From Halorussus marinus (GTDB lineage: Archaea; Halobacteriota; Halobacteria; Halobacteriales; Haladaptataceae), in contig NZ_SBIV01000006.1 of NCBI RefSeq assembly GCF_004765795.1, positions 124,001 to 188,000 of the forward strand: a stretch of 64,000 bases of DNA, in the 5' to 3' direction. Each line of letters begins with the position of its first letter. Position 1 is the first letter of the stretch. Of the stretch, positions 1 to 64,000 are shown piece by piece. The position numbers and the translations under genes were made by a program. The notes beneath the pieces were generated by a model. It did no database searches and was not told where the DNA came from. It was given only the letters and a program-made list of their open reading frames with translations.

Positions 1-1
1 C

Positions 2-613
2 GGGTCGCCGGTCGACCGAGTCCGGGCGATCGCCGAGACCGCGGTCGGGCGCGTCTCGGGCCTCGCCGGCGGGGTCGACTCGCGGGGGCTCGCACTCGCG
101 GTGGTCGTCGCGGTCGCGATCGTCGCGGCCGGGGTGCTCGGCGTACCGTCGATCCCGTTCATCGGCGGGGGCGGCGACGACATCACCGCCGAGTCGGTCT
201 CCCCCGAGGGGGCGAACGCCAGCCTCTACGTCGCGTGGAACGCCGCGACGACCGACACGATCGACCCCAACGAGTCCGACGAGTTGGCCTACCGGGCGCC
301 CGAGGGGACCCGGTTCGTCGTGGTTCGGATGTCGGTCAACAACACCGGCGAAACACAGACGCCGTTACGACAGGCCGCGTTCCGGTTCCGAGCCAACGGC
401 ACGACCTACGACAACCAGACGCTGGCCGACCACGACGGCTTCGTCGACCTCCCGATGGGGCCGACATCGAACCGCGTGGTCTGGACCGTGTTCGTGGTTC
501 CCGAGGGGGTTTCGGGCGGCACGCTCGTGTACGACCAGAACGCGACCGACGCGACGGTGGCCGTCGAGTTCGAGCGCGACACCGCCATCTCGACGAACGT
601 GACCGCGCGGTGA
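2..613 (+). CDS. Membrane-anchored protein with DUF4352-like domain, 5' partial
   Basis: The reading frame is open from the first bases of the window, so the true start lies upstream. One hydrophobic segment (LALAVVVAVAIVAAGVLGV, about 30 residues into the visible part) is followed by an extracellular-type domain of about 150 residues. That domain has the pattern seen in DUF4352-like proteins: a beta-rich region with 'GTRFVVVRMSVNNTG' and a later stretch about deviation from defaults and 'VVWTVFVVPEG'. It contains several N-glycosylation sequons (NAS, NNT, NGT, NVT). The polarity suggests a cytoplasmic N-terminus with the C-terminal domain outside the cell. Function is unknown; domain assignment is by eye. 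Confidence 0.65.
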   Translation, partial: GSPVDRVRAIAETAVGRVSGLAGGVDSRGLALAVVVAVAIVAAGVLGVPSIPFIGGGGDDITAESVSPEGANASLYVAWNAATTDTIDPNESDELAYRAPEGTRFVVVRMSVNNTGETQTPLRQAAFRFRANGTTYDNQTLADHDGFVDLPMGPTSNRVVWTVFVVPEGVSGGTLVYDQNATDATVAVEFERDTAISTNVTAR

Positions 614-685
614 CTCCCCGAACCCGTGGTACTGCGCCTCACACTCCGGGCAAGGCTTTTGCCGACTCCGGCCTAATCGCGCGGT

Positions 686-2323
686 ATGTGCCCTAACCGG
701 GCCACGTTGCAACGCGCTCTCGATCGCGGCGAGCGAGAGGGCGGCAGCGTCGAGTTCAAGGAGCGACTCACCAGAGACCTCCACCTCGGGGACGGTCGGA
801 TGGAGAGTCTGGCGGCACAGCTCAGACACCGCGTGCTGTCGGGCGACGGCGAGGCCACTTACGTGGTCGGCGTCACCGACGACGGCGGGATCGCGGGAAT
901 CAGCCACGACGCCTTCTCGGAGTCGATGGACGTGCTGAGCCTGCTCGCCGAGGAGGCGGGCGCCCACATCGAGGACGTCCAGACGTGGGGGATCGACGAC
1001 GACGGGTCGGTGGCGACCAACCGCGACGGCGGGGCCGACGGCCTCGTCGGCGTGGCGACGATCCGGGAGGGCGCGATGCTCGACACCGACAGCGACCACA
1101 TCGTCGTCGGGACCGCGGGCCACGTCGACCACGGCAAGTCCACGCTGGTCGGGTCGCTGGTGACCGGGCAGGCCGACGACGGCGAGGGCGGCACCCGGGG
1201 CTACCTCGACGTCCAGCCCCACGAGGTCGAGCGGGGGCTCTCGGCCGACCTCTCGTACGGCGTCTACGGCTTCGACGGCGAGGGGCCGGTCCGGATGGAC
1301 AACCCCCACCGGAAGTCCGACCGCGCCCGGGTGGTCGAGGAGTCCGATCGGCTGGTGTCGTTCGTCGACACCGTCGGCCACGAGCCGTGGCTCCGGACCA
1401 CGATCCGGGGGCTGGTGGGTCAGAAGCTCGACTACGGCCTGCTGACCGTGGCGGCCGACGACGGCCCCACGAAGACGACCCGCGAGCACCTCGGGGTGTT
1501 GCTCGCGACCGAACTCCCGACCATCGTCGCGATCACCAAGGCCGACGCGGTCACCGACGACCGCCTCGCCGAGGTCGAGCGGGCGGTCGAGCGCCTGCTC
1601 CGGGACGCGGGCAAGACCCCGCTCCGGATCGAGCGCTACGGCGTCGACGCCGCGGTCGAGGAGATCGACGAGAGCGTGGTCCCGGTGCTCACTACCAGCG
1701 CGGTCACGATGACGGGGCTCGACACCCTCGACGAGCTGTTCGAGCGCCTCCCCAAAACCACCGCCGACGCCGGGGAGTTCCGGATGTACATCGACCGGAG
1801 CTACTCGGTCACCGGCGTGGGAGCGGTCGCGTCGGGCACCATCATGGCCGGAGAGGTCGAGGCGGGCGACGAACTCCTGCTCGGGCCGATGGCCGACGGC
1901 GAGTTCCGGGAAGTCGAGGTGCGGTCGATCGAGATGCACTACCACCGGGTCGATCGGGCGACGGCCGGCCGGATCGTCGGCATCGCGCTGAAGGGCGTCC
2001 AAGAGGCCGACATCGAGCGCGGGATGGTGCTCGTGCCGGCCGGCTCCGAGCCCGAGCCCGTCCGGGAGTTCGAGGCCGAGGTCGTGGTGCTCAACCACCC
2101 CACCCGGATCCGCGACGGCTACGAGCCGGTGGTCCACCTCGAAACGATCAGCGAGGCCGCGCAGTTCCACCCCGAGGGCGGCCAACTGCTTCCCGGCGAC
2201 TCGGGTAAAACGCGCGTCCGATTCAAGTTCCGGTCGTACCTCTTCGAGGAGGGCCAGCGGTTCGTGTTCCGCGAGGGCCAGAGCAAGGGCGTCGGCACCG
2301 TCACCGACCTCGACCCCTCCTGA
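686..2323 (+). CDS. GTPBP1-like translational GTPase family protein
   Basis: 545 residues. After an N-terminal region of about 140 residues comes an EF-Tu-type G domain with G1 'GHVDHGKST' (residues 145-153), G3 'DTVGHE' (from residue 228) and G4 'TKAD' (284-287). EF-Tu-like beta-barrel domains follow ('SVTGVGAVASGTIMAGEVEAGD', then a C-terminal barrel). This order matches the archaeal/eukaryotic GTPBP1/2 group, which is linked to ribosome rescue and RNA surveillance in eukaryotes; the archaeal role is not established. A T-rich box (GGCTTTT, about 653-659) lies 27-30 bases before the ATG, consistent with a leaderless mRNA and this start. Confidence 0.88.
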   Translation: MCPNRATLQRALDRGEREGGSVEFKERLTRDLHLGDGRMESLAAQLRHRVLSGDGEATYVVGVTDDGGIAGISHDAFSESMDVLSLLAEEAGAHIEDVQTWGIDDDGSVATNRDGGADGLVGVATIREGAMLDTDSDHIVVGTAGHVDHGKSTLVGSLVTGQADDGEGGTRGYLDVQPHEVERGLSADLSYGVYGFDGEGPVRMDNPHRKSDRARVVEESDRLVSFVDTVGHEPWLRTTIRGLVGQKLDYGLLTVAADDGPTKTTREHLGVLLATELPTIVAITKADAVTDDRLAEVERAVERLLRDAGKTPLRIERYGVDAAVEEIDESVVPVLTTSAVTMTGLDTLDELFERLPKTTADAGEFRMYIDRSYSVTGVGAVASGTIMAGEVEAGDELLLGPMADGEFREVEVRSIEMHYHRVDRATAGRIVGIALKGVQEADIERGMVLVPAGSEPEPVREFEAEVVVLNHPTRIRDGYEPVVHLETISEAAQFHPEGGQLLPGDSGKTRVRFKFRSYLFEEGQRFVFREGQSKGVGTVTDLDPS

Positions 2324-2360
2324 TCGCGTGGTTTTTGTAGGGCGAGCGAGCACTACGTTT

Positions 2361-2681
2361 GTGAACCGCGACAGAGCCGTCGAGATCGCCGTCGGCGTGT
2401 TCGTCACCGCGCTGTTCGTCCTGAGCGCCTTCGGGGTCTACGGCGCGGTGCTCGAGGGCGAGGGAGTGCTCTCGGCGCTGTTCGGGGTCTACCTCACAGG
2501 GCTGTTGTTGTTCGCGGTCCTTCGGGACTCGATGGGGACCCGCGGCTGGCGGCTCGCGTTCTTTTCGGGGGTCGCGGTCTGGGGTACCTACGAGTACTTC
2601 GCGGCCGACGGCGGCGTCCTCTCGCTAGCGCTGGCGGCGATCGGCGTCGTGATGGTCGCCGCGAACGCGATCGACCGGTAG
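2361..2681 (+). CDS. Small membrane protein, three to four TM segments
   Basis: 106 residues from GTG at 2361 (MNRDRAVEIAVGVFVTALFV). A longer frame opens at GTG 2328, but a TATA-like box (GTTTTTGTA, 2330-2338) sits inside that extension, 27 bases before 2361, so the shorter start is preferred. Hydrophobic segments lie near residues 6-26, 31-50, 58-75 and 82-100. The gene follows the GTPase by 37 bases but probably has its own promoter. No family recognised. Confidence 0.6.
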   Translation: MNRDRAVEIAVGVFVTALFVLSAFGVYGAVLEGEGVLSALFGVYLTGLLLFAVLRDSMGTRGWRLAFFSGVAVWGTYEYFAADGGVLSLALAAIGVVMVAANAIDR

Positions 2682-2702
2682 TCCCGCGGTGAGCCGCCGG
2701 GC

Positions 2703-3443
2703 TCACCACGGCGCGTCGCGCAACTCCGCCAGCGACACGAGCGAGTAGTGGGGCGCCGGGTCGGGGTCCGCGTCCGACTCGGCCGGCACCCAGACCGACC
2801 GCAGTCCCGCGGCGTGGGCGCCCGCGACGTCCGAGGACAGGGAGTTGCCGACGTGGACGGCGCGGCCGGCCGGGATTCCCAGCGCGTCGAGCGCGCGGTC
2901 GAACGGCTCGGGGTCGGGTTTGGGCGGAGCGTCGTGGCCCGCGAACACGATCGTCTCGAAGCGGTCGGCGAGCCCCGCGGCTTCTAGCTTCGTCGTCTGC
3001 ATCTCCGGCGGCCCGTTGGTCACCACGCCGAGCGCGTGGTCCGCCCCGAGCGCGTCGAGGGCCTCGACCGCGCCCGGTAGCGTCGACACCCGGGTCTGGT
3101 CGCGCTCGGCCGCGTAGGCCGCGGCGACCCGCCGGCCGAGGGCGGGGTCGCGCCCGCGGCGCTCGGCGAGGTCGGCAAAGCAGGCCGCCCGGCCCTCCGC
3201 GATCGAGACGCCCGGTCCGAGGTGGTCGCCGAACCGTTCGAGGTACGCTTCGGCGCCGAAGAAGGGCTCGACGCCCGCCGCCTCGAAGGCGACTTCGAGC
3301 AGTTCGGTCGGCGAGCGGTCGTACTCGACGAGGGTGCCGTCGAGGTCGAACAGGACCGCGTCGGCGGGCGAGTCGGAAGTCGACGCCGCGCGGTCGTCGT
3401 TCGGATGCGGGTCGTCGTTCGGGTGTGGGTCGTCGCTCGTCAT
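2703..3443 (-). CDS. HAD-superfamily hydrolase, phosphoglycolate phosphatase-like
   Basis: 246 residues. HAD motif I is 'LFDLDGTL', motif II is 'VVTNGPP', the motif III lysine is in 'PPKPDPEPF', and motif IV is 'HVGNSLSSDVAGA'. A C1-type helical cap lies between motifs I and II. These features predict a Mg-dependent phosphatase of small phosphorylated metabolites in the cytoplasm; the substrate cannot be told. The first 25 residues are a disordered acidic tract containing a duplicated 'DPHPND' unit encoded by an 18-base direct repeat. The gene lies 26 bases after a 162-residue gene coupled to mch and is probably in the same transcript. The start is the only ATG that precedes the tract without invading the upstream gene. 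Confidence 0.85.
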   Translation of the reverse strand: MTSDDPHPNDDPHPNDDRAASTSDSPADAVLFDLDGTLVEYDRSPTELLEVAFEAAGVEPFFGAEAYLERFGDHLGPGVSIAEGRAACFADLAERRGRDPALGRRVAAAYAAERDQTRVSTLPGAVEALDALGADHALGVVTNGPPEMQTTKLEAAGLADRFETIVFAGHDAPPKPDPEPFDRALDALGIPAGRAVHVGNSLSSDVAGAHAAGLRSVWVPAESDADPDPAPHYSLVSLAELRDAPW

Positions 3444-3469
3444 ACTGATGGGTTCGTCGTCGCCGCGGG

Positions 3470-3958
3470 TTACGGCCCGCGGTAGCCGCCGTCGGCGCGC
3501 TCGGCCAGTCCGAGGAGCACGCACCACTCCAGGATGTGCCCGACTCGCTCGCGCCAGAGCTGTTCCCACGAGTTCGGGTTCTTGTGGTGTTCCCACGTCG
3601 GCACCTCGTCGCGGAACCGCTCGAAAGCCGCCTCCACGGAGAGGGGCTCGTCGGCGTCGTCTAACGCCGCGAGGATCGCTGGCGCGCCGAAGACGTGGTC
3701 GCGGAACCGCTCGCGGAGGTACTCGGGGTCGGGGTCCCGGCGGAGCCGTACGAACCCCGAGTCGGTCTCCTCGGCCAACCCGAGCGCCCGGAGGAAGGTG
3801 AGCCACGTCCGGGCCTCGTCTCGCATCTGGAGGTCGGTCCGGTCGAGCAGTCGGGCACAGCAGTCGTCCTCGGTGCCGGGAACGAGCGGGACCGCCCGCT
3901 GGGCCTCGGCCACGGAGTCGAGATCGGCGGGCGGTTCGGGGACGAGCTTGAAACGCAT
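3470..3958 (-). CDS. Haloarchaeal protein of unknown function coupled to mch
   Basis: 162 residues, start MRFKLVPEPPADLDSV. Its ATG overlaps the mch stop codon by one base (TGATG), which implies translational coupling and co-expression with methenyl-tetrahydromethanopterin cyclohydrolase. The sequence is mostly helical, with a Cys-Cys pair ('EDDCCARLLDR'), aromatic residues in 'PTWEHHKNPNSWEQLWRERV', and a winged-helix-like alternation of helix and short turns. No enzyme motif is visible. The coupling suggests a role in C1-carrier metabolism or simply shared regulation; this is inference. Confidence 0.75.
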   Translation of the reverse strand: MRFKLVPEPPADLDSVAEAQRAVPLVPGTEDDCCARLLDRTDLQMRDEARTWLTFLRALGLAEETDSGFVRLRRDPDPEYLRERFRDHVFGAPAILAALDDADEPLSVEAAFERFRDEVPTWEHHKNPNSWEQLWRERVGHILEWCVLLGLAERADGGYRGP

Positions 3959-4896
3959 CAGTCCCCGAGGCCGAAGCTCTCGGCCAGCAGTCGTTCGTCG
4001 CGCCCGCCGACGACGTGGGTGTCGCCGCCGATCACGTTGACCGTCGCCCGCGCGGGCGCGAAGACGCTCTCGTCGACCTCGTAGAAGTCCCAGTCGACCG
4101 ACTCGAAGATGTCGGCGAACCGCGTGCCGTACTCGTCGGTCGCGGTCGAGACGATCTCGTCGAACCGGTCGAACTCCTCGCGGACGGTGAGGTGGACCCG
4201 ACCGCCGTACGCCAGCGCGTCGTTGGTGCGAGCGATGGCGGTCTGCTCGTCGTCCGCGACCGGCGCGACCGGCGCCGACCCCGTCGCGTTCACCACGTCG
4301 AGGGGGTCGTAGCCCAACTCCGAGAGCCGGAACACCGCCATCTCGGCTGCGCGGGCCGCGACGCTGACGCTCCCGGCGAGGCTCGCGGTCGGCGCCGTCG
4401 GGAGGAAGACGCTCGACGGCTCGACGCCGGTCAGGTCCGCGACGTGGTCGGCGACCGACGCCGTCGGGTAGTCGTCGCTCTCGACCGCCAGCACCGCGAA
4501 CTCGAACTCGTCGCGGTAGCCCACCCGGGCGAACTCCTCTTCGTCGGCGACCAGCGCGCGGGCCGGCCCGCTCCCGAGGCCTTCGAAGTCGTCGGTCGCG
4601 ACCTCCCAGCCGGCCTTCTGGGCGCACAGCAACGCCAGCGCGGGATGGTCGGTCGAGAGCTCGACGTGGGGCAACGGGGCGTCGGCCACGTCGTCGAGCC
4701 GGCTCTGGACCGTGGCGAGCCCGCCGGTCTGGAGCTCCGCGAGCAGGAGGCCGGCCTCGACGCCGGCGTCGAACTCGTGGCCGAAGTCGAGCACCGTCGC
4801 GCCGTTGTCGAGTTCGTGGGCGCCGATGTCGAGTTCCTCGGCGAAATCGAGCGCTTCGTCGGCGAGTTCGAGCGCGTTGCGATTGAGACTGTCCAT
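3958..4896 (-). CDS. mch: Methenyltetrahydromethanopterin cyclohydrolase
   Basis: 312 residues, the usual Mch length. The enzyme interconverts N5,N10-methenyl- and N5-formyl-tetrahydromethanopterin (or the folate analogue in haloarchaea) in the cytoplasm. Recognisable parts are the N-terminal 'MDSLNRNALELADEAL', the conserved 'GLGSGPARAL' loop, 'SVFLPTAPTASLAGSVSVAARAAE' (split here across two strands), and 'VNATGSAPVAPV' near residue 200. It heads a minus-strand operon with a 162-residue unknown gene (one-base overlap) and a HAD phosphatase. A TATA-like box on the minus strand at 4918-4930 lies about 29 bases before the ATG, so the mRNA is probably leaderless. Confidence 0.93.
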   Translation of the reverse strand: MDSLNRNALELADEALDFAEELDIGAHELDNGATVLDFGHEFDAGVEAGLLLAELQTGGLATVQSRLDDVADAPLPHVELSTDHPALALLCAQKAGWEVATDDFEGLGSGPARALVADEEEFARVGYRDEFEFAVLAVESDDYPTASVADHVADLTGVEPSSVFLPTAPTASLAGSVSVAARAAEMAVFRLSELGYDPLDVVNATGSAPVAPVADDEQTAIARTNDALAYGGRVHLTVREEFDRFDEIVSTATDEYGTRFADIFESVDWDFYEVDESVFAPARATVNVIGGDTHVVGGRDERLLAESFGLGD

Positions 4897-4969
4897 GGAC
4901 GTGGGTTGGGCGCGATCCGGTAAACAGTTTTCAGTCTGGCTCGCGCGGGCGTTCGGCGCCCGCGAGGTG

Positions 4970-5281
4970 TTATCGGTCGCGTCTCGCCTCGCGGCCCAGC
5001 GCGTCCTCGACGGCGTCGACCTTCTCGCCGGCGCGCTGGTCGCGCACTCGCTTGTCGTCGATCTTGAGGAACGTGCTCACCCGGTCGCCGTCGACCGCCT
5101 CGTGGGCGGCCTGTGCGGCCGCGAACAGCTCGTCGACCGAGTCTGCCTCGATCGTGGTCCCCATCGGCGTCGTCTCGTAGGAGACCTCGAAGTCATCGAG
5201 CGCGGCGACCGCCTTGGCGACCTCCCCGGCCATGCTACCTTCGGTGACTGGTGCGACGCTCAGGAAACCGATCGTCGTCAT
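4970..5281 (-). CDS. MTH1187/YkoF-family thiamine-binding protein
   Basis: 103 residues with the UPF0045/MTH1187 signature: 'IGFLSVAPVTEGSMAGEVAKAV' in two pieces, then 'YETTPMGTTIEADSVDELFAAAQAAHEA' and 'RVSTFLKIDDKR'. Proteins of this ferredoxin-like fold bind thiamine or hydroxymethylpyrimidine as dimers or tetramers in the cytoplasm. The C-terminus is basic ('GREARRDR'), unusual for the acidic proteome. A minus-strand TATA-like box (about 5308-5319) lies about 30 bases upstream. Confidence 0.85.
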   Translation of the reverse strand: MTTIGFLSVAPVTEGSMAGEVAKAVAALDDFEVSYETTPMGTTIEADSVDELFAAAQAAHEAVDGDRVSTFLKIDDKRVRDQRAGEKVDAVEDALGREARRDR

Positions 5282-5416
5282 ACCGGACTACGCGCGCCCG
5301 AGCCAGTTCAAGATACCGCCGCGCGACCGCTCCGGGGTCGCCTCGCGTCCGGGGCGGCGACCGCCCGGCGGTAAGTCAGGTTTCATATCAGAATTTAGTT
5401 TCTAATTGAAGGAAAG

Positions 5417-5428
5417 TATTTAAATATA
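5417..5428 (+). promoter_or_regulatory. TATA box of the giant subtilase gene
   Basis: TATTTAAATATA, preceded by the purine-rich BRE-like GAAGGAAAG, sits in an AT-rich island (about 5385-5430) that stands out sharply from the GC-rich surroundings. It lies about 30-40 bases before the ATG at 5458, so the transcript should be leaderless or carry only a few bases of leader. It is one of the strongest-looking promoters in the window. Confidence 0.8.
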
Positions 5429-5457
5429 CGTAGTGGGACCTGCCGTCGATCACTCGA

Positions 5458-8400
5458 ATGAGCGACCGGCCCCGTCCGCGGGCGCGACGGCTCGCGGCGA
5501 CGCTCGCGTTCGTCGCGGTACTCGTGACCAGCGCCGCGGTTCCGGCGTTCGCGGCGCCGGCCCCGACCGGTGGCGCGCCGGCCGCCGCCGACCGCGCGGC
5601 GACGGCTGTCACCGCCCCGCCGGCCGGACTCGGACCGGACGCGACCGCCTCCGAGGGCATTCCGCGCCCGCCGGGGGTCAACGAGACCGCCGACGTCGAG
5701 ATCATCGGCGCGAACGACTCGGAGTCCCCGACGGGCGCGAACCGGACCGACGTGACCCTCGTCACCGGCCAGACCGTGACCGCGGTCGAGACCGCGAACG
5801 GGACCCGATACCGGGTCGCCAGCGACGACCGAATGCGGAAGGTGACGACCGGCGACGCCACCTACGTCTACCCCGCGGGAGTCGACTTCGAGACGTTCGG
5901 CCGCCGGCTGTTCGACGTCGATCTCCTCGTTCGACAGAACCTGACCGACGCCGAGACCGACGCTATCCCGGTCATCGTCAGCGGCCCCGACCGGCCGGGC
6001 CCGACGGCCGAGGAGCGAACTCCGGCCGACACGCTCGAGGCGGTCGAGGGCGTCCGACCGCGGGCGACCCTCGACAGCATCGGGGCCGCGGCCGCGACCG
6101 TCGGGAAGGCGCGGGCCCGACGGGCCGCCCGGCGGTTCGCGGCCGACGACGCCGTCGCTCGCGTGACCCTCGACGCGAAACACCGCCTCGACCTGCGCGA
6201 CGCCGACGAAGCGGTCGGCGCGACGCGGGCCCGCCGGACCTACGGCGCGACCGGCGACGGGGTCACGGTGGCGGTCGTCGACAGCGGCATCGACGACGAT
6301 CACCCCGCGATCGACCGGGTGGTCGCCGAGCGCGATTTCACCTACGAGGGCCGGACCGACGATCCCAACGGTCACGGCACGCACGTCGCCGGCATCGTCG
6401 CCAGCGACGACGAGACCTACACCGGGATGGCGCCCGACGCCAGCCTGATCGACGCCCGGGTGCTGACCGAGGACGGGTGGGGGTACACCTCGTGGATCCT
6501 CGCTGGGATGGAGTACGCCGTCGACAGCGGCGCCGACGTCGTCAGCGTGAGCCTCGGCGGGAGCGTCGGCTCCGAGCGGTCCGACGACCGTTACACTGAG
6601 GCGGTCGACAGCGCGACCGATCGCGGCGCCGTGGTGGTCACGTCCGCGGGTAACGGCGGCGACGCGTACGGCACCGTCACTACGCCCGGCATCCAGTCGC
6701 GGGCGCTCACGGTCGGCGCGAGCGTCGACGACGACGGGATTCCGGGCTTCTCCTCGCGCGGGCCCACCAAGTACGGCTACTACCTCAAGCCCGATCTGGT
6801 CGCCCCGGGCTGGGGCGTCGTCAGCGCGGCGGCCGGCACCGACGGCTTCGCGCGCAAGACGGGCACGAGCATGGCCGCCCCGGCGGTCAGCGGGGTCGCC
6901 GCGCTCCTCCTCGAGGACAACCCCGACTGGTCGCCCGCCCGGATCCGGGGCGTCCTGACGGCGACGGCCGACCCACTCTCCGGGCCAGACGTCTACACGC
7001 AGGGGGCGGGCGTCCTGAACGCCACCGAGGCGCTCGGCTCTGAACTGGCGGTCGCGCCCGCCACCGTCGACTTCGGCACCCTTCGGCGCGGCGACGACGC
7101 CGCCCGGACCGTGAAGCTCACCAACACCGGCGACGAGACGACGACCGTCGACGCCGACGCCGCCGCGACCGACGTCCGAGACGGCGACGCGGCGCCGGTT
7201 TCGGTGAACCGCTCGACCGTCTCGGTCGACCCCGGCGAGACCGCACACCTCCGTCTCGCGGTCGACGCCGGCGACGCGTCGCCGGGCACCTACTCCGGGC
7301 GGCTCTCGGTCGGAAACCACACCGTCGTCTTCGGGTTCGTCCGCGAACACGCGATCACCGTCGAGAAGGCGCCGGTCCCGAACACCTCGACGGCGGGCGA
7401 CCGCGTCTGGCTGTTCGCCGACCGACCGGGCCGGTCGAAGCTCACCGGCCGGGACGGGCTCGTCCGGCTGAACGGCTCGTCGACCACCTACCACGCGGTC
7501 GGCGGCGGGACCTACCGGCTCCTCTCGTCGGGCCGCGACGAGCGGACCGGCGAACCGATCGTGTTCGAGCGGACGCTGACCGTCGACGGCGACGAGCGGG
7601 TCGTCCTGAACGAGACCGAGACGGTCCGCCACGACCTCGACACCGGCGAAATCGGCCCGGTCGCGACCCGGAACGTGACCGTCGACTACGCCGCGACCAC
7701 CGCGTCGGGCCGGACGTACGGCGGCTCCATCACCGCCCCGAACCCGGACGCGCCGGCGGTCCGGTTCGGGCCGGACTCGGCGCTGAACGCCACCGTGGGC
7801 CGCCTGTTGGTCTCGAACGGCTCCGGGGACGGGGCCGCGTTCGACGCGGCCGCGGTCTACCACCTACTCCACGAGGTCGACGGCGTCGACGGGGGTCGGA
7901 CGACGACCGTCGACCCCGACGCGCTCGCGGCGAAGAACGTGACCTACCGGCGGGCGAGCCGGGACGGCTCGTACGAGGCGACGATGCGGGCGACTGCGGG
8001 CGAGTTCACCCACGCCGTCGTCGGGGGCGTCGGCGACCGCCGGACCCAGACGGTGTATCTCACCGACGGCGTCGACGACCACGCGATCGGCGCGTCCGGC
8101 GACGAGTGGCGGCTGACCCCGTCGGCGACCGGCTTCCACGGGCCGAACGCGACCAGCGAGGTCGCGTTCAACCGCCACCCGTTCCTCGGGAGCCTCCGGT
8201 GGACCGTCGACGACGGCGACCTCCGATATCGCGCGGCCGGCCAGACCGACGGGGACGGCCACCGGTTCGCGGACGGTCGCGCGGACTCGATCCGGGTCCG
8301 GGTCGACGGCCGCGAGAGGCTCTCCCGAGAGCTCGGGGGCGCGCCGGCGTGGCGAGACCCGGGCGTCGAGATCGCCCCCGGCGCCGATCTCGAACTCACG

Positions 8401-11400
8401 GTCGTCGGCCGGAACGGCGCGACCCCGCTCTCGACCCGGACCGTGACCACCCACCGCGCGACCTACGCGCCGGGCGACGACGACACGCCGCCGGGGCTCC
8501 GCTCGCTCGCGGTCCGCGAGCTGTCGGCGAACAACACCGCCGGCCGAGACCTCCGGGTGCGGTTCGCGGTCGACGGCGACGCAGAGCGCGCGGAGGCGTG
8601 GCTGGCGACCGACGCCGAGGCGGTCCCGTTCGGCGGCGACTCGGCCCCGGCGGGCGACGATCCGACGGGCTGGACCGCGGGGTCGGTCGAGCGCGTCGAC
8701 GCGCCGGGCGACGCCGCGGTCTACGAGGCGACCTTCCGAGTGGCGGCGGGGCATCTCGGCCGGGTTGACCTCGCGGTCGCCGCGACCGACGACCGGGGCA
8801 ACGCGATGGAGTCGACCGTCTTCGACGCCGTCCGGGTCGACGCTCGGGGACCGGCCGTCGCGGTCGCGTCGCTCGGGGCCGACGGGTCGACCGCGACCGA
8901 CGGCTCGATCCACACCAACGGCACGGTGTCGGCGAACGTCACGGCCGACGACGCCGCCGGGGCGGTCGGGAACGTCTCGCTCGGGCTGTCGGCGGCGTTC
9001 GCGAACTACCGGACCGAACTCCCCGCCGCCCGGACGCCCGACGGCGACTGGGCGGTCGACGGCGACCTGACCGACCTGCCCGACGACGGCACCTACTCGG
9101 TCCGGGCGCTCGCCCGCGACCGGTTCGGCAACGAGAACCGCACCGCCCCGGCGGGAACGGTCGCGCTCGATCGCGAGCCCCCGGCGCTCGGCGCGACGCT
9201 GACCCGGGTCGACGACGCGACCGGCCGGGTGACCGTCTCGGCCGACGAGCCGCTGGCGTCGACGCCCGAGGCGACGGTCGAACGTCCGAACGGCACGGCG
9301 ACCGACGTGGCGCTGAACGCGACCGGCGACCGCGAGTGGGCCGGGACCGTCTCGCTCGCGGACGGCGACGCCGGCTACGGCGTGACCGCGACCGCCACCG
9401 ACCGCGCCGGCAACCCCGGTCGCGCGGTCTCGAACGCGAGCGTCGCGGCGGTCGACGCCAGCCCCGGTCGCCCGGCGACGGTCTCGCCGGCGGGGTCGGA
9501 CGCGTTCGTCCGACTCCGGACCGACCGGGGTACGAACGGCTCGGTGACTCTGACCCAGAGCGGGTCGGCGCTCGCGCCGCTCGAACCCGGACTGACCGGG
9601 CTGGGCTTTCTGAACGGCGATCTCGACTCGGCGGTGTCCGGCGCGCTCGCGAACGCAACCGTCGGAATCCCCGTCGACGAGTCCCGACTCCCGCCCGGCG
9701 TCGCACCCGGCGACGTCGAGGTACGCTACCGCGACCCGGCGACCGGCGGCTGGGACCGGCGTGCGACCGCGGTCCGGAACGTGACGGTGGACGGCGCCAC
9801 GGACGCCTACTGGGTCGCGAACGTCACCCGCTTCTCGACGTACGGCGCGGTCGCGCCCGACGAGACCCCGCCGACGATCGACGGTCGGGCGCCCGACGGC
9901 GGCGAGTACCGGCGCGACGGTGGGGTGCCGGCCGTCGCGTTCGAGTACGGCGACGACCGCTCGGCCGTCAACGCCAGCGCGGTCGAACTGTTCGTCGACG
10001 GCGAGCGCGTGACCGACGCTCCCGCGACCAGCGTCACGAGCGAGGCCGTCCGGTACGGCGGGGCGTTCGACTACGGGACCCACGCCGCGACCGTCCGCGT
10101 GGTCGACGAGGCGGGCAACGCGGCGAACGCGACGACCACGTTCGCGGTCGTCGGCGACGAGACGCCCCCGCGCGTGGTCGAGGCCTCGCCCGCCGACGGC
10201 GCCGAACTCCCGGCGGGCACCGACAGCCGCCGGTTCGAGTTCGCGCTCGCCGACGACGCGACCGGCGTGAACCCCGACGCCGTGCGAGTCCGGTACGACG
10301 GCGCGGATGTGACCGCCGACGCGACCGTCTCCGCCGACGCGGTCGCGTACACCGTCGACTCGCTGGCCGACGGGTCCGACCACGCGATCGAACTGGTCCT
10401 CGAAGACGAGGCCGGCAACGGCGCGACCTACACCCACGCGTTCGGCGTCGCCGACTCGGAGCCCGAGCAGACCGGCGGTGGCGCCGGCGGCGGAGGCGGG
10501 TCTGGCGGCGGGTCCGTCCCGCCTCCGTCAGTCCGGGCCGAGGTCACCGAGCGCGACGCCGCCAGCGCCACGATAAAGATAGTAAGCGCCCGCGCGGACG
10601 CGCCCGGTCGCGTGACGCTCGACGACGGCCTCCGCGGGGGCGAGGTCGCGTTCCGGACGGTCGGACTCACGCCGGCGAGCTCGGAGCCCGAGCCGCGATT
10701 CTTCCTCGGTCTCGACGCCTCCGCGGGGGCGCCGACCGGCGTTCCCGCGCTCGCGGACGCGAGCCGGACGCTCGGCTACCTGAACGCGACGCCGACGTAC
10801 ATCGCGGACGGCGAACTCGACGCGGTGTGGGTAAGCTTTGGGGTGGACACCGCGACCACGGACGCCCCGGCCGGCGTCTCGCTGTACCGGTACGCCGACG
10901 GCGACTGGCGGCGACTCGACACCGATCTCGTCGGGACGCGGGACGGCGCCCACCGATTCACCGCGAGCGCCGCCGGCACCGGCGCCTTCGCTGTCGGGCT
11001 CGACGAGCCAGTCTTCGAGGTGCGGAGCGCCGGCCTGAACGCCTCGTCGGTGCGGGTCGGCGAGGCGGTCGCGGTGACAGCGAGCGTCGAGAACGCGGGG
11101 ACGGCGGCCGGTATCGAACGCGTCGGGCTCGCGGTCGACGGCGAGACCGTTGTGACGGCGAACGTGACGCTCGCGCCCGGCGAAACCGAGGCCGTTCGGT
11201 TCGATCGGGCGTTCGAGACGCCCGGAGAGCGCTCGATCGCGGTGGGCGGGGCCACGGCGGGGACGCTCGCGGTGACCGCAGACCGGGCCGAGACGCCGGA
11301 ACCGACGACCGCCGAAACCGACGCGACCGACGACCCGACCCGCGACGGCGGAACCACCACTGGGGCGCCGGGATTCGGACTCCTCGCGACGGTCGTCGCG

Positions 11401-11442
11401 TTGGTCGGCGCCGTGGTGGCCGCCCGGCGCGAGTCCTCGTGA
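5458..11442 (+). CDS. Giant secreted S8 subtilisin-like protease with PGF-CTERM anchor
   Basis: 1994 residues. A Sec-type signal peptide (residues 1-35) is followed by a propeptide and a subtilase domain with Asp275 in 'VVDSGID', His306 in 'NGHGTHVAG', oxyanion Asn399 in 'SAGNGG' and Ser471 in 'GTSMAAP'. Next come a HYDIN/choice-of-anchor-like beta domain ('VDFGTLRRGDDAARTVKLTN'), a long series of Ig-like repeats often beginning 'DETPP', a Gly-rich linker (about 1680), a PGF-pre-PGF domain (about 1690-1848), a CARDB-like domain (about 1850-1935), a Thr/Asp-rich spacer, and a PGF-CTERM tail ('GAPGFGLLATVVALVGAVV' then Arg-Arg). The tail marks it as an archaeosortase A substrate that becomes lipid-anchored at the cell surface. 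Many N-glycosylation sequons are present. The substrate is unknown. Confidence 0.92.
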   Translation: MSDRPRPRARRLAATLAFVAVLVTSAAVPAFAAPAPTGGAPAAADRAATAVTAPPAGLGPDATASEGIPRPPGVNETADVEIIGANDSESPTGANRTDVTLVTGQTVTAVETANGTRYRVASDDRMRKVTTGDATYVYPAGVDFETFGRRLFDVDLLVRQNLTDAETDAIPVIVSGPDRPGPTAEERTPADTLEAVEGVRPRATLDSIGAAAATVGKARARRAARRFAADDAVARVTLDAKHRLDLRDADEAVGATRARRTYGATGDGVTVAVVDSGIDDDHPAIDRVVAERDFTYEGRTDDPNGHGTHVAGIVASDDETYTGMAPDASLIDARVLTEDGWGYTSWILAGMEYAVDSGADVVSVSLGGSVGSERSDDRYTEAVDSATDRGAVVVTSAGNGGDAYGTVTTPGIQSRALTVGASVDDDGIPGFSSRGPTKYGYYLKPDLVAPGWGVVSAAAGTDGFARKTGTSMAAPAVSGVAALLLEDNPDWSPARIRGVLTATADPLSGPDVYTQGAGVLNATEALGSELAVAPATVDFGTLRRGDDAARTVKLTNTGDETTTVDADAAATDVRDGDAAPVSVNRSTVSVDPGETAHLRLAVDAGDASPGTYSGRLSVGNHTVVFGFVREHAITVEKAPVPNTSTAGDRVWLFADRPGRSKLTGRDGLVRLNGSSTTYHAVGGGTYRLLSSGRDERTGEPIVFERTLTVDGDERVVLNETETVRHDLDTGEIGPVATRNVTVDYAATTASGRTYGGSITAPNPDAPAVRFGPDSALNATVGRLLVSNGSGDGAAFDAAAVYHLLHEVDGVDGGRTTTVDPDALAAKNVTYRRASRDGSYEATMRATAGEFTHAVVGGVGDRRTQTVYLTDGVDDHAIGASGDEWRLTPSATGFHGPNATSEVAFNRHPFLGSLRWTVDDGDLRYRAAGQTDGDGHRFADGRADSIRVRVDGRERLSRELGGAPAWRDPGVEIAPGADLELTVVGRNGATPLSTRTVTTHRATYAPGDDDTPPGLRSLAVRELSANNTAGRDLRVRFAVDGDAERAEAWLATDAEAVPFGGDSAPAGDDPTGWTAGSVERVDAPGDAAVYEATFRVAAGHLGRVDLAVAATDDRGNAMESTVFDAVRVDARGPAVAVASLGADGSTATDGSIHTNGTVSANVTADDAAGAVGNVSLGLSAAFANYRTELPAARTPDGDWAVDGDLTDLPDDGTYSVRALARDRFGNENRTAPAGTVALDREPPALGATLTRVDDATGRVTVSADEPLASTPEATVERPNGTATDVALNATGDREWAGTVSLADGDAGYGVTATATDRAGNPGRAVSNASVAAVDASPGRPATVSPAGSDAFVRLRTDRGTNGSVTLTQSGSALAPLEPGLTGLGFLNGDLDSAVSGALANATVGIPVDESRLPPGVAPGDVEVRYRDPATGGWDRRATAVRNVTVDGATDAYWVANVTRFSTYGAVAPDETPPTIDGRAPDGGEYRRDGGVPAVAFEYGDDRSAVNASAVELFVDGERVTDAPATSVTSEAVRYGGAFDYGTHAATVRVVDEAGNAANATTTFAVVGDETPPRVVEASPADGAELPAGTDSRRFEFALADDATGVNPDAVRVRYDGADVTADATVSADAVAYTVDSLADGSDHAIELVLEDEAGNGATYTHAFGVADSEPEQTGGGAGGGGGSGGGSVPPPSVRAEVTERDAASATIKIVSARADAPGRVTLDDGLRGGEVAFRTVGLTPASSEPEPRFFLGLDASAGAPTGVPALADASRTLGYLNATPTYIADGELDAVWVSFGVDTATTDAPAGVSLYRYADGDWRRLDTDLVGTRDGAHRFTASAAGTGAFAVGLDEPVFEVRSAGLNASSVRVGEAVAVTASVENAGTAAGIERVGLAVDGETVVTANVTLAPGETEAVRFDRAFETPGERSIAVGGATAGTLAVTADRAETPEPTTAETDATDDPTRDGGTTTGAPGFGLLATVVALVGAVVAARRESS

Positions 11443-11533
11443 ACCGCCACGGGCTCTCGGGCGTCTGTCGAAGCGGGAGAGAACGGTGGGGCTGTCGGAG
11501 ACGTAACTCGGCGAAAAGCGGATCGGAGAGAAG

Positions 11534-11604
11534 TGCGCCGGCTGGGATTTGAACCCAGGTTGCGACCATGGCAAGGTCACGTGATACCACTACACTACCG
11601 GCGC
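11534..11604 (-). tRNA. tRNA-Gly (anticodon GCC)
   Basis: On the minus strand the 71 bases fold as a full cloverleaf: acceptor GCGCCGG/CCGGCGC, D arm GTG/CAC, anticodon stem TGACC/GGTCG with loop TTGCCAT (anticodon GCC), a four-base variable loop, and T arm CTGGG-TTCAAAT-CCCAG. The discriminator base is A. The 3' CCA is not encoded and must be added after transcription. No intron is present. Confidence 0.96.
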
Positions 11605-11645
11605 CCTGCGGGCCTTCGTCTGCATTCACACATAACCGGAGGATA

Positions 11646-11654
11646 CTAAATAAG
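11646..11654 (-). promoter_or_regulatory. Probable TATA box for tRNA-Gly
   Basis: On the minus strand this reads CTTATTTAG, within the only AT-rich patch upstream of the tRNA. Its centre lies about 46 bases before the mature tRNA 5' end, leaving room for a short 5' leader to be removed by RNase P. Confidence 0.6.
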
Positions 11655-11760
11655 GCTTCCGAATCGCGGGCAGAGCGAGGCCCGGTACCACGGTTCAATC
11701 GCCGAGTTCCGCCGCGAGCGACTTTGTGAGCGCCTCCCATCGCCGGGCGAGAAGCGGCAC

Positions 11761-11770
11761 CCTTTTACGA
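11761..11770 (+). promoter_or_regulatory. Probable TATA box of the ribosomal operon
   Basis: CCTTTTACGA lies about 61 bases before the start of the SPOUT methyltransferase gene that opens the ribosomal cluster. The predicted transcription start is near 11791, giving a leader of about 35 bases that carries a tiny ORF (11800-11829). Confidence 0.5.
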
Positions 11771-11799
11771 CCCAAGCCGGTACGATTCGCTACAGTCTA

Positions 11800-11829
11800 G
11801 TGACCAGCCGTCGAAGCGTCACGGTATGA
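11800..11829 (+). other. Possible 9-codon leader ORF before the ribosomal operon
   Basis: GTG-initiated MTSRRSVTV, whose TGA overlaps the downstream ATG in an ATGA arrangement. The GTG is about nine bases after the transcription start predicted from the box at 11761-11770. It fits the pattern of tiny coupled leader ORFs seen elsewhere in this window, but a GTG start and the short length make it weak on its own. Confidence 0.3.
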
Positions 11830-12710
11830 CCGTCAGCGTACTCGTTCCGTCGTCCCTCGTCCGGGAAGCCGAGGACAAACGCGAGGCAACTCGCAAGCTC
11901 GGCTACGTCGCCCGCGCGGCGATGGTGTTCCGGGCCGATCGCCTCGGGGTCTTTCCGGACCCCGACGGCGAACGCCACTGGGGCGGCGGGTTCGTAAGCA
12001 CCGTGCTGGAATACGCCGCGACGCCGCCCTACCTCCGAAAGGAGGTATTCGGCAAGCGCGACGAACTGGAGTACGCGGGCGTCCTACCGCCGCTCCGCGG
12101 CCCGTCGCTGACCGGCTCCGAATCCGAGGGTTCGGGGTCGTTAAGACAGGGAATCGTGACCGAGGTCGGACCTGAAGGGCGCGTTCGGGTCAATTGCGGA
12201 CTGCAACACCCGATCTCCCTCGTCGCACCGCCGAAAATGGCGGTCGAAGAGGGGGAGCGCGTCACCGTCAGGATCTCTTCGCGAAGTCCGGTCCGTGCGA
12301 AGCTCGTCGACGAACCCCTCCCGGGGTTCGGAGTGACGCGCACGGACCTCCCGGCGGCCCTCGACCGCGACGACGCGGGCGTTCGCATCGCGACGTCCCG
12401 CCACGGGGTCGAACTGACGACCGGGCGGCTGACCGAACTGGTCGGCCGCACAGCCGACGACGGGATGACCGTCGCTTTCGGCTCGCCCGGTCGCGGCCTG
12501 CCGGAGATACTCGACCTCTCGGTCGACTCGCTCGGCGACCCGGGCGACGGCCGCGAGGACGAGGCGGACGCGGAGTCCGGAGTCGAATCGGGCGCACCCG
12601 GCCGGTTCGACCTCTGGGTCAACGCGGTTCCGAATCAAGGCAGCGAGGTCGTGCGAACTGAAGAAGCGATGTTCGCCGCCCTCGCCTGCCTGAACCTCAA
12701 AGAGAAGTGA
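11826..12710 (+). CDS. SPOUT-class RNA methyltransferase (DUF171/SPOUT1 family)
   Basis: 294 residues. N-terminal 'VSVLVPSSLVREAEDKREATRKLGYVAR' (in pieces) and C-terminal 'AVPNQGSEVVRTEEAMFAAL' are the hallmarks of the archaeal/eukaryotic C9orf114-like SPOUT family; the C-terminal piece forms the SAM-binding trefoil knot. An OB-like insertion spans about residues 105-165. The target is probably rRNA, since the gene sits directly before uL3 at the head of the S10 operon as in many archaea. The gap to rpl3 is four bases. A region of about 35 residues before the knot is acidic and disordered ('DGREDEADAESGVESG'). Confidence 0.85.
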   Translation: MTVSVLVPSSLVREAEDKREATRKLGYVARAAMVFRADRLGVFPDPDGERHWGGGFVSTVLEYAATPPYLRKEVFGKRDELEYAGVLPPLRGPSLTGSESEGSGSLRQGIVTEVGPEGRVRVNCGLQHPISLVAPPKMAVEEGERVTVRISSRSPVRAKLVDEPLPGFGVTRTDLPAALDRDDAGVRIATSRHGVELTTGRLTELVGRTADDGMTVAFGSPGRGLPEILDLSVDSLGDPGDGREDEADAESGVESGAPGRFDLWVNAVPNQGSEVVRTEEAMFAALACLNLKEK

Positions 12711-12714
12711 TACG

Positions 12715-13731
12715 ATGCCAGAAACAAGCAGACCACGAAAAGGTTCGCTAGGGTTCGGCCCCCGCACGCGTGCGGCCAGCGAGGTTCCGCGCTTCAACTC
12801 GTGGCCCGACGGCGACGGCAGTCCGTCGCTCCAGGGCTTCGCGGGTTACAAGGCCGGCATGACCCATGTGGTGATGGTCAACGACGAGTCCGACTCCCCG
12901 CGCGAGGGGATGGAGGAGACCGTGCCCGTCACCATCGTGGAGACGCCGCCGATGCGAGCGGTCGCACTGCGAGCCTACGAGCAGACGCCGTACGGCAAGA
13001 AGCCGCTGACGGAAGTGTGGGGCGGAGAGTTCCACGAGGAACTCGACCGCACCCTCGACATCCCGAAGGAGTACGACACCGACGCCGCCGCCGACGAACT
13101 GCGCGAAGCAGTCGCGGACGGCGACGTCGCGGACCTCCGGGTCGTCACCCACACCGTCCCGAGCGAGATCGCCAGCGTCCCCAAGAAGAAGCCCGACGTG
13201 ATGGAGACTCGCGTCGGCGGCGGGTCGCTGGACGAGCGCGTCGACTTCGCGCTCGATCTCCTCGACGACGGCGGGGAACACGCGATGAACGACGTGTTCC
13301 GCGCGGGCGAGTACATGGACGTCAGCGGCGTGACCAAAGGGAAAGGAACGCAGGGCCCCGTCAAGCGGTGGGGCGTCCAGAAGCGCAAGGGCAAGCACGC
13401 CCGGCAGGGCTGGCGGCGCCGGATCGGTAACCTCGGCCCGTGGAACCCCTCCCGCGTGCGCTCGACCGTCCCCCAGCAGGGCCAGACCGGCTACCACCAG
13501 CGCACCGAACTCAACAAGCGCCTCGTCGACCTCGGCGAGGGCGACGACATCAACGTCGACGGCGGCTTCGTCAACTACGGCGAGGTCGACGGCGAGTACG
13601 CGCTGGTCAAAGGCTCGGTGCCCGGCCCGGACAAGCGCCTCCTGCGCTTCCGTCCCGCCGTCCGACCGAACGACCAACCGCGCCTCGACCCCGAGGTGCG
13701 GTACGTGAGCACCGAATCCAACCAGGGATAA
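12715..13731 (+). CDS. rpl3: 50S ribosomal protein uL3
   Basis: 338 residues, the usual archaeal/eukaryotic length. It binds 23S rRNA near the peptidyl transferase centre. Seen: the N-terminal 'RKGSLGFGPRTRA', 'GYKAGMTHVV', the central loop 'VTKGKGTQGPVKRWGVQKRK' and 'GQTGYHQRTELNKR'. It opens the S10 block proper and is followed by rpl4 after three bases. Confidence 0.97.
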   Translation: MPETSRPRKGSLGFGPRTRAASEVPRFNSWPDGDGSPSLQGFAGYKAGMTHVVMVNDESDSPREGMEETVPVTIVETPPMRAVALRAYEQTPYGKKPLTEVWGGEFHEELDRTLDIPKEYDTDAAADELREAVADGDVADLRVVTHTVPSEIASVPKKKPDVMETRVGGGSLDERVDFALDLLDDGGEHAMNDVFRAGEYMDVSGVTKGKGTQGPVKRWGVQKRKGKHARQGWRRRIGNLGPWNPSRVRSTVPQQGQTGYHQRTELNKRLVDLGEGDDINVDGGFVNYGEVDGEYALVKGSVPGPDKRLLRFRPAVRPNDQPRLDPEVRYVSTESNQG

Positions 13732-13734
13732 ACC

Positions 13735-14481
13735 ATGCAAGCAACTATCCGAAACCTCGACGGCGAGGAAGACGGCAGTGTGGACCTGCCGGACGTGTTC
13801 GAGACGACCGTCCGGACGGACCTCATCGAGCGCGCCGTCCTCGCCGCTCAGGCAAACCGAAAGCAGGACTACGGCGCCGACGATTACGCCGGGATGCGGA
13901 CCTCGGCGGAGTCGCCCGGCAGCGGCCGGGGCATGGCCCACGTTCCCCGAACGAACGGCGAGGCCGCCCGGGTCCCGCAGGCCGTCGGGGGTCGCAAGGC
14001 CCACCCGCCGAAAGAAGAGAAGGATCGCTCGCTCGACATCAACACCAAAGAGCGCAAGCAGGCGGTGCGGAGTGCGGTCGCCGCGACCGCCGACGCCGAC
14101 CGCGTGGCCGAGCGCGGCCATCAGTTCGACGACGACCTCGACCTGCCGCTCGTGGTGAGCGACGACTTCGAGGACCTCGTGAAGACCAAGGAAGTCGTCT
14201 CGTTCCTCGAAGCGGTCGGCGCAGACGCCGACGTCGAGCGCGCCGAGGAGAACCGCTCGATCCGGGCCGGTCAGGGGACGACCCGCGGCCGGAAGTACAA
14301 CACGCCCCGGTCGGTCCTGTTCGTGACCAGTAGCGAGCCCTCGAAGGCCGCCCGCAACCTCGCAGGCGCCGACGTGGCGACCGCCCGCGAGGTCAACACC
14401 GAGGACCTCGCGCCCGGCGCCGACGCCGGCCGACTCACCGTCTGGACCGAGAGCGCGATCGAGGAGGTGGCCGACCGATGA
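13735..14481 (+). CDS. rpl4: 50S ribosomal protein uL4
   Basis: 248 residues. Archaeal-type uL4: 'IRNLDGEEDGSVDLPDVF' at the N-terminus, the extended loop 'SGRGMAHVPRTNGEAARVPQ' that lines the exit tunnel, and 'RKYNTPRSVLFVTSS' near the end. Its stop codon overlaps the rpl23 start by four bases (ATGA), so the two are translationally coupled. Confidence 0.97.
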   Translation: MQATIRNLDGEEDGSVDLPDVFETTVRTDLIERAVLAAQANRKQDYGADDYAGMRTSAESPGSGRGMAHVPRTNGEAARVPQAVGGRKAHPPKEEKDRSLDINTKERKQAVRSAVAATADADRVAERGHQFDDDLDLPLVVSDDFEDLVKTKEVVSFLEAVGADADVERAEENRSIRAGQGTTRGRKYNTPRSVLFVTSSEPSKAARNLAGADVATAREVNTEDLAPGADAGRLTVWTESAIEEVADR

Positions 14482-14732
14482 GCGGTATCATCGAGTACCC
14501 GTGGGTCACCGAGAAGGCGATGAACGAGATGGACTTCAAGAACAAGCTCCAGTTCATCGTCCACCTCGACGCCGACAAGCCCGAGATCCGCGAGGAGATC
14601 GAGGACCAGTACGAGGTCACCGTCGAGAAGATCAACACGCAGGTCACCATGAACGGCGACAAGAAGGCCACGGTGACACTCTCGGAGGACGACGACGCGC
14701 AGGAAGTCGCCTCGAGAATCGGGGTGTTCTGA
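14478..14732 (+). CDS. rpl23: 50S ribosomal protein uL23
   Basis: 84 residues with the family's 'YPWVTEKAMNEMD' N-terminus and 'EEIEDQYEVTVEKINTQV'. It binds domain III of 23S rRNA at the tunnel exit and forms a docking site for SRP and the SecY channel. It overlaps rpl4 by four bases. Confidence 0.97.
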   Translation: MSGIIEYPWVTEKAMNEMDFKNKLQFIVHLDADKPEIREEIEDQYEVTVEKINTQVTMNGDKKATVTLSEDDDAQEVASRIGVF

Positions 14733-14735
14733 CAC

Positions 14736-15455
14736 ATGGGACGACGAATTCAAGGACAGCGACGCGGTCGCGGGACCTCCACGTTCCGAGCCCCGTCGCA
14801 CCGGTACAAGGCGGACCTCACGCACAAAAAGCCCGAAGAGCGAGACGTGGTCTCGGGGACGGTCGTGGACATCGAACACGACCCGGCCCGGAGCGCGCCG
14901 GTCGCGGCCGTCGAGTTCGACGACGGCGACCAGCGGCTCATCCTCGTGCCCGAGGGCGTCGGGATCGGCGAGCAACTCCAGATCGGCGTCAGCGCCGAGA
15001 TCAAGCAGGGCAACACGCTCCCGCTCGCCGAGATTCCGGAAGGCGTCCCGGTGTGTAACGTCGAGAGCAGTCCGGGCGACGGCGGGAAGTTCGCCCGCGC
15101 GTCCGGCGTGAGCGCGAGCCTCATCACCCACGACCGCGACGCCGCGGTCGTCGAACTCCCGAGCGGCGAGGTCAAGCGGCTCTCGCCCGACTGCCGGGCC
15201 ACCATCGGCGTGGTCGCCGGCGGCGGCCGGACCGAGAAGCCGATGGTCAAGGCCGGGAACAAGCACCACAAGATGAAAGCGCGGGGCACCAAGTGGCCGA
15301 ACGTGCGCGGCGTCGCGATGAACGCCGTCGACCACCCGTTCGGCGGCGGTGGCCGCCAGCACCCCGGCCGACCGAAGTCGGTCTCGCGGAACGCGCCGCC
15401 GGGCCGCAAGGTCGGAGACATCTCGTCTCGACGAACGGGACGAGGAGGGAACTAA
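14736..15455 (+). CDS. rpl2: 50S ribosomal protein uL2
   Basis: 239 residues. Contains the conserved C-terminal elements '[20 protein letters not shown]' and '[14 protein letters not shown]', which sit next to the peptidyl transferase centre, including the essential His in the '[14 protein letters not shown]' loop. Follows rpl23 after three bases and precedes rps19 by one base. Confidence 0.97.
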
Positions 15456-15456
15456 C

Positions 15457-15882
15457 ATGAGCGAAGGCGAGTACAGAACCGGCCGCGAGGGTGAGTTCAC
15501 CTTCCGCGGTCACACGCTAGACGAGTTGCAGGAGATGGACATCGACGAAGTCGCGGAACTGCTTCCCGCACGCCAGCGGCGAACTATCGAGCGGGGCCTG
15601 TCCACCGAGCAGCAGAAACTGCTCGAAGAGGCCCGCGAGGCCGGCGAGGAGGAGACGGCCAACGACCCGATCCGCACTCACCTGCGGAACATGCCGATCC
15701 TCCCGGAGTTCGTCGACAAGACGTTCGCGGTGTACACCGGTCAGAGCTTCGAGCGCGTGCGCGTCGAGCCCGAGATGCTCGGCCACTACCTCGGCGAGTT
15801 CCAGCTGACCCGAACCTCGGTCGAACACGGACAGGCCGGTATCGGGGCGACCCGCTCCTCGAAGTTCGTGCCACTCAAGTAA
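15457..15882 (+). CDS. rps19: 30S ribosomal protein uS19
   Basis: 141 residues from ATG at 15457, one base after the rpl2 stop codon. Seen: '[20 protein letters not shown]', '[19 protein letters not shown]' and the C-terminal '[14 protein letters not shown]'. Binds the head of the small subunit beside uS13. A longer frame upstream only overlaps rpl2 and is not used. Confidence 0.97.
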
Positions 15883-15885
15883 ATC

Positions 15886-16347
15886 ATGGGAATCAGCTAC
15901 AGCGTCGAGGCCGACCCGGACACCACCGCCAAGGGGATGCTCCGGGAGCGGCACATGAGTCACAAGCATAGCAAGGCCATCGCCCGCGAGATCAAGGGCA
16001 TGACCGCCGCCGACGCCGTCGACTACCTCCAGCAGGTCATCGACGGCGAGCGGTCGGTGCCGTTCAAGTCCCACAACAGCGGCGTGGGCCACCGAAGCGA
16101 CATCGACGGCTGGGACGCCGGTCGCTACCCCGAGAAGGCCAGTTCGGCGTTTCTCGACCTCATCGAGAACGTGGTCAACAACGCCGACGAGCAGGGCTTC
16201 GACGGCGAGGAGATGGAGATCATGCACGTCGCCGCCCACAAGGTCGGCGAGGTCCAGGGCCGCAAGCCCCGCGCGATGGGTCGCGCGAGCGCGTGGAACA
16301 CCATGGAAGTAGACGTCGAACTCATCCTCGAGGAGGCTGACGAGTAA
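15886..16347 (+). CDS. rpl22: 50S ribosomal protein uL22
   Basis: 153 residues. The beta-hairpin tip that reaches the exit tunnel is recognisable in 'RKPRAMGRASAWNTMEVDVE'; the body has 'MSHKHSKAIAREIKGMTAAD'. The stop overlaps the rps3 start by one base (TAATG). Confidence 0.97.
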   Translation: MGISYSVEADPDTTAKGMLRERHMSHKHSKAIAREIKGMTAADAVDYLQQVIDGERSVPFKSHNSGVGHRSDIDGWDAGRYPEKASSAFLDLIENVVNNADEQGFDGEEMEIMHVAAHKVGEVQGRKPRAMGRASAWNTMEVDVELILEEADE

Positions 16348-17267
16348 TGGCGGACGAACACCAGTTCATCGAAGACGGGCTCCAGCGCTCCCAGATCGAC
16401 GAGTTCTTCAGCGACGAACTCGGGCGCGCCGGCTACGGCGGCATGGACGTCGCCAAGACCCCGATGGGAACCCAGATCGTGCTGAAGGCCGAGAAGCCCG
16501 GCATGGTCATCGGCAAGGGCGGCAAGAACATCCGGAAGATCACCACCCAGCTCGAGGAGCGGTTCGACCTCGACGACCCGCAGATCGACGTTCAGGAGGT
16601 CGACGAGCCCGACCTGAACGCCCGGATCGTCGCCGACCGGCTCGCAAACGCCCTCGAACGCGGCTGGTACTTCCGGAAGGCCGGCCACACCACCATCGAC
16701 CGAATCATGGACGCGGGCGCGCTCGGCGCCGAGATCGTCCTCTCGGGCAAGGTGTCCGGGGCGCGTTCGCGCGTCGAGAAGTTCAACCGCGGCTACATCA
16801 AGCACAACGGCGAACCCGCCGAGGACATCGTCGACCACGGCCAGGGCGTCGCGGTGATGAAGCTCGGCACTATCGGCGTGGACGTCAAGATCATCCCGCC
16901 GGGCGCCGACCTCCCCGACGACTTCGAGATCCACGAGGGCGCGAGCCCCGAAGAGGTCGTCCCGGAGGCCGTCGAGGCCAACGAGTCGGTCGAGGAACTG
17001 CTCGACGAGCCGACCGACGAAGAACTCGAAGAGCTCGGCGCCGACGAGGCGGCCGAAGACGCCGACGAGTCCGACGAGCAGGCAGTCGACGAAGAGGTCG
17101 TCGAGGAGGTCCTCGAAGAGGAGACCGCGACAGACGAGGAGTCCGACGCGGACGCCGAGGCCGACGAGTCGGTCGAAGAGGAGCTCGACGAACTCGAAGA
17201 AGAGGTCGAACAGGAAGCCGAGGAGCTCATGGACGAGATGGACTCCGACGAGGAGGGTGACGAATAA
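16347..17267 (+). CDS. rps3: 30S ribosomal protein uS3 with long acidic tail
   Basis: 306 residues. The type II KH motif 'VIGKGGKNIRKIT' is near residue 53, followed by the S3 C-terminal domain ('VSGARSRVEKFNRGYIKHNG'). The last 90 or so residues are almost only Glu, Asp, Ala, Val and Ser, an acidic tail typical of haloarchaeal uS3. Overlaps rpl22 and rpl29 by one base each. Confidence 0.97.
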   Translation: MADEHQFIEDGLQRSQIDEFFSDELGRAGYGGMDVAKTPMGTQIVLKAEKPGMVIGKGGKNIRKITTQLEERFDLDDPQIDVQEVDEPDLNARIVADRLANALERGWYFRKAGHTTIDRIMDAGALGAEIVLSGKVSGARSRVEKFNRGYIKHNGEPAEDIVDHGQGVAVMKLGTIGVDVKIIPPGADLPDDFEIHEGASPEEVVPEAVEANESVEELLDEPTDEELEELGADEAAEDADESDEQAVDEEVVEEVLEEETATDEESDADAEADESVEEELDELEEEVEQEAEELMDEMDSDEEGDE

Positions 17268-17485
17268 TGGCGATCGTTCACGTCGAGGAGATCCGCGACA
17301 TGACCCCGGCAGAGCGCGAATCCGAGCTCGAAGAGCTCGAGACCGAACTGCTCAACGCGAAGGCCGTGAAGGCCGCGGGTGGCGCGCCCGAGGACCCCGG
17401 CCGATTCCAGGAACTGCGCCGGACCATCGCGCGCATCAAGACGGTCCAGCGCGAGAAAGGCGACCTGGACGAAGACGACGAATAA
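17267..17485 (+). CDS. rpl29: 50S ribosomal protein uL29
   Basis: 72 residues forming two long helices: 'EEIRDMTPAERESELEELET' and 'GRFQELRRTIARIKTVQREK'. Located at the tunnel exit next to uL23. One-base overlap with rps3; the RNase P subunit gene follows after one base. Confidence 0.96.
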   Translation: MAIVHVEEIRDMTPAERESELEELETELLNAKAVKAAGGAPEDPGRFQELRRTIARIKTVQREKGDLDEDDE

Positions 17486-17486
17486 C

Positions 17487-17915
17487 ATGCCACTCACACC
17501 CGAAACGCTGACGCGACACGAGCTCAACGGGCTGTCGGTCCGCGTCGTGGACGCGGCCAATCCGGACCTCGTCGGAATCGAGGGCCGGGTGGTCGCCGAG
17601 ACGCGGGCCACGCTGAGCGTCGCGTCGGCCGATCGGGTGCGGCAGGTGCAAAAGCAGGGCTCGACGTTCGAGTTCGCGCTCACAGATGAACCCGCCGACT
17701 GCTCCGGGCCGCGCTCGGAGCCCCGTCCCGTCTCGCGTGACGGCGCCGCCAAGGAGTCGGGGACCGCGTCCAAACGGGGATCGGAAACTGCCGGAGGTCG
17801 CTCCGGTCAGTCTGGTCACTGCGAGGGCGTGGCCTACGTTACGGTGGATGGCGCGCGACTGCTCTCACGACCCGAACTACGCACCGAGAAGGCAGGTGAA
17901 TCCAGATGGCAATAG
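17487..17915 (+). CDS. rnp1: RNase P protein component 1 (Rpp29/Rnp1) with insertion
   Basis: 142 residues from ATG at 17487. The Sm-like barrel is visible as '[20 protein letters not shown]', '[16 protein letters not shown]' and C-terminal '[18 protein letters not shown]'. Rnp1 binds the RNA subunit and aids 5' maturation of tRNA. About 45 residues rich in Ser, Gly, Lys and Arg (roughly 70-113) split the barrel between strands and lack the acidic bias of its neighbours. Position between uL29 and uS17 is the classical archaeal one. The end overlaps rps17 by ten bases. Confidence 0.9.
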
Positions 17916-18286
17916 GACTGAACGTAACAGAACCGGAGGAGACCTGCTCCGACGAGAACTGTCCCTTCCACGGAACGCTTTCCGTGCGCGGACAGACCCT
18001 CGAAGGAGAGGTCGCCTCCACAGACATGGACAAGACCGTGATCGTCGAGCGAGAGTACGACGTTCCGGTGCCGAAGTACGACCGGTACATGAAACGCCGG
18101 TCCCGCGTTCCGGCTCACGCGCCGGAGTGCCTCGGCCTGGAAGTCGGCGACACGGTTCGTATCGCAGAGACCCGACCGCTTTCGAAGACGAAGTCCCACG
18201 TCGTCGTCGAGACCCTCGACACGACCGAGGACTTCGGAGCGGGCGGCACCGAACACGCCGAAACCGACGAGGAGGGCGAAGACTGA
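17906..18286 (+). CDS. rps17: 30S ribosomal protein uS17
   Basis: 126 residues. Archaeal uS17 features: '[16 protein letters not shown]' near the N-terminus, then '[20 protein letters not shown]' and '[20 protein letters not shown]'. The C-terminus carries an acidic extension. Ten-base overlap with rnp1 and one-base overlap with rpl14 (TGATG). Confidence 0.96.
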
Positions 18287-18684
18287 TGGAGGCACTGAAG
18301 GCTGACGTCACGCAGGGCCTCGCGAAGGGCTCGCTGCTGACCTGCGCCGACAACACCGGCGCGCGCGAAGTCAAGGTCATCAGCGTCTCCGGCTACTCGG
18401 GCACCAAGAGCCGACACCCCAAGGCGGGGATCGGCGACAAGGTGACCGTCTCGGTCACCAAGGGTACCCCCGAGATGCGCCGGCAGGTGCTGGAGGCGGT
18501 CGTCGTCCGCCAGCGCAAGCCCATCCGTCGCCCCGACGGCACCCGCGTCAAGTTCGAAGACAACGCGGCCGTCATCATCGACGACGTCGAAGAGCCCCGC
18601 GGGACCGAGATCAAGGGTCCGATCGCGCGGGAAGTCGCCGAACGGTTCGGCTCGATCGCGAGCACGGCTACGATGATAGTATGA
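18286..18684 (+). CDS. rpl14: 50S ribosomal protein uL14
   Basis: 132 residues, start [18 protein letters not shown]. Contains '[15 protein letters not shown]' and '[19 protein letters not shown]', the core barrel of uL14, which contacts the GTPase-factor side of the large subunit. Coupled to rps17 by a one-base overlap and to rpl24 by a four-base overlap. Confidence 0.97.
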
Positions 18685-19037
18685 CTGAACAACCACGCAA
18701 ACAGCGAAACCAGACCGAAAGCGCCTCGCTCCACGAGCGTCACAAGCAGGTCAACGCCACGCTGTCCGACGACCTCCGCGAGGAGTTCGACACCCGGCGC
18801 GTCCGGGTCAACGCGGGCGACACCGTCGAGGTGATGCGCGGTGACTACGCCGGCGAAGAAGGCGAAGTCATCGACGTCGACCTCCGCGACGCGGTCGTTC
18901 GCGTCGAGGACGTGACGACCGAGAAGGCAGACGGGGAGGAAGTGCCCCGGGCGCTCGACGCGAGCAACCTCCGCGTGACCGACCTCGACCTCGAGGACGA
19001 CGTGCGCGAGGCGCGCCTCCGAGGTGACGACGAATGA
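18681..19037 (+). CDS. rpl24: 50S ribosomal protein uL24
   Basis: 118 residues. KOW motif '[20 protein letters not shown]' with the Gly turn in place; the N-terminal '[20 protein letters not shown]' is typical of archaeal/eukaryotic uL24. An early assembly protein. ATGA overlaps at both ends. Confidence 0.96.
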
Positions 19038-19777
19038 GCAACCACCAGAAACGACTCTCCGTTCCGAAGTCCTGGCCGGTCGAGCGCAAGACCGAGACGT
19101 TCACCGTGAAGGCCCAAGGCCCCCACGGCGAGGACGGCGTCCCGCTGCTGATCGTGCTGCGGGACGTGCTGGGCTACGTCGCGTCGCGGAAGGAAGCCCG
19201 CTACGCGCTCGAACAGGGCACGGTGCTGGTCAACGGCGACGCGAACGTCGCCGAGGACCGTCCCATCGGGATGTTCGACATCCTGGCGTTCACCGAGCGC
19301 GACGAGTACTACCGGGTGTTCCCCGACGAGGGCGGTCGGCTCGCGCTGACCCCCATCGACGCCGCGGACGCCGACAGCAAGCTCTCGAAGATCGAGGACA
19401 AGACGAAGGTCGCCGGCGGCCGGACGCAGCTCAACCTCCACGACGGGCAGAACCTGCTCGTCGAGGACGACGAGTACGCCGCCAAAGACTCGATCGTCAT
19501 CGACAACGACGACGGCGAGATCGTCGCCCACTTCCCCTACGAAGAGGGGAGCCTCGTGACCGCGGTTCGGGGGTCCCACGCCGGCGACATCGGCGAGGTC
19601 GACGAGATCCAGACCACTCCCGGCAGCGGTTCGAACAACGTCGTGGTCGACGCTGGCGACGACTCGTTCGAGACGGTCGAGGAGTACGTCGTCGTCATCG
19701 ACGAGAACTTCGTCGGCGACGAGGCGGACGCCGCCTCTGACGACGAGAGCTCCGAGGACGGAGGTGACGACGAATGA
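19034..19777 (+). CDS. rps4e: 30S ribosomal protein eS4
   Basis: 247 residues. Archaeal/eukaryotic-specific small-subunit protein with an S4-type RNA-binding stretch ('[20 protein letters not shown]'), a central domain and a KOW-like segment ('[15 protein letters not shown]'). The last 25 residues are acidic. ATGA overlaps with rpl24 and rpl5. Confidence 0.96.
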
Positions 19778-20298
19778 GCGAGTCGCAGGCCGACTTCCAC
19801 GAGATGCGGGAGCCGACCATCGAGAAGATCGTCGTCCACATGGGCGTCGGCGAGGGCGGCCGCGCGCTCGCGGACGCCGAGGAGATCATCGAGGACGTCA
19901 CCGGCCAGCAGAGCGTTCGGACGCAGGCGAAGGCCACCAAGCCCGAGTTCGGCATCCGGCAGGGCGACCCGATCGGCGCGAAGGTCACCCTGCGCGACGA
20001 CGAGGCCGAGGAGTTCCTCGAGACGGCACTCCCCATCGCGGACGTTTCGGCCGGGCAGTTCGACGACACCGGGAACTTCAGCTTCGGCATCGAGGAGCAC
20101 ACCGAGTTCCCGAGCCAGGAGTACGACCCCAACGTCGGCATCTACGGGCTCGACGTGACGGTCAATCTCGTCCGTCCCGGCTACCGTGTCTCGAAGCGAG
20201 ACAAGGTGACCCGTTCGATTCCGTCGGGTCATCGACTGAGCGCAGAGGACGCCATCGCGTACCTCGAAGCCAACTTCGACGTGGAGATAGAGCAATGA
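19774..20298 (+). CDS. rpl5: 50S ribosomal protein uL5
   Basis: 174 residues. '[20 protein letters not shown]' and '[20 protein letters not shown]' are typical of archaeal uL5, which holds 5S rRNA in the central protuberance with uL18. Four-base overlap with both neighbours. Confidence 0.97.
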
Positions 20299-20477
20299 GC
20301 GAAAGCGAAACCGAATCCGACGCGACGGGAGAGCACGCGGCCAAACGCACTGGCCAGATCGAGGAGTGCCAGCGCTGTGGCCGCAAGCAGGGACTGGTCG
20401 GCAAGTACGACATCAATCTGTGTCGCCAGTGCTTCCGCGAGATCGCCCGAAGCATGGGATTCAAGAAGTACCGATAA
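20295..20477 (+). CDS. rps14: 30S ribosomal protein uS14, zinc-binding
   Basis: 60 residues starting inside the last codons of rpl5. Two CxxC pairs ('CQRCGRK' and 'LCRQCFRE') form the zinc site of type Z uS14; the C-terminal '[10 protein letters not shown]' is conserved. The N-terminal 20 residues are an acidic extension. Confidence 0.96.
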
Positions 20478-20479
20478 CC

Positions 20480-20872
20480 ATGGCAGGAAACGATCCGCTG
20501 GCCAACGCACTCTCGGGCGTGGACAACGCCGAGAGCGTCGGGCATCTGAGCCACACGGTACAGCCCGCCTCGAACGAGATCGGCAGCGTACTCGAAGTCC
20601 TCTACGACCGAGGGTACATCGACGGCTTCGAGTTCGTCGACGACGGTAAAGCCGGAGAGTTCGAGGTCGAACTGAAAGGCGCAATCAACGAGTGCGGCGC
20701 GGTCAAGCCCCGGTACTCGGCCGGGGCCGACGAGTTCGAGAAGTGGGAGAAGCGGTTCCTCCCCGCCCGGGACTACGGGGCGCTCGTCGTCACGACCAGC
20801 CGCGGCGTCATGAGCCACTACGAGGCCCGCGAGCGCGGCGTCGGTGGCCAGATCATCGCCTACGTGTACTAA
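20480..20872 (+). CDS. rps8: 30S ribosomal protein uS8
   Basis: 130 residues from ATG at 20480. Contains '[19 protein letters not shown]' and the C-terminal rRNA-binding '[20 protein letters not shown]'. Central platform protein of the small subunit. Two bases separate it from both neighbours. Confidence 0.97.
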
Positions 20873-20874
20873 CA

Positions 20875-21411
20875 ATGGCACGAGTAGAACTGGAAATTCC
20901 GGACGAGGTAACCGCCGAGATGGACCACCTCGAACTCACCGTCGAGGGTCCGAACGGCGCCGTCACCCGACGCCTCTGGTACCCCGACGTGACCGTCGAA
21001 ACGGACGACGGCTCGGTGGTCATCGAGAGCGAGGAGAACGACGCGAAGACGAACGCGACCGTCGGCACGTTCGAGAGCCACGTTCGCAACATGTTCCACG
21101 GCGTGACCGAGGGCTGGGAGTACACCATGGAGGTGTTTTACTCTCACTTCCCGATGCAGGTCCGCGCCGAGGGCGACGAGGTCGTCATCGAGAACTTCCT
21201 CGGAGAGAAAGCCCCGCGACGGACCGACGTTCACGGCGACACGACCGTCGACGTGGACGACGAGGTCGTCCGTCTCAGCGGCCCGAGCATCGAGGACGTC
21301 GGCCAGACCGCCGCGGACATCGAGCAGTTGACCCGCGTGCAGGACAAGGACACCCGCGTGTTCCAGGACGGCGTCTACATCACCGAGAAGCCCCAGACTG
21401 GAGGTGTCTAA
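20875..21411 (+). CDS. rpl6: 50S ribosomal protein uL6
   Basis: 178 residues made of two related alpha/beta domains, with 'VEGPNGAVTRRLWYPDVTVE', 'NMFHGVTEGWEYTMEVFYSH' and 'FLGEKAPRRTDVHGDTTVDV'. Lies near the factor-binding site of the large subunit. Confidence 0.97.
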   Translation: MARVELEIPDEVTAEMDHLELTVEGPNGAVTRRLWYPDVTVETDDGSVVIESEENDAKTNATVGTFESHVRNMFHGVTEGWEYTMEVFYSHFPMQVRAEGDEVVIENFLGEKAPRRTDVHGDTTVDVDDEVVRLSGPSIEDVGQTAADIEQLTRVQDKDTRVFQDGVYITEKPQTGGV

Positions 21412-21414
21412 CGA

Positions 21415-22119
21415 ATGGCAGACGAACCCCAAGAGCTTGAAGACATCAGCGGCGTCGGCCCGAGCAAGGCCGACTCGCTGCGCGAGGCCGGCTTCGACGC
21501 CGTCGAGGACGTCAAGGCGGCCAGTCAGGACGAGCTCGCCGAGGTCGAAGGCATCGGGAACGCCCTCGCGGCCCGCATCAAGGCGGACGTGGGCGGGCTC
21601 GAAGTCGAGGACGAGACCGAGGCAGAGATCGAAGAAGACGAGACCGAAGCCGACGAGGCCGAGGCCGAGGAGGTCGAGACCGAACTCCAGCCCCGCGGGC
21701 TGGTCGACAAGACGCCCGACCTCACCGAGCGCGAGGAGGAACTGCTCGCCCAGCGCAAGCGCGTGGGCAAACCGCAGTTCAACCGTCAGGACTACCACAA
21801 GAAAAAGCGCACCCCGACCTCGTGGCGGCGTCCGAAGGGGACGCTGTCGAAACAGCGCCGCGGCATCAAGGGCAAGGGCCCGAAGGTCGAGGCGGGCTAC
21901 CGCACGCCGAAGGCGGTGCGCGGCAAGCACCCCAGCGGCTTCGAGGAAGTCCGCGTCCACAACGTCGACGACCTCGAGGGCGTCGACGGCGACCGCGAGG
22001 CGGTCCGCATCGCCTCGAAGGTCGGCGCCCGCAAGCGCGAGCGCATCGAAGAACAGGCAGAAGACCAGGGCGTCCGCGTCCTGAACCCGACCTACGAGGA
22101 AGTGGAGGTCGACGAATGA
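21415..22119 (+). CDS. rpl32e: 50S ribosomal protein eL32 with N-terminal helix-hairpin-helix domain
   Basis: 234 residues. The C-terminal half is eL32 ('[20 protein letters not shown]', '[19 protein letters not shown]'). The first 65 residues are an added helix-hairpin-helix domain ('[16 protein letters not shown]' and '[14 protein letters not shown]'), joined by an acidic linker of about 35 residues. This extension is known in haloarchaeal eL32. ATGA overlap with rpl19e. Confidence 0.95.
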
Positions 22120-22556
22120 CTGACCTGAACGCACAGAAGCGACTCGCCTCGGACGTGCTCGACGTCGGCGAGAACCGCGTCTGGTTCGACCCCGACGCGC
22201 AGGGCGACATCGCGGAGGCGATCACCCGCGAGGACATCCGCGAACTCGTCGAAGACGGCACGATTCGGGCCAAGGACAAGAAGGGCAACTCCCGCGGTCG
22301 CGCCCGCAAGCGCAAGCAAAAGCGCGACTACGGGCACCAGACCGGCCCCGGCACCCGCAAGGGGAAGGCGGGCGGTCGCCAGAACGAGAAAGAACAGTGG
22401 CAGAAGACGATCCGCGCACAGCGCCGGAAGCTCAAGGAACTCCGCGCCGAGGGTGAGATCACCCAGTCGCAGTACCGCGACCTCTACGACAAGGCGAAAG
22501 GCGGCGAGTTCCGGAGCGTCCGGTATCTGCTGAACTACATCGAGAGTAACTACTAA
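22116..22556 (+). CDS. rpl19e: 50S ribosomal protein eL19
   Basis: 146 residues from ATG at 22116. '[20 protein letters not shown]', '[17 protein letters not shown]' and the C-terminal helix are diagnostic. Archaeal/eukaryotic-specific protein near the tunnel exit that also bridges to the small subunit. Confidence 0.97.
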
Positions 22557-22558
22557 CC

Positions 22559-23110
22559 ATGGCAACAGGACCACGATACACGGTGCCGATGCGCCGTCGC
22601 CGCGAGGTCCGGACCAACTACCATCAGCGGTTGCGCCTGCTGAAATCCGGTAAGCCCCGGCTGGTCGCTCGCAAGAGCAACAAGCACGTCAGGGCGCAGC
22701 TGGTCACGATGGGTCCGGACGGCGACGAGACAGTCGCGAGCGCCTTCTCGGGCGACCTCGAGGAGTACGGCTGGGAGGCCCCCACGGGCAATCTCCCGAG
22801 CGCGTACCTCACGGGGTACCTGCTCGGAAAGCGTGCGCTCGACGCGGGGTACGAGGAGGCGGTGCTCGACATCGGCCTCAACACCGCGACGCCCGGCAAC
22901 AAGGCCTTCGCGGTGCAGGAGGGCGCTATCGACGCCGGCCTCGAGATCCCCCACAACGAGTCGGTGCTCGCCGACTGGTCGCGTAACCGCGGCGAACACA
23001 TCGCCGAGTACGCCCAACAGCGCGACGAGCCCCTCTACAGCGGGGAGTTCGACGCGACGGAACTGCCCGAGCACTTCGACGACGTGCTCGAAACGCTACA
23101 GGAGGACTAA
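22559..23110 (+). CDS. rpl18: 50S ribosomal protein uL18
   Basis: 183 residues. N-terminal basic 'PMRRRREVRTNYHQRLRLLK', 'RLVARKSNKHVRAQLV', and 'LTGYLLGKRALDAGYEEAVL'. Binds 5S rRNA together with uL5. Confidence 0.97.
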   Translation: MATGPRYTVPMRRRREVRTNYHQRLRLLKSGKPRLVARKSNKHVRAQLVTMGPDGDETVASAFSGDLEEYGWEAPTGNLPSAYLTGYLLGKRALDAGYEEAVLDIGLNTATPGNKAFAVQEGAIDAGLEIPHNESVLADWSRNRGEHIAEYAQQRDEPLYSGEFDATELPEHFDDVLETLQED

Positions 23111-23113
23111 CAC

Positions 23114-23761
23114 ATGTGTGCAAACCACGACGGCTGGGAACCCCAGACCCGTCTCGGCCGCAAAGTCGCCGAGGGCGAGATCGACACGATGGAGGACGCC
23201 CTCAACTCCGGCCTCCCGCTGAAGGAGTCCGAACTCGTCGACCAGCTCCTGCCGGGGCTCGAAGACGAGGTACTGGACATCAACATGGTCCAGCGGATGA
23301 CCGACTCCGGTCGCCGCGTGAAGTTCCGATGCGTCGTCGCGATCGGTAACCGCGACGGCTACGTCGGCTACGCGGAGGGCCGCGACGATCAGGTCGGCGG
23401 GGCCATCCAGAAGGCGATCGACATCGCGAAGCTCAACCTCATCAAGGTCAACCGCGGCGCCGGGTCGTGGGAGGACCGAAGCGACCGACCCCACTCGCTG
23501 GCCCGCCGGACGACCGGCAAGGCCGGCTCGGTCGAGGTCGAACTGATCCCCGCCCCGACCGGGCTGGGACTCGCGGCGACCGACACCGTCCGGAAGATTC
23601 TGGAACTGGGCGGCGTCGAGAACGCCTGGACCAAGAGCCACGGCAACACCCGCACCACGCTCAACCTCGCCAAGGCGACCTACAACGCCCTGGAGAACGC
23701 CGCCGAGTCGCGCGGCCCGCGAGGTCAGGTGGACTTCGAAGAGGAGGTAGCCGACTCATGA
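23114..23761 (+). CDS. rps5: 30S ribosomal protein uS5
   Basis: 215 residues. Double-stranded-RNA-binding-like N-terminal domain with '[20 protein letters not shown]', then '[20 protein letters not shown]' and 'NRGAGSWED'. Important for decoding accuracy. ATGA overlap with rpl30. Confidence 0.97.
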
Positions 23762-24222
23762 AGGCGGTCGTCCAGATTCGGGGCGAAGTCGACATGAGCG
23801 GGGACATCCAGGACACCCTGGAGATGCTCAACATCCACCGCGTGAACCACTGCGCGCTGGTCCCCGACGGCGACGCCTACCGCGGGATGATCACGAAGGT
23901 CAACGACTACACCGCGTACGGCGAACCGAGCCAGGACGTGCTCGAAACCCTGCTCGAGAAGCGCGCCGAGCCCGCCGAGGGTTCGGCCGACGTCGACGAC
24001 GAGTGGGTCGCGGACAACACCGACTACGACGGCGTCAGCGACCTTGCGTCGGCACTGCTCGACGACGAGACGACCCTGCGCGAGCAGGGACTCGCACCGG
24101 TCCTTCGCCTCCACCCGCCGCGGGGCGGCCACGAGGGGCTCAAACACCCCGTCGTGGAGGGCGGCGAACTCGGCAAGCACGACACCGAGGAGATCGACGC
24201 GCTCCTCAAGGCGATGCGATAA
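23758..24222 (+). CDS. rpl30: 50S ribosomal protein uL30
   Basis: 154 residues from ATG at 23758. '[20 protein letters not shown]', '[15 protein letters not shown]' and '[17 protein letters not shown]' are characteristic of the long archaeal uL30. Confidence 0.96.
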
Positions 24223-24224
24223 CC

Positions 24225-24701
24225 ATGACGGACAAGAAACGACGACAGCGCGGCTCTCGCACCCACGGCGGCGGCACGCACAAGAACCGGCGCGGCGCCG
24301 GCAACCGCGGCGGCCGCGGGCGCGCGGGACGCGACAAACACGAGTTCCACAACTACGAACCGCTCGGCAAGCACGGCTTCTCCCGGCCGGAGAAGGTCAA
24401 AGAGGAGGTCCTGACCGTCACCGTCCAGAAGCTCGACGAGGACGCGGCCCTGCTGGCCGCCGACGGCGACGCCGAGGAGACCGACTCGGGCTACCGACTC
24501 GACGCTCGCGACATCGTCGACGACGGCTGGGACGTCGACGCCGTCAAGGTGCTCGGCGACGGCCAGGTCCGCAACGAGCTCGAAGTCACCGCCGACGCCT
24601 TCTCGGCGAGCGCGGTCGAGCTCATCGAGGAGGAGGGCGGCGAGGCGGTCCTCAGCGAGCGCGCCGAGGACGAAGACGACGAAGACGCCGACGACGAGTA
24701 A
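24225..24701 (+). CDS. rpl15: 50S ribosomal protein uL15
   Basis: 158 residues from ATG at 24225. The Gly/Arg-rich N-terminus ('RGSRTHGGGTHKNRRGAG') threads through rRNA. The C-terminus is strongly acidic. It is the last ribosomal gene of the cluster and is followed by a T-rich terminator-like tract. Confidence 0.96.
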   Translation: MTDKKRRQRGSRTHGGGTHKNRRGAGNRGGRGRAGRDKHEFHNYEPLGKHGFSRPEKVKEEVLTVTVQKLDEDAALLAADGDAEETDSGYRLDARDIVDDGWDVDAVKVLGDGQVRNELEVTADAFSASAVELIEEEGGEAVLSERAEDEDDEDADDE

Positions 24702-24710
24702 CGTCTCGGA

Positions 24711-24728
24711 GTTTTTCCGTTCTTTTTC
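24711..24728 (+). terminator. T-tract terminator after rpl15
   Basis: Two runs of T (24712-24716 and 24720-24727, broken once) begin ten bases after the rpl15 stop codon. T-rich stretches are the usual archaeal termination signal. secY, 190 bases further on, appears to have its own promoter. Confidence 0.55.
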
Positions 24729-24854
24729 GGCGGCGAGCGCCAGCCGTAGTCGTCTTGCGGCGGCGAGCTCGACCGGCGCGTGCGCCGCTTTCCTACCGGG
24801 TTCGTGGCGAATAGACGCGGCGCTTCGCCGCGGTCGAACGTGATCCAAAGCGAA

Positions 24855-24865
24855 GCACATACAAG
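24855..24865 (+). promoter_or_regulatory. Possible TATA box of secY
   Basis: GCACATACAAG with an upstream purine-rich CGAA lies about 30 bases before the secY ATG, giving a leaderless transcript. The match to a TATA consensus is modest. Confidence 0.4.
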
Positions 24866-24889
24866 CCCCCGTCCGATGTATTGCGATAT

Positions 24890-26356
24890 ATGAGTTGGAA
24901 AGAGACGGCCGAACCAGTCCTCAGCCGGATGCCCTCCGTGAGACGGCCGGAGGGCCACGTCCCGTTCAAGCGAAAGCTTGGCTGGACCGCGGGCGTGCTG
25001 GTTCTGTACTTCTTCCTCACGAACATCTTCCTGTACGGTGCCAACGAGACTGCCGACGTGTTCGGCCAGTTCCGGTCGATCCTGGCCGGCGGGCAGGGGA
25101 CCATCCTCCAGCTCGGTATCGGACCGATCGTCACCGCGAGCATCGTGTTGCAGCTGCTCGGCGGTGCCGACCTGCTCGGGCTCGACACCGACGACCCCCG
25201 CGATCAGATCCTCTATCAGGGCCTCCAGAAGCTGCTGGTGGTCGTGATGATCTTCCTGACCGGCCTGCCGATGGTGTTCGCCGGCAACTTCCTGCCCGCG
25301 GACCCGCAGGTCGCCCAGAGCCTCGGGATCGGCCTCGGGGGCGTCAAGTGGCTCATCTTCGCCCAGATCGCCGTCGGGGGGATCCTCATCCTGTTCATGG
25401 ACGAGATCGTGAGCAAGTGGGGCGTCGGCTCCGGGATCGGGCTGTTCATCATCGCCGGCGTGAGCCAGCGGCTCATCGGCGGCCTGTTCGCGTGGCCCGG
25501 GCTCGGCGAGCGGACAGGTCTGCTCGCGACCTGGTGGGGGATCGTCTCGGGGAGCGCCCAGAACATGCCCTCGCTGCTGACCGGCGACGGCATCCAGTAC
25601 CTCCTGACCGGGCCGGGTGGCATCCTCGCCATCTTCACGACGGTGTTCATCTTCGCGGTCGTCGTGTACGCCGAGAGCGTCCGGGTCGAGATCCCGCTCA
25701 GCCACGCCCGCGTGAAGGGCGCGCGGGGTCGGTTCCCGGTGAAGCTCATCTACGCGAGCGTCCTGCCGATGATCCTCGTCCGGGCGCTCCAGATGAACAT
25801 CCAGTTCCTCGGGCGCATCCTCAACAGCCAGCTCGGGGCTATGCCCGCGTGGCTCGGCCAGTACAGCCAGGGCCAGCCGACCGGCGGGCTGTTCTACTAC
25901 CTCGCGCCGGTACAGTCGCCCCAGCAGTGGATGTGGTGGGCGGCGGGCGCGACCCAGGAGCCGTGGCAGATCATGATCCGGGTCGCGGTAGACCTCACCT
26001 TCATGGTGATCGGCGGCGCCATCTTCGCCATCTTCTGGGTCGAGACCACCGACATGGGCCCGGAGGCCACCGCCAAGCAGATCCAGAACTCCGGGATGCA
26101 GATCCCCGGCTTCCGCCAGAACACCGGCGTCATCGAGAAGGTGATGGAGCGGTACATCCCGCAGGTCACCGTCATCGGCGGCGCGCTGGTCGGCCTGCTC
26201 GCGGTGATGGCGAACATGCTCGGCACCATCGGCGACGTCTCGGGGACGGGGCTGTTGCTGACGGTCTCGATCACGTACAAGATCTACGAGGAGATCGCCG
26301 AGGAGCAGCTGATGGAGATGCACCCGATGATGCGGGACATGTTCGGCTCGGACTGA
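24890..26356 (+). CDS. secY: Preprotein translocase subunit SecY (Sec61 alpha)
   Basis: 488 residues with ten predicted TM segments. Seen: an amphipathic N-terminus, the plug region, 'GIGPIVTASIVLQLLGGADL' (TM2), the cytoplasmic loop arginines in 'SHARVKGARGRFPVKLIYAS', and 'ISYKIYEEIAEEQ'-like C-terminal 'YKIYEEIAEEQLMEMHP'. It forms the protein-conducting channel with SecE and Sec61-beta. SecY closes the spc block as in other archaea. The preceding TTG at 24881 in frame is less likely than ATG 24890. Confidence 0.96.
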   Translation: MSWKETAEPVLSRMPSVRRPEGHVPFKRKLGWTAGVLVLYFFLTNIFLYGANETADVFGQFRSILAGGQGTILQLGIGPIVTASIVLQLLGGADLLGLDTDDPRDQILYQGLQKLLVVVMIFLTGLPMVFAGNFLPADPQVAQSLGIGLGGVKWLIFAQIAVGGILILFMDEIVSKWGVGSGIGLFIIAGVSQRLIGGLFAWPGLGERTGLLATWWGIVSGSAQNMPSLLTGDGIQYLLTGPGGILAIFTTVFIFAVVVYAESVRVEIPLSHARVKGARGRFPVKLIYASVLPMILVRALQMNIQFLGRILNSQLGAMPAWLGQYSQGQPTGGLFYYLAPVQSPQQWMWWAAGATQEPWQIMIRVAVDLTFMVIGGAIFAIFWVETTDMGPEATAKQIQNSGMQIPGFRQNTGVIEKVMERYIPQVTVIGGALVGLLAVMANMLGTIGDVSGTGLLLTVSITYKIYEEIAEEQLMEMHPMMRDMFGSD

Positions 26357-26420
26357 CCCCGATCCCGTCTCGCCCCGTCGCACCCAAACGTTTCTGTCGG
26401 TCGCCTCCGATTGCTGAGGC

Positions 26421-26885
26421 GTGAGCTCACTCGACGAACGCGATCACGAACCGCACGTCCGGCGAGCGATTCGGCTCGCCAGACGGGCCGGCGACCGGGG
26501 CGACGGCCCGTACGGGTCGGTGCTCGTCCGGGACGGCGACGTGGTGATGGAAGATACAAACCGCGAGCACACCGACGACGACATCGCGCTCCATCCGGAA
26601 CTCACGCTGGCGCGTCGCGCCGCTCGCGAACTCGACGCCGGCGAGCGGGCGGAGGCGGTGATGTACACTAGCACCGAGCCCTGCCCCATGTGCGCGGGCG
26701 CGATCGCCATCGCGGGACTGGGCGGCGTCGTGTACAGCGTCTCGGCCGCCGCCCTCGCCGAGGCGTTCGGCGGGCCCGAGAGCGTCCCCTGCGGCGAAAT
26801 CTTCGAGCGCCGCGGCCGGGAGATCCCGGTCGTCGGGGGCGTCCTCGACGAGGAGGGGCTGGCGCTCCACCGGGAGTTCCGGTAG
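26421..26885 (+). CDS. Nucleoside/nucleobase deaminase (CDA superfamily)
   Basis: 154 residues from GTG 26421. Zinc and catalytic motif 'HPELTLARRA' (HxE, with Pro in place of the common Ala) and 'EPCPMCAGAIAIAG' (PCxxC). This matches the guanine/cytosine deaminase and tRNA adenosine deaminase-like branch of hydrolytic deaminases; substrate not determinable. A T-rich box (ACGTTTCTG, about 26387-26395) is about 30 bases upstream, supporting the GTG start and a leaderless mRNA. Confidence 0.85.
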   Translation: MSSLDERDHEPHVRRAIRLARRAGDRGDGPYGSVLVRDGDVVMEDTNREHTDDDIALHPELTLARRAARELDAGERAEAVMYTSTEPCPMCAGAIAIAGLGGVVYSVSAAALAEAFGGPESVPCGEIFERRGREIPVVGGVLDEEGLALHREFR

Positions 26886-26933
26886 CCGGCGCAGGTCACA
26901 GTCGTTAACCCCTGCGAGTGCGTTCGGTCGACG

Positions 26934-27659
26934 ATGACCGAACCCACCGACCGCGACCCCGCATCGACCGAGGCGGTCGCCGAGCGCCGCGACGAGGTCG
27001 TCGCGCGCGTGGCCGACCACGCCGGGACGATCGCGCGCGAACTCGCGCTGTTGCACGGCGGCGACTACGGCAAGCGGAGCTTCGAGACCGAGCGCGGCGA
27101 GTGGACGGTCAAGTACGAAGCCGGGGCGCTCCAGTTTCTCCTGTTCGACGGCGGTCGGACCGAGACGTACGTGGTCTCGACCAAGCATCCGCCCGACCCC
27201 GACCCACTCGCGACCGCCATGGAGGACTACGACGCGTTCGTGGCGGCGTACAACGACTACGTCGGGTCGCTCTCCGGGGTCCTCGACGACGTGGCCGACG
27301 AGTTCCCCGAGGTGGCCTCGACCGAATCGGTCGTCGCCGAGCGCGACCGGGTGCTCGGCGCGATCCGGGACGCGGCCGATCGGATGGCGCTCGAACTCTC
27401 CCGGTACGAGGCCGACGAGTACGGCACGTTCGCGGCGCGGGTCGATGGGACCCGGTGGGAACTCAAGTGGGACGTCGACGGCGCGAGCTACCTCCGGGTC
27501 GGCGGCGAGGGCGGGATCTATCTCCTCTCGCAGTACGAACAGCCCTCGGCCCGCGACGTGCGCCGGCTCGCGGGGGACGTCTCGGGGTTCGTGGCGGCGT
27601 TCAACGACCACGTCGAGGACCTCGATGCCGGCCTCTCGACGGTGTCGCTCGATCCGTAG
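26934..27659 (+). CDS. Uncharacterised haloarchaeal protein with internal duplication
   Basis: 241 residues, soluble and acidic. The protein is two tandem copies of a roughly 95-residue module: residues about 24-120 and 140-237. Matching landmarks are 'ARELALLHGGDYGKRSFET' with 'ALELSRYEADEYGTFAARV', 'GEWTVKYEAGALQFLLF' with 'TRWELKWDVDGASYLRV', and 'FVAAYNDYVGSLSGVLDDV' with 'FVAAFNDHVEDLDAGLSTV'. No catalytic motif is seen. A TATA-like CGTTAACCCC (26902-26911) precedes the ATG by 28 bases. Its stop abuts the stop of the opposing gene with no spacer. Confidence 0.75.
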   Translation: MTEPTDRDPASTEAVAERRDEVVARVADHAGTIARELALLHGGDYGKRSFETERGEWTVKYEAGALQFLLFDGGRTETYVVSTKHPPDPDPLATAMEDYDAFVAAYNDYVGSLSGVLDDVADEFPEVASTESVVAERDRVLGAIRDAADRMALELSRYEADEYGTFAARVDGTRWELKWDVDGASYLRVGGEGGIYLLSQYEQPSARDVRRLAGDVSGFVAAFNDHVEDLDAGLSTVSLDP

Positions 27660-28280
27660 TTACTCTCGACCGGCGGTCGCTCGGTCGGGTGCCGCCGCCC
27701 CGCCGGTTCGACCGACCCGGTAGCTGAGTCCCGCGATGAACGCCGCCGCGAGCGCGAACCCACCGATCGACTGGAGCCAGGTGTGAGCCCCCGCCAGCGG
27801 TCGGGCCGCCACCATTCCGATCGCCACCGCGAGCAGCGGCCAGAACCGGCGGTCCGCAGAGACGAGGTAGCCGGCGGGCGCGACGGCGTACGCGACGTGA
27901 CTCGAAACGTCCCAGAACGGCGTGATCGCGACGTGGACGACGGTGACCCCGAGCAGGAGCGCCGCGAACCGCGGGACGTGTCGGCCCCACTCTCGGAGGC
28001 GCCAGACGATCCCGATCAGCAGGATCCCGACCCCGAGCCCGACGCTCCCCGTGAAGTCCTCGCCCCACGACGGCACCGACTCGAAAACCGCGCCGGTCGA
28101 CTCGTAGATGGCGAACGCGACCGCCCATCCCGCGACGACGGCGAGCGCGCGTCCGGCGAGTCCGGCGGGACCGAACCGCCGCCGTCGCCACTCGTGTCCG
28201 ACGAGCGCGATCGTACAGAGGAGGACGAAGTACTCCGGAGCGAACGCCTCGGAGTACAGCCGTGCGAGCTCCGTTACCAT
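27660..28280 (-). CDS. Polytopic membrane protein, degenerate PAP2-like
   Basis: 206 residues with about six TM segments. Near the C-terminus 'DVSSHVAYAVAPAGY' and 'AARPLAGAHTWLQSIGGF' resemble the second and third PAP2 phosphatase motifs (PSGH and SRxxxxxHxxxD), but Ser-Gly-His is Ser-Ser-His, the first Ser of SR is Ala and the final Asp is Gln. It may be an inactive or divergent lipid phosphatase-like protein. A minus-strand AT-rich box (about 28305-28315) lies 29 bases upstream of the ATG. Confidence 0.6.
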   Translation of the reverse strand: MVTELARLYSEAFAPEYFVLLCTIALVGHEWRRRRFGPAGLAGRALAVVAGWAVAFAIYESTGAVFESVPSWGEDFTGSVGLGVGILLIGIVWRLREWGRHVPRFAALLLGVTVVHVAITPFWDVSSHVAYAVAPAGYLVSADRRFWPLLAVAIGMVAARPLAGAHTWLQSIGGFALAAAFIAGLSYRVGRTGGAAAPDRATAGRE

Positions 28281-28361
28281 ATCCGACAGGAGCCGACCGC
28301 CGTCCCATCATAGTTGTGGTTTCTCCGGGTTCGGCGTCGACCTGCTGGCGTCGGTCCCCGG

Positions 28362-29558
28362 CTAGGACTCCGACAAAACCTCTCTCGTCGCGGTTTTCAG
28401 GATTTCGAGCCCGGTCGCGGCGTCCGCGAGGTCGATGCACTCGTCGACCGCGTGGGCCTTCGAGAGGTCGCCCGGCCCCCAGATGACGGCGTCGATGCCT
28501 CGCTCGACGAACTCCCGGGCGTCGGTCGCGGCCGCCATCCCCCACGGCTCGGTCGGGGCGTCGGCCCGGTCGGCCGAGAGCCGGCGCAACCGCTCGGCCA
28601 GCGGGCTGTCGTCGGCGATCCCGGCCGAGGCGTAGTGCATCACGAGTTCGCGATCGGTCTCGACGCCCGCCTCGCGCTCGACGCCCGCGAACAGGTCGTC
28701 GAGCTCCGCCTCCACGTCCTCGAAGCGCTCGTCCGGGAGGATTCGCCGATCGAGCAACAGTTCCGCGCGCTCGGGGAGCACGGCCATGTTCGAATCGGTG
28801 CCGGCCGACAGCTCCGTGACCGTGGCGTAGGCCCGCCCGACGAGGTCGTCGACGCGCTCGCGGAGTCGGGCGTCGTACTCGTCGATCGCGACGAGCACCG
28901 GCCGGGCGGCGTCGATCGCGTTCGCGCCTTCGTCGGGGTGGCTGGCGTGGGCGGCGGCCCCGGCGACGCCGACCCGGAAGGTGGCGACCCCCTTCGCGCG
29001 CGTGCCGACCCGGAAGCCGGTGGGTTCGAGCACGACCGCGGCGTCCCCGCCGTAACCCGCATCGAGGAGGCTCGCGGTGCCGGGGTCGCCGGTCTCCTCG
29101 CCCATCGCGGCGTGGACCACCAGAGAGCCGTCGAGGTCGCCCGACTCGATCTCTGGCGCGAGGTCCCGGGCGGTCACCATCGCGAGCGCGATCCCCGTCT
29201 TCATGTCGGCGCTCCCCCGACCGTGGAGGCGGCCGTCGGCGATCGCGCCGGCGTAGGGGTCGTGGGTCCACGCCTCGCGGTCGCCGGCGGGTACCACGTC
29301 GGTGTGGCCGTTCAGCACGAGCGTGGGCCCGTCCTCGCGGTCGCCGACCTCGGCGACCGCCTGTGGGCGCTGGGCGCTTGGCTCCTCGAACAGCGTCGCG
29401 TCGATCCCCCGGTGGTCGAACCACTCGACGACGAACTCCGCGCAGGGCCGCTCGTTGCCCGGCGGGTTCTCCGTCTCGATGCGGACCAGTTCGGCGGCCA
29501 GCCCCGGCAGATCGTTGAGGTCGCTCGCAGTCGGGTCGGCGCCGGCCTCGCCGCTCAT
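28362..29558 (-). CDS. M20-family metallopeptidase/deacylase (ArgE/DapE type)
   Basis: 398 residues. Metal and catalytic motifs in order: 'LNGHTDVVP' (first His and Asp), 'GRGSADMKTGIAL' (bridging Asp), 'MGEETGDPGT' (catalytic Glu and metal Glu), 'VVLEPTGF' and C-terminal 'HAVDECIDLAD' (last His). A dimerisation domain lies between. Predicted to hydrolyse N-acyl amino acids or related amides; the exact substrate is open. The ATG at 29558 overlaps the stop of a 32-codon upstream ORF (ATGA), and the promoter lies before that ORF. Confidence 0.87.
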   Translation of the reverse strand: MSGEAGADPTASDLNDLPGLAAELVRIETENPPGNERPCAEFVVEWFDHRGIDATLFEEPSAQRPQAVAEVGDREDGPTLVLNGHTDVVPAGDREAWTHDPYAGAIADGRLHGRGSADMKTGIALAMVTARDLAPEIESGDLDGSLVVHAAMGEETGDPGTASLLDAGYGGDAAVVLEPTGFRVGTRAKGVATFRVGVAGAAAHASHPDEGANAIDAARPVLVAIDEYDARLRERVDDLVGRAYATVTELSAGTDSNMAVLPERAELLLDRRILPDERFEDVEAELDDLFAGVEREAGVETDRELVMHYASAGIADDSPLAERLRRLSADRADAPTEPWGMAAATDAREFVERGIDAVIWGPGDLSKAHAVDECIDLADAATGLEILKTATREVLSES

Positions 29559-29653
29559 GGGTCGCCCTCCGGGCCGGTCCGTCCCGGCGCGCCGCGTTCG
29601 TCTCCGCTCGCCGCGTTCGCCGTCGACTCGATTTGCCGCTCGTCTCCGGTCAT
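29555..29653 (-). CDS. 32-residue leader ORF overlapping the M20 gene
   Basis: ATG at 29653, then TGDERQIESTANAAS and onward for 32 codons; its TGA shares four bases (ATGA) with the M20 start. The minus-strand TATA-like box ACTTATACGG (29678-29688) is about 30 bases before this ATG, exactly the spacing of a leaderless start, whereas it is 120 bases from the M20 start. The peptide is hydrophilic and rich in Gly, Glu and Arg, with no motif. It may be a coupling leader peptide or a small protein. Confidence 0.5.
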   Translation of the reverse strand: MTGDERQIESTANAASGDERGAPGRTGPEGDP

Positions 29654-29677
29654 GGCTACCAGTGTGAATGGGGCCCG

Positions 29678-29688
29678 TATAAGTGCAG
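29678..29688 (-). promoter_or_regulatory. TATA box upstream of the M20 leader ORF
   Basis: On the minus strand this reads CACTTATACGG within otherwise GC-rich DNA. Predicted transcription starts near 29655-29658, at the first base of the 32-codon ORF. Confidence 0.55.
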
Positions 29689-29810
29689 GCGGTTCGACTG
29701 GGGACGGTTCGCACGATCCGGGTCGCGCAGGCACCGCGGGACCGCCCCCAGACGACGCCTATCGGAGCGTAGGCTCGGCCTGCGCCGCCGAACCGGAGTT
29801 AACGGTTCCC

Positions 29811-29819
29811 TATCTTAAT
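29811..29819 (+). promoter_or_regulatory. TATA box of the ATP-grasp gene
   Basis: TATCTTAAT, about 29 bases before the ATG at 29844; predicts a leaderless mRNA. Confidence 0.55.
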
Positions 29820-29843
29820 GAGCGTCTACGCCGACCCGAGGGT

Positions 29844-31040
29844 ATGGCGACGACCGAGAACCGAAACGCCGTCCTCCTGCCGACGGGGTACGATCCGGCG
29901 ACGTACGCGTGTCTGCGGTCGCTCTCGGACCGCGGGCTCCGCGTGATCGTCGCGTCCCACCACGACGACGTCCCGGAGTTCGCCTCGCGGTTCTGCGACG
30001 AGGCGCTGACGATTCCCTCGCCCCACGACGACCTGCTCGCGTACAAGGACGCGCTGGTCGGCATCGCCGCCCGCTCCGACGTCCGCACGGTGGTCCCGAT
30101 CCGCGAGGAGGACAGCTACGTCCTCACGAAGTACCGCGAGGAGTTCGAGGCGTACGTCTCGCTCCTCGTGCCGGACCTCGAGACGCTCCGGAACGTCCAC
30201 GACCGAAAGCGACTGTTCGAGATCGCGGCGCAGGCGGGCCTGGCGGTGCCCGAAACCCGGCTCCTGAGCGAGGTCGACGACTGGAGCGAGGAGATGATCG
30301 TGAAGTCGCGGTACAACCTCCTGACCGACGAGTACCTCGACGCCTACGCCCCCGACGAGGCCGAGGAGGTCAAGACCGTCACCCACCTGCGCCCCGGCGA
30401 GCGCCCCGACAGCGAGGCGCTCGTCGCGCAGATGCACCACGAGCCGCTCGTCCAAGAGTACGTCGAGTCGAGCGACGAGTACCTCTTTGGGGCGGTGTGT
30501 GATCGGGGCGAACTCCTCTCGACGTTCCAGCACCGCCAGATCCGGGGCAACTCCTACACCGGCGGGGGCGGCGTCTACCGCGAGTCGGTCGACGTGCCCG
30601 CGCTCGAACGGGCCGGCCGGACCCTGCTGGAGGCCCTCGACTGGCACGGGGTCGCCTGCATCGAGTACATGCGCGACGCCGAGACCGGCGAGTTCGTACT
30701 CACCGAGATCAACCCCCGGATGTACCAGTCGCTTCCGTTGACGGTCCGGGCGGGCGCGGACTTCCCGCTCCACTACTGGCTGGCGGCGACTGACCGTCCC
30801 GACCGGGTCGAGTCGGGCTACGAGGTCGGCGCCGGGAGCCACCTCCTGTACGGCGAACTCGGCTACCTGCTGAGCGTGCTCCGGGACGACTCCCCGCACG
30901 TCGAGCGGCCCTCGCTCGCCGCCACCGCGTGGGAGATCCTCGCGTCGTGCTACGACCACCCGAACTTCGACTACCTCCGGCTCGACGACCCCGGCCCGTT
31001 CGTTCAGGGGGTCCGTCACATGCTCTCGGCGCGCGGGTGA
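29844..31040 (+). CDS. ATP-grasp family ligase (carboxylate-amine ligase-like)
   Basis: 398 residues. N-terminal Rossmann-like domain ('AVLLPTGYDPATYACLRSL'), then the ATP-grasp domain with nucleotide-binding Lys in 'EMIVKSRYNLL', 'HEPLVQEYVESSDEYLFGAV' and metal-binding Glu/Asn in 'FVLTEINPRMYQSLPLTV'. Proteins of this kind activate a carboxylate as acyl phosphate and join it to an amine; in haloarchaea they often sit near cell-surface or polysaccharide genes. A glycosyltransferase gene lies 0.7 kb away. Substrates unknown. Confidence 0.85.
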   Translation: MATTENRNAVLLPTGYDPATYACLRSLSDRGLRVIVASHHDDVPEFASRFCDEALTIPSPHDDLLAYKDALVGIAARSDVRTVVPIREEDSYVLTKYREEFEAYVSLLVPDLETLRNVHDRKRLFEIAAQAGLAVPETRLLSEVDDWSEEMIVKSRYNLLTDEYLDAYAPDEAEEVKTVTHLRPGERPDSEALVAQMHHEPLVQEYVESSDEYLFGAVCDRGELLSTFQHRQIRGNSYTGGGGVYRESVDVPALERAGRTLLEALDWHGVACIEYMRDAETGEFVLTEINPRMYQSLPLTVRAGADFPLHYWLAATDRPDRVESGYEVGAGSHLLYGELGYLLSVLRDDSPHVERPSLAATAWEILASCYDHPNFDYLRLDDPGPFVQGVRHMLSARG

Positions 31041-31098
31041 GCCCGACGCGTTTGCCCCACTTTCATAACGGGTCGCCGGCCAGAACACGGTAGTCAGG

Positions 31099-31164
31099 AT
31101 GATCCGGGGACTCGCGGCGGCCGACGCGCACGCCCGTTCGACCGACGGTGGTATCGATGGCTGA
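31099..31164 (+). CDS. 21-residue leader ORF overlapping the kinase gene
   Basis: ATG at 31099 (MIRGLAAADAHARS...), 21 codons; its TGA at 31162-31164 lies inside the kinase gene, an eight-base overlap with the ATG at 31157. A TATA-like TTTCATAAC (31061-31069) lies about 30 bases before this ATG but about 90 before the kinase ATG. Same arrangement as before the M20, purU and purC genes. Confidence 0.4.
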   Translation: MIRGLAAADAHARSTDGGIDG

Positions 31165-31687
31165 GTCGCTGGTCGCGGTCTGTGGCCTGCCGGGCGTCGG
31201 GAAGACGACGGTGGCCGAGACCGTCGCCGACCGGCTCGACGGCCGGCTCCTCCGGACCGACGTGGTCCGCAAGGAACTCCTCACCGACCCCGACTACACC
31301 GAGGAGGAGTCCCGGCTGGTGTACGACGAACTGTTCGATCGGGCCCGCGAGACCGTCGGGTCCGGCCGGAGCGTCGTGCTCGACGGCACCTTCCAGGACG
31401 CCGACCGCCGGGACCGACTCGCGACGCTCGCCGCGGACCTCGGCGCCGAGTTCCGGCTGGTGAAAGTCGAGTGTGCGGAGTCGGTGGTCCGCGACCGGAT
31501 CGAGCGCCGGGAGGGCGACGAGAGCGACGCCGACTTCGAGGTCCACCGGCTCTACCGCGAGACGTTCGACCCGCTCGCGCGCGATCACGTCACCGTGGAC
31601 AACTCCGAGGGGCTCGAAGCGACCCGCCGGCAGGTCGCCGAGCAGTTCCCCGAGCGCGCCGGGGACCCGCCGAACGCAGAGCCCTGA
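31157..31687 (+). CDS. P-loop kinase, Zeta-toxin/gluconokinase-like
   Basis: 176 residues. Walker A 'CGLPGVGKTTVAETVA' at the N-terminus, 'LLRTDVVRKELL', 'VVLDGTFQDADRRDRL' and a lid arginine segment 'VVRDRIERREGDESDADFEV'. The layout fits small-molecule kinases of the AAA_33 type that phosphorylate sugars, nucleosides or related alcohols. Substrate unknown. ATG 31157 is preferred to GTG 31148, which leaves the Walker A motif at the usual distance from the N-terminus. Confidence 0.82.
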   Translation: MAESLVAVCGLPGVGKTTVAETVADRLDGRLLRTDVVRKELLTDPDYTEEESRLVYDELFDRARETVGSGRSVVLDGTFQDADRRDRLATLAADLGAEFRLVKVECAESVVRDRIERREGDESDADFEVHRLYRETFDPLARDHVTVDNSEGLEATRRQVAEQFPERAGDPPNAEP

Positions 31688-31707
31688 GTCGAGGCGTCGG
31701 GCGGGCG

Positions 31708-32613
31708 CTACGAGCGCAGGCGGTCGGCGACCCGAACCCCTCGCCGGCCGAACACCGACGCGAGACACTCCCCGACGTAGTCGACCCGGTCGTCGGGGGT
31801 GTAGTAGGCCGCGCGGGCGAACGCCACGGTCGCGGCCGGCGACCAGCCCTGTTCGTCGAGTAATTTCCGGCCGATCTGGGAGTAGGTCTCCCGGACCGCG
31901 CGCCGGCGGACCTCCCGCGGGAACCGGCGGTAGATATCGTCGAAGTCGGCGATCACTCGCTTGCGACCCTCCAGATACGCCCACGACGCCGACAGCGAGG
32001 TGTCGGTCCGCCCCCGGACGATCAGGGGCTCGGCCACGAAGTCGAACCGGGTCCGGAGCGCGAGATCGATCTTGGTCGCGGTGTCGTCGGCGCCGTGGCG
32101 GTGTCCGAGCGGGAGCAGGTCCTCGACCACGTCGGCGTCGACGAGCATCGTGGAGTAGATGCAGGGAAACGTCCGCATCTCCAGGGCGTACGCCAGCACG
32201 TCGCCCCGGACCGCGGGGTTCGGCAGGACCTCGCCGCGGTCCTCGTCGTCCATCCCGCAGTAAACGACGCCGACTGGCGGGTCGAGGAGCGCGACCTGCT
32301 TGCGGAGCTTGTCGGGCGCGAGCCGGTCGTCGTCGTCGAGAAACTGGACGTACTCGCCCGAGGCGCGCTCCGCACCGAGGCTCCGGGCGGCCTGCGGTCC
32401 CTCGTCGCGGTCGGTGGACGCGTACTCGACCGCCGGGAACTCCGCGGCGACCGGCCGGGCGTGGCCGTCCTCGGCGCTGTCGACCACGATCGTCTCGACG
32501 GGCTCGTACTCCTGGGCCGCCACGCTTTCGAGGGCTTCTCGGAGCCGATCGTTCCGGTAGTAGGTCGGAACGACGACCGAGACCAGTCCCGACCCGTCTC
32601 CGTCCCTGCTCAT
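31708..32613 (-). CDS. Glycosyltransferase family 2
   Basis: 301 residues. GT-A fold markers: 'VVVPTYYRNDRLREALESV', the first acidic 'IVVDSAEDG', and the DXD-like metal site 'VQFLDDDDRLAPDKL'. The C-terminal third is helical. Cytoplasmic sugar transfer, probably to lipid-linked glycan or surface polysaccharide precursors. The chosen ATG at 32613 starts MSRDGDGSG; an in-frame upstream ATG would add ten residues of low-complexity sequence. Confidence 0.87.
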   Translation of the reverse strand: MSRDGDGSGLVSVVVPTYYRNDRLREALESVAAQEYEPVETIVVDSAEDGHARPVAAEFPAVEYASTDRDEGPQAARSLGAERASGEYVQFLDDDDRLAPDKLRKQVALLDPPVGVVYCGMDDEDRGEVLPNPAVRGDVLAYALEMRTFPCIYSTMLVDADVVEDLLPLGHRHGADDTATKIDLALRTRFDFVAEPLIVRGRTDTSLSASWAYLEGRKRVIADFDDIYRRFPREVRRRAVRETYSQIGRKLLDEQGWSPAATVAFARAAYYTPDDRVDYVGECLASVFGRRGVRVADRLRS

Positions 32614-32758
32614 GGGTGGGTCAGGTACGACGCGGGGGCCCAAATCCCCACCGGCTGTCTCGGCGCGGGCGTCCGCCGCGACGGCGGCCGCCTCGCGGAC
32701 GCTCTCGGCGTCGAATCGGCCACCTTTTTATCACCGACGCGACCACCGGGCAACGAGC

Positions 32759-33511
32759 ATGGCGGTCGAGCAACTCGACGCGCCCGACCCCGACGACGTG
32801 GCGGCGGCGGTGACGGCCGCGGTCCGGGACGGCGCGGTGTTGACGGTGGCGGCGAACTGCGAGGTAACGTACGAGGGCCGCACGAGCGGCTCGCTGGGGC
32901 CGGGCGATCGGGTGCTGGTCGCCAAGCCCGACGGCACCTTCCTCGTCCACCAGCCGACCGGCCACGAACCGGTCAACTGGATGCCCGGCGGCGGGCGCGT
33001 CTCCGCGCGGGTGAGCGACGGCGATGCGGTGGTGCTCGCGCGTCGCACCAACCCCAACGAGCGCGTTGAGGCCCGCATCCACGACGCGTACGGGCTCACG
33101 CGGTTCGACGCCACCGACGGCGCGACCTACGAGGAGTCGGGCACCGAGGCCGAGATGCACGAGTACATCGAGGCCAACCCCGAGGCGCTCGAAGCGGGAC
33201 TCCGGATCGTCGAACACGAACGCGAGACAAAGTACGGCTACGTCGACTTCTTCGCCCGCGACGCTCAGGGCGACCCCGTCGTGGTGGAGGTAAAGCGCAT
33301 TCAGGCGACGCTCGACCACTTCGACCAGCTACGACGGTACGTCTCGCTGTACGAGGAGACCAACGAGGACGTTCGCGGGATGCTGGTCGCGCCCTCGGCG
33401 TCCGACCGGGTGAAGCGCGCACTCCGGGACGACGGGCTGGAGTTCGTCGGCCTCTCGGCGTTCGATACCGACGCGAAGGGGTCGGTCGAGGCGAAGCTGA
33501 CCGACTTCTGA
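32759..33511 (+). CDS. nucS: Mismatch/single-strand-specific endonuclease NucS (EndoMS)
   Basis: 250 residues. N-terminal DNA-binding/dimerisation barrel ('DRVLVAKPDGTFLVHQPTGH', 'PVNWMPGGG') and C-terminal RecB-like nuclease domain with 'GYVDFFARDAQGDPVVVEVK', whose Asp and Glu-x-Lys are the catalytic residues. NucS cleaves mismatched or flapped DNA and replaces MutS/MutL in many archaea and actinobacteria. The box CTTTTTA (32724-32730) is about 31 bases before the ATG, consistent with a leaderless mRNA. The usual C-terminal PCNA-binding motif is not obvious in the final 'VEAKLTDF'. Confidence 0.92.
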   Translation: MAVEQLDAPDPDDVAAAVTAAVRDGAVLTVAANCEVTYEGRTSGSLGPGDRVLVAKPDGTFLVHQPTGHEPVNWMPGGGRVSARVSDGDAVVLARRTNPNERVEARIHDAYGLTRFDATDGATYEESGTEAEMHEYIEANPEALEAGLRIVEHERETKYGYVDFFARDAQGDPVVVEVKRIQATLDHFDQLRRYVSLYEETNEDVRGMLVAPSASDRVKRALRDDGLEFVGLSAFDTDAKGSVEAKLTDF

Positions 33512-33605
33512 GCGGCCCGCTCGCGGTCACATCACTCATGACGGAGGCGCGCGTACGGCAGGGGGATGCGAACCGTTCGACCGACGACCGCGCCTCGACG
33601 ATCAC

Positions 33606-35273
33606 ATGCCTAGCAACTGGGCCGACCTGTTTCGAGACGTCGACGGACCGATCCCGGGACTGACCCGGCGCCAGCGGCTCGTGATCGCCTACGCCGGGGT
33701 CGTCCTCGCGGTCATCGTGGCGTACAGCGTCCTCTACAACTACGGCATGCGGACCCTGGAGGGGCGAAACCACTCGCTTTTCCGGTCGTTCCAGACCGTC
33801 GTGGAGACGATGACCACGACGGGGTACGGCGCCGACTCGCCGTGGTCGTCGCCGATCATGAACGTCTACGTCGCGTTCATGCAGTTGACGGGCGTCGCGA
33901 TCGGGTTCGCGACCCTCCGGGTGCTCGTCATCCCGCTGTTCGAGCGCGCGCCCCTCGACCTCAGCGACCGGCTGACCGCGAAAGACGATCACGTCGTGAT
34001 CTGCGAGTACCGCCGGGACACCGGCGTGTTGCTCGAGGAGTTTCGCCGGCTCGGCGTCGACTACGTCCTGATCGAGTCCGACCCCGAGGAGGCCAAACGC
34101 CTCTCGGACGACGGCTATCAGGTGATCCACGGCGACCCGGAGACCCCCGAGTCGCTCGATCGCGCGATGATCGGCGACGCGAGCGCCCTCGTCGCCGACG
34201 CGGGCGACCGGAACGCGAGCGTGATCCTGACGGCTCGCAGACACGCAGACGACCTGAAAGTCGTCGCGGTCACCGACACGCCCGACCACGAGCCGGCGCT
34301 CCGGGAGGTCGGTGCCGACACGGTCCTGTCGCCCCACGCGCTCATCGGCCGGCGGCTGGGCCAGAAGGCCGGCGTGTGGGCCGAGTCGCCCGAGGCCGCC
34401 GGCGACGCCGCCGTGGGCGACCTCCGGATCCGGGAGGTGCTCGTCCGGCGCAACGGGGCGCTCGCCGGGGTCGCCATCGAGGACGTCGGGTTCGCCGGGG
34501 ACTCGGATCGCTCGCTCGTCGGGGCCTGGGTCGACGGCGAGCTCGAACTCCCCGTCGAACCCGGGACCGAGCTCACGCCGAACTCGGTGTTGATCGTGGC
34601 CGGCACCGAGGACGCGCTCGACGACCTTCAGGAGGTCGCGGCCGGCATCCGGCCGTCCCGCCGCCACTCGGCGGTGATCGTCGCGGGCGTGGGGACCGGC
34701 GGCCGGGCGGCTCGCGAGGCGCTGGCCGACGAGACGGACGTGACGACCGTCGACCGGCGGGAGGCCCGCGGCGTCGACGTCGTCGGCGACGTCTCGGACC
34801 CGCGGACGCTCGAACTCGCCGATATCGAGACGGCGAGCGCGCTCGTCGTGACCGTCGACGACGACTCGACCGCGCTCCTCGCGGTCGCGATCGCGCGCAC
34901 GCTCACCGACGACCTCGAGATCCTGGTCCGGGTCGACGACACCGCGAAGTCGCCGACCGCGTTCGACGCGGGCGCCGACTACGCGCTGTCGACCCAGCGG
35001 GTCAGCGCCCGACTGCTCGCCAGGGAGGTCCGCGGCGAGGACGTGCTCACGCCGGTCGAACAGCTCCGGCTCGTCCGGATCGACGCCGCGCCGTTCGCGG
35101 GCCGGACCCTCGGGGCGGCCCAGCCCGACCCGGCGAGCGGCTACGTCCTCGTGGGCGTCGAGCGCGGCGGCGAGCTACTGCTCGACGACGGGACGGGGAT
35201 CGCCGACGGCGACGCCGTGATCGTGGCCGGCACCGACGTGACCATCCGGGAGTTCGAGCGCGAACTCGCGTAG
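33606..35273 (+). CDS. Two-TM potassium channel with two RCK domains
   Basis: 555 residues. TM1 (about residues 25-47), pore loop with filter 'TMTTTGYGADSPW', TM2 (about 80-105). Two RCK modules follow, each TrkA_N plus TrkA_C. The first ('DDHVVICEYRRDTGVLLEEF') has a degenerate glycine motif, as in MthK; the second ('AVIVAGVGTGGRAAREAL') has an intact GxGxxG nucleotide site. Predicted ligand-gated K+ channel of the cytoplasmic membrane, fitting the high-K+ physiology of haloarchaea. No obvious TATA box in the 94 bases upstream. Confidence 0.9.
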   Translation: MPSNWADLFRDVDGPIPGLTRRQRLVIAYAGVVLAVIVAYSVLYNYGMRTLEGRNHSLFRSFQTVVETMTTTGYGADSPWSSPIMNVYVAFMQLTGVAIGFATLRVLVIPLFERAPLDLSDRLTAKDDHVVICEYRRDTGVLLEEFRRLGVDYVLIESDPEEAKRLSDDGYQVIHGDPETPESLDRAMIGDASALVADAGDRNASVILTARRHADDLKVVAVTDTPDHEPALREVGADTVLSPHALIGRRLGQKAGVWAESPEAAGDAAVGDLRIREVLVRRNGALAGVAIEDVGFAGDSDRSLVGAWVDGELELPVEPGTELTPNSVLIVAGTEDALDDLQEVAAGIRPSRRHSAVIVAGVGTGGRAAREALADETDVTTVDRREARGVDVVGDVSDPRTLELADIETASALVVTVDDDSTALLAVAIARTLTDDLEILVRVDDTAKSPTAFDAGADYALSTQRVSARLLAREVRGEDVLTPVEQLRLVRIDAAPFAGRTLGAAQPDPASGYVLVGVERGGELLLDDGTGIADGDAVIVAGTDVTIREFERELA

Positions 35274-35328
35274 CCGCCTCGGTCCGCACCAACGGCCTTA
35301 ACGCCGCGACACGCGTAGGCCGGGTCGA

Positions 35329-36318
35329 ATGACTGCTGCCATCGACGTCGAGAACCTTCAAAAGCGCTACGAGGACGTCCGGGCGCTGGACGGCGTCTCG
35401 CTGACGGTCCCCGAGGGGAGCTTCTTCGGACTGCTGGGTCCGAACGGCGCGGGCAAGACCACGTTCATCAACATCCTCGTCGGGCTCGTCCGCCGGACCG
35501 GCGGTCGGGCCGAGGTGTTCGGCCACGACGTCGAGGACGACTACCGGCGGGCCCGGGACGCGATCGGGCTCGCGCCCCAGGAGTTCAACGTCGATCGGTT
35601 CTTCCCGATCCGGGAGGTGCTCCAGCACAAGGCGGGCTACCACGGCATCCCGGAGTCGACCGCGGGCGAGCGCGCCGACGAGGTGCTCAGGCGGGTGGGG
35701 ATCTACGACAAGCGCGACACCCGGTTCGACTGGCTGTCCGGCGGGATGAAACGGCGATTCATGCTCGCACGCGCGCTGATCACCGACCCCGACCTGCTGA
35801 TCCTCGACGAGCCGACCGCGGGCGTCGACGTGCAGTTGCGCCACGACCTCTGGGACCTCATCACCGAGCTCAACGAGGGCGGGACCACCATCCTGCTCAC
35901 CACCCACTACATCGAGGAGGCCGAGCGGCTCTGTGACGAGGTCGCGATCCTCGACTCGGGGCGTCTGCTCACCGTGGCGACCCCCGAGGAGCTGATGGAC
36001 CGGGGTCCCGACCGGATCACCGTCACGCTCCGGGACGCGCCCGCGACGGTCCCCGACCTGCCGACGCTCGCGGCGGGCGAGCGCGAGGGCCGGATCGAGG
36101 CGGTCGAACTCGACGGCGACAAACTGGTCGTCACCGCCACGCGGGGCGGGCTGGTCGCGCCCGATCTGGTCCGGGCGCTCGACCGGGCGGGCCACGAGAT
36201 CGTCGACTTCGACATCTCCCGGACCTCCCTCGAAGAGGTGTTCGTGGAGATGACCCGCGAGGGCGGTGGCGACCGGACCGCAGAGCCGGTCGCGGCCGAC
36301 GGGGGTGAACTGCCGTGA
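35329..36318 (+). CDS. ABC transporter ATP-binding protein (ABC-2 exporter type)
   Basis: 329 residues. Walker A 'GPNGAGKTTFINIL', Q loop 'LAPQEFNVDRF', signature 'LSGGMKRRF', Walker B 'LLILDEPTAGVD', and switch His in 'LTTHYIEEAERL'. A C-terminal domain of about 90 residues is typical of the DrrA/NodI group. Pairs with the permease, whose GTG overlaps its stop by four bases. TATA-like CCTTAACG (about 35296-35303) lies about 30 bases before the ATG. Confidence 0.93.
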   Translation: MTAAIDVENLQKRYEDVRALDGVSLTVPEGSFFGLLGPNGAGKTTFINILVGLVRRTGGRAEVFGHDVEDDYRRARDAIGLAPQEFNVDRFFPIREVLQHKAGYHGIPESTAGERADEVLRRVGIYDKRDTRFDWLSGGMKRRFMLARALITDPDLLILDEPTAGVDVQLRHDLWDLITELNEGGTTILLTTHYIEEAERLCDEVAILDSGRLLTVATPEELMDRGPDRITVTLRDAPATVPDLPTLAAGEREGRIEAVELDGDKLVVTATRGGLVAPDLVRALDRAGHEIVDFDISRTSLEEVFVEMTREGGGDRTAEPVAADGGELP

Positions 36319-37103
36319 GTCTGGTCTCCGGGCTGACGGGGTTCAAGACGCTCACCAAGCGCGAGATCCTGCGATTCCTCCGGCGGCCCCGCAACACGTT
36401 CGTGCCGCCGTTCGTGACCAACGTGCTCTACTTCGCGGTGTTCGGCGTCATCCTCGGCGACCGGGTGGGCGAGATCAGCCTCGCGGACGGCGACCCCGTC
36501 CCGTACATCCTGTTCATCCTGCCCGGGCTGGTGGTGCTGGGCGCCATCTCGAACGCCTTCGAGAACGCCTCGTTTTCGATCTTTCACGGCCGGTGGAACG
36601 AGTACATCGAGGAGACGCTGACGTCGCCGATGCCCTACTCCCGGATGGTCGCGGCGTACATCGTCGCGGGCGCGACCCGCGGGATCCTGGTGGGGTCGCT
36701 CATCGCGGTCATCGGCGCCTTTTTCACCTCGGTCGGGGTCGCCCGACCGCTCTACCTGCTCGCGTTCGGGCTGGTGGTGAGCCTGTTGTTTGCGAGCTTC
36801 GGCGTGGTCGTCGGGCTCTGGGCCGACGACTGGGACAACCTCACCATGATGAATCAGTTCATCGTCCGGCCGCTGGTGTTTTTCGGCGGCGTGTTCTACG
36901 CGGTCCGCGAGCTCCCGTCGCCGTACCAAGAGCTGTCGTTCCTGAACCCGATGGTGTACATGGTCAACGGCGTCCGGTACGGCTTTCTGGGCGTCTCGGA
37001 GGTCGACCCCGTCTGGTCGCTCGCGGTGCTGACGGGGCTGACCGCCGCGGTCGCCGGCCTCGACGTGGCGCTGTTCGAGCGCGGGTACGGCCTGACCGAC
37101 TGA
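36315..37103 (+). CDS. ABC-2 type permease
   Basis: 262 residues with six predicted TM segments and the ABC-2 membrane domain pattern ('TLTKREILRFLRRPRNTFVP', 'WNEYIEETLTSPMPYSRMV', and the late 'RPLVFFGGVFYAV'). With the preceding ATPase it makes an exporter; substrate unknown (drug, lipid or polysaccharide). GTG start coupled by GTGA to the ATPase gene. Confidence 0.91.
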   Translation: MSLVSGLTGFKTLTKREILRFLRRPRNTFVPPFVTNVLYFAVFGVILGDRVGEISLADGDPVPYILFILPGLVVLGAISNAFENASFSIFHGRWNEYIEETLTSPMPYSRMVAAYIVAGATRGILVGSLIAVIGAFFTSVGVARPLYLLAFGLVVSLLFASFGVVVGLWADDWDNLTMMNQFIVRPLVFFGGVFYAVRELPSPYQELSFLNPMVYMVNGVRYGFLGVSEVDPVWSLAVLTGLTAAVAGLDVALFERGYGLTD

Positions 37104-37158
37104 GGGGCCGTCGTCGGCAAGCGGTGGCTCTTTGCCGGCCCGCCACGACCTCTCGGGC

Positions 37159-37764
37159 ATGTCCGACGACGAACGCGACGCTCGGGGCACCGACGGCGAC
37201 GACCGCGATAGCGCCGACGCCGCCGACCCGCTCGCGTGGGAGAGCCTCGACGCCGAGGTGGCCTACAGCTGTCCGGGGTTCGACGTCCGGCGCGAGCGAG
37301 TCAGGCTCCCCGACGGCACCGAGACCAACTACGACTACCTCGCCGAACCGCCGAGCGTAGTCGTGCTTCCGTTCACGCCCGACGGGGAGGTCGTCGTCAT
37401 CGAGGAGTGGCGACAGGCGGTCGGTCGGGTGAACCGCGGGCTCCCGGTCGGGGGCACCGAGCCCGACGACGACGATCTGTCGGCGGCGGCCCGCCGGGAA
37501 CTCCGCGAGGAGACCGGCCACGAGGCCGAGGCCGTCGAGCGCCTCACCACCGTCGAGCCCGCGAACGGGGTCGCCAACAGCGTCCTCCACTTTTTCGTCG
37601 CCCGGGGCTGTACGCCGACCGCCCAACAGGACCTCGACGCCGACGAGTCGATTCGGGTCGCGACCACGACGATGGCCGACCTCCGCGAGCACGTCGCCGC
37701 CGACGAGGTCCGGGACGGTCGGACCACGTTAGGCGTCCTCTACTACGACGCGTTCGGTGAGTGA
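37159..37764 (+). CDS. NUDIX hydrolase (ADP-ribose pyrophosphatase-like)
   Basis: 201 residues. Nudix box 'GTEPDDDDLSAAARREL' then 'REETGHEA'; the first Glu of the consensus is Asp here. The upstream 'VVVIEEWRQAVGRVNRGLPV' is typical of ADP-sugar pyrophosphatases. An acidic N-terminal tract of 30 residues precedes the fold. Start at ATG 37159 is favoured by a T-rich box (GCTCTTT, about 37127-37133) 28 bases upstream. Confidence 0.85.
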   Translation: MSDDERDARGTDGDDRDSADAADPLAWESLDAEVAYSCPGFDVRRERVRLPDGTETNYDYLAEPPSVVVLPFTPDGEVVVIEEWRQAVGRVNRGLPVGGTEPDDDDLSAAARRELREETGHEAEAVERLTTVEPANGVANSVLHFFVARGCTPTAQQDLDADESIRVATTTMADLREHVAADEVRDGRTTLGVLYYDAFGE

Positions 37765-37845
37765 GGGTCGCGGCGCCGACCGCCCGACATCTCGGGGGTG
37801 TGACCGGTTCGGGCGGGTAATCAACGCCTGAACTACTTAGTCGTT

Positions 37846-37855
37846 AAACATATAT
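37846..37855 (+). promoter_or_regulatory. TATA box of the secreted-protein gene
   Basis: AAACATATAT in an AT-rich patch. Predicted transcription starts near 37880, leaving a leader of about 70 bases before the ATG at 37948, unusual in a window dominated by leaderless genes. Confidence 0.6.
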
Positions 37856-37880
37856 GGGCGGGACGAATTGTTTCGAACGA

Positions 37881-37936
37881 GCAACTCCGCCGACGAGACC
37901 GCCCTCCACCCCGAGAGCGTCCGCGAGCGGAGTTGC
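37881..37936 (+). repeat. Inverted repeat in the 5' leader
   Basis: GCAACTCCG (37881-37889) and CGGAGTTGC (37928-37936) are perfect nine-base complements separated by 38 bases. The first arm begins at the predicted transcription start, so the mRNA leader could fold into a closed hairpin ending 11 bases before the start codon. Confidence 0.6.
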
Positions 37937-37947
37937 AACCAACAGAT

Positions 37948-39231
37948 ATGAGATTCCGAGTACTTGCCATGATCGTGCTGGTCGTCGGCGCGGTGCCCGC
38001 CGCCACGGCGTCCGCCCCGTCGCCAGCCGACGCGACCGCCCTGAGCGACCGAGACGTATCGTCAGTCCAGGAGACCGCCTCCGAGGAGACAACGACAAAC
38101 GACTCCGAGTCGGACTCCTCGGACTACCGCAACCTCTACGTCGAGAGCGACTACGACTACCCCGACCTCAAGCCCGGCGAGTCCACCGAGTTCACCGTCA
38201 CGGTGAAGAACGGCGAGGACTCCGAGGTCGACCTCGACCCGCACGTCGTCGTGCCGCCGGTCGGCGAGAACCTCCTCAACGAGTCGTGGGTCACCATCGA
38301 GGGCGACTCGACGGTCGCGGCGGGCGGCGAGCAGGAGTTCAGCGTCACCGTCTCGGTGCCCGAGGACGCGGAGATCGGCCACTACCGCGGCCAGATCGCG
38401 TTCACCGACGAGACCGTGACCTACCCCGGTCGCCCCGAGCGTCCGGTCCACGCCGCGAGCCTCAGCGTCCGCGTCTGGCAGGAGCCGACCGTCGAGATCG
38501 TCTCCTCGACGTACCTCCGCGGACAGGTCGAAGCCGGCGACAGCGCGACCAAGCAGATCGTGATCGAGAACACCGGCGAGCAGGCGGTCCCGCTCAGCCC
38601 GCAGTTCGGCGACGAGCGCAACCGACGCTACGGCGGTAGCTCCTCGAAGATCGACCCCGCGTGGGTCGACATCGAGGCGCCGTCGAGCATCGACCCCGGC
38701 GAAACCGCGACGGTGAGCGTCACCGTCTCGCCGCCCGAGGACGCCGAGAGCATGCGCTACCGCGGCAACCTCGACCTCGGTCTGAAGGACCCGAACCGCG
38801 CCGACGACCGCGGCTACTGGCAGGAGATCAGCATGAACTTCGAGGTCTGGAACCAGCCCGAGCAGGCGTTCGAGACCTCCTTCGACGTGAGCGAGGACGC
38901 CGAGAACGTCACGCTCACGCTCTCTCCGCGCACCGCGATGTACGGGTCGAGCTCCGACGACCCCGCGAACTTCGAGGTCACCTTCGTCAAGCCCGACGGC
39001 ACGACCGTCACGGCCGAGCGCGTGCAGGTGACCGACCGCGGGTCGGTCGACCTGAGCGAGACCAACAACCCCGACGTCGAACAGCAGGGCGAGTACGGCG
39101 TCCGGAGCGGCGCACAGGAGTTCGTCTACCGGATCGACGATCCCGAAGCCGGTAGCTGGGACCTGCAGGTCATGCCCGAGAACGTGATCGGGTTCGGCTA
39201 CGAGATCGTCCGCAACGAGAGCGCAGAATAG
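37948..39231 (+). CDS. Secreted beta-sandwich surface protein
   Basis: 427 residues. Signal peptide (MRFRVLAMIVLVVGAVPAAT, cleaved around Ala-Ser-Ala) and an acidic Ser/Thr linker. Two COG1470-like beta-sandwich modules follow: 'LKPGESTEFTVTVKNGED' with 'DAEIGHYRGQIAFTDE', and 'QVEAGDSATKQIVIENTGEQ' with 'PPEDAESMRYRGNLDLGLKD'. A third beta domain closes the protein. No C-terminal TM or anchor is seen, so it may be released or bound non-covalently at the cell surface. The start is ATG 37948; an in-frame TTG at 37933 is less likely. Confidence 0.8.
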   Translation: MRFRVLAMIVLVVGAVPAATASAPSPADATALSDRDVSSVQETASEETTTNDSESDSSDYRNLYVESDYDYPDLKPGESTEFTVTVKNGEDSEVDLDPHVVVPPVGENLLNESWVTIEGDSTVAAGGEQEFSVTVSVPEDAEIGHYRGQIAFTDETVTYPGRPERPVHAASLSVRVWQEPTVEIVSSTYLRGQVEAGDSATKQIVIENTGEQAVPLSPQFGDERNRRYGGSSSKIDPAWVDIEAPSSIDPGETATVSVTVSPPEDAESMRYRGNLDLGLKDPNRADDRGYWQEISMNFEVWNQPEQAFETSFDVSEDAENVTLTLSPRTAMYGSSSDDPANFEVTFVKPDGTTVTAERVQVTDRGSVDLSETNNPDVEQQGEYGVRSGAQEFVYRIDDPEAGSWDLQVMPENVIGFGYEIVRNESAE

Positions 39232-39242
39232 CGGCTCCGCGG

Positions 39243-39253
39243 TCTTTTCTCTT
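39243..39253 (+). terminator. T-rich tract after the secreted-protein gene
   Basis: TCTTTTCTCTT lies 12 bases after the stop codon, in the short space between two convergent genes; it probably ends the plus-strand transcript. Confidence 0.4.
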
Positions 39254-39261
39254 CGGTGGGG

Positions 39262-39699
39262 CTACTCGCCGGTCTCGACGGTTAGCTCGTAGTCCGCGAC
39301 CGCGCGGGCGTCCTCGCCGGTCGCCGGGTAGACGAGCTCGAACGACCACGAGCCGCCGGGCGAGAGCTCCGAGACGCTCGCGTTCGCGGCGTCGAGCGCC
39401 TCGCCGTCCTCGTCTTCGAACGTCGCGGTGACGGTCGCCTCCGCCACCGTCTCCTCGGTCGGATTGTGGAGGGTCCCGACCACCCTCGCGAGCTCGCTCT
39501 CCGAGCCCTCGTTCGAGCGGACGAGGTCGTCGTTCTCCAGTTCGAGCGCCGGCTCCGGGGCGGCGGTGGTGGTCGAAGCCGTCGTCTGGGTGTCTGTCTC
39601 GGTCTCGACTTCGGTCGCGTCGCCGTCGTCGCCGAGGCGGCCGCCACAGCCGGCGAGCGCGCTCGCGCCGACGGCGCACAGGAGGGCACGGCGTCGCAT
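39262..39699 (-). CDS. Lipoprotein with FxLYD-like domain
   Basis: 145 residues. Signal peptide with lipobox 'SALAGCGG' (Cys at about residue 18), a Thr/Glu-rich linker and a beta domain '[20 protein letters not shown]' ending '[11 protein letters not shown]'. Likely lipid-anchored on the outer face of the membrane; function unknown. Start ATG 39699 is placed directly before the Arg-Arg-Arg of the signal. A minus-strand TATA-like sequence (about 39721-39730) lies about 25 bases upstream. Confidence 0.78.
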
Positions 39700-39793
39700 A
39701 GGCGATCCAATACATCCGTCCCTCATAAGGGTTGTCGAGACGGACCGGCGGCGAACGGAACCCTTACCCGCCCGCTCGGGCTACCCGAAGCCG

Positions 39794-41269
39794 ATGACCA
39801 GAGAGCACTTCGAGATCCGCGACCAGGACGGGCTGGGTCGCATCGGCGAGCTCGCGGTCCCGCGGGCGGACGTGACCGTCGAGACGCCGGCGCTGTTGCC
39901 CGTCATCAACCCCCACCTGCGGACGGTCGAGCCCTCGCGGCTCCGGTCGGAGTTCGGCGCGGAGATACTCATCACCAACTCCTACATCTTCTACGGGAGC
40001 GACGACTACCGCCAGCGGGCGCTCGACGAGGGGCTCCACGAGGTGCTCGGATTCGACGGCGCGATCATGACCGACTCGGGGTCGTTCCAGCTGGCCGAGT
40101 ACGGCGAGATCGACGTGACGACCCCCGAGATACTCCGATTCCAGCGCGAGGTCGGGAGCGACATCGGAACCCCGGTCGACGTCCCCACGCCGCCCGACGC
40201 CCCTCGCGAGCAGGCCGACGAGGAGCTGGCGACCACTCAGGAGCGGCTCGAAGTCGCCGAGGGGGTCGACGTCGGCGAGATGCTCGTCAACGCGCCGGTT
40301 CAGGGGTCGACCTACCCCGACCTCCGCGAGCGGGCCGGTCGCCACGCCGCGGCCACCGACCTCGACGTGTTCCCGGTCGGCGCGGTGGTCCCGCTGATGA
40401 ACGACTACCGGTACGCCGACATGGTCGACGTGATCGCGGGCGCCAAGCGCGGACTGGGTCGGGACGCGCCGGTCCACCTGTTCGGCGCCGGCCACCCGAT
40501 GATGTTCGCGCTCGCGGTCGCGATGGGGTGTGACCTGTTCGATTCGGCCGCCTACGCGCTGTACGCCCGCGACGACCGGTATCTCACCGTCCGGGGGACC
40601 GAGCATCTCGACGACCTCGAGTACTTCCCGTGTTCGTGTCCGGTCTGTGCCGACCACGAACCGGCGGACCTCCGGGCGCTCGGGGACCGCGACCGCGAGC
40701 GACTGCTGGCCGAGCACAACCTCCACGTCACCTTCGAGGAGATCCGCACCATCAAGCAGGCCCTGCGGGCGGGCGATCTCCTCGAACTGGTCGAGACCCG
40801 CGCTCGGGCCCACCCCGCGATGCTCGACGGCTACCGGGCGCTGACCGACCACGCCGACCTCCTCGAACGCGAGGACTCGGCGTCGAAGGGCGCCTTTTTC
40901 TACCTCTCGGGCGAGAGCGCCCGCCGGCCCGAAGTCCTGCGCCACCGCGAGCGACTCGCGCGCCTCTCGCTCGACCCCGGCGACAGCGTCCTCCTCACGG
41001 AGGGCGGACCGAGCGACCGCTACGACGAGTCGTGGCGGGTGCTCGCACCGTTCGGACCGTTCCCGCGCCACCTCTCGGAGACCTACCCCCTGACCGCGGA
41101 GGTGCCCGAACGGATGGACGCCGAGGGACACCGGTCGGCCGCGAAGGGAGTCGCCCGACTCGCCGAGGCCAACCCCGAGACGGAGTTCACGCTCGCACAC
41201 CACGACTGGCCCGAGCGCGCGCTGGCGGCCGTTCCCGACCGCGTGGCGACCGTCGACCTCGCGGAGTGA
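39794..41269 (+). CDS. tgtA: Archaeosine tRNA-guanine transglycosylase
   Basis: 491 residues. Exchanges guanine 15 of tRNA for preQ0, the first tRNA step of archaeosine synthesis. Catalytic motifs: '[20 protein letters not shown]' (nucleophile region), '[20 protein letters not shown]', '[20 protein letters not shown]', '[13 protein letters not shown]', and the zinc site '[11 protein letters not shown]' with downstream His ('[13 protein letters not shown]'). This haloarchaeal form lacks the PUA domain, which is found on ArcS. TATA-like CCCTTACC (about 39760-39767) 30 bases upstream. arcS lies 0.5 kb downstream. Confidence 0.96.
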
Positions 41270-41309
41270 GGCGGTCAGGACCGCCGACGGCGTCGTCGAA
41301 GGATCGTCG

Positions 41310-41657
41310 TTACTCCCCCGCAGAGCCCCCCAGAACGAAGCTGTCGATCGGCACGGCCGGCGGCTCGAAGGTGACGACGACCCCCGTCCACGCGCCCGCG
41401 ACCCCGAGGATGACGATCGCCCGGCCGAGCGCGCCGATCCCGCGGAACCACGCTCCGACGCGCCGGCCGAATCGGCTGGCCGCGACCGGTCCCGTCGCGG
41501 CCGCCCACGAGACGACCCCGATACCGAACCACACAAGCGAGACTCGTCCGGCCTCGTAGAGGTCGAAGGCTGGCGAGAGCGCGACGAGCGCCACCGTCCA
41601 CGACGGCGCCAGGCGGCGGGACTCGCCGGACCCGGCGTCGGGGCGGTTGTCGGCCAT
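41310..41657 (-). CDS. Small membrane protein between tgtA and arcS
   Basis: 115 residues with three hydrophobic segments ('SWTVALVALSPAFDLY', 'VSLVWFGIGVVSWAAATG', 'AIVILGVAGAWTGVVVTF'). Opposite strand to its neighbours. A minus-strand box (about 41685-41694) lies some 32 bases before the ATG. Function unknown. Confidence 0.6.
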   Translation of the reverse strand: MADNRPDAGSGESRRLAPSWTVALVALSPAFDLYEAGRVSLVWFGIGVVSWAAATGPVAASRFGRRVGAWFRGIGALGRAIVILGVAGAWTGVVVTFEPPAVPIDSFVLGGSAGE

Positions 41658-41768
41658 CAGATCGACCGTCGCACGTCACCGACCTAACTGTTTTGCCACG
41701 TCCCACCGGCCGTTCGACGCGCGGCGTGTCTCGCAAGATAGTTGCGTCTCGCCCCCCGACCGGACGGT

Positions 41769-43568
41769 ATGACCGACTACTTCGAGATTCACCGTCGGGA
41801 CGGCCCGGCGCGGATCGCCGAGTTGCGCCTCGCCGAGCCGGTGACGACGCCGGCGATCGCGGAGGCGGAGCCCCGCTCGGCCGACGGGCCGCCCGGCGGT
41901 CGCCGGGGAACCGTCGCCGTCGCCGACGCCGGCAGTCTCTGGACCGCCGACCGCGACCTGCCGGAGGGCAACGACGACGCACTGACCGTCCTCCCGCACC
42001 GGGGGTTCCCGAGCGGGACCGACGAGGCCGTGATGGACTCGTTCGCGGTCGAGTACCCCGACGTCGACTACCCGAGCGCGGCGGTCGTCGCGCCCGAGAC
42101 TGCCGGCGACTACGGGACCGACGCCTACGTCGCCTCGGGCGCACAGGGCTTTGTCGGCCACGGCGCGGGGTTCAAAGACGCCGTCGTCGAACTCCGCGAG
42201 TCGATCCCCGCCGACAGCGCGCTCTACCTGCCCGGCGTGGCGACGCCTGCGAACGTGGCGACGCTGGTCTACGCGGGCGTCGATCTGGTCGACGCCGACC
42301 GGGCGGTCGTCGCGGGGACACAGGGCAAGTACCTCACCACCGAGGGGACCCACTACCTCGAGGACCTCTCGGAACTGCCCTGCGCGTGTCCGGCCTGCCG
42401 GACGCCCGTCTCGGAGTTCACCCGCGCCGACTGCGCCGAGCACAACGAGAACGCGCTCCGGGCCGAACTCGGCGTCGTCCGCGAGCGCATCCGGGCGGGC
42501 CGACTCCGCGACTACGTCGAGGGGCAGGCCCGTCACGACCAGTGGCTCACCGCCGCGCTCCGGGAGTTCGACCAGCAGTGGTCGTACCTCGAACAGCGCG
42601 CGCCGGTGGTCCGGGACGCCGAACTCGCGGTTGCGACCGAAGACACCCTGCGGCGGGTCGAGATCCAGCGGTTCGCCGAGCGCGTGACGACCCGGTATCG
42701 CAACCGCTTCGACAACCCCCTCGTGTTGGTGCCCTGTTCGGCGACCAAGCCGTACAGCGACTCCCAGAGCCACGGCCAGTTCCACGACGCGATCCAGTTC
42801 CGGGGCCACACCGTCTCGATGACCTCGCCGATCGGCGTCGTCCCCCAGGAACTCGAACTCACCTACCCGGCCCAGCACTACGACGCGGTGGTGACCGGCC
42901 GGTGGTCCGAAGACGAAACGGCGTTCGTGGCGTCGGTACTCCGGCGGTACCTCGAACGAAACGACTACCCGCGGGTGATCGCCCACGTCCCGCCGGAGGG
43001 GTACCGTGAGGTCTGTGAGCGCGTCGAGGCCGACCTCGGCGTGGAGTTCGAGTACACGGTCGAAGACCACCCCACGACGACCGAGTCGCTCGGCAACCTG
43101 ATGCGGACTCTCGACGGCGAACTCAAGTACGGCAAGCGCGAGCGCCAGCACAACACGGTGAAGGCGATCGCCGACTACCAGTTCGGACCGGGCGCGGGCG
43201 ACGCGCTCTTCGAGGAGATCCGGACCGAGAGCCGCTACCCCAAGCTCCGGGTGCAGGATCGGGACGGCGTCCAGCTCGCGGCGATGGTGCCCCAGTACGG
43301 CGTGCTCTCGTTCACCCTCGCGGGCGCGCGCCGGTGGGTCGACTCGGAGGCGCCCACCAAGCGGGTCGAGATCGACGCGTTCGCGCCCCACGGGAGCGTG
43401 CTCGCGCCGGGAGTCGTGGACGCCGACGACGACGTCAGGGTCGGCGACGAGGTCGTCATCGAGGGCCCCGAAGCGTTCGCTGTCGGGCGCGCCGAGATGT
43501 CCGGCCCGGAGATGTCCGAGAGCACCCGCGGGATCGCCGCCAACGTCCGCCACGTCGAGGAGAAGTAG
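41769..43568 (+). CDS. arcS: Archaeosine synthase subunit alpha
   Basis: 599 residues. ArcS attaches lysine to preQ0 at position 15 of tRNA; RaSEA then converts the product to archaeosine. Domains: a TGT-like N-terminal half ('AVVAGTQGKYLTTEGTHYLE', cysteines in 'LPCACPACRTPV'), the ArcS-specific core with 'LVLVPCSATKPYSDSQSH', and a C-terminal PUA domain ('KRVEIDAFAPHGSVLAPGVV', 'VGDEVVIEGPEAFAVGRAEM'). TATA-like AAGATAGTT (41734-41742) about 30 bases before the ATG. Confidence 0.95.
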   Translation: MTDYFEIHRRDGPARIAELRLAEPVTTPAIAEAEPRSADGPPGGRRGTVAVADAGSLWTADRDLPEGNDDALTVLPHRGFPSGTDEAVMDSFAVEYPDVDYPSAAVVAPETAGDYGTDAYVASGAQGFVGHGAGFKDAVVELRESIPADSALYLPGVATPANVATLVYAGVDLVDADRAVVAGTQGKYLTTEGTHYLEDLSELPCACPACRTPVSEFTRADCAEHNENALRAELGVVRERIRAGRLRDYVEGQARHDQWLTAALREFDQQWSYLEQRAPVVRDAELAVATEDTLRRVEIQRFAERVTTRYRNRFDNPLVLVPCSATKPYSDSQSHGQFHDAIQFRGHTVSMTSPIGVVPQELELTYPAQHYDAVVTGRWSEDETAFVASVLRRYLERNDYPRVIAHVPPEGYREVCERVEADLGVEFEYTVEDHPTTTESLGNLMRTLDGELKYGKRERQHNTVKAIADYQFGPGAGDALFEEIRTESRYPKLRVQDRDGVQLAAMVPQYGVLSFTLAGARRWVDSEAPTKRVEIDAFAPHGSVLAPGVVDADDDVRVGDEVVIEGPEAFAVGRAEMSGPEMSESTRGIAANVRHVEEK

Positions 43569-43641
43569 CCCGCGAAGCGGGCCCGTGCTCGGGCGTATCG
43601 CCCCAATACCCATGCCGATCGGCGGCGTAGCCACCGGCGAC

Positions 43642-44499
43642 ATGGGAACGACGCAACTGGAGTTCGACAGCGACGTGGAACGTCGCGTCTACGAGTACGT
43701 CGAGGTCCGCGGGGCGGCCGCCCGCGAGGAGGTCCGGGACGCGGTCCGGGTCGCGGAGACGCCGGGCGCGAAGCCGCCCCGGTCGGGAATCGAGTCGGCG
43801 ACCCGGCTCTCGGTGCCGGCGTGCAACGAGCACATCGACGAACTGCTCGACGACGGGGCGCTGGCCGAGCGCGACGGGACCCTCTACGTCTCGCCCGACG
43901 CCGGGACCGACCGCCACGAGACCGACGAGTTCGAGTACGTCGTCCGCCCCGCCGACGAGCGCGACCGGGCGGCGGTCGCCGACCTCATCCGATCGGTCGC
44001 CGCCGAGGGGGCCATCGTCGTCGACGAGCGCGTGGCCGACGCCGTCGAGCCCCGCTCGACGAACCGCCGGACGCGGTCCGACGCCCCGACCGACCGCGAG
44101 GGCGCGCTGATCCGGCTGAACGACCGGGAGTCGCGGATGTTCTTCGTCGCCGAGATCCCGGGCGAGGAGGACGCGGCCGACGAGACGATCGGGTGGGTCA
44201 ACGTCCACGGGTTCGAGCTTCCGGCCCGAGAACACACCGCCGAGCTCACCGTCGGCGTCGCCCCCGAGTACCGCGAGCAGGGGGTCGGCGGGGCGCTCCT
44301 CGAACGCGGGATCGCGTGGGCCGACGACGCCGGCTGTCTCAAGGTGTACCAGAGCATCCCGGCGACCAACGAGGAGGCCCTCGACCTGCTCGAAACCCAC
44401 GGCTGGGAGCGGGAGGCGACCCGGGCGGACCACTACCGGATCGACGGCGAACTCGTCGACGAGGTCCAGCTCGCGACCCGCCTCGACGAGTCGGATTAG
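43642..44499 (+). CDS. Winged-helix/GNAT acetyltransferase fusion
   Basis: 285 residues. N-terminal HTH-like region (about 1-90: 'DVERRVYEYVEVRGAAAREE' ... 'LDDGALAERDGTLYVSPD') joined to a GNAT domain with the acetyl-CoA loop 'VAPEYREQGVGGALLERGIA' and 'PATNEEALDLLETHGWERE'. Acceptor unknown; could be a protein acetyltransferase or regulator. ATG 43642 is chosen over in-frame ATG 43612 because an AT-containing box (CCAATACC, about 43602-43609) lies between. Its stop codon overlaps the stop of the opposing gene. Confidence 0.8.
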   Translation: MGTTQLEFDSDVERRVYEYVEVRGAAAREEVRDAVRVAETPGAKPPRSGIESATRLSVPACNEHIDELLDDGALAERDGTLYVSPDAGTDRHETDEFEYVVRPADERDRAAVADLIRSVAAEGAIVVDERVADAVEPRSTNRRTRSDAPTDREGALIRLNDRESRMFFVAEIPGEEDAADETIGWVNVHGFELPAREHTAELTVGVAPEYREQGVGGALLERGIAWADDAGCLKVYQSIPATNEEALDLLETHGWEREATRADHYRIDGELVDEVQLATRLDESD

Positions 44500-45674
44500 C
44501 GCTCGGCGAACACGCCGCCGATCAGAGACGCGAACAGGAGCGCACCGGCCAGCGCGCTCGCCCGGCCGGCGGTCACCGCGCCGGTCGACCCCGCTATCGC
44601 CCCCGAAAGCTCGGCGGCCAGTCCCGCGCCGACCAGCCCGATCGACGCCAGCGCGGTCCGGTCGGACGCCCCGGGAAACGAGCCCACCGTCGGCGGGTAG
44701 AACTGGTAGGTCGCCCCGACGATCGTCAGCCCGAGAAACCCAAGCGCGTTGAGCCGGAAGTGGACCGCCGTCAGCCCGCCCGCGACCCCGGCGAACGCGA
44801 AGTGAACCCCCAGCCCGACCCCCGCGAGCCCGCAGACGCCCCCCGCGAGCGGGCCGTACAGCCCGACCCGCCGGCGCTCGGATCGGGCGAACAGCCCGGC
44901 GTAGGCGGCCCCGAACCCGATCACGGCGACCGCTTCGAGCACCGCGCCGACCCGGAACCACGCCCCGCCGTAGAAGTGCCACGCGAGCACTCCGGGGCCG
45001 AGCGCGCCCGCGGGGAGGACGACCGCGACCAGCGCGCGCGGGGGCGCGGCCACCAGAAACCGCGGGAACAGCCGGAAGCCGACCGCGAACACCAGCAGGG
45101 CGGCGACGCCGGCCGCGAGCAGGTGGGCGGTCGGCGCGGCCCCGAGCGCCATCGGCCGCGGGCCGCCGACGCGGGTCGCCAGCGTGGCGTAGCTCCCCGC
45201 CAGCAGGTACGCGAGCGCGACCGGCACGAACGCGTTGGCGTACCGGTCGACCGACTCGCGGTGGGCGTTCGGGCCGCCGGTCCCCGTCTCGCGGCCCGTG
45301 GGGTTGTCCCGGAGCGTCCACGCGAGCGCGCCGACGAACACCGCGACCCCGCCGGCCCACAGGACCGCGCCCGCGACCCCGACCCAGTCGGGGACGCCGG
45401 CGAGCGGTTCGACCGCGAGACAGCCGGCGGCGAGCGCCGCGAGCGGGAGGTGGATCGCGGGCGCGGCCGGGGTCGCGAGCGTCCGGTCGAAGTACGACGG
45501 CACCAGCGAGTAGGCCTTCCCGAACACCGCGTGGAGGACGAACCCGTAGACCGCGAGTACGACGCAACTCCGACGGGGCAGGCCGGCGAGCGCGGCCGCC
45601 TGCCACGCGACCAGATAGCCGGCGCTCGCCGCGAGGAACCGCCGGGCCCGTCGGGACACCGCGTCGGCGGCCAT
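44496..45674 (-). CDS. Polytopic membrane protein, heme-copper oxidase/NnrS-like
   Basis: 392 residues, about twelve TM segments. Histidines recur at TM positions: 'VLHAVFGKAYSLVPSYF', 'AIHLPLAALAAG', 'TAHLLAAGVAALLVFAVGFR', 'LAWHFYGGAWF' and 'VHFAFAG' followed by 'AVHFRLNALGFLGLTIVGA'. The last segment resembles the heme-ligand region of NO reductase/cbb3-like and NnrS-type proteins. It follows a ubiquitin-fold gene by one base, downstream of a NarO-type palindrome, which suggests a role in NO or anaerobic metabolism. Family assignment is tentative. Confidence 0.6.
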   Translation of the reverse strand: MAADAVSRRARRFLAASAGYLVAWQAAALAGLPRRSCVVLAVYGFVLHAVFGKAYSLVPSYFDRTLATPAAPAIHLPLAALAAGCLAVEPLAGVPDWVGVAGAVLWAGGVAVFVGALAWTLRDNPTGRETGTGGPNAHRESVDRYANAFVPVALAYLLAGSYATLATRVGGPRPMALGAAPTAHLLAAGVAALLVFAVGFRLFPRFLVAAPPRALVAVVLPAGALGPGVLAWHFYGGAWFRVGAVLEAVAVIGFGAAYAGLFARSERRRVGLYGPLAGGVCGLAGVGLGVHFAFAGVAGGLTAVHFRLNALGFLGLTIVGATYQFYPPTVGSFPGASDRTALASIGLVGAGLAAELSGAIAGSTGAVTAGRASALAGALLFASLIGGVFAER

Positions 45675-45675
45675 C

Positions 45676-46089
45676 CTAGCAGCAGAAGATGAACGGGTAC
45701 ATCAGCGAGACCCGGTCACCGTCCGAGAGCTCGGTGTCGAGCCCCGCGAGGTGTTCGTTGAAGGTGCCGTCGATCGCCACCCGGGCGTACTGGCGGGTCT
45801 GCTCGCCCTCGGGGTTCTTGTGCCACGTCCCCGGGAGCTCGTCGGGCGGGTCGGCCCAGCCGTCGGTGGTCGCTTCGTCCTCGGTCTCGGCGATGAGCAG
45901 GTCTTTCACGTCGTACGCCTCGAAGAACGCCTCGAGGAGCGCCCGGAGGGTCGTCCCCTCGAAGGTGAACTCCAGTCCGGCCGCCCCGACCGCCTCGCGG
46001 ACGTGGCCGGTACAGCGCACCTCGACGGTGGTCGTCTCGTGGGTCTCGCCGGTCGGCCGCTCGGCGCCGCGCTCGGTCGTAGTGGTCAT
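45676..46089 (-). CDS. MoaD/ThiS-fold protein ending in Cys-Cys
   Basis: 137 residues from ATG at 46089. A beta-grasp layout is visible: first strand 'TVEVRCTGHVREAVG', helix 'TLRALLEAFFEAYDVKDLLI', a 35-residue insertion, 'QYARVAIDGTFNEHLAGLDT' and the end 'LSDGDRVSLMYPFIFCC'. The 'LxDGDxVsLmyP' ending matches MoaD/ThiS/SAMP proteins, but the terminal Gly-Gly is replaced by Cys-Cys, so adenylation-based sulfur transfer or conjugation by the normal route is not expected. First gene of an operon with the membrane protein (one-base gap). The N-terminal 20 residues are Thr/Glu-rich. Confidence 0.75.
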   Translation of the reverse strand: MTTTTERGAERPTGETHETTTVEVRCTGHVREAVGAAGLEFTFEGTTLRALLEAFFEAYDVKDLLIAETEDEATTDGWADPPDELPGTWHKNPEGEQTRQYARVAIDGTFNEHLAGLDTELSDGDRVSLMYPFIFCC

Positions 46090-46126
46090 AGTTGTGGCTA
46101 CGTGAGCCACGGGGGAATAGGACCTT

Positions 46127-46140
46127 CCGAACATGTTCGG
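46127..46140. promoter_or_regulatory. Perfect 14-bp palindrome, NarO-type operator candidate
   Basis: CCGAACATGTTCGG is self-complementary over its whole length and contains CGAA-N4-TTCG. It lies between two divergent start codons (46089 minus, 46197 plus). Candidate TATA elements flank it: minus strand CCTATTCC at about 46113-46123 and plus strand CCTATTTC at 46165-46172. To my knowledge a CGAA-N4-TTCG repeat marks anaerobically induced denitrification and DMSO-reductase promoters in Haloferax volcanii (NarO/DmsR). Confidence 0.7.
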
Positions 46141-46196
46141 ACGGATCCGGAGCGATCTGCCGTACCTATTTCAGCGACCAGCCACAACCACCGGAC

Positions 46197-46580
46197 ATGG
46201 ACGAGATCTCGCTCACGCTACCCGAGGCGATCGTCGAATCGCTCCCGTCCGACGGCGACGACGCGGCCCGTGACATGGAGGAGGCGGTCGCCGGGTGGGA
46301 ACGCCGGCTCAACCGCGCCATCGCGGCCGCCGACGCCGACGACGACGCCGCGGCCGCGGTCGTCGACGCCCTCGAACGGTTCGAGAACCGCTTCGAGCAG
46401 TACGACGACTTCGTGGCCGAACTCCGGGCGTGGGGCCAGTCGCCGATCTACGCGATGGCGTGGCGCGACCTGATGGGAGCGCTCGCCCGACAGCTCTACG
46501 ACCACGAGGACCTCGGCGAGCGCATCGACCGCGAGCGCCACGCGCGGCTGGTCAGCGACGGCATCCGGTTCGGCGACTGA
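46197..46580 (+). CDS. Helical protein of unknown function
   Basis: 127 residues from ATG 46197. Mostly helical: 'ISLTLPEAIVESLPSDGDDA', 'MEEAVAGWERRLNRAIAAAD', and 'PIYAMAWRDLMGALARQLYD'. No known motif. TATA-like CCTATTTC (46165-46172) about 28 bases upstream and the palindrome 25 bases beyond it suggest anaerobic control shared with the divergent operon. The next gene begins two bases after the stop. Confidence 0.68.
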   Translation: MDEISLTLPEAIVESLPSDGDDAARDMEEAVAGWERRLNRAIAAADADDDAAAAVVDALERFENRFEQYDDFVAELRAWGQSPIYAMAWRDLMGALARQLYDHEDLGERIDRERHARLVSDGIRFGD

Positions 46581-46582
46581 GG

Positions 46583-47053
46583 ATGGGCGACCCCGACGGC
46601 GACGCCCCGAAACCGCTGGATCGGGTCCGGCGCGCGAAGGCCCGCCCGAGCGCCGACCGGTGGCTCGACGGCGGCGCCGTCGCGGCCGGGATGGTCGCCG
46701 CGCTCGGCCCGCAGGTGGTTCCCTCGATTCTGTTCGCCGCGAGCGTCCCCGAGACCGTCCTCACCGCGACGGCCGGGCTGACGGCGCTTTGCGTCCCGCT
46801 CGGGGGCGTCGTCGCGGGACGGCTCGGCGGCCCGGGTCGGGAACGGGGCGCCCGCCACGGGGCGGTCGCGCTGGTCGCGTCGACGCTCGCGGCGGCCGGG
46901 ACCGCGGTCCTGCTGGTCGGCCCCTCGGTGCTTTCGATTCCGTTCGCGGGGCTCGCGCTCGCCGACTGGCTGGCGCCGGGCGTCGCGGCCGCCGGCCTCG
47001 CGGGCGGGGCGGTCGGCGCGCTCGGGGCGGGCCGGCGTCGTCCCGACGACTGA
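46583..47053 (+). CDS. Small membrane protein
   Basis: 156 residues with four TM segments (about 30-48, 55-75, 90-112, 122-145) after a basic N-terminus ('KPLDRVRRAKARPSADRWL'). Second gene of a two-gene unit with the helical protein; two-base gap. Function unknown. Confidence 0.65.
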   Translation: MGDPDGDAPKPLDRVRRAKARPSADRWLDGGAVAAGMVAALGPQVVPSILFAASVPETVLTATAGLTALCVPLGGVVAGRLGGPGRERGARHGAVALVASTLAAAGTAVLLVGPSVLSIPFAGLALADWLAPGVAAAGLAGGAVGALGAGRRRPDD

Positions 47054-47086
47054 GGGTTTATGTCCGGGGCGGCGCAACCGTTCCCC

Positions 47087-47356
47087 ATGGACGTGGAACT
47101 GCGGTTTTTCGCCACCTTTCGGGAGGCCGTCGGACAGAAAGTGCTCGAACGCGAGGTCGAGCCGGGAACCACGGTCGGGGAGGTGCTCGACGACCTCGTG
47201 GCCGAGTACGACCTCGACGTCTACGAGGACGGCGACATCAGATCGCAGGTGTCGGTGATGAAAAACGGGACGGACGTCTACCACCTCGACGGGATCGACA
47301 CCGCGCTGGCCGACGGCGACGCGGTGAGCGTCTTCCCGCCGGTCGCGGGGGGATAG
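47087..47356 (+). CDS. SAMP/MoaD-type ubiquitin-like protein
   Basis: 89 residues, start MDVELRFFATFREAVGQK, end 'AVSVFPPVAGG'. The beta-grasp fold with a C-terminal di-glycine is that of MoaD sulfur carriers and of the small archaeal modifier proteins (SAMPs). From memory the N- and C-termini are most like SAMP3 of Haloferax. UbaA would adenylate the terminal Gly for conjugation to lysines or for sulfur transfer. TATA-like GGTTTA (47055-47060) is 27-30 bases before ATG 47087; this favours 47087 over the in-frame TTATG-associated start nine codons earlier. Confidence 0.88.
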   Translation: MDVELRFFATFREAVGQKVLEREVEPGTTVGEVLDDLVAEYDLDVYEDGDIRSQVSVMKNGTDVYHLDGIDTALADGDAVSVFPPVAGG

Positions 47357-47626
47357 ATGCGGGTCGAGAAGTCGTTTCGCGGCATCTCCGAGCGACTCGC
47401 GCGCCGGTACCTCTCGAACCTCGGCGGCGAGATCGAGGGCGGGGACCCCGAAGGCGACGGCGACGTGATCGCCGACGAGTGGCGCGCGAGCCTCTCCTCG
47501 GAGAAGGTCTCGATCGGCCCGTCGGTCAAACTGACCGAGGTGACGGTCGTCTTCGAGGGCGACGCGGAGCGCCTCGACGACCTCGTCGAGGCCTTCTCCC
47601 AGAAGGCGATGCGCGCGGGGGGATGA
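47357..47626 (+). CDS. Small alpha/beta protein in the SAMP operon
   Basis: 89 residues: 'RVEKSFRGISERLARRYLSN', then 'VIADEWRASLSSEKVSIGPS' and 'KLTEVTVVFEGDAERLDDLV'. It begins at the base after the SAMP stop codon, so it is co-translated. It resembles the C-terminal domain seen fused to some MoaD-related proteins (DUF1952-like), in which case carrier and partner would be encoded separately here; this is tentative. It also ends in Gly-Gly. Confidence 0.65.
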   Translation: MRVEKSFRGISERLARRYLSNLGGEIEGGDPEGDGDVIADEWRASLSSEKVSIGPSVKLTEVTVVFEGDAERLDDLVEAFSQKAMRAGG

Positions 47627-47988
47627 CCGAGGACAACCCCGTCGAGGGGCAAGTGCTGGTCCTCACGGCCGCGAAGGCCAGCGTCGACGGCCGGCGGTTG
47701 CCCGAGCTGGTCGCGGCGGGCCGGCGGGCGGTCGAGCCGCGGGTCGACGAGTTCCGGCGCCGGTTCGAGTGCGTCCACGAGGACGACGTCCGGGCGGTCT
47801 TTCTCGCGCCCGAGGGGTTCTGGGCGGAGGTCGGCGAGGCGCTCGGGTGGTCGCGGCGCGAACACGAGGCGGTCGCGCGCGCCCACGCCGAGCAACTGCT
47901 CAGGGTCGGCGGTCGCGAGGACCGCCGCGAGGAGTTCGAGACCGCCCTCGACCTGCGGGCGGCGGTCGTGGTCGGCGCCGACGCGTAG
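47623..47988 (+). CDS. Uncharacterised protein, third gene of the SAMP operon
   Basis: 121 residues, ATGA overlap with the preceding gene. 'GQVLVLTAAKASVDGRRLPE', 'FECVHEDDVRAVFLAPEGFW' and 'ALGWSRREHEAVARAHAEQL'. A single alpha/beta domain with no recognised active site. Operon position suggests a link with the ubiquitin-like protein. Confidence 0.65.
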   Translation: MTEDNPVEGQVLVLTAAKASVDGRRLPELVAAGRRAVEPRVDEFRRRFECVHEDDVRAVFLAPEGFWAEVGEALGWSRREHEAVARAHAEQLLRVGGREDRREEFETALDLRAAVVVGADA

Positions 47989-47994
47989 GCGGCG

Positions 47995-49275
47995 TCAGTC
48001 CATCGACGCCGAGGCCTCGGAGGGGTCGGCGTCCCGGGGGTCGGTTTCCGCGGCGTCGATCGCCTCGAAGCCGCGTTCGAGGTCCGCGAGCAGGTCTTTC
48101 GGGTGTTCGACTCCGACCGAGACCCGCAACAGCGTGTCCGTGATACCCAGTTCGGCGCGCTCCTCGGCGGGGAGCGGCGAGTGGGTCATGCTCGCGGGGT
48201 GTTCGATCAGGCTCTCGACGCCGCCGAGGCTCACCGCGAGGGTGAACGCCTCTAGGGCGGCGACGAACCGCTCGACGTCGGCGAGGTCGCCGTCGATCTC
48301 GAACGACAGCACCCCGCCGTAGCCGTCCATCTGGTCGGTCGCGAGGTCGTGTTGGGGGTGGGCGTCGAGTCCGGGGTAGTGGACGGCCCCGACCCGTTCG
48401 TGGGAGTCGAGGTACGCCGCGACCTCCGCGGCGTTGGCCTCGTGCTGGCGCATCCGCATCGGGAGCGTCTTCAGCCCGCGCAACACCATGTAGGCGTCGA
48501 ACGGCGCCATCACGTTGCCCATCCCGACCTGCTGGAGGAACCCGATCTCCTCGGCGTAGGCGTCGTCCGAGAGGACCGCGACGCCGCCGAGCGAGTCGCT
48601 GTGGCCGTTGATGTACTTGGTGGTGCTGTGGACGACCACGTCGGCGCCGAGTTCGAGCGGCCGCTGGAAGTACGGCCCCATGAAGGTGTTGTCGACCCCG
48701 AGCAGGGCGTCGTGGTCGTCGGCGACCGCGGCCATCTCCTCGATGTCACAGAGCCGCAACAGGGGGTTCGTCGGCGACTCCATCCAGAGCAACGCGGTGT
48801 CGTCGGTGGTCGCCGCCCGCACCGCCTCGGGGTCGGTCGCGTCCACGAACTCCACCGCGACGTTCAGCCTGTCGCGAAACAGCTCTTTCAGCATCGTGTT
48901 GGTGCCGCCGTAGAGGTCCTCGAACGCGACGATCCGGTCGCCGGGTTCGACCGCGGCCATCACGCTCGCGACGACCGCGCTGGTGCCCGAGGCGAACGCC
49001 ATCGCGTGGTCGCCGCCTTCGAGGGCCGCGACGCGCTTCTCGACGGCGTGGCGGGTCGGGTTCGACAGCCGGGTGTAGAGAAACTCGTCGGCGTCGGGGT
49101 CGAGGTCCTCGAGCGCGGTGTCCATGTCGATGCCGTCGACCGCGTACGTCGACGCGAGGTGGATCGGCGACGTGACGTCGCCGACGCCGTTCGAGAGGTC
49201 GGGCTCCTCGCCGTGGGTCACCGCGAGCGTTTCGAACCGCCGGCCGTCCTCGCCCGAGAAGTTGTCAGGGCTCAT
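47995..49275 (-). CDS. Cys/Met metabolism PLP enzyme (cystathionine gamma-synthase/lyase type)
   Basis: 426 residues. PLP-lysine in 'VVVHSTTKYINGHSDSLGG', with 'FASGTSAVVASVMAAV', 'FEDLYGGTNTMLKELF' and 'LLWMESPTNPLLRLCDI' as in MetB/MetC/MGL enzymes. The C-terminal 'VSLGGVESLIEHPASMTHS' and 'LLRVSVGVEHPKDLLADL' complete the fold. It makes or cleaves cystathionine or a related thioether. ATG 49275 is favoured because the AT-rich promoter (minus strand AATAATATG, 49307-49316) overlaps the alternative ATG at 49308. Confidence 0.92.
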   Translation of the reverse strand: MSPDNFSGEDGRRFETLAVTHGEEPDLSNGVGDVTSPIHLASTYAVDGIDMDTALEDLDPDADEFLYTRLSNPTRHAVEKRVAALEGGDHAMAFASGTSAVVASVMAAVEPGDRIVAFEDLYGGTNTMLKELFRDRLNVAVEFVDATDPEAVRAATTDDTALLWMESPTNPLLRLCDIEEMAAVADDHDALLGVDNTFMGPYFQRPLELGADVVVHSTTKYINGHSDSLGGVAVLSDDAYAEEIGFLQQVGMGNVMAPFDAYMVLRGLKTLPMRMRQHEANAAEVAAYLDSHERVGAVHYPGLDAHPQHDLATDQMDGYGGVLSFEIDGDLADVERFVAALEAFTLAVSLGGVESLIEHPASMTHSPLPAEERAELGITDTLLRVSVGVEHPKDLLADLERGFEAIDAAETDPRDADPSEASASMD

Positions 49276-49444
49276 GCGTAACACTCTCACGGTATCACGA
49301 CCCGCCATATTATTCCTTCGACTATTTAATGCACTGAAAGAATGTGTGCGAGCCAGAGATAACCGTGGAGAATACCGGCGGTTTTCGCCGGGACGAGCGG
49401 GGAAATTTCAGCGGTCAGCGCGGTCGGATGGAACTCGCGCGCGG

Positions 49445-49930
49445 TCACCGCGCCTTCGCGTAGACGTTTTCGGTTCGGGTCGTCCCGTCGAGTCTGGTCT
49501 CTGCCTCGTCGGTCTTCTCGAAGCCGCGTGACTCGTAGAAGGCCTTGCCGATCTCGTTGTCGGCCAGCACCATCGCCTGCAGGCGCTCCATCCCCATCTC
49601 GGTCAGCCGCTCCTCCATCGCCTCCAGCAGGGCGGTGCCGATCCCCTCGTTCCACCGGCCGGGACGGACGTACAGACGCAGGATGTCGCCCTCGGTGTCC
49701 CGGGTCGCGCCGTGACAGAATCCGACCACCTCACGGTCTTCGACCGCCACCAGACACACCTGCTCGTCGTCGCCGATGAGTCGGGTCATAGTCTCGTCGG
49801 CGTACCACGCCGAGACCGCGTCGTCGACGACCGACTCCGGGACCGCGTCGGCGTACGCCTCGGTCCACGCCTCCCGGGCGACCGACCGGACGGTCGAGAC
49901 GTCTCGTTCGCTCGCTTCGCGAATGTCCAT
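49445..49930 (-). CDS. GNAT family N-acetyltransferase
   Basis: 161 residues from ATG 49930 (MDIREASERDVSTVRSVARE). Acetyl-CoA site 'LYVRPGRWNEGIGTALLEAM', followed by 'ADNEIGKAFYESRGFEKTDE'. Substrate unknown. The frame runs further upstream but without conserved sequence. Confidence 0.87.
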   Translation of the reverse strand: MDIREASERDVSTVRSVAREAWTEAYADAVPESVVDDAVSAWYADETMTRLIGDDEQVCLVAVEDREVVGFCHGATRDTEGDILRLYVRPGRWNEGIGTALLEAMEERLTEMGMERLQAMVLADNEIGKAFYESRGFEKTDEAETRLDGTTRTENVYAKAR

Positions 49931-50154
49931 GCGAAAAGATAGCACGCAAGGTGGATTAGCAGTAGCGGTCGGTTTCGCGGGTGGACGTGACCGAGCGAAG
50001 ACGAATCGCGAATCCGACAGCGAGCGACGCGACCACACGGGCAACTGTACCGCGAGCGGCCCAAGCGAGGACCGTCGGGAAGAGCGCCGTGTCTGCGTGA
50101 ACGGAGTGAACGCAGGCTCGGGAAAGCGAAACTCTCCCGGCGTTTTTGGTCGAG

Positions 50155-50196
50155 CGTTTGCAACGGCGCGGCGCTCGTGTCCTGCCCTTGCAAACG
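50155..50196. repeat. Inverted repeat downstream of the aldehyde oxidoreductase gene
   Basis: CGTTTGCAA (50155-50163) and TTGCAAACG (50188-50196) are perfect nine-base complements with a 24-base loop. The repeat starts five bases past the stop codon of the minus-strand gene, within a 270-base intergenic region (49931-50200) rich in GAGCG/CGAG repeats. No U-tract follows on the minus strand. Confidence 0.5.
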
Positions 50197-50200
50197 GTCG

Positions 50201-52132
50201 CTAGTCGTCGCTCGGAGCGGCCGCGCCGCCGGAGCTCACGCCGGTGCCCGGGCCGACCTCGATGCCGAGCTCGTCGAGCTTCTCGTCGGGGACGACGCCG
50301 TCCTCCCAGTCACGCACCTCGTAGTACTCCGCTTTGAGCTGGTCGAGTTCGACGAGCGCGCCCTCGGAGCCGCCCTGTCCTGGGATCGCCTTGGGATCGC
50401 CCTCGACGAACCGGGCGGGCAGGTCGTCGTCGCTCCCGTCGAAGCCGACGAGGTTGTTGTAGTAGCGTTCGAGGTTGTAGATGCGCTCGCCGGCTTCCAG
50501 CAGGTCGTCCTCGGTCACGTCGAGGCCGGTCATCCCGCTGTACTGGAGCACGTACTCCTCGATGCCCTCCGCGAAGGCGTTGAACTTACAGATGTCGAAC
50601 GAGTCGCTGATCGCGTGGAGGTCCTGGAAGGTCGCACAGAGTTCGCCCTTCCCCTCGGGCTCGCTCGGGTCGACCTTTTCGGGGATGCCGAGGATCTCGG
50701 CCGCCGGGGTGTACCCCCGGAGGTGGCAGGCGCCGCGGTTCGAGGTGGCGTAGCCGATCGCCATCCCCTTCATCGCTCGCGGGTCGTAGGCCGCCATCGT
50801 CTGGCCCTTCACGTCGAGGGACATGTCCGGGTCGCCGAACTCGGCGGCGGCCCGACCGGCGCCCTCCGCCAGCGTGTCCGGGAGGCCGTCCTCGCGGTGG
50901 GCGATGCGCTCGATCATCTCGATCATGGTGTCGGCGTCGCCCCAGTCGAGGCCCTCCTCGATGTGGCCTTCCTCGGTCGCCTCCATCGCCATCGCCATCG
51001 TGTTGCCCACGTCGATGGTGTCGACGCCCATGTCGTTACACCGGTCGATCATCATCGCGACCTTGTCGCGGTCGTCGCTCATCGAGTTCGGGCCGAGCGC
51101 CCACGCCGACTCGTACTCGTAGGACTCCATCCGGACGTTGTGGTCCTCGCCCTTGTGGTGGACGTCGACCTCGACCTCCTTCTTGCACGCGACCGGACAC
51201 GAGTGGCAGGTCGGTTCGTCGACCAGGATGTTCTCCCGGACGTTCTCGCCCGAGACGTTCTCGGCGTCGATGTTCGGCGCCGAGTCGTCGCCCTCCTGCT
51301 CGCTGTGGGTCGAGGTGTACTGGGCGTTCCGCGTCGGCAGTCCGTCCATCTCCTCGGTGAGGTTCATCAGGACGTTGGTGCCGTACATCGACAGTCCGCC
51401 CTCGTTCGGGGCCGTGACGTCCGACTCCTGGATCACCTGCATCGCCTGCTTGTGGCCCTCCTGGAACGTCTCCTTGTCGGCGGGCTTGGGCATCTTGGTG
51501 CCGGACTTGACCACGACCGCCTTGAGGTTCTTCGAGCCCATCACCGCGCCGGTGCCCCCGCGGCCCGACGCTCGGTCGTCCTCGTTGATGATACAGCCGT
51601 ACCGGACCTGATTCTCGCCGCCGGGGCCGATCGCCATCACCGAGACGTTCTTGCCGACCTCGCCGTCAACCTCCTCGCCGAGGTGGTCGATCGTGTCGTG
51701 GATACCGGTCCCCCAGAGGTGCGAGGCGTCCCGGAGCTCTACCTCGCCGTCTTCGACGTAGGCGTACACCGGCTCGTCGGCCTTCCCCTCGAAGAGGAGG
51801 CCGTCGAAGCCGGCCCACTTGAGTCGCGCGCCCGACCAGCCGCCGTGGTGGGAGTCGGTGACGGTGTTGGTGAGCGGGGACTTGGTGACGATCGCGATCC
51901 GTCCGCTCATCACGGTCTGGGTCCCCGTGAGCGGCCCGTTCATGAACGCGAGCAGGTTGTCGGGTCCGAGCGGGTCTACGTCCGGCCCCTTGTCGAAGAG
52001 GTACTTCACGCCGAGGCCTCGCGCGCCGATGTACTTGCGCGCGTCCTCGTCGTCGATGCTCTCGTAGTCGACGCCGGCCTCGGTCAGATCGACTCTCGCA
52101 ACGTTGTCTTGGAATCCGCCTAAATCAGTCAT
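50201..52132 (-). CDS. aor: Tungsten-dependent aldehyde:ferredoxin oxidoreductase
   Basis: 643 residues. N-terminal 'TDLGGFQDNVARVDLTEAGV', 'FMNGPLTGTQTVMSGRIAIV', pterin-binding 'SGRGGTGAVMGSKNLKAVVV', cluster ligands 'CHSCPVACKKEVEV' (CxxCxxxC) with a later Cys in 'SFDICKFNAF', and 'RGACHLRGYTPAAEILG' (split). Oxidises aldehydes to acids with ferredoxin as acceptor in the cytoplasm, using a tungstopterin and a 4Fe-4S cluster. Start ATG 52132; upstream in-frame sequence contains the TATA box and is not coding. Confidence 0.93.
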   Translation of the reverse strand: MTDLGGFQDNVARVDLTEAGVDYESIDDEDARKYIGARGLGVKYLFDKGPDVDPLGPDNLLAFMNGPLTGTQTVMSGRIAIVTKSPLTNTVTDSHHGGWSGARLKWAGFDGLLFEGKADEPVYAYVEDGEVELRDASHLWGTGIHDTIDHLGEEVDGEVGKNVSVMAIGPGGENQVRYGCIINEDDRASGRGGTGAVMGSKNLKAVVVKSGTKMPKPADKETFQEGHKQAMQVIQESDVTAPNEGGLSMYGTNVLMNLTEEMDGLPTRNAQYTSTHSEQEGDDSAPNIDAENVSGENVRENILVDEPTCHSCPVACKKEVEVDVHHKGEDHNVRMESYEYESAWALGPNSMSDDRDKVAMMIDRCNDMGVDTIDVGNTMAMAMEATEEGHIEEGLDWGDADTMIEMIERIAHREDGLPDTLAEGAGRAAAEFGDPDMSLDVKGQTMAAYDPRAMKGMAIGYATSNRGACHLRGYTPAAEILGIPEKVDPSEPEGKGELCATFQDLHAISDSFDICKFNAFAEGIEEYVLQYSGMTGLDVTEDDLLEAGERIYNLERYYNNLVGFDGSDDDLPARFVEGDPKAIPGQGGSEGALVELDQLKAEYYEVRDWEDGVVPDEKLDELGIEVGPGTGVSSGGAAAPSDD

Positions 52133-52147
52133 AAGTAACGTCGTACG

Positions 52148-52155
52148 CTTATATT
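52148..52155 (-). promoter_or_regulatory. TATA box of the aldehyde oxidoreductase gene
   Basis: AATATAAG on the minus strand, about 20 bases before the ATG at 52132. The spacing is slightly short for a leaderless start, but no other AT-rich element is near. Confidence 0.55.
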
Positions 52156-52265
52156 GGGCCGCAAGTGAGTTAGTCATTGCCGTGTGGCCGTAACTGGAAC
52201 CGGTTACGCCGGGGTGGGGTCGTCGACCGCCGTCTTTTACTTGCGGTCCCGAGAACGTCTCGCCG

Positions 52266-52688
52266 ATGCGATTCGAATCACTGGGACCGCCCGGGTGGGT
52301 TCGCTGGCTCGGTGTCGCGGTCGTCGCCGGCGTCCTGTTCTACGGGTCGGTACTCGACGCGCCCGGTTCGGGGCTGTCGCCGCTCGGTCCGTTCGGCACG
52401 TTCGGCCTCGACAAGTGGCTCCACGGTCTCGGGTACGCGGCGCTGGCGGCCGCGCTGGCGTCGGCGCTGGCGGCCGACCGGAGCGCGCTCGTCGCGGCCC
52501 TGCTGGCGGCCGCCATCGCGGTCGCGTACGGCGTCGGCATCGAGTTCGTTCAAGCGTCGATCCCCGAGCGGTCCTTTTCGGTCGGCGACATGGCGGCCGA
52601 CGCCGTCGGCGCGGTGCTCGCGGTCGTCTGCTGGCGCCTCGCGGTCGGCGGCCTGCGGCGCTTCGAGTCACCCCCATCGGAGGGCTGA
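52266..52688 (+). CDS. VanZ-like membrane protein
   Basis: 140 residues with four TM segments. VanZ-family residues: 'LDKWLHGLGYAALAAAL' (Asp-Lys-x-x-His) and 'VGIEFVQASIPERSFSVGDM' followed by 'AADAVGAVLA'. Function of the family in archaea is unknown. TATA-like CTTTTACT (52233-52240) lies 30 bases upstream, giving a leaderless mRNA. Confidence 0.85.
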   Translation: MRFESLGPPGWVRWLGVAVVAGVLFYGSVLDAPGSGLSPLGPFGTFGLDKWLHGLGYAALAAALASALAADRSALVAALLAAAIAVAYGVGIEFVQASIPERSFSVGDMAADAVGAVLAVVCWRLAVGGLRRFESPPSEG

Positions 52689-52813
52689 GGAGACGACTCG
52701 GACGCGCTGAACCGTCGACGAGTCGCGGTCCCGACGGCCGTTCGGGGTTTCGGGGTTGCGAGGCCGTCGGGGACCCGAAGCCGATTTACGCCCCCGACGA
52801 CTACTCGTGGCCA

Positions 52814-53899
52814 ATGAGCGAACCGAGTCCGGAGGTCTACGAGCAGGGCCGGGGGATGGACGCCCACAACGAGGTGATGCGCTCCATTCGCGCCCAGAAG
52901 GACAAAACGTACGACCCGCACGAGCCGACCCGGGTCTGGATCGACGAGGACCGGACGCCCGGCGGCGTCTACCAGAGTCTCACCATCATCCTCAACACCG
53001 GGGGCTGTCGGTGGGCGCGGGCGGGCGGTTGCACCATGTGTGGCTACGTCGCCGAGTCGGTCGAGGGCGGGTCGGTCGCCCACGACGCGCTGATGGACCA
53101 GATCGACGCCTGTCTGGCCCACGAGCGCGACCAGATCGAGGCCGGGGAGGCCGACGGCGAGTCGGGGCTCGTCAAGATCTACACCTCCGGGTCGTTTCTC
53201 GACGAGCGGGAGGTCGGAGCCCAGACCCGGCGGGCCATCGCCGAGACGTTCGCCGACCGCGAGCGCATCGTGGTCGAGAGCCTCCCGGACTTCGTCGACC
53301 GGGCGAAGATCGAGGACTTCACCGAACGGGGCCTCGACACCGACGTCGCGATCGGACTCGAAACCGCGACCGATCGGGTGCGCCACGACTGCGTGAACAA
53401 GTACTTCGACTTCGAGGACTTCGTCGAGGCGAGCGAACACGCCGAGGCGGCCGGCGCGGGGATCAAGGCCTACCTCCTGATGAAACCGCCGTTCCTCTCC
53501 GAATCCGAGGCCGTCGCGGACATGAAATCGTCGGTCCGGCGGTGTGGCGAGTACGCCCACACCGTCTCGATGAACCCCACGAACGTCCAGCGCTACACCA
53601 TGGTCGACGAACTGTACTTCCGGGACGGCTACCGCCCGCCGTGGCTCTGGTCGGTCGCCGAGGTGCTCGAAGACACCGCCGACGCCGACGCCATCGTGGT
53701 CTCGGACCCGGTGGGCCACGGCTCGGATCGCGGCCCGCACAACTGCGGGGACTGTGACGACCGGGTCCAGAAGGCGATCAAGGACTTCGACCTCCGGCAG
53801 GACCCCTCGGTGTTCTCGGAGGTCTCCTGCGAGTGCGAGGCGACGTGGGAGGCGGTTATGGAGCGCGAGACGAGCTACAGCCTGCCGCTGGCGCGGTAG
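52814..53899 (+). CDS. raSEA: Archaeosine synthase radical SAM subunit (RaSEA)
   Basis: 361 residues. Radical SAM cluster motif 'CRWARAGGCTMCGYVAE' (Cx7CxxC spacing of this family), 'VKIYTSGSFLDEREVG', 'IVVESLPDFVDRAKIEDF', 'AIGLETATDRVRHDCVNK' and late cysteines 'HNCGDCDDRVQKAIKDF'. With ArcS it converts the lysine-preQ0 adduct at tRNA position 15 into archaeosine. arcS and tgtA are 9-13 kb upstream in the same window. TATA-like GATTTACG (52783-52790) 27 bases before the ATG supports this start. Confidence 0.94.
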   Translation: MSEPSPEVYEQGRGMDAHNEVMRSIRAQKDKTYDPHEPTRVWIDEDRTPGGVYQSLTIILNTGGCRWARAGGCTMCGYVAESVEGGSVAHDALMDQIDACLAHERDQIEAGEADGESGLVKIYTSGSFLDEREVGAQTRRAIAETFADRERIVVESLPDFVDRAKIEDFTERGLDTDVAIGLETATDRVRHDCVNKYFDFEDFVEASEHAEAAGAGIKAYLLMKPPFLSESEAVADMKSSVRRCGEYAHTVSMNPTNVQRYTMVDELYFRDGYRPPWLWSVAEVLEDTADADAIVVSDPVGHGSDRGPHNCGDCDDRVQKAIKDFDLRQDPSVFSEVSCECEATWEAVMERETSYSLPLAR

Positions 53900-54068
53900 C
53901 GCGCCGCTCGACCCCGGTTCAATCTACAATTCTGCATCCTAAGACGACCGTACCGCCCGGATACGCTCCGGATAACAAAGGTGGCGTCGCTCCTTGGAGA
54001 CGCCCGGGGGTGGCACATCCGGGGCGTCCCGGCGACCGACCGGTCGCCGGTCCGATGTGCGGACGACT

Positions 54069-54194
54069 ATGTCACATGGACGGAGCGACTACGAGACGAT
54101 CTTCTGCTCGAACGGCTGGATAGAGATACGAAACCGCGAGGAGACCGACGACCAGTGGATCGCGAGCGACGCGCCGATCGAGATAGAGCGATGA
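54069..54194 (+). CDS. 41-residue small protein
   Basis: MSHGRSDYETIFCSNGWIE start, then alternating charged and hydrophobic residues ending 'WIASDAPIEIER'. The look is of the small acidic beta-rich proteins common in haloarchaea. Coding is supported by the ATGA overlap with the next small gene. In-frame starts further upstream (GTG about 54057, TTG 53994) cannot be excluded. No promoter is clear in the 169 bases upstream, which contain a short CCGGA-TACGC-TCCGG hairpin near 53957-53971. Confidence 0.5.
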   Translation: MSHGRSDYETIFCSNGWIEIRNREETDDQWIASDAPIEIER

Positions 54195-54310
54195 CGGTCA
54201 CGGCCGGGCCAATCTCGTCGTGGTCGCTCGTCGTGCTCGTCGGCTGGGTGCTGGTCGTGGCGTTCGTCTGGCTGTTGCTCTTCGCGCACGGCCGCCAGTC
54301 GCCGGGCTAG
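54191..54310 (+). CDS. 39-residue single-pass membrane protein
   Basis: One TM helix ('WSLVVLVGWVLVVAFVWLLL') flanked by short tails. The ATG overlaps the stop of the preceding 41-residue gene by four bases. The stop codon overlaps that of purQ on the other strand. Likely a membrane microprotein; partner unknown. Confidence 0.55.
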   Translation: MTVTAGPISSWSLVVLVGWVLVVAFVWLLLFAHGRQSPG

Positions 54311-54984
54311 GCCTCGAACCCGCGGAGGACGCCCTGTCCGTCGGTCTTCCCGACGTCGGGGAGCGTGATGCGCTCGGGGTGGGGCATCAGCACGGCCACG
54401 TTCTCGCGCTCGCCGAGCACGCCCGCCACGTTCTCTTTCGACCCGTTGGGGTTGGCCGCGGGCGTCACCGCGCCGTCGGCCTCGCAGTATCGGAAGAGCA
54501 CGCGGTCCTCGTCGTTCAGCGTCGCGAGCCGGTCGTCGGTGACCTCGAACCGGCCCTCGCCGTGGGCGATGGGAAGTTCGATGACTTCCCCTTCCTCGTA
54601 GGCGGCGGTCCACGGCGTGTCGGCGTTCTCGACCCGGACGGTGACCCGCTCGCACTGGAACCGCGCGGAGGCGTTCGTGGTGAACGCCCCGGGCGTGAGC
54701 CGCGACTCGGAGCCGATCTGGGCGCCGTTGCAGACCCCGAGCACCGGCGTCCCGTCGGCGGCCGCTTCGCGGACTTCGGCCATCACGGGGCTGTTCGCGG
54801 CGATCGCGCCAGCCCGGAGGTAGTCGCCGTACGAAAAGCCCCCGGGGAGCAGAATGCCCGAGGCGTCGTCGGGGATGCCGTCCTCGTGCCAGACGAGTTC
54901 GGCGTCGATTCCGAGATGGTCCAGCGCGCGCTCGGCGTCGCGGTCGCAGTTACTGCCCCCGAACTGGACGATGGCGACCGTCAC
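54307..54984 (-). CDS. purQ: Phosphoribosylformylglycinamidine synthase glutaminase subunit
   Basis: 225 residues. Class I glutamine amidotransferase: oxyanion region 'LLPGGFSYGDYLRAGAIAA', nucleophile Cys in 'PVLGVCNGAQIG', His/Glu in 'VLMPHPERI'. Supplies ammonia to PurL for step 4 of purine synthesis, with PurS as bridge. GTG start at 54984 gives the conserved 'TVAIVQFGGSNCDRDAERAL' N-terminus; the upstream in-frame ATG at 55005 adds seven unconserved residues. The GTG shares four bases (GTGA) with the stop of a 20-codon ORF. Confidence 0.92.
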   Translation of the reverse strand: MTVAIVQFGGSNCDRDAERALDHLGIDAELVWHEDGIPDDASGILLPGGFSYGDYLRAGAIAANSPVMAEVREAAADGTPVLGVCNGAQIGSESRLTPGAFTTNASARFQCERVTVRVENADTPWTAAYEEGEVIELPIAHGEGRFEVTDDRLATLNDEDRVLFRYCEADGAVTPAANPNGSKENVAGVLGERENVAVLMPHPERITLPDVGKTDGQGVLRGFEA

Positions 54985-55043
54985 GCGGATCGCCTCCCGT
55001 GGCATCCGCAGACGGTCGGCGTCGGATGGGTCGGGACAGTCAT
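54981..55043 (-). CDS. 20-residue ORF linking purS and purQ
   Basis: MTVPTHPTPTVCGCHGRRSA. Its ATG overlaps the purS stop (ATGA, 55040-55043) and its TGA overlaps the purQ start (GTGA, 54981-54984), so the three frames form an unbroken chain of four-base overlaps. It fills the 55-base gap between purS and purQ exactly. It has a Cys-Gly-Cys-His patch and ends in Arg-Arg-Ser-Ala, the same last four residues as the leader ORF before purC. It may serve only to carry ribosomes to the purQ start. Confidence 0.5.
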   Translation of the reverse strand: MTVPTHPTPTVCGCHGRRSA

Positions 55044-55294
55044 TCGCGGGGCTCGACCTCCACGGCGTAGTCGTGGATGGTCGGGTTCGCCAGCAGGCGC
55101 TCGGCCATCTCGTCGGCGCGGTCGGCCGCGTCGTCGGCCGACTCGGCGTCGAGGTCGAGTTCGAACCGGTCGGCCGAACGCAGGCTCTCTAACTCGAAGC
55201 CGAGTCGCTCTAAGGCCTGCTTTGTGGTCTCGGCCTCGGGGTCGAGGACGCCCTGCTTGAGGCGCACGGTGACCGTGGCGGTGTAGCCAGTCAT
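55040..55294 (-). CDS. purS: Phosphoribosylformylglycinamidine synthase subunit PurS
   Basis: 84 residues. 'YTATVTVRLKQGVLDPEAET' and 'TKQALERLGFELESLRSADR' are diagnostic. PurS bridges PurQ and PurL in the FGAM synthase complex. Start ATG 55294; an in-frame ATG at 55315 is too close to the T-rich promoter element (CTTTTG, minus strand 55318-55323). Confidence 0.93.
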   Translation of the reverse strand: MTGYTATVTVRLKQGVLDPEAETTKQALERLGFELESLRSADRFELDLDAESADDAADRADEMAERLLANPTIHDYAVEVEPRE

Positions 55295-55340
55295 CGTCGG
55301 AAAGTGGTCGTCCATGCTCAAAAGCTCTTTTGGAATCCGT

Positions 55341-55360
55341 GTTCGTTCCACGAACGTGGA
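55341..55360. promoter_or_regulatory. Inverted-repeat operator candidate between purS and purU
   Basis: GTTCGT-TCC-ACGAAC (55341-55355) overlaps TCCACG-AA-CGTGGA (55347-55360); both have perfect six-base arms. The site sits about 20 bases upstream of the purS promoter element and about 35 bases upstream of the purU TATA box, a good position to control both divergent purine transcripts. Confidence 0.4.
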
Positions 55361-55392
55361 TACCTCCCGGCCAGTGTTGCGTCGAGCCGCCG

Positions 55393-55401
55393 GCTTTTAT
55401 C
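55393..55401 (+). promoter_or_regulatory. TATA box of the purU transcript
   Basis: GCTTTTATC. Predicted transcription starts near 55424, at the ATG of an eight-codon ORF (55427), not at purU itself. Confidence 0.55.
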
Positions 55402-55426
55402 TCCGAGACGCCTACGCCACCCACCA

Positions 55427-55453
55427 ATGGCTGTCCAGTCGGTGGTACGATGA
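55427..55453 (+). CDS. 8-codon leader ORF overlapping purU
   Basis: MAVQSVVR then TGA, whose bases overlap the purU ATG (ATGA, 55450-55453). The ATG lies 26-34 bases after the TATA box, the position of a leaderless start. purU itself would otherwise have a leader of about 25 bases without an evident ribosome binding site. Confidence 0.45.
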   Translation: MAVQSVVR

Positions 55454-56406
55454 CCGAGACCGAACTGACCGAAATCACCGTCGTCGGCGACGACGACACC
55501 GGGCTGATCGCCCGCGTCACGACCCTCCTGTTCGAGCGCGGGATCAACATCGAGGACCTCGATCAGGCGGTTCGCGACGACCTGTTCCGGATGACGATGC
55601 GGGTCGACGCCTCGGACGCCGAAGTCGACCGCGAGCGCCTCCGAGCCGACCTCCGCGAACTGGGACGGGACCTCGAGGTGGACGTGCGGGTCCGGTACCC
55701 CTCCGAGCGGGAGGCCCGCCGGCTGGCGGTGCTGGTCACGAAGGAGTCTCACTGTCTCGAACGCATCTGTGAGGCGGTCGCGTCGGGCGAACTCGACGCC
55801 GAGATCGGCGTCGTCGTCGGCAATCATCCGGACCTCCGGCCGGTCGCCGAGGCGTACGACGTCCCGTTCCACGACGTGGGCGACGCCGACGGCAACCCCG
55901 ACGAGGACGAACTGCTCGACCTGCTCGCGGAGTACGACGCCGATCTCGTGGTGCTGGCCCGCTACATGCGCATCCTCGGGCCGAACGTCGTCTTCCGGTA
56001 CGAGGGTCGGATCATCAACGTCCACCCGAGCCTACTGCCGGCGTTCCCCGGCGCGAAGGCCTACCGGCAGGCCAAGGAGGCCGGCGTCCGGGTCGCCGGC
56101 GTGACCGCCCACTACGTGACGACCGACCTCGATCAGGGGCCGATCGTCGCCCAGCGCGCGTTCGACGCGCCCGACGATGCGACCGTCGAGACGCTCAAGC
56201 GCCGCGGTCAGCCCCTCGAAGCCGACGTGTTGCTCGAAGCGGTCCGGCTCCACCTCAACGACGACGTGGCGATCCACCGCGGGCGGACCGAACTGCGCGG
56301 CGACGCCGACGACTACCAGCTCGGGATGGGGCCGGCGCTCGACCGGGCGACCCCCGACGCGCCGACCGACGACGGGCTGGCCGACCCCGACCCCGCCGAC
56401 GACTGA
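55450..56406 (+). CDS. purU: Formyltetrahydrofolate deformylase / formyl transferase family (PurU)
   Basis: 318 residues. N-terminal ACT domain ('ITVVGDDDTGLIARVTTLLF') and C-terminal formyl-transferase domain with 'VLVTKESHCLERICEAVASG', 'YMRILGPNVVFRYEGRIINV', catalytic 'HPSLLPAFPGAKAYRQA' and 'GVTAHYVTTDLDQGPIVAQR'. PurU hydrolyses 10-formyl-folate to formate, which feeds the formate-dependent purine steps. Its placement opposite purS/purQ and beside purC fits that role. The last 30 residues are acidic and disordered. Confidence 0.9.
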   Translation: MTETELTEITVVGDDDTGLIARVTTLLFERGINIEDLDQAVRDDLFRMTMRVDASDAEVDRERLRADLRELGRDLEVDVRVRYPSEREARRLAVLVTKESHCLERICEAVASGELDAEIGVVVGNHPDLRPVAEAYDVPFHDVGDADGNPDEDELLDLLAEYDADLVVLARYMRILGPNVVFRYEGRIINVHPSLLPAFPGAKAYRQAKEAGVRVAGVTAHYVTTDLDQGPIVAQRAFDAPDDATVETLKRRGQPLEADVLLEAVRLHLNDDVAIHRGRTELRGDADDYQLGMGPALDRATPDAPTDDGLADPDPADD

Positions 56407-56416
56407 GCGTTCGGAC

Positions 56417-57487
56417 TCAGAGTTCGCGCACCGCGGCGACCGCCTCGTCGAGCGGCGGCGCGTCGAACAGTTCTCGGCCGACGTAGGCGTTCGTCCCCGC
56501 GGCGTACAGATCGCTGGCGGCCGCGATGATTTCCTCGGCGAGAGGCTCGGGGCCGTTCTCGCACAGCGACTTCCAGTCGGCGAGCCCCCGGGACTTGGCG
56601 GTCGCCTTCGCCTCCTCGACCGCCTCGACCCACTCGAGCTGGGTCCGCTTGTGGTACTGGCGGAGAAACTCCTTGCTGACCTGCTGGCCGTGGAAGGTAA
56701 AGCGGTTCTCGTCGAACGTCCCCACGACGTCGGCGACCCGGATCTCGCCGTCGAAGTAGAGACACTCGATCTTGCCGTCCTCGTGGGTCAGCTCTGCGGT
56801 CGCCGCTCGCTCGGTTACGACGCGGTTGACCTCGCGGGCGACCGATTCGAGCTCCTCGACGTCGGCCTTGCCCGCGAGCCGGTCGGCCTCCCGCCGGGAG
56901 AGGTAGCGGTCGCTCTCCTCGTACTTGGTCGAAAACTCCACGAGCGGCTCTTCGAGCTGGACGACGCCGTCGGGCCACTCCTCGAAGTCGAGGCCCACGT
57001 CGCTCGGCTCGGCCCGCCGGCGCAGGCTCGACCCCACCGGAACGCTGTTCCGGAAGACGACCTCCAGCGGGACGAGGTAGTTGTCCCCCGCCGCGGCGTG
57101 GTAGGCGTCGTAGTCGTACTCCCGGCCGGTCCGGGGCAGGTCGGGCACCTGCGTGAGGTCGATCGCCATCTCTGTCGGCGGCTCGTCTGTCTCGTCGAGG
57201 GCGACGACCTCGCGGTCGTCTCGCGGGTCGTCGCTCCCCGCTCGGTCGTCCGAGGCGCGTCGCGCCTCGCTGACGACGCCCCGGTAGTGGGTCGGGACGC
57301 CCTCGGCTTCGAGCAGTTCGAAGTTGCGCGCTCCCATCGAACAGAGGCTCGCGCCCTTCCGGGGGATCTCGTCGGGCATCTTGCCCCAGTCGAACACCGA
57401 GTAGTCGTCGGTGAAGACGAACGCGCCCGTCCCGAGCGCGTTCGGCGAGGGTTCGTCCTCGACGCGGAACTCCTTGACGCTCGTCAC
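56417..57487 (-). CDS. purC: SAICAR synthetase
   Basis: 356 residues. Joins aspartate to CAIR in purine synthesis. Seen: '[20 protein letters not shown]', '[20 protein letters not shown]', '[20 protein letters not shown]', '[16 protein letters not shown]', '[20 protein letters not shown]' and 'SKEFLRQY'. Compared with bacterial PurC it has extra segments, including an acidic loop near residues 78-100. GTG start; the four bases GTGA are shared with the stop of a nine-codon upstream ORF. Confidence 0.93.
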
Positions 57488-57513
57488 GCCGACCGCCTCC
57501 GCGGCTCTTGCAT
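57484..57513 (-). CDS. 9-codon leader ORF overlapping purC
   Basis: MQEPRRRSA, stop overlapping the purC GTG by GTGA. The minus-strand TATA-like GCCTTAGTC (57536-57544) is 27-28 bases before this ATG, matching a leaderless start, and 53 bases before the purC GTG. Three consecutive arginines and the ending Arg-Ser-Ala recall the 20-codon ORF before purQ. Confidence 0.5.
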
Positions 57514-57535
57514 ACGGTCCAGATGCCGGCGGTCG

Positions 57536-57544
57536 GACTAAGGC
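57536..57544 (-). promoter_or_regulatory. TATA-like box of the purC transcript
   Basis: GCCTTAGTC on the minus strand; predicts transcription from about the ATG of the nine-codon leader ORF. Confidence 0.4.
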
Positions 57545-57636
57545 GTTTCCATTTTTGTGCGTATATTTTGCCGGAACGCCGCGAGGAGTATGCGCGTCCG
57601 TGCATTGGACCGACGGCGGCCCTGCCGTAACCCGGC

Positions 57637-57646
57637 GGTTTTTACT
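57637..57646 (+). promoter_or_regulatory. TATA box of cofH
   Basis: CGGTTTTTAC, about 28 bases before the cofH ATG; predicts a leaderless transcript. Confidence 0.5.
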
Positions 57647-57669
57647 GCTCGGTCCCGTCGTTTCCGACG

Positions 57670-59055
57670 ATGGCAGCCGATGCCCGGACCAACGTCCCGC
57701 GCGAGCAGTTCGACTTCGAGTGCGTCCCCGAGACCGACCGGTCGTTCGAGTCGGCGCTGGCGGCGGCTCGCGACGGCGACCGGCTCACCGTGGCCGACGC
57801 CGTGGAGTTGCTGACCACCGGGACCGACAGTCCGGGCGTCGACCTCGCGCGCAAAGAGCGCGTGCTCGAGGCGGCCGACCGCCGCCGGGCCGAGGTCGTG
57901 GGCGACGAGGTCACGTTCGTCGCGAACCTCAACAACAACGTCACGACCGCCTGCAACACCGGGTGTCTGTTCTGCAACTTCAAGGATACGGCTCGGGACT
58001 TCGAAGCCGACAGCGACGCCGACCACGGCGGGTTCACCAAGACGCCCGCCGAATCTCGCGAGATCGTGACCGCCGCCCGGGAACTGGGGGTCTACGAGGT
58101 CACGTCGGTCAGCGGCCTCCACCCCGCGCTTGCGCTCGACGACGAGCACCGCGAAATTCTGGAGGCCAGCGACCGCGGCGACCTCAACTACAAGCCGCCC
58201 GCCGCCTACGAGACCGATCCCGGGACCTACGTCGACCAGCTGGCGGCGATGAGCGTCGACGGCGTCCACCTCCATTCGATGACGCCCGAGGAGGCCTACC
58301 ACGCCCGCCGGGGCACCGACTGGTCCTACGAGGAGGTGTACGGCCGGCTCGCCGACGCCGGCCTCGACAGCGTGCCCGGTACCGCCGCCGAGATCCTCGT
58401 CGACGAAGTCCGGGGCGTCATCTGTCCGGGAAAGATCGGGAGCGACGAGTGGGTCGAGGCGATGGAGGCGGCCGCCGCGGTCGGACTCGACACCACCGCG
58501 ACGATCATGTACGGTCACGTCGAGAACGAGGCCCACCGCGCGCGACACCTGAAACGGATCCGGGACCTCCAGGATCGGACCGGCGCGATCACGGAGTTCG
58601 TCCCCCTCTCGTTCGTCCACGCGAACACGCCGCTTGCCGACCGGGGGATGATCGACGCCGGCGCGACCGTCCACGAGGACGAACTCATGATCGCGGTCTC
58701 GCGGCTCTTTCTCGACAACGTCGAGAACGTCCAGTCGTCGTGGGTCAAGTACGGCGACGAGCAGGGGCTGAAGATGCTCTCGTGTGGCGCGAACGACTTC
58801 ATGGGCACCATCCTGAGCGAGGAGATCACCAAGCGCGCCGGCGGGGAGTTCGGGGAGTTTCGATCGTTCGCCGAGTACGTCGAGATGATCACCGCGATCG
58901 GGCGGACGCCAGTCGAGCGCTCGACAGACTACCGGACGCGGCGGGTCATCGACCCCGAGGACCCGCCGTTCGGCCCGGAGCTCGCGCCCGCGGCCGACGG
59001 GACGCCGCTGGCGGCCGACGCCGACGCGGCCCCCGAGACGGTCGCGGACGATTGA
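57670..59055 (+). CDS. cofH: F0 synthase subunit 2 (CofH)
   Basis: 461 residues. Radical SAM motif '[10 protein letters not shown]' (CxxxCxxC) near residue 96, with '[20 protein letters not shown]' before it and '[20 protein letters not shown]', '[18 protein letters not shown]' and '[20 protein letters not shown]' downstream. With CofG it builds the deazaflavin F0 from 5-amino-6-ribitylaminouracil and tyrosine, the chromophore of coenzyme F420. The C-terminal 30 residues are acidic. cofG and cofC lie on the opposite strand 1.3-3 kb downstream. Confidence 0.94.
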
Positions 59056-59058
59056 CCC

Positions 59059-59616
59059 ATGATGAACACGACCCACGCCGCGATGGGCGTGACCCTCGCC
59101 GCACCGCTGACCGCCCTCGCGCCCGAGTTCGCCCCGATCGGCGCGCTGGCGGGCTTTCTCGGCGGCGCGTTCCCGGACCTCGATCTCCTGTCGGGCCAGC
59201 ACCGCCAGACGCTCCACTTCCCGGCGTACTACTCGGCGGCGGCGATCGCCGCGGTGACGGCGGCGCTGTTGGCGCCCGGTCTCGGGACGGTCGGCGTCGC
59301 GCTGTTTTTCGTCTCGGCGGCGGTCCACTGCATCTCCGACGCGGCGGGCGGCGGACTCGAACTCCGACCGTGGAAGGCGACCGACGACCGAGGGGTGTAC
59401 GTCCACCCCGCGGGCCACTGGGTTCGGGCGCGGCGCTGGATCCGCTACGACGGCGCACCCGAAGACCTCCTGCTCGCGAGCGCGTTCTCGCTTCCGGGGC
59501 TGGTGCTTTTCGACGGCGTCGTCCGCCAGTTGACGATCGGCGCGCTCGCGGTGTCGGTGGTGTACGTCGCGGTCCGCAAGCGTCTCCCCGACTTAGAGAC
59601 CCGCTATCTCCGGTGA
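59059..59616 (+). CDS. Membrane-bound metal-dependent hydrolase (DUF457/YdjM-like)
   Basis: 185 residues, four to five TM segments. Family residues: His in 'TTHAAMGVTLAAPL', 'GGAFPDLDLLSGQHRQTLHF' and 'VHCISDAAGGGLELRPW'. The conserved His/Asp residues face the membrane surface and bind a metal; substrate unknown. It starts three bases after cofH, so it is in the same transcript, but no F420-related role is known. Confidence 0.8.
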   Translation: MMNTTHAAMGVTLAAPLTALAPEFAPIGALAGFLGGAFPDLDLLSGQHRQTLHFPAYYSAAAIAAVTAALLAPGLGTVGVALFFVSAAVHCISDAAGGGLELRPWKATDDRGVYVHPAGHWVRARRWIRYDGAPEDLLLASAFSLPGLVLFDGVVRQLTIGALAVSVVYVAVRKRLPDLETRYLR

Positions 59617-59668
59617 CGCGCCCCCCGATCCCGCGAAGTTTTGCCCCCGGGGCTCGTACCGTCGGTCG

Positions 59669-60325
59669 ATGGCAGACGGACTCGTCGACGCCCTCCGCGA
59701 CCGGATCGGGTTCCGCTCGGCGCTCGTCGGCGTCGGCGTTCTCGTGGTGCTCCGGACGGTCCTCGACGTCTCGATCGCACAGTTGGCGACCACGGCCGCG
59801 ACCGGGGCGATTCTCGCGCTCTCGAAGGTGGTCGAGGACGCCTACGACCTCCGATCGAGCGTTCGGGGGCTCGGCCTCGGCGTCGCGGCGATCGTCTACG
59901 GCGGCGCGCTCCTCGCGTTCGACGACGGCGACGCGTGGCTGTCCGTGGTGTTCCTGCTGGCGGGGACGTGGCTGGTCGCGGACGCGATCCAGACGCTCCG
60001 CCACGACGGTCTCGTCGAGCCCGAGACGCCCCGCGACGGCACCGAGGTGTACCGGACGTACGTGACGCGTCGGGTTCACGAGACGCTCGACGAGCGCCCG
60101 CGGACCCGACGCGAACTGTCGGAGGCCCTCGACGCCGACGAGCGCGACATCGACCGGGCGCTCGACGCACTCGGCGAGCGGGGCGTCCTCGAACGCACCG
60201 GTAGCGAGCTACGAATCGTCTCCACAGATCCCACGACGTTCGAAACCGCCCGCGACGGGGTCCGGTCGGGCGTCGACCGACTGGCGCGACCGATCGCGCT
60301 GGAACTGGAGACCGACGAGGAGTGA
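59669..60325 (+). CDS. Membrane protein with C-terminal winged-helix domain
   Basis: 218 residues. Three to four TM segments in the first 110 residues, then a winged-helix-type domain ('RRVHETLDERPRTRRELSEA', 'DIDRALDALGERGVLER') and a short acidic tail. Possibly a membrane-tethered transcription regulator. The box AGTTTTGCC (59636-59644) is about 29 bases before the ATG, indicating its own leaderless transcript. Confidence 0.7.
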   Translation: MADGLVDALRDRIGFRSALVGVGVLVVLRTVLDVSIAQLATTAATGAILALSKVVEDAYDLRSSVRGLGLGVAAIVYGGALLAFDDGDAWLSVVFLLAGTWLVADAIQTLRHDGLVEPETPRDGTEVYRTYVTRRVHETLDERPRTRRELSEALDADERDIDRALDALGERGVLERTGSELRIVSTDPTTFETARDGVRSGVDRLARPIALELETDEE

Positions 60326-60349
60326 GCCGGCGGGGCCGTGCCCGCGCGA

Positions 60350-61459
60350 TCAGCCCCCGAGGACGGCCCGGTAGCGCTCGCCGGCGGGGGTCTCGGCCTC
60401 GATCGCTCGTCGGATTCGCTCGGGCACCCACTCCTCGCCGCCGTCCCCGCCGAGCGACTCCGGGAGGTACCGCCGGTAGACGGGGAGGCGCTCGCGCAGG
60501 AGCACGCCCGCCTCGTCGGCGATGGCTTCGAGTTCCCGGAGGGCGGGCCACTCGTAGTCGGGGTTGATGTGGTCGTCGGTGATCGGCGAGACCCCGCCCA
60601 GATCGTCGACGCCGCAGTCGAGCAGTTCGCGGGTCGGCGAGAGGTTCGGCGGCACCTGCACCGAGACCTCCGCCGGGAGGCAGTGGCGGGCCATCGCAAC
60701 CGTCCGTCGCATCGTCTCGACCGACGGCCGCTCGAAGGTCGACCGCTCGTTGGGGACGACGTTCTGGACGATGACCTCCTGTACGTGGCCGTACCGCTCG
60801 TGGAGGTCGCGGATCGCGAGCAGGCTCTCGGCCCGGTCGCGCCACGCCTCGCCGATGCCGACGAGCAGTCCCGTCGTGAACGGGACGCCGAGTTCGCCCG
60901 CCGTCCGGAGCGTGTCGAGGCGCTGGCCCGGCGACTTCCTGCGGGGGCCGGCGTGGGCGTCTACGTCCGCGGTCGTCTCCAGCATCACCCCCATCGAGGC
61001 GTTGACGTCCGCGACGGCCGCCATCTGCTCGCGGGTCTGGTCGCCGGGGTTGCTGTGGGGCAACAGCCCCACGTCGAGCGCGATCTCACAGACCTCCCGG
61101 AGGTAGGTGTGGATCGAGTCGTGGCCCCACTCCTCGAGCTGGCCGTGGATCCGGTCGTAGCGGTCGTCGGGGTCGTCGCCGAACGTGAAAAGCGCCTCGG
61201 TACAGCCCGCGTCCGCGCCGGTTTCGAGGATCTCTCGGACCTCCTCGGGCGACAGTAGCGAGGCCTCGCCCGGCGGATCGAAGTACGTGCAGTAGGTGCA
61301 GGTGTACCGGCAGGCCGTCGTCAGCGGGACGAAGACGTTCTTCGCGAACGTGAGTTCGTCGGCCGGTTCGACGTCTTCGGGGCCGACCTCGAGCAGTTCG
61401 GCCACCGTCGGTTCGTCGAACGCGAGGTCGATGTCGTACTCGTCGGCCCCGGGAATCAT
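60350..61459 (-). CDS. cofG: F0 synthase subunit 1 (CofG)
   Basis: 369 residues. Radical SAM motif 'CRYTCTYCTYF' near residue 50, then 'LFTFGDDPDDRYDRIHGQLE', 'LLPHSNPGDQTREQM', 'MGVMLETTADVDAHAGPRRK' and 'GLLVGIGEAWRDRAESLLAI'. Second half-enzyme of F0 synthesis, encoded convergently with cofH. A box on the minus strand (CCGTTTTCC, about 61486-61494) overlaps the end of cofC, so cofG may be transcribed alone. Confidence 0.95.
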   Translation of the reverse strand: MIPGADEYDIDLAFDEPTVAELLEVGPEDVEPADELTFAKNVFVPLTTACRYTCTYCTYFDPPGEASLLSPEEVREILETGADAGCTEALFTFGDDPDDRYDRIHGQLEEWGHDSIHTYLREVCEIALDVGLLPHSNPGDQTREQMAAVADVNASMGVMLETTADVDAHAGPRRKSPGQRLDTLRTAGELGVPFTTGLLVGIGEAWRDRAESLLAIRDLHERYGHVQEVIVQNVVPNERSTFERPSVETMRRTVAMARHCLPAEVSVQVPPNLSPTRELLDCGVDDLGGVSPITDDHINPDYEWPALRELEAIADEAGVLLRERLPVYRRYLPESLGGDGGEEWVPERIRRAIEAETPAGERYRAVLGG

Positions 61460-61495
61460 CGTCCCGTCGTTGCGCGCCGGCCCGGAAAACGGTTG

Positions 61496-62143
61496 CTACT
61501 CCCGGACGACGCCGACCCGGCTCTCGTCGCCCGCGAGTTCGAACCCCGCGGCGTCGAGCCACTCGTACGACCGCCTCTCCGTCGGAGCCCCGTCGGCGTT
61601 CGGCGGCTCGCTCGCGCCGTGGATCAGCACCTCCGCAAGGTCCTCGCGCTCGTCGACGTCGGTCGCGAGCCGGTGGGAGTCCACGACGTCTACGCTCGCC
61701 CCGACCTCGCGTGCGATCCGGCGGTGATCGAGATACGACGTGCCGTGGTAGTCGACCCTGAACCCGGGGTGGCGGGCCACCAGCGCGTTCGTGCCGCCGC
61801 CGCGTCCGGGGACGAGCGCGACCCCCGCGTCGGCCTCGAACAGGTCGGCCAGCGCCTCGGGCGTCGCCAGCGCGAGGTCGGCCATGACGACCGCGACCGC
61901 GCCGTCGGTCCCGGCCAGCGCGGCGTTGACCGCCGGGGTGAGCGGCCGCTCGTCGACCGTGACCGGCGCGTCGACGTCGACCGGCGCGGTCGCGAGCACC
62001 TCGGGCTCGCGGCCCGCCCCGCGGACCGCCGCCAGCACGTCTTCGAGCATCGCCGCCGCGAACGACGCCCGCTCGGCCGGCGAGAGGACGCCCTCCAGAC
62101 GGGTCTTTGGCTCGCGGGCGGCGTACGGCACCACGACTCTCAT
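61496..62143 (-). CDS. cofC: 2-phospho-L-lactate guanylyltransferase (CofC)
   Basis: 215 residues. 'MRVVVPYAAREPKTRLEGVL' with the nucleotide-binding Lys-Thr-Arg, 'VAVVMADLALATPEALADLF' (metal-binding Asp) and 'VALVPGRGGGTNALVARHPG'. Activates 2-phospholactate (or phosphoenolpyruvate) with GTP for transfer to F0 in F420 synthesis. TATA-like CTCTTAAG (minus strand, 62168-62176) 28 bases upstream. Confidence 0.93.
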   Translation of the reverse strand: MRVVVPYAAREPKTRLEGVLSPAERASFAAAMLEDVLAAVRGAGREPEVLATAPVDVDAPVTVDERPLTPAVNAALAGTDGAVAVVMADLALATPEALADLFEADAGVALVPGRGGGTNALVARHPGFRVDYHGTSYLDHRRIAREVGASVDVVDSHRLATDVDEREDLAEVLIHGASEPPNADGAPTERRSYEWLDAAGFELAGDESRVGVVRE

Positions 62144-62224
62144 GCGTTCGGACTGCGTCGGCCGTCGCTTAAGAGACTACGGAAACGGATCGGAGAGCGG
62201 GTCGGAAAACGAAGCTCGCGTCGG

Positions 62225-63022
62225 TCAGCCCAGTTTGTCGTAGCTGTCCTGCTGGGAGCGGTACCACAGCGCGCCGCCGATGATCGCGACCAGCACGACG
62301 AGGCCGATCCCGCCGTACAGCAGCATCTGGGTCTGTTGGTTCGACTCGGCCGCGGAGTTTGCGGTCTCCTCGGCGTCGCCCGCGAGGTCGGTCGCCAGTT
62401 CGAAGTTCTCGCCGTCGAACGCCGAGACCGCGCTGTCGAACTGGTCTCGGGCCTCCGAGACGTCGGCGCCCGAGTCCTCGGCGTCCGCGATCGCGGCGTC
62501 GGCGTCGTCGAGCGCCGAGCGGGCCTCGTCGCTTTCGGTCGTGTACGGCCGGAACTGCCAGCTCTCGATCGCCTGCGAGGCGCCGCCGTCGCGGGCCTGG
62601 TCCAGCTCCGCGAGCAGGGCCTGCTGTGGCGGGGCGTAGCTGAAGTTACCCGGGTTGGCGACGGTTCCCTCGACGGTGACCTCGACTTCGTTGGCGTTCG
62701 AGTCGGTCGACAGCGAGTGGTTGAACGACTGACCGTCGTAGGACTCCTGTCCGACCTTGTCGTCGGCCTGATCATAGAGTTTGACCGTCCAGGTCACGCC
62801 TTCGAGTTCGGTCGCGCCGTTGAGCGTCCACTCCTCGTACTCGCTGAACGGCTGTTCGAGCGTGAAGGTCGCGGTCACGTCCTCGCCGACCTCCGCCTCG
62901 CTCGGGGCGTCGCTGGACGCGACCGACACGACGGCCGCGGCCGGCGCGACTGCCGAGACGACCAGCGTGGTCGCCAGCAGGAGCGTCAGGAGCTTAGAAG
63001 AGTGGTTCGAGTTCATCATCAT
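62225..63022 (-). CDS. Type I membrane protein overlapping cetZ
   Basis: 265 residues (up to three Met start codons at 63022, 63019, 63016). Signal peptide (KLLTLLLATTLVVSAVAPAA), an extracellular beta domain (about 35-130), a helical segment rich in Asp/Ala/Glu (about 140-220, 'ARSALDDADAAIADAEDSGA'), one TM helix ('MLLYGGIGLVVLVAIIGGAL') and a basic/polar cytoplasmic tail of about 12 residues. The first 23-29 bases lie inside the 3' end of cetZ in another frame, so translation is probably coupled. A function with CetZ at the envelope is inferred from this linkage only. Confidence 0.8.
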   Translation of the reverse strand: MMMNSNHSSKLLTLLLATTLVVSAVAPAAAVVSVASSDAPSEAEVGEDVTATFTLEQPFSEYEEWTLNGATELEGVTWTVKLYDQADDKVGQESYDGQSFNHSLSTDSNANEVEVTVEGTVANPGNFSYAPPQQALLAELDQARDGGASQAIESWQFRPYTTESDEARSALDDADAAIADAEDSGADVSEARDQFDSAVSAFDGENFELATDLAGDAEETANSAAESNQQTQMLLYGGIGLVVLVAIIGGALWYRSQQDSYDKLG

Positions 63023-64000
63023 CGTCCTCGACGAGTTCTTCGAGGTTCTCTTCGCTCTCCTGGCGGATGTCGTCGATGTTGTCTTGGGCCTCGATGGCGA
63101 CCTCCTGAAGCTCCTTGATGCGCGGGACGTTGTTCACGCCCGACAGGAGGATGACGCTCGCGACGTAGTCGGAATCGGCGACCGGGTAGTCGCCACCCCG
63201 AACCTCCATCGACCCGGTCTGGTCCTCGAGCCACTTCCGCCCGCGCTCTATGCCTTTCCGATTGAGGTGCTGGGGCGGACCGCTCATCACGAGCAGGGCG
63301 CGCTCGGTGCCCTCGATCTCGCATGGGAGGGTGAGTCGGCCGAGCGCGGCCTTCCGGACGAGGCTGGTGATCCGGTTGGTGGTGTTTGCGGTGTCGGTCG
63401 GCTCCTCGTCGCCGCCGGTGAACCGCGACAGCAGGCCGCTGCCCGAACTGTTGGTCTCGACTTCCTCGGCGGCGTAGCCGATGGTCGAGACGCCGCCGCC
63501 GGCCAGCGTGTTGATGATCTCGCTGGAGTCGACGACGCTCTCGGCGACTTCGTCGTTGCCGCCGATTTCGCCCGCCCCGAACAGGATGCCGAACCGCCGG
63601 ACGATCTCCTCGTTGATCTCTGCGTAGCCGCTCTCGATGGACTCGCCCGACTGGCGCCACGCGTCGTTGTCGAACACCATCAGGTTGTCCACTTCGCGGA
63701 CGAACGTCTGGAACGACCGGGCGGCGTTCAGCGTGTAGATGCCCCCCTCGTCGCTGCCGGGCAGGATGCCCAGCCCGTACACCGGTTCGGTGTAGATGCG
63801 CTTGAGGTGCTTGGCCAGCACCGGGGCACCCCCGGAACCGGTCCCCCCGCCCATCCCTGCGATAATGAGGAACGCGTCGACTTCGTGGACAGGGATGTTG
63901 TCGACCGCACCCTGCACTTCGTCGATGTCCTCCTCGGCGATTTCCGCGCCGAGTTCGTTGTCAGCGCCGACGCCGTGACCCTTGACGCGGGACTGGCCGA
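62994..64000 (-). CDS. cetZ: CetZ tubulin-superfamily GTPase (CetZ1-like), 5' partial
   Basis: 335 codons are visible; the start lies beyond the window end. The tubulin signature 'GMGGGTGSGGAPVLAKHLKR' binds GTP phosphates; the T7/synergy region is in 'LDNDAW'-like 'MVFDNDAWRQSGESIESGY' and 'LAGGGVSTIGYA'. The acidic C-terminus ends 'DDDDELEPLF'. The sequence follows CetZ1 of Haloferax, as I recall it, through most of its length; CetZ1 controls cell shape and motility of haloarchaea rather than division. The downstream membrane protein gene overlaps its 3' end by 29 bases. Confidence 0.93.
   Translation of the reverse strand, partial: GQSRVKGHGVGADNELGAEIAEEDIDEVQGAVDNIPVHEVDAFLIIAGMGGGTGSGGAPVLAKHLKRIYTEPVYGLGILPGSDEGGIYTLNAARSFQTFVREVDNLMVFDNDAWRQSGESIESGYAEINEEIVRRFGILFGAGEIGGNDEVAESVVDSSEIINTLAGGGVSTIGYAAEEVETNSSGSGLLSRFTGGDEEPTDTANTTNRITSLVRKAALGRLTLPCEIEGTERALLVMSGPPQHLNRKGIERGRKWLEDQTGSMEVRGGDYPVADSDYVASVILLSGVNNVPRIKELQEVAIEAQDNIDDIRQESEENLEELVEDDDDELEPLF

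Follow-up and report, generated by a model that had tools for sequence, protein, structure and literature searches.

What may a ubiquitin-fold protein do when its C-terminus ends in cysteine? This question is raised by a small gene in the 64,000-nucleotide stretch of Halorussus marinus DNA analyzed here (hereafter, the window). A Gly-Gly ending and activation by an E1 enzyme are the defining traits of ubiquitin-fold sulfur carriers and modifiers, and the class-wide family of Cys-tailed proteins to which this gene belongs lacks the former and has probably dropped the latter. In the initial annotation, the Cys-Cys end was read as a vicinal dithiol on a MoaD-like fold, which could bind metal, carry sulfur or serve as redox or copper donor to the membrane protein encoded next to it. 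The features of the locus are compiled in Table 1.

Table 1 Features of the locus, given in window positions
Feature	Positions	Strand	Basis or remark
Cys-tailed MoaD/SAMP-fold gene, 137 aa, arCOG00539-type, end PFIFCC	45676..46089	-	Translation, Pfam, AlphaFold2, Foldseek; start by fixed box distance
Perfect palindrome CGAACATGTTCG, haloarchaeal denitrification promoter box, 38 bases before start codon	46128..46139	.	Motif scan; match to Haloferax mediterranei nor/nos
TATA-like element TATT between box and start codon (putative function)	46116..46119	-	T-rich peak common to homologues
CGTA, possible transcription start region (putative function)	46099..46102	-	Conserved column peak
Membrane protein P0002, 392 aa, 13 helices, heme-copper oxidase/NO-reductase subunit I fold	44496..45674	-	One-base gap to Cys-tailed gene; Foldseek; three invariant His
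Divergent small gene (fam13), context; may share the palindrome	46197..46580	+	
Ordinary Gly-Gly SAMP, closest to Haloferax HVO_2177 (SAMP3), comparison protein	47087..47356	+	
Small Gly-Gly-ending protein adjoining the SAMP (fam12), context	47357..47626	+	

Gene identity and fold

Translation of the minus strand yields an open frame with the C-terminus ...LSDGDRVSLMYPFIFCC, and the gene is present in one copy in its genome. The ATG at 46089 is probably its start codon, a choice backed by the fixed spacing between this position and the promoter box. A second in-frame ATG at 46134 (minus strand) lies within the promoter palindrome and extends the mechanically called reading frame by 15 codons to 152 aa, but a start at this position is likely a mis-annotation. 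The same upstream-ATG trap is carried by homologues, the start of which is thus possibly called too early by gene callers. No RNA element was found in the region using Rfam.

Based on homology and predicted fold, the protein is a member of the MoaD/SAMP/ThiS superfamily, in agreement with the ubiquitin fold of MoaD/SAMP kind assigned initially. It matches Pfam ThiS above cut-off (E 1.2e-6), while its scores against the NCBIfam models SAMP1 (NF041918; 22.3 of 60 bits) and moaD_arch (TIGR01687; 31.1 of 49.5 bits) fall below the curated cut-offs. An AlphaFold2 model calculated with 120 homologues as input displays a beta-grasp fold (pLDDT 84, pTM 0.74), for which Foldseek returned SAMP1 (2l52), SAMP3 (HVO_2177; 2m19), MoaD, CysO and Urm1 as top matches. 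With SAMP1 and SAMP3 of Haloferax and archaeal MoaD, the protein has in common the beta-grasp fold, the D-G-D-x-V strand and the exit point of a flexible tail. In contrast to these, it lacks Gly-Gly and is preceded by a different promoter, its tail is hydrophobic and one residue longer with Cys at the position of the terminal Gly, and it contains an additional segment (approximately residues 66-100, missing from SAMP) with the invariant W78 and the motif KNPEGEQT. The sequence of the Cys-tailed protein shows no apparent signal peptide.

A single conserved thiol in the C-terminal tail

The last two residues of the fetched homologues are CC (77), CL (21), CV (14), CF (8) or CY (1). Other ends are rare and belong to damaged or paralogous copies, and a Gly-Gly end, the lack of which had been noted initially for the window protein, occurs in none of the fetched homologues. 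Damaged, truncated or shifted-frame homologues (e.g., L091, L135, L137 and L144) were attributed to breakage or faulty assembly, and most of them were excluded from the alignment. Across the 122 aligned sequences, P132, F133 and F or Y135 are each found in 121 and Cys136 in 118, whereas Cys137 occurs in 76 and is otherwise mostly replaced by Leu, Val or Phe. Even among the 118 sequences retaining Cys136, residue 137 is Leu, Val, Phe or Tyr in 43, and at least 11 switches between Cys and non-Cys were counted for this residue on a tree that was calculated from an alignment excluding the tail and in which many forks are unresolved. Since Cys136 is near-invariant while residue 137 switches, Cys136 is taken as the conserved thiol, followed by a residue that just needs to be Cys or hydrophobic; judged from the sequences, the conserved feature is hence a hydrophobic single-thiol tail of the form PF-[MIL]-[FY]-C-[C/L/V/F]. 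A -CC end fixed in all homologues, as considered in the initial annotation, is therefore replaced by a fixed penultimate Cys, and a vicinal dithiol as working group is not supported, since residue 137 is too variable for a mechanism strictly requiring two thiols to hold across the family.

The CC end itself is genuine. Across 121 homologues, each of the three stop codons is used to terminate the tail (TGA 77, TAG 33, TAA 11) and residue 136 is encoded by TGC (76) as well as TGT (44), so that a sequencing error or frame extension, raised earlier as a potential objection, is ruled out by varied stops and synonymous Cys codons. In the structural model, residues 135-137 exhibit a pLDDT below 50, which fits a flexible tail and upholds the proposed conserved thiol at a flexible C-terminus. 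When the protein is aligned with the Gly-Gly SAMP, the gene of which lies at a distance of 1 kb, Cys136 coincides with the terminal Gly of the SAMP and residue 137 appears as one extra residue. Further potential ligand residues are His29 (110/122) and Cys26 (76/122), with Cys26 and Cys137 varying independently and frequently. Tandem second copies without the tail Cys, with ends such as PFLFAP or VEPLTV, were observed at L133:5661-6044, L134:5095-5478 and L132:5568-5951; these adjoin copies retaining it.

Two alternative functions are suggested by this tail. As P132, F133 and F/Y135 are as conserved as Cys136, the protein could be a non-catalytic regulator, the tail of which inserts into the groove of a protein partnering with MoaD/SAMP, such as MoaE or UbaA, and thereby blocks or scaffolds this partner under anaerobiosis, with the Cys being structural or acting as NO sensor. 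The missing Gly-Gly, and with it ordinary carrier chemistry, as well as the adjoining Gly-Gly SAMP in some lineages would be in line with such a role. Pure docking, however, would not require a Cys in 118 of 122 sequences next to a variable residue, and we consider this reading unlikely. Alternatively, Cys136 might bear an isoprenoid or archaeol, tethering the protein at the membrane near respiratory enzymes, since the hydrophobic tail, with a Cys as its last or penultimate residue, is reminiscent of the C-termini that are prenylated in eukaryotes. The known archaeal lipobox is confined to exported lipoproteins, however, and we know of no enzyme lipidating such a cytoplasmic tail. Although archaeol on the cysteine of archaeal lipoproteins has been described (PMC13290415) and genes of membrane proteins neighbor the Cys-tailed gene, a lipid anchor appears quite improbable.

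Promoter box and probable regulon

In 111 of 125 homologues, the motif CGAA-N4-TTCG occurs in the 260 bases preceding the conserved core, compared to 157 of 5396 background stretches (2.9%). The layout following the palindrome is mostly fixed, with a T-rich element approximately 10-12 bases and CGTA approximately 25 bases further on, while the start codon follows after 37-38 bases in 73 of 110 cases. The exact 12-mer CGAACATGTTCG occurs just twice in the genome; its other copy is located between the gene of a NarO/DmsR-like regulator and that of a DUF2249-like protein, with nirK at a distance of about 11 kb. In Haloferax mediterranei, the nor and nos promoters carry the same 12-mer motif, mutation of which reduces activity (PMC10062603). 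According to PMC5746218, which cites Hattori 2016, transcription of nirK in H. volcanii requires CGAA-N4-TTCG. Among control families of the same loci, the box precedes NirK (13/16) and CGCGG genes (15/19) as positive controls, while it was found before none of the AOR (0/15), SAMP (0/7), PurF (0/19) and DnaK (0/9) genes and before 27 of 535 genes of other families. Additionally, it is retained in 41 of the 49 homologues without a telling neighbor.

Given the box in front of 111 of 125 homologues together with denitrification-type neighbors, the Cys-tailed gene very probably belongs to the anaerobic/denitrification (NarO-type) regulon, which represents the best-supported new result of this study. 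The encoded protein thus probably serves denitrification-type metabolism. The AOR/SAMP3 cluster as regulon of the Cys-tailed gene was ruled out, as AOR and SAMP genes lack the box. Three small genes make up this cluster (47087-47989), namely that of the SAMP3-type Gly-Gly protein, that of another Gly-Gly protein and a third one, and an AOR gene is located further along. Clusters of this type recur, without the box, beside the Cys-tailed gene in several families.

These data also bear on an ordinary MoaD/SAMP function as E1-activated sulfur carrier or protein modifier, for which the shared fold and Pfam family as well as the AOR/SAMP cluster adjoining in some lineages could be quoted. A bulky last residue, however, is unsuited to glycyl adenylation, none of the homologues has kept Gly-Gly, and the box sets the Cys-tailed gene apart from the box-less AOR and SAMP genes. 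Hence, such a function is highly improbable.

Gene neighborhood

Recurrent neighbors of the Cys-tailed gene include radical SAM TIGR04053 and pseudo-SAM TIGR04347 proteins (31 loci), NarO-like HTH proteins (23 loci), two families of heme-copper-oxidase-like membrane proteins (fam3, equal to P0002, 22 loci; fam4, 19 loci), CGCGG TIGR03995 (19 loci), NirK TIGR02376 (16 loci), AOR (16 loci) and NorB (7 loci). Out of 124 loci, 61 contain a denitrification-type neighbor, 18 the AOR/SAMP cluster and 49 neither. In Halorussus halophilus, the Cys-tailed gene clusters with nirK and genes of a cbb3/NOR-type subunit, halocyanin, a radical SAM protein, hemG and an HTH protein.

P0002 and the Cys-tailed gene are likely located on the same transcript in this genome. 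The subunit I fold of P0002 was retrieved by Foldseek with a probability of 1.00 to cbb3, aa3 and NOR, while no Pfam or NCBIfam model matched. Across 22 sequences, three histidines (His48, His184 and His305) never vary, and His75 is almost invariant. A similar COX-type protein encoded near nirK, HFX_2180, has been seen in the Haloferax mediterranei proteome (PMC7754194). As fixed partner, P0002 was rejected: the fetched loci, mostly spanning 12 kb, contain a P0002 homologue for just 24 of the 125 Cys-tailed homologues, and it is mainly in Halorussus that P0002 directly follows the Cys-tailed gene, so that the constant pairing with the membrane protein considered at first did not hold.

Because heme-copper-fold membrane genes of two families recur nearby and His29 and Cys26 are frequently retained, the protein might also be a metal-thiolate or redox donor, in which Cys136, joined by Cys137, Cys26 or His29 in those homologues that have them, coordinates Cu(I) or iron for delivery to P0002 and similar heme-copper-type membrane proteins or to other enzymes of denitrification. 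With only one thiol being invariant, however, a classical copper site formed by two thiols is disfavored, and the membrane partner is not fixed. Moreover, NirK is matured outside the cytoplasm, at odds with a protein without apparent signal peptide. A role as metal donor is therefore rather doubtful.

The CGCGG family with its TIGR04053 radical SAM system is a recurrent neighbor sharing the same box, but it bears no sequence relation to the Cys-tailed protein and each is found without the other. These putative radical-SAM-modified peptides (TIGR03995; fam5, e.g., L054 and L060) are themselves strongly linked to NirK across haloarchaeal genomes (odds ratio 22).

Distribution and prior record

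The family was found in 246 of 392 sampled Halobacteria genomes, covering 59 of 86 genera, after two weak SAMP matches had been dropped from 248 matched genomes. When 295 genomes sampled across the phylum were searched by profile, it was not found outside of Halobacteria, the single weak match there ending in PPVSGG and being an ordinary SAMP; for bacteria, the search covered plasmid records. Co-occurrence with NirK at genome level is moderate (odds ratio 2.8, not corrected for kinship), and 91 of the 246 genomes with the Cys-tailed gene lack NirK, which weakens the idea of a strict NirK partner. The association with CGCGG, which accompanies the Cys-tailed gene in 192 genomes, is slightly stronger (odds ratio 4.2, likewise without kinship correction). 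The NarG model TIGR01580 matched 0 haloarchaeal genomes and is thus uninformative on co-occurrence with NarG.

A Halobacteria beta-grasp family with a double-cysteine C-terminal motif "CC" had been described as arCOG00539, based on few genomes and with no function given (Makarova and Koonin 2010, PMC2948915). The Cys-tailed protein fits arCOG00539, going by its description and not by its member list. In contrast to that description, only the penultimate Cys is invariant here and a regulon is assigned. The accession appears in no further paper of the literature searched, and plasmid-borne copies are annotated as "MoaD/ThiS family protein" or "pterin cluster protein". While the CC ending was thus already known in 2010, the corrected end rule, promoter box, regulon, gene contexts and structural placement are new.

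Proposed role of the tail cysteine

Urm1 and CysO, both Gly-Gly sulfur carriers, share the fold of the Cys-tailed protein. Their sulfur is bound as C-terminal thiocarboxylate, which is made by E1 enzymes; without Gly-Gly, this usual route would be closed to the Cys-tailed protein. Cys136 occupies the position of the residue that bears the sulfur on its carboxylate in MoaD, which would make the protein a carrier with a side-chain thiol. With a probability of roughly 0.4, we thus favor an E1-independent haloarchaeal offshoot of MoaD/SAMP within the denitrification regulon, in which the Cys136 thiol carries sulfur, most likely as persulfide. Fold, tail, Gly-Gly loss, promoter box and gene context of this proposal are directly supported. 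At low oxygen, the gene would be induced along with denitrification genes, as suggested by the box, and the offshoot would have lost its Gly-Gly (E1) chemistry. Its flexible hydrophobic tail might dock into partner proteins in the fashion of a MoaD tail, thereby presenting the Cys136 thiol where MoaD and SAMP bear the terminal-glycine thiocarboxylate. The persulfide (or other cargo) would be loaded by a desulfurase or rhodanese instead of ATP and an E1 enzyme, and its sulfur may be used in the maturation of cofactors or enzymes of anaerobic respiration.

This carrier proposal is favored by the MoaD/SAMP/Urm1 fold, the denitrification box, the retention of Cys136 in 118 of 122 sequences, its alignment with the terminal Gly, and the NirK, NorB, NarO-like, radical SAM and CGCGG neighbors. 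Counting against it are the moderate co-occurrence with NirK, the loss of the Cys in a few tandem paralogues and the make-up of the named recurrent neighbors, in which sulfur-transfer genes such as those of a desulfurase or rhodanese were not noted. It is conceivable, though only tentatively put forward, that a persulfide on a Cys side chain replaces the E1-made thiocarboxylate in a ubiquitin/MoaD-fold carrier, giving an ATP-independent sulfur relay dedicated to haloarchaeal anaerobic respiration.

With one tail Cys and a denitrification box, the family constitutes a testable candidate for an unrecognized accessory factor of haloarchaeal anaerobic respiration. As it is also present in genomes identified as Haloferax (tail PFLYCV), genetic experiments are feasible. 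Elsewhere in the window, positions 12001-24000 display a strong AT skew (0.25-0.30) and a GC content somewhat below that of most of the window.
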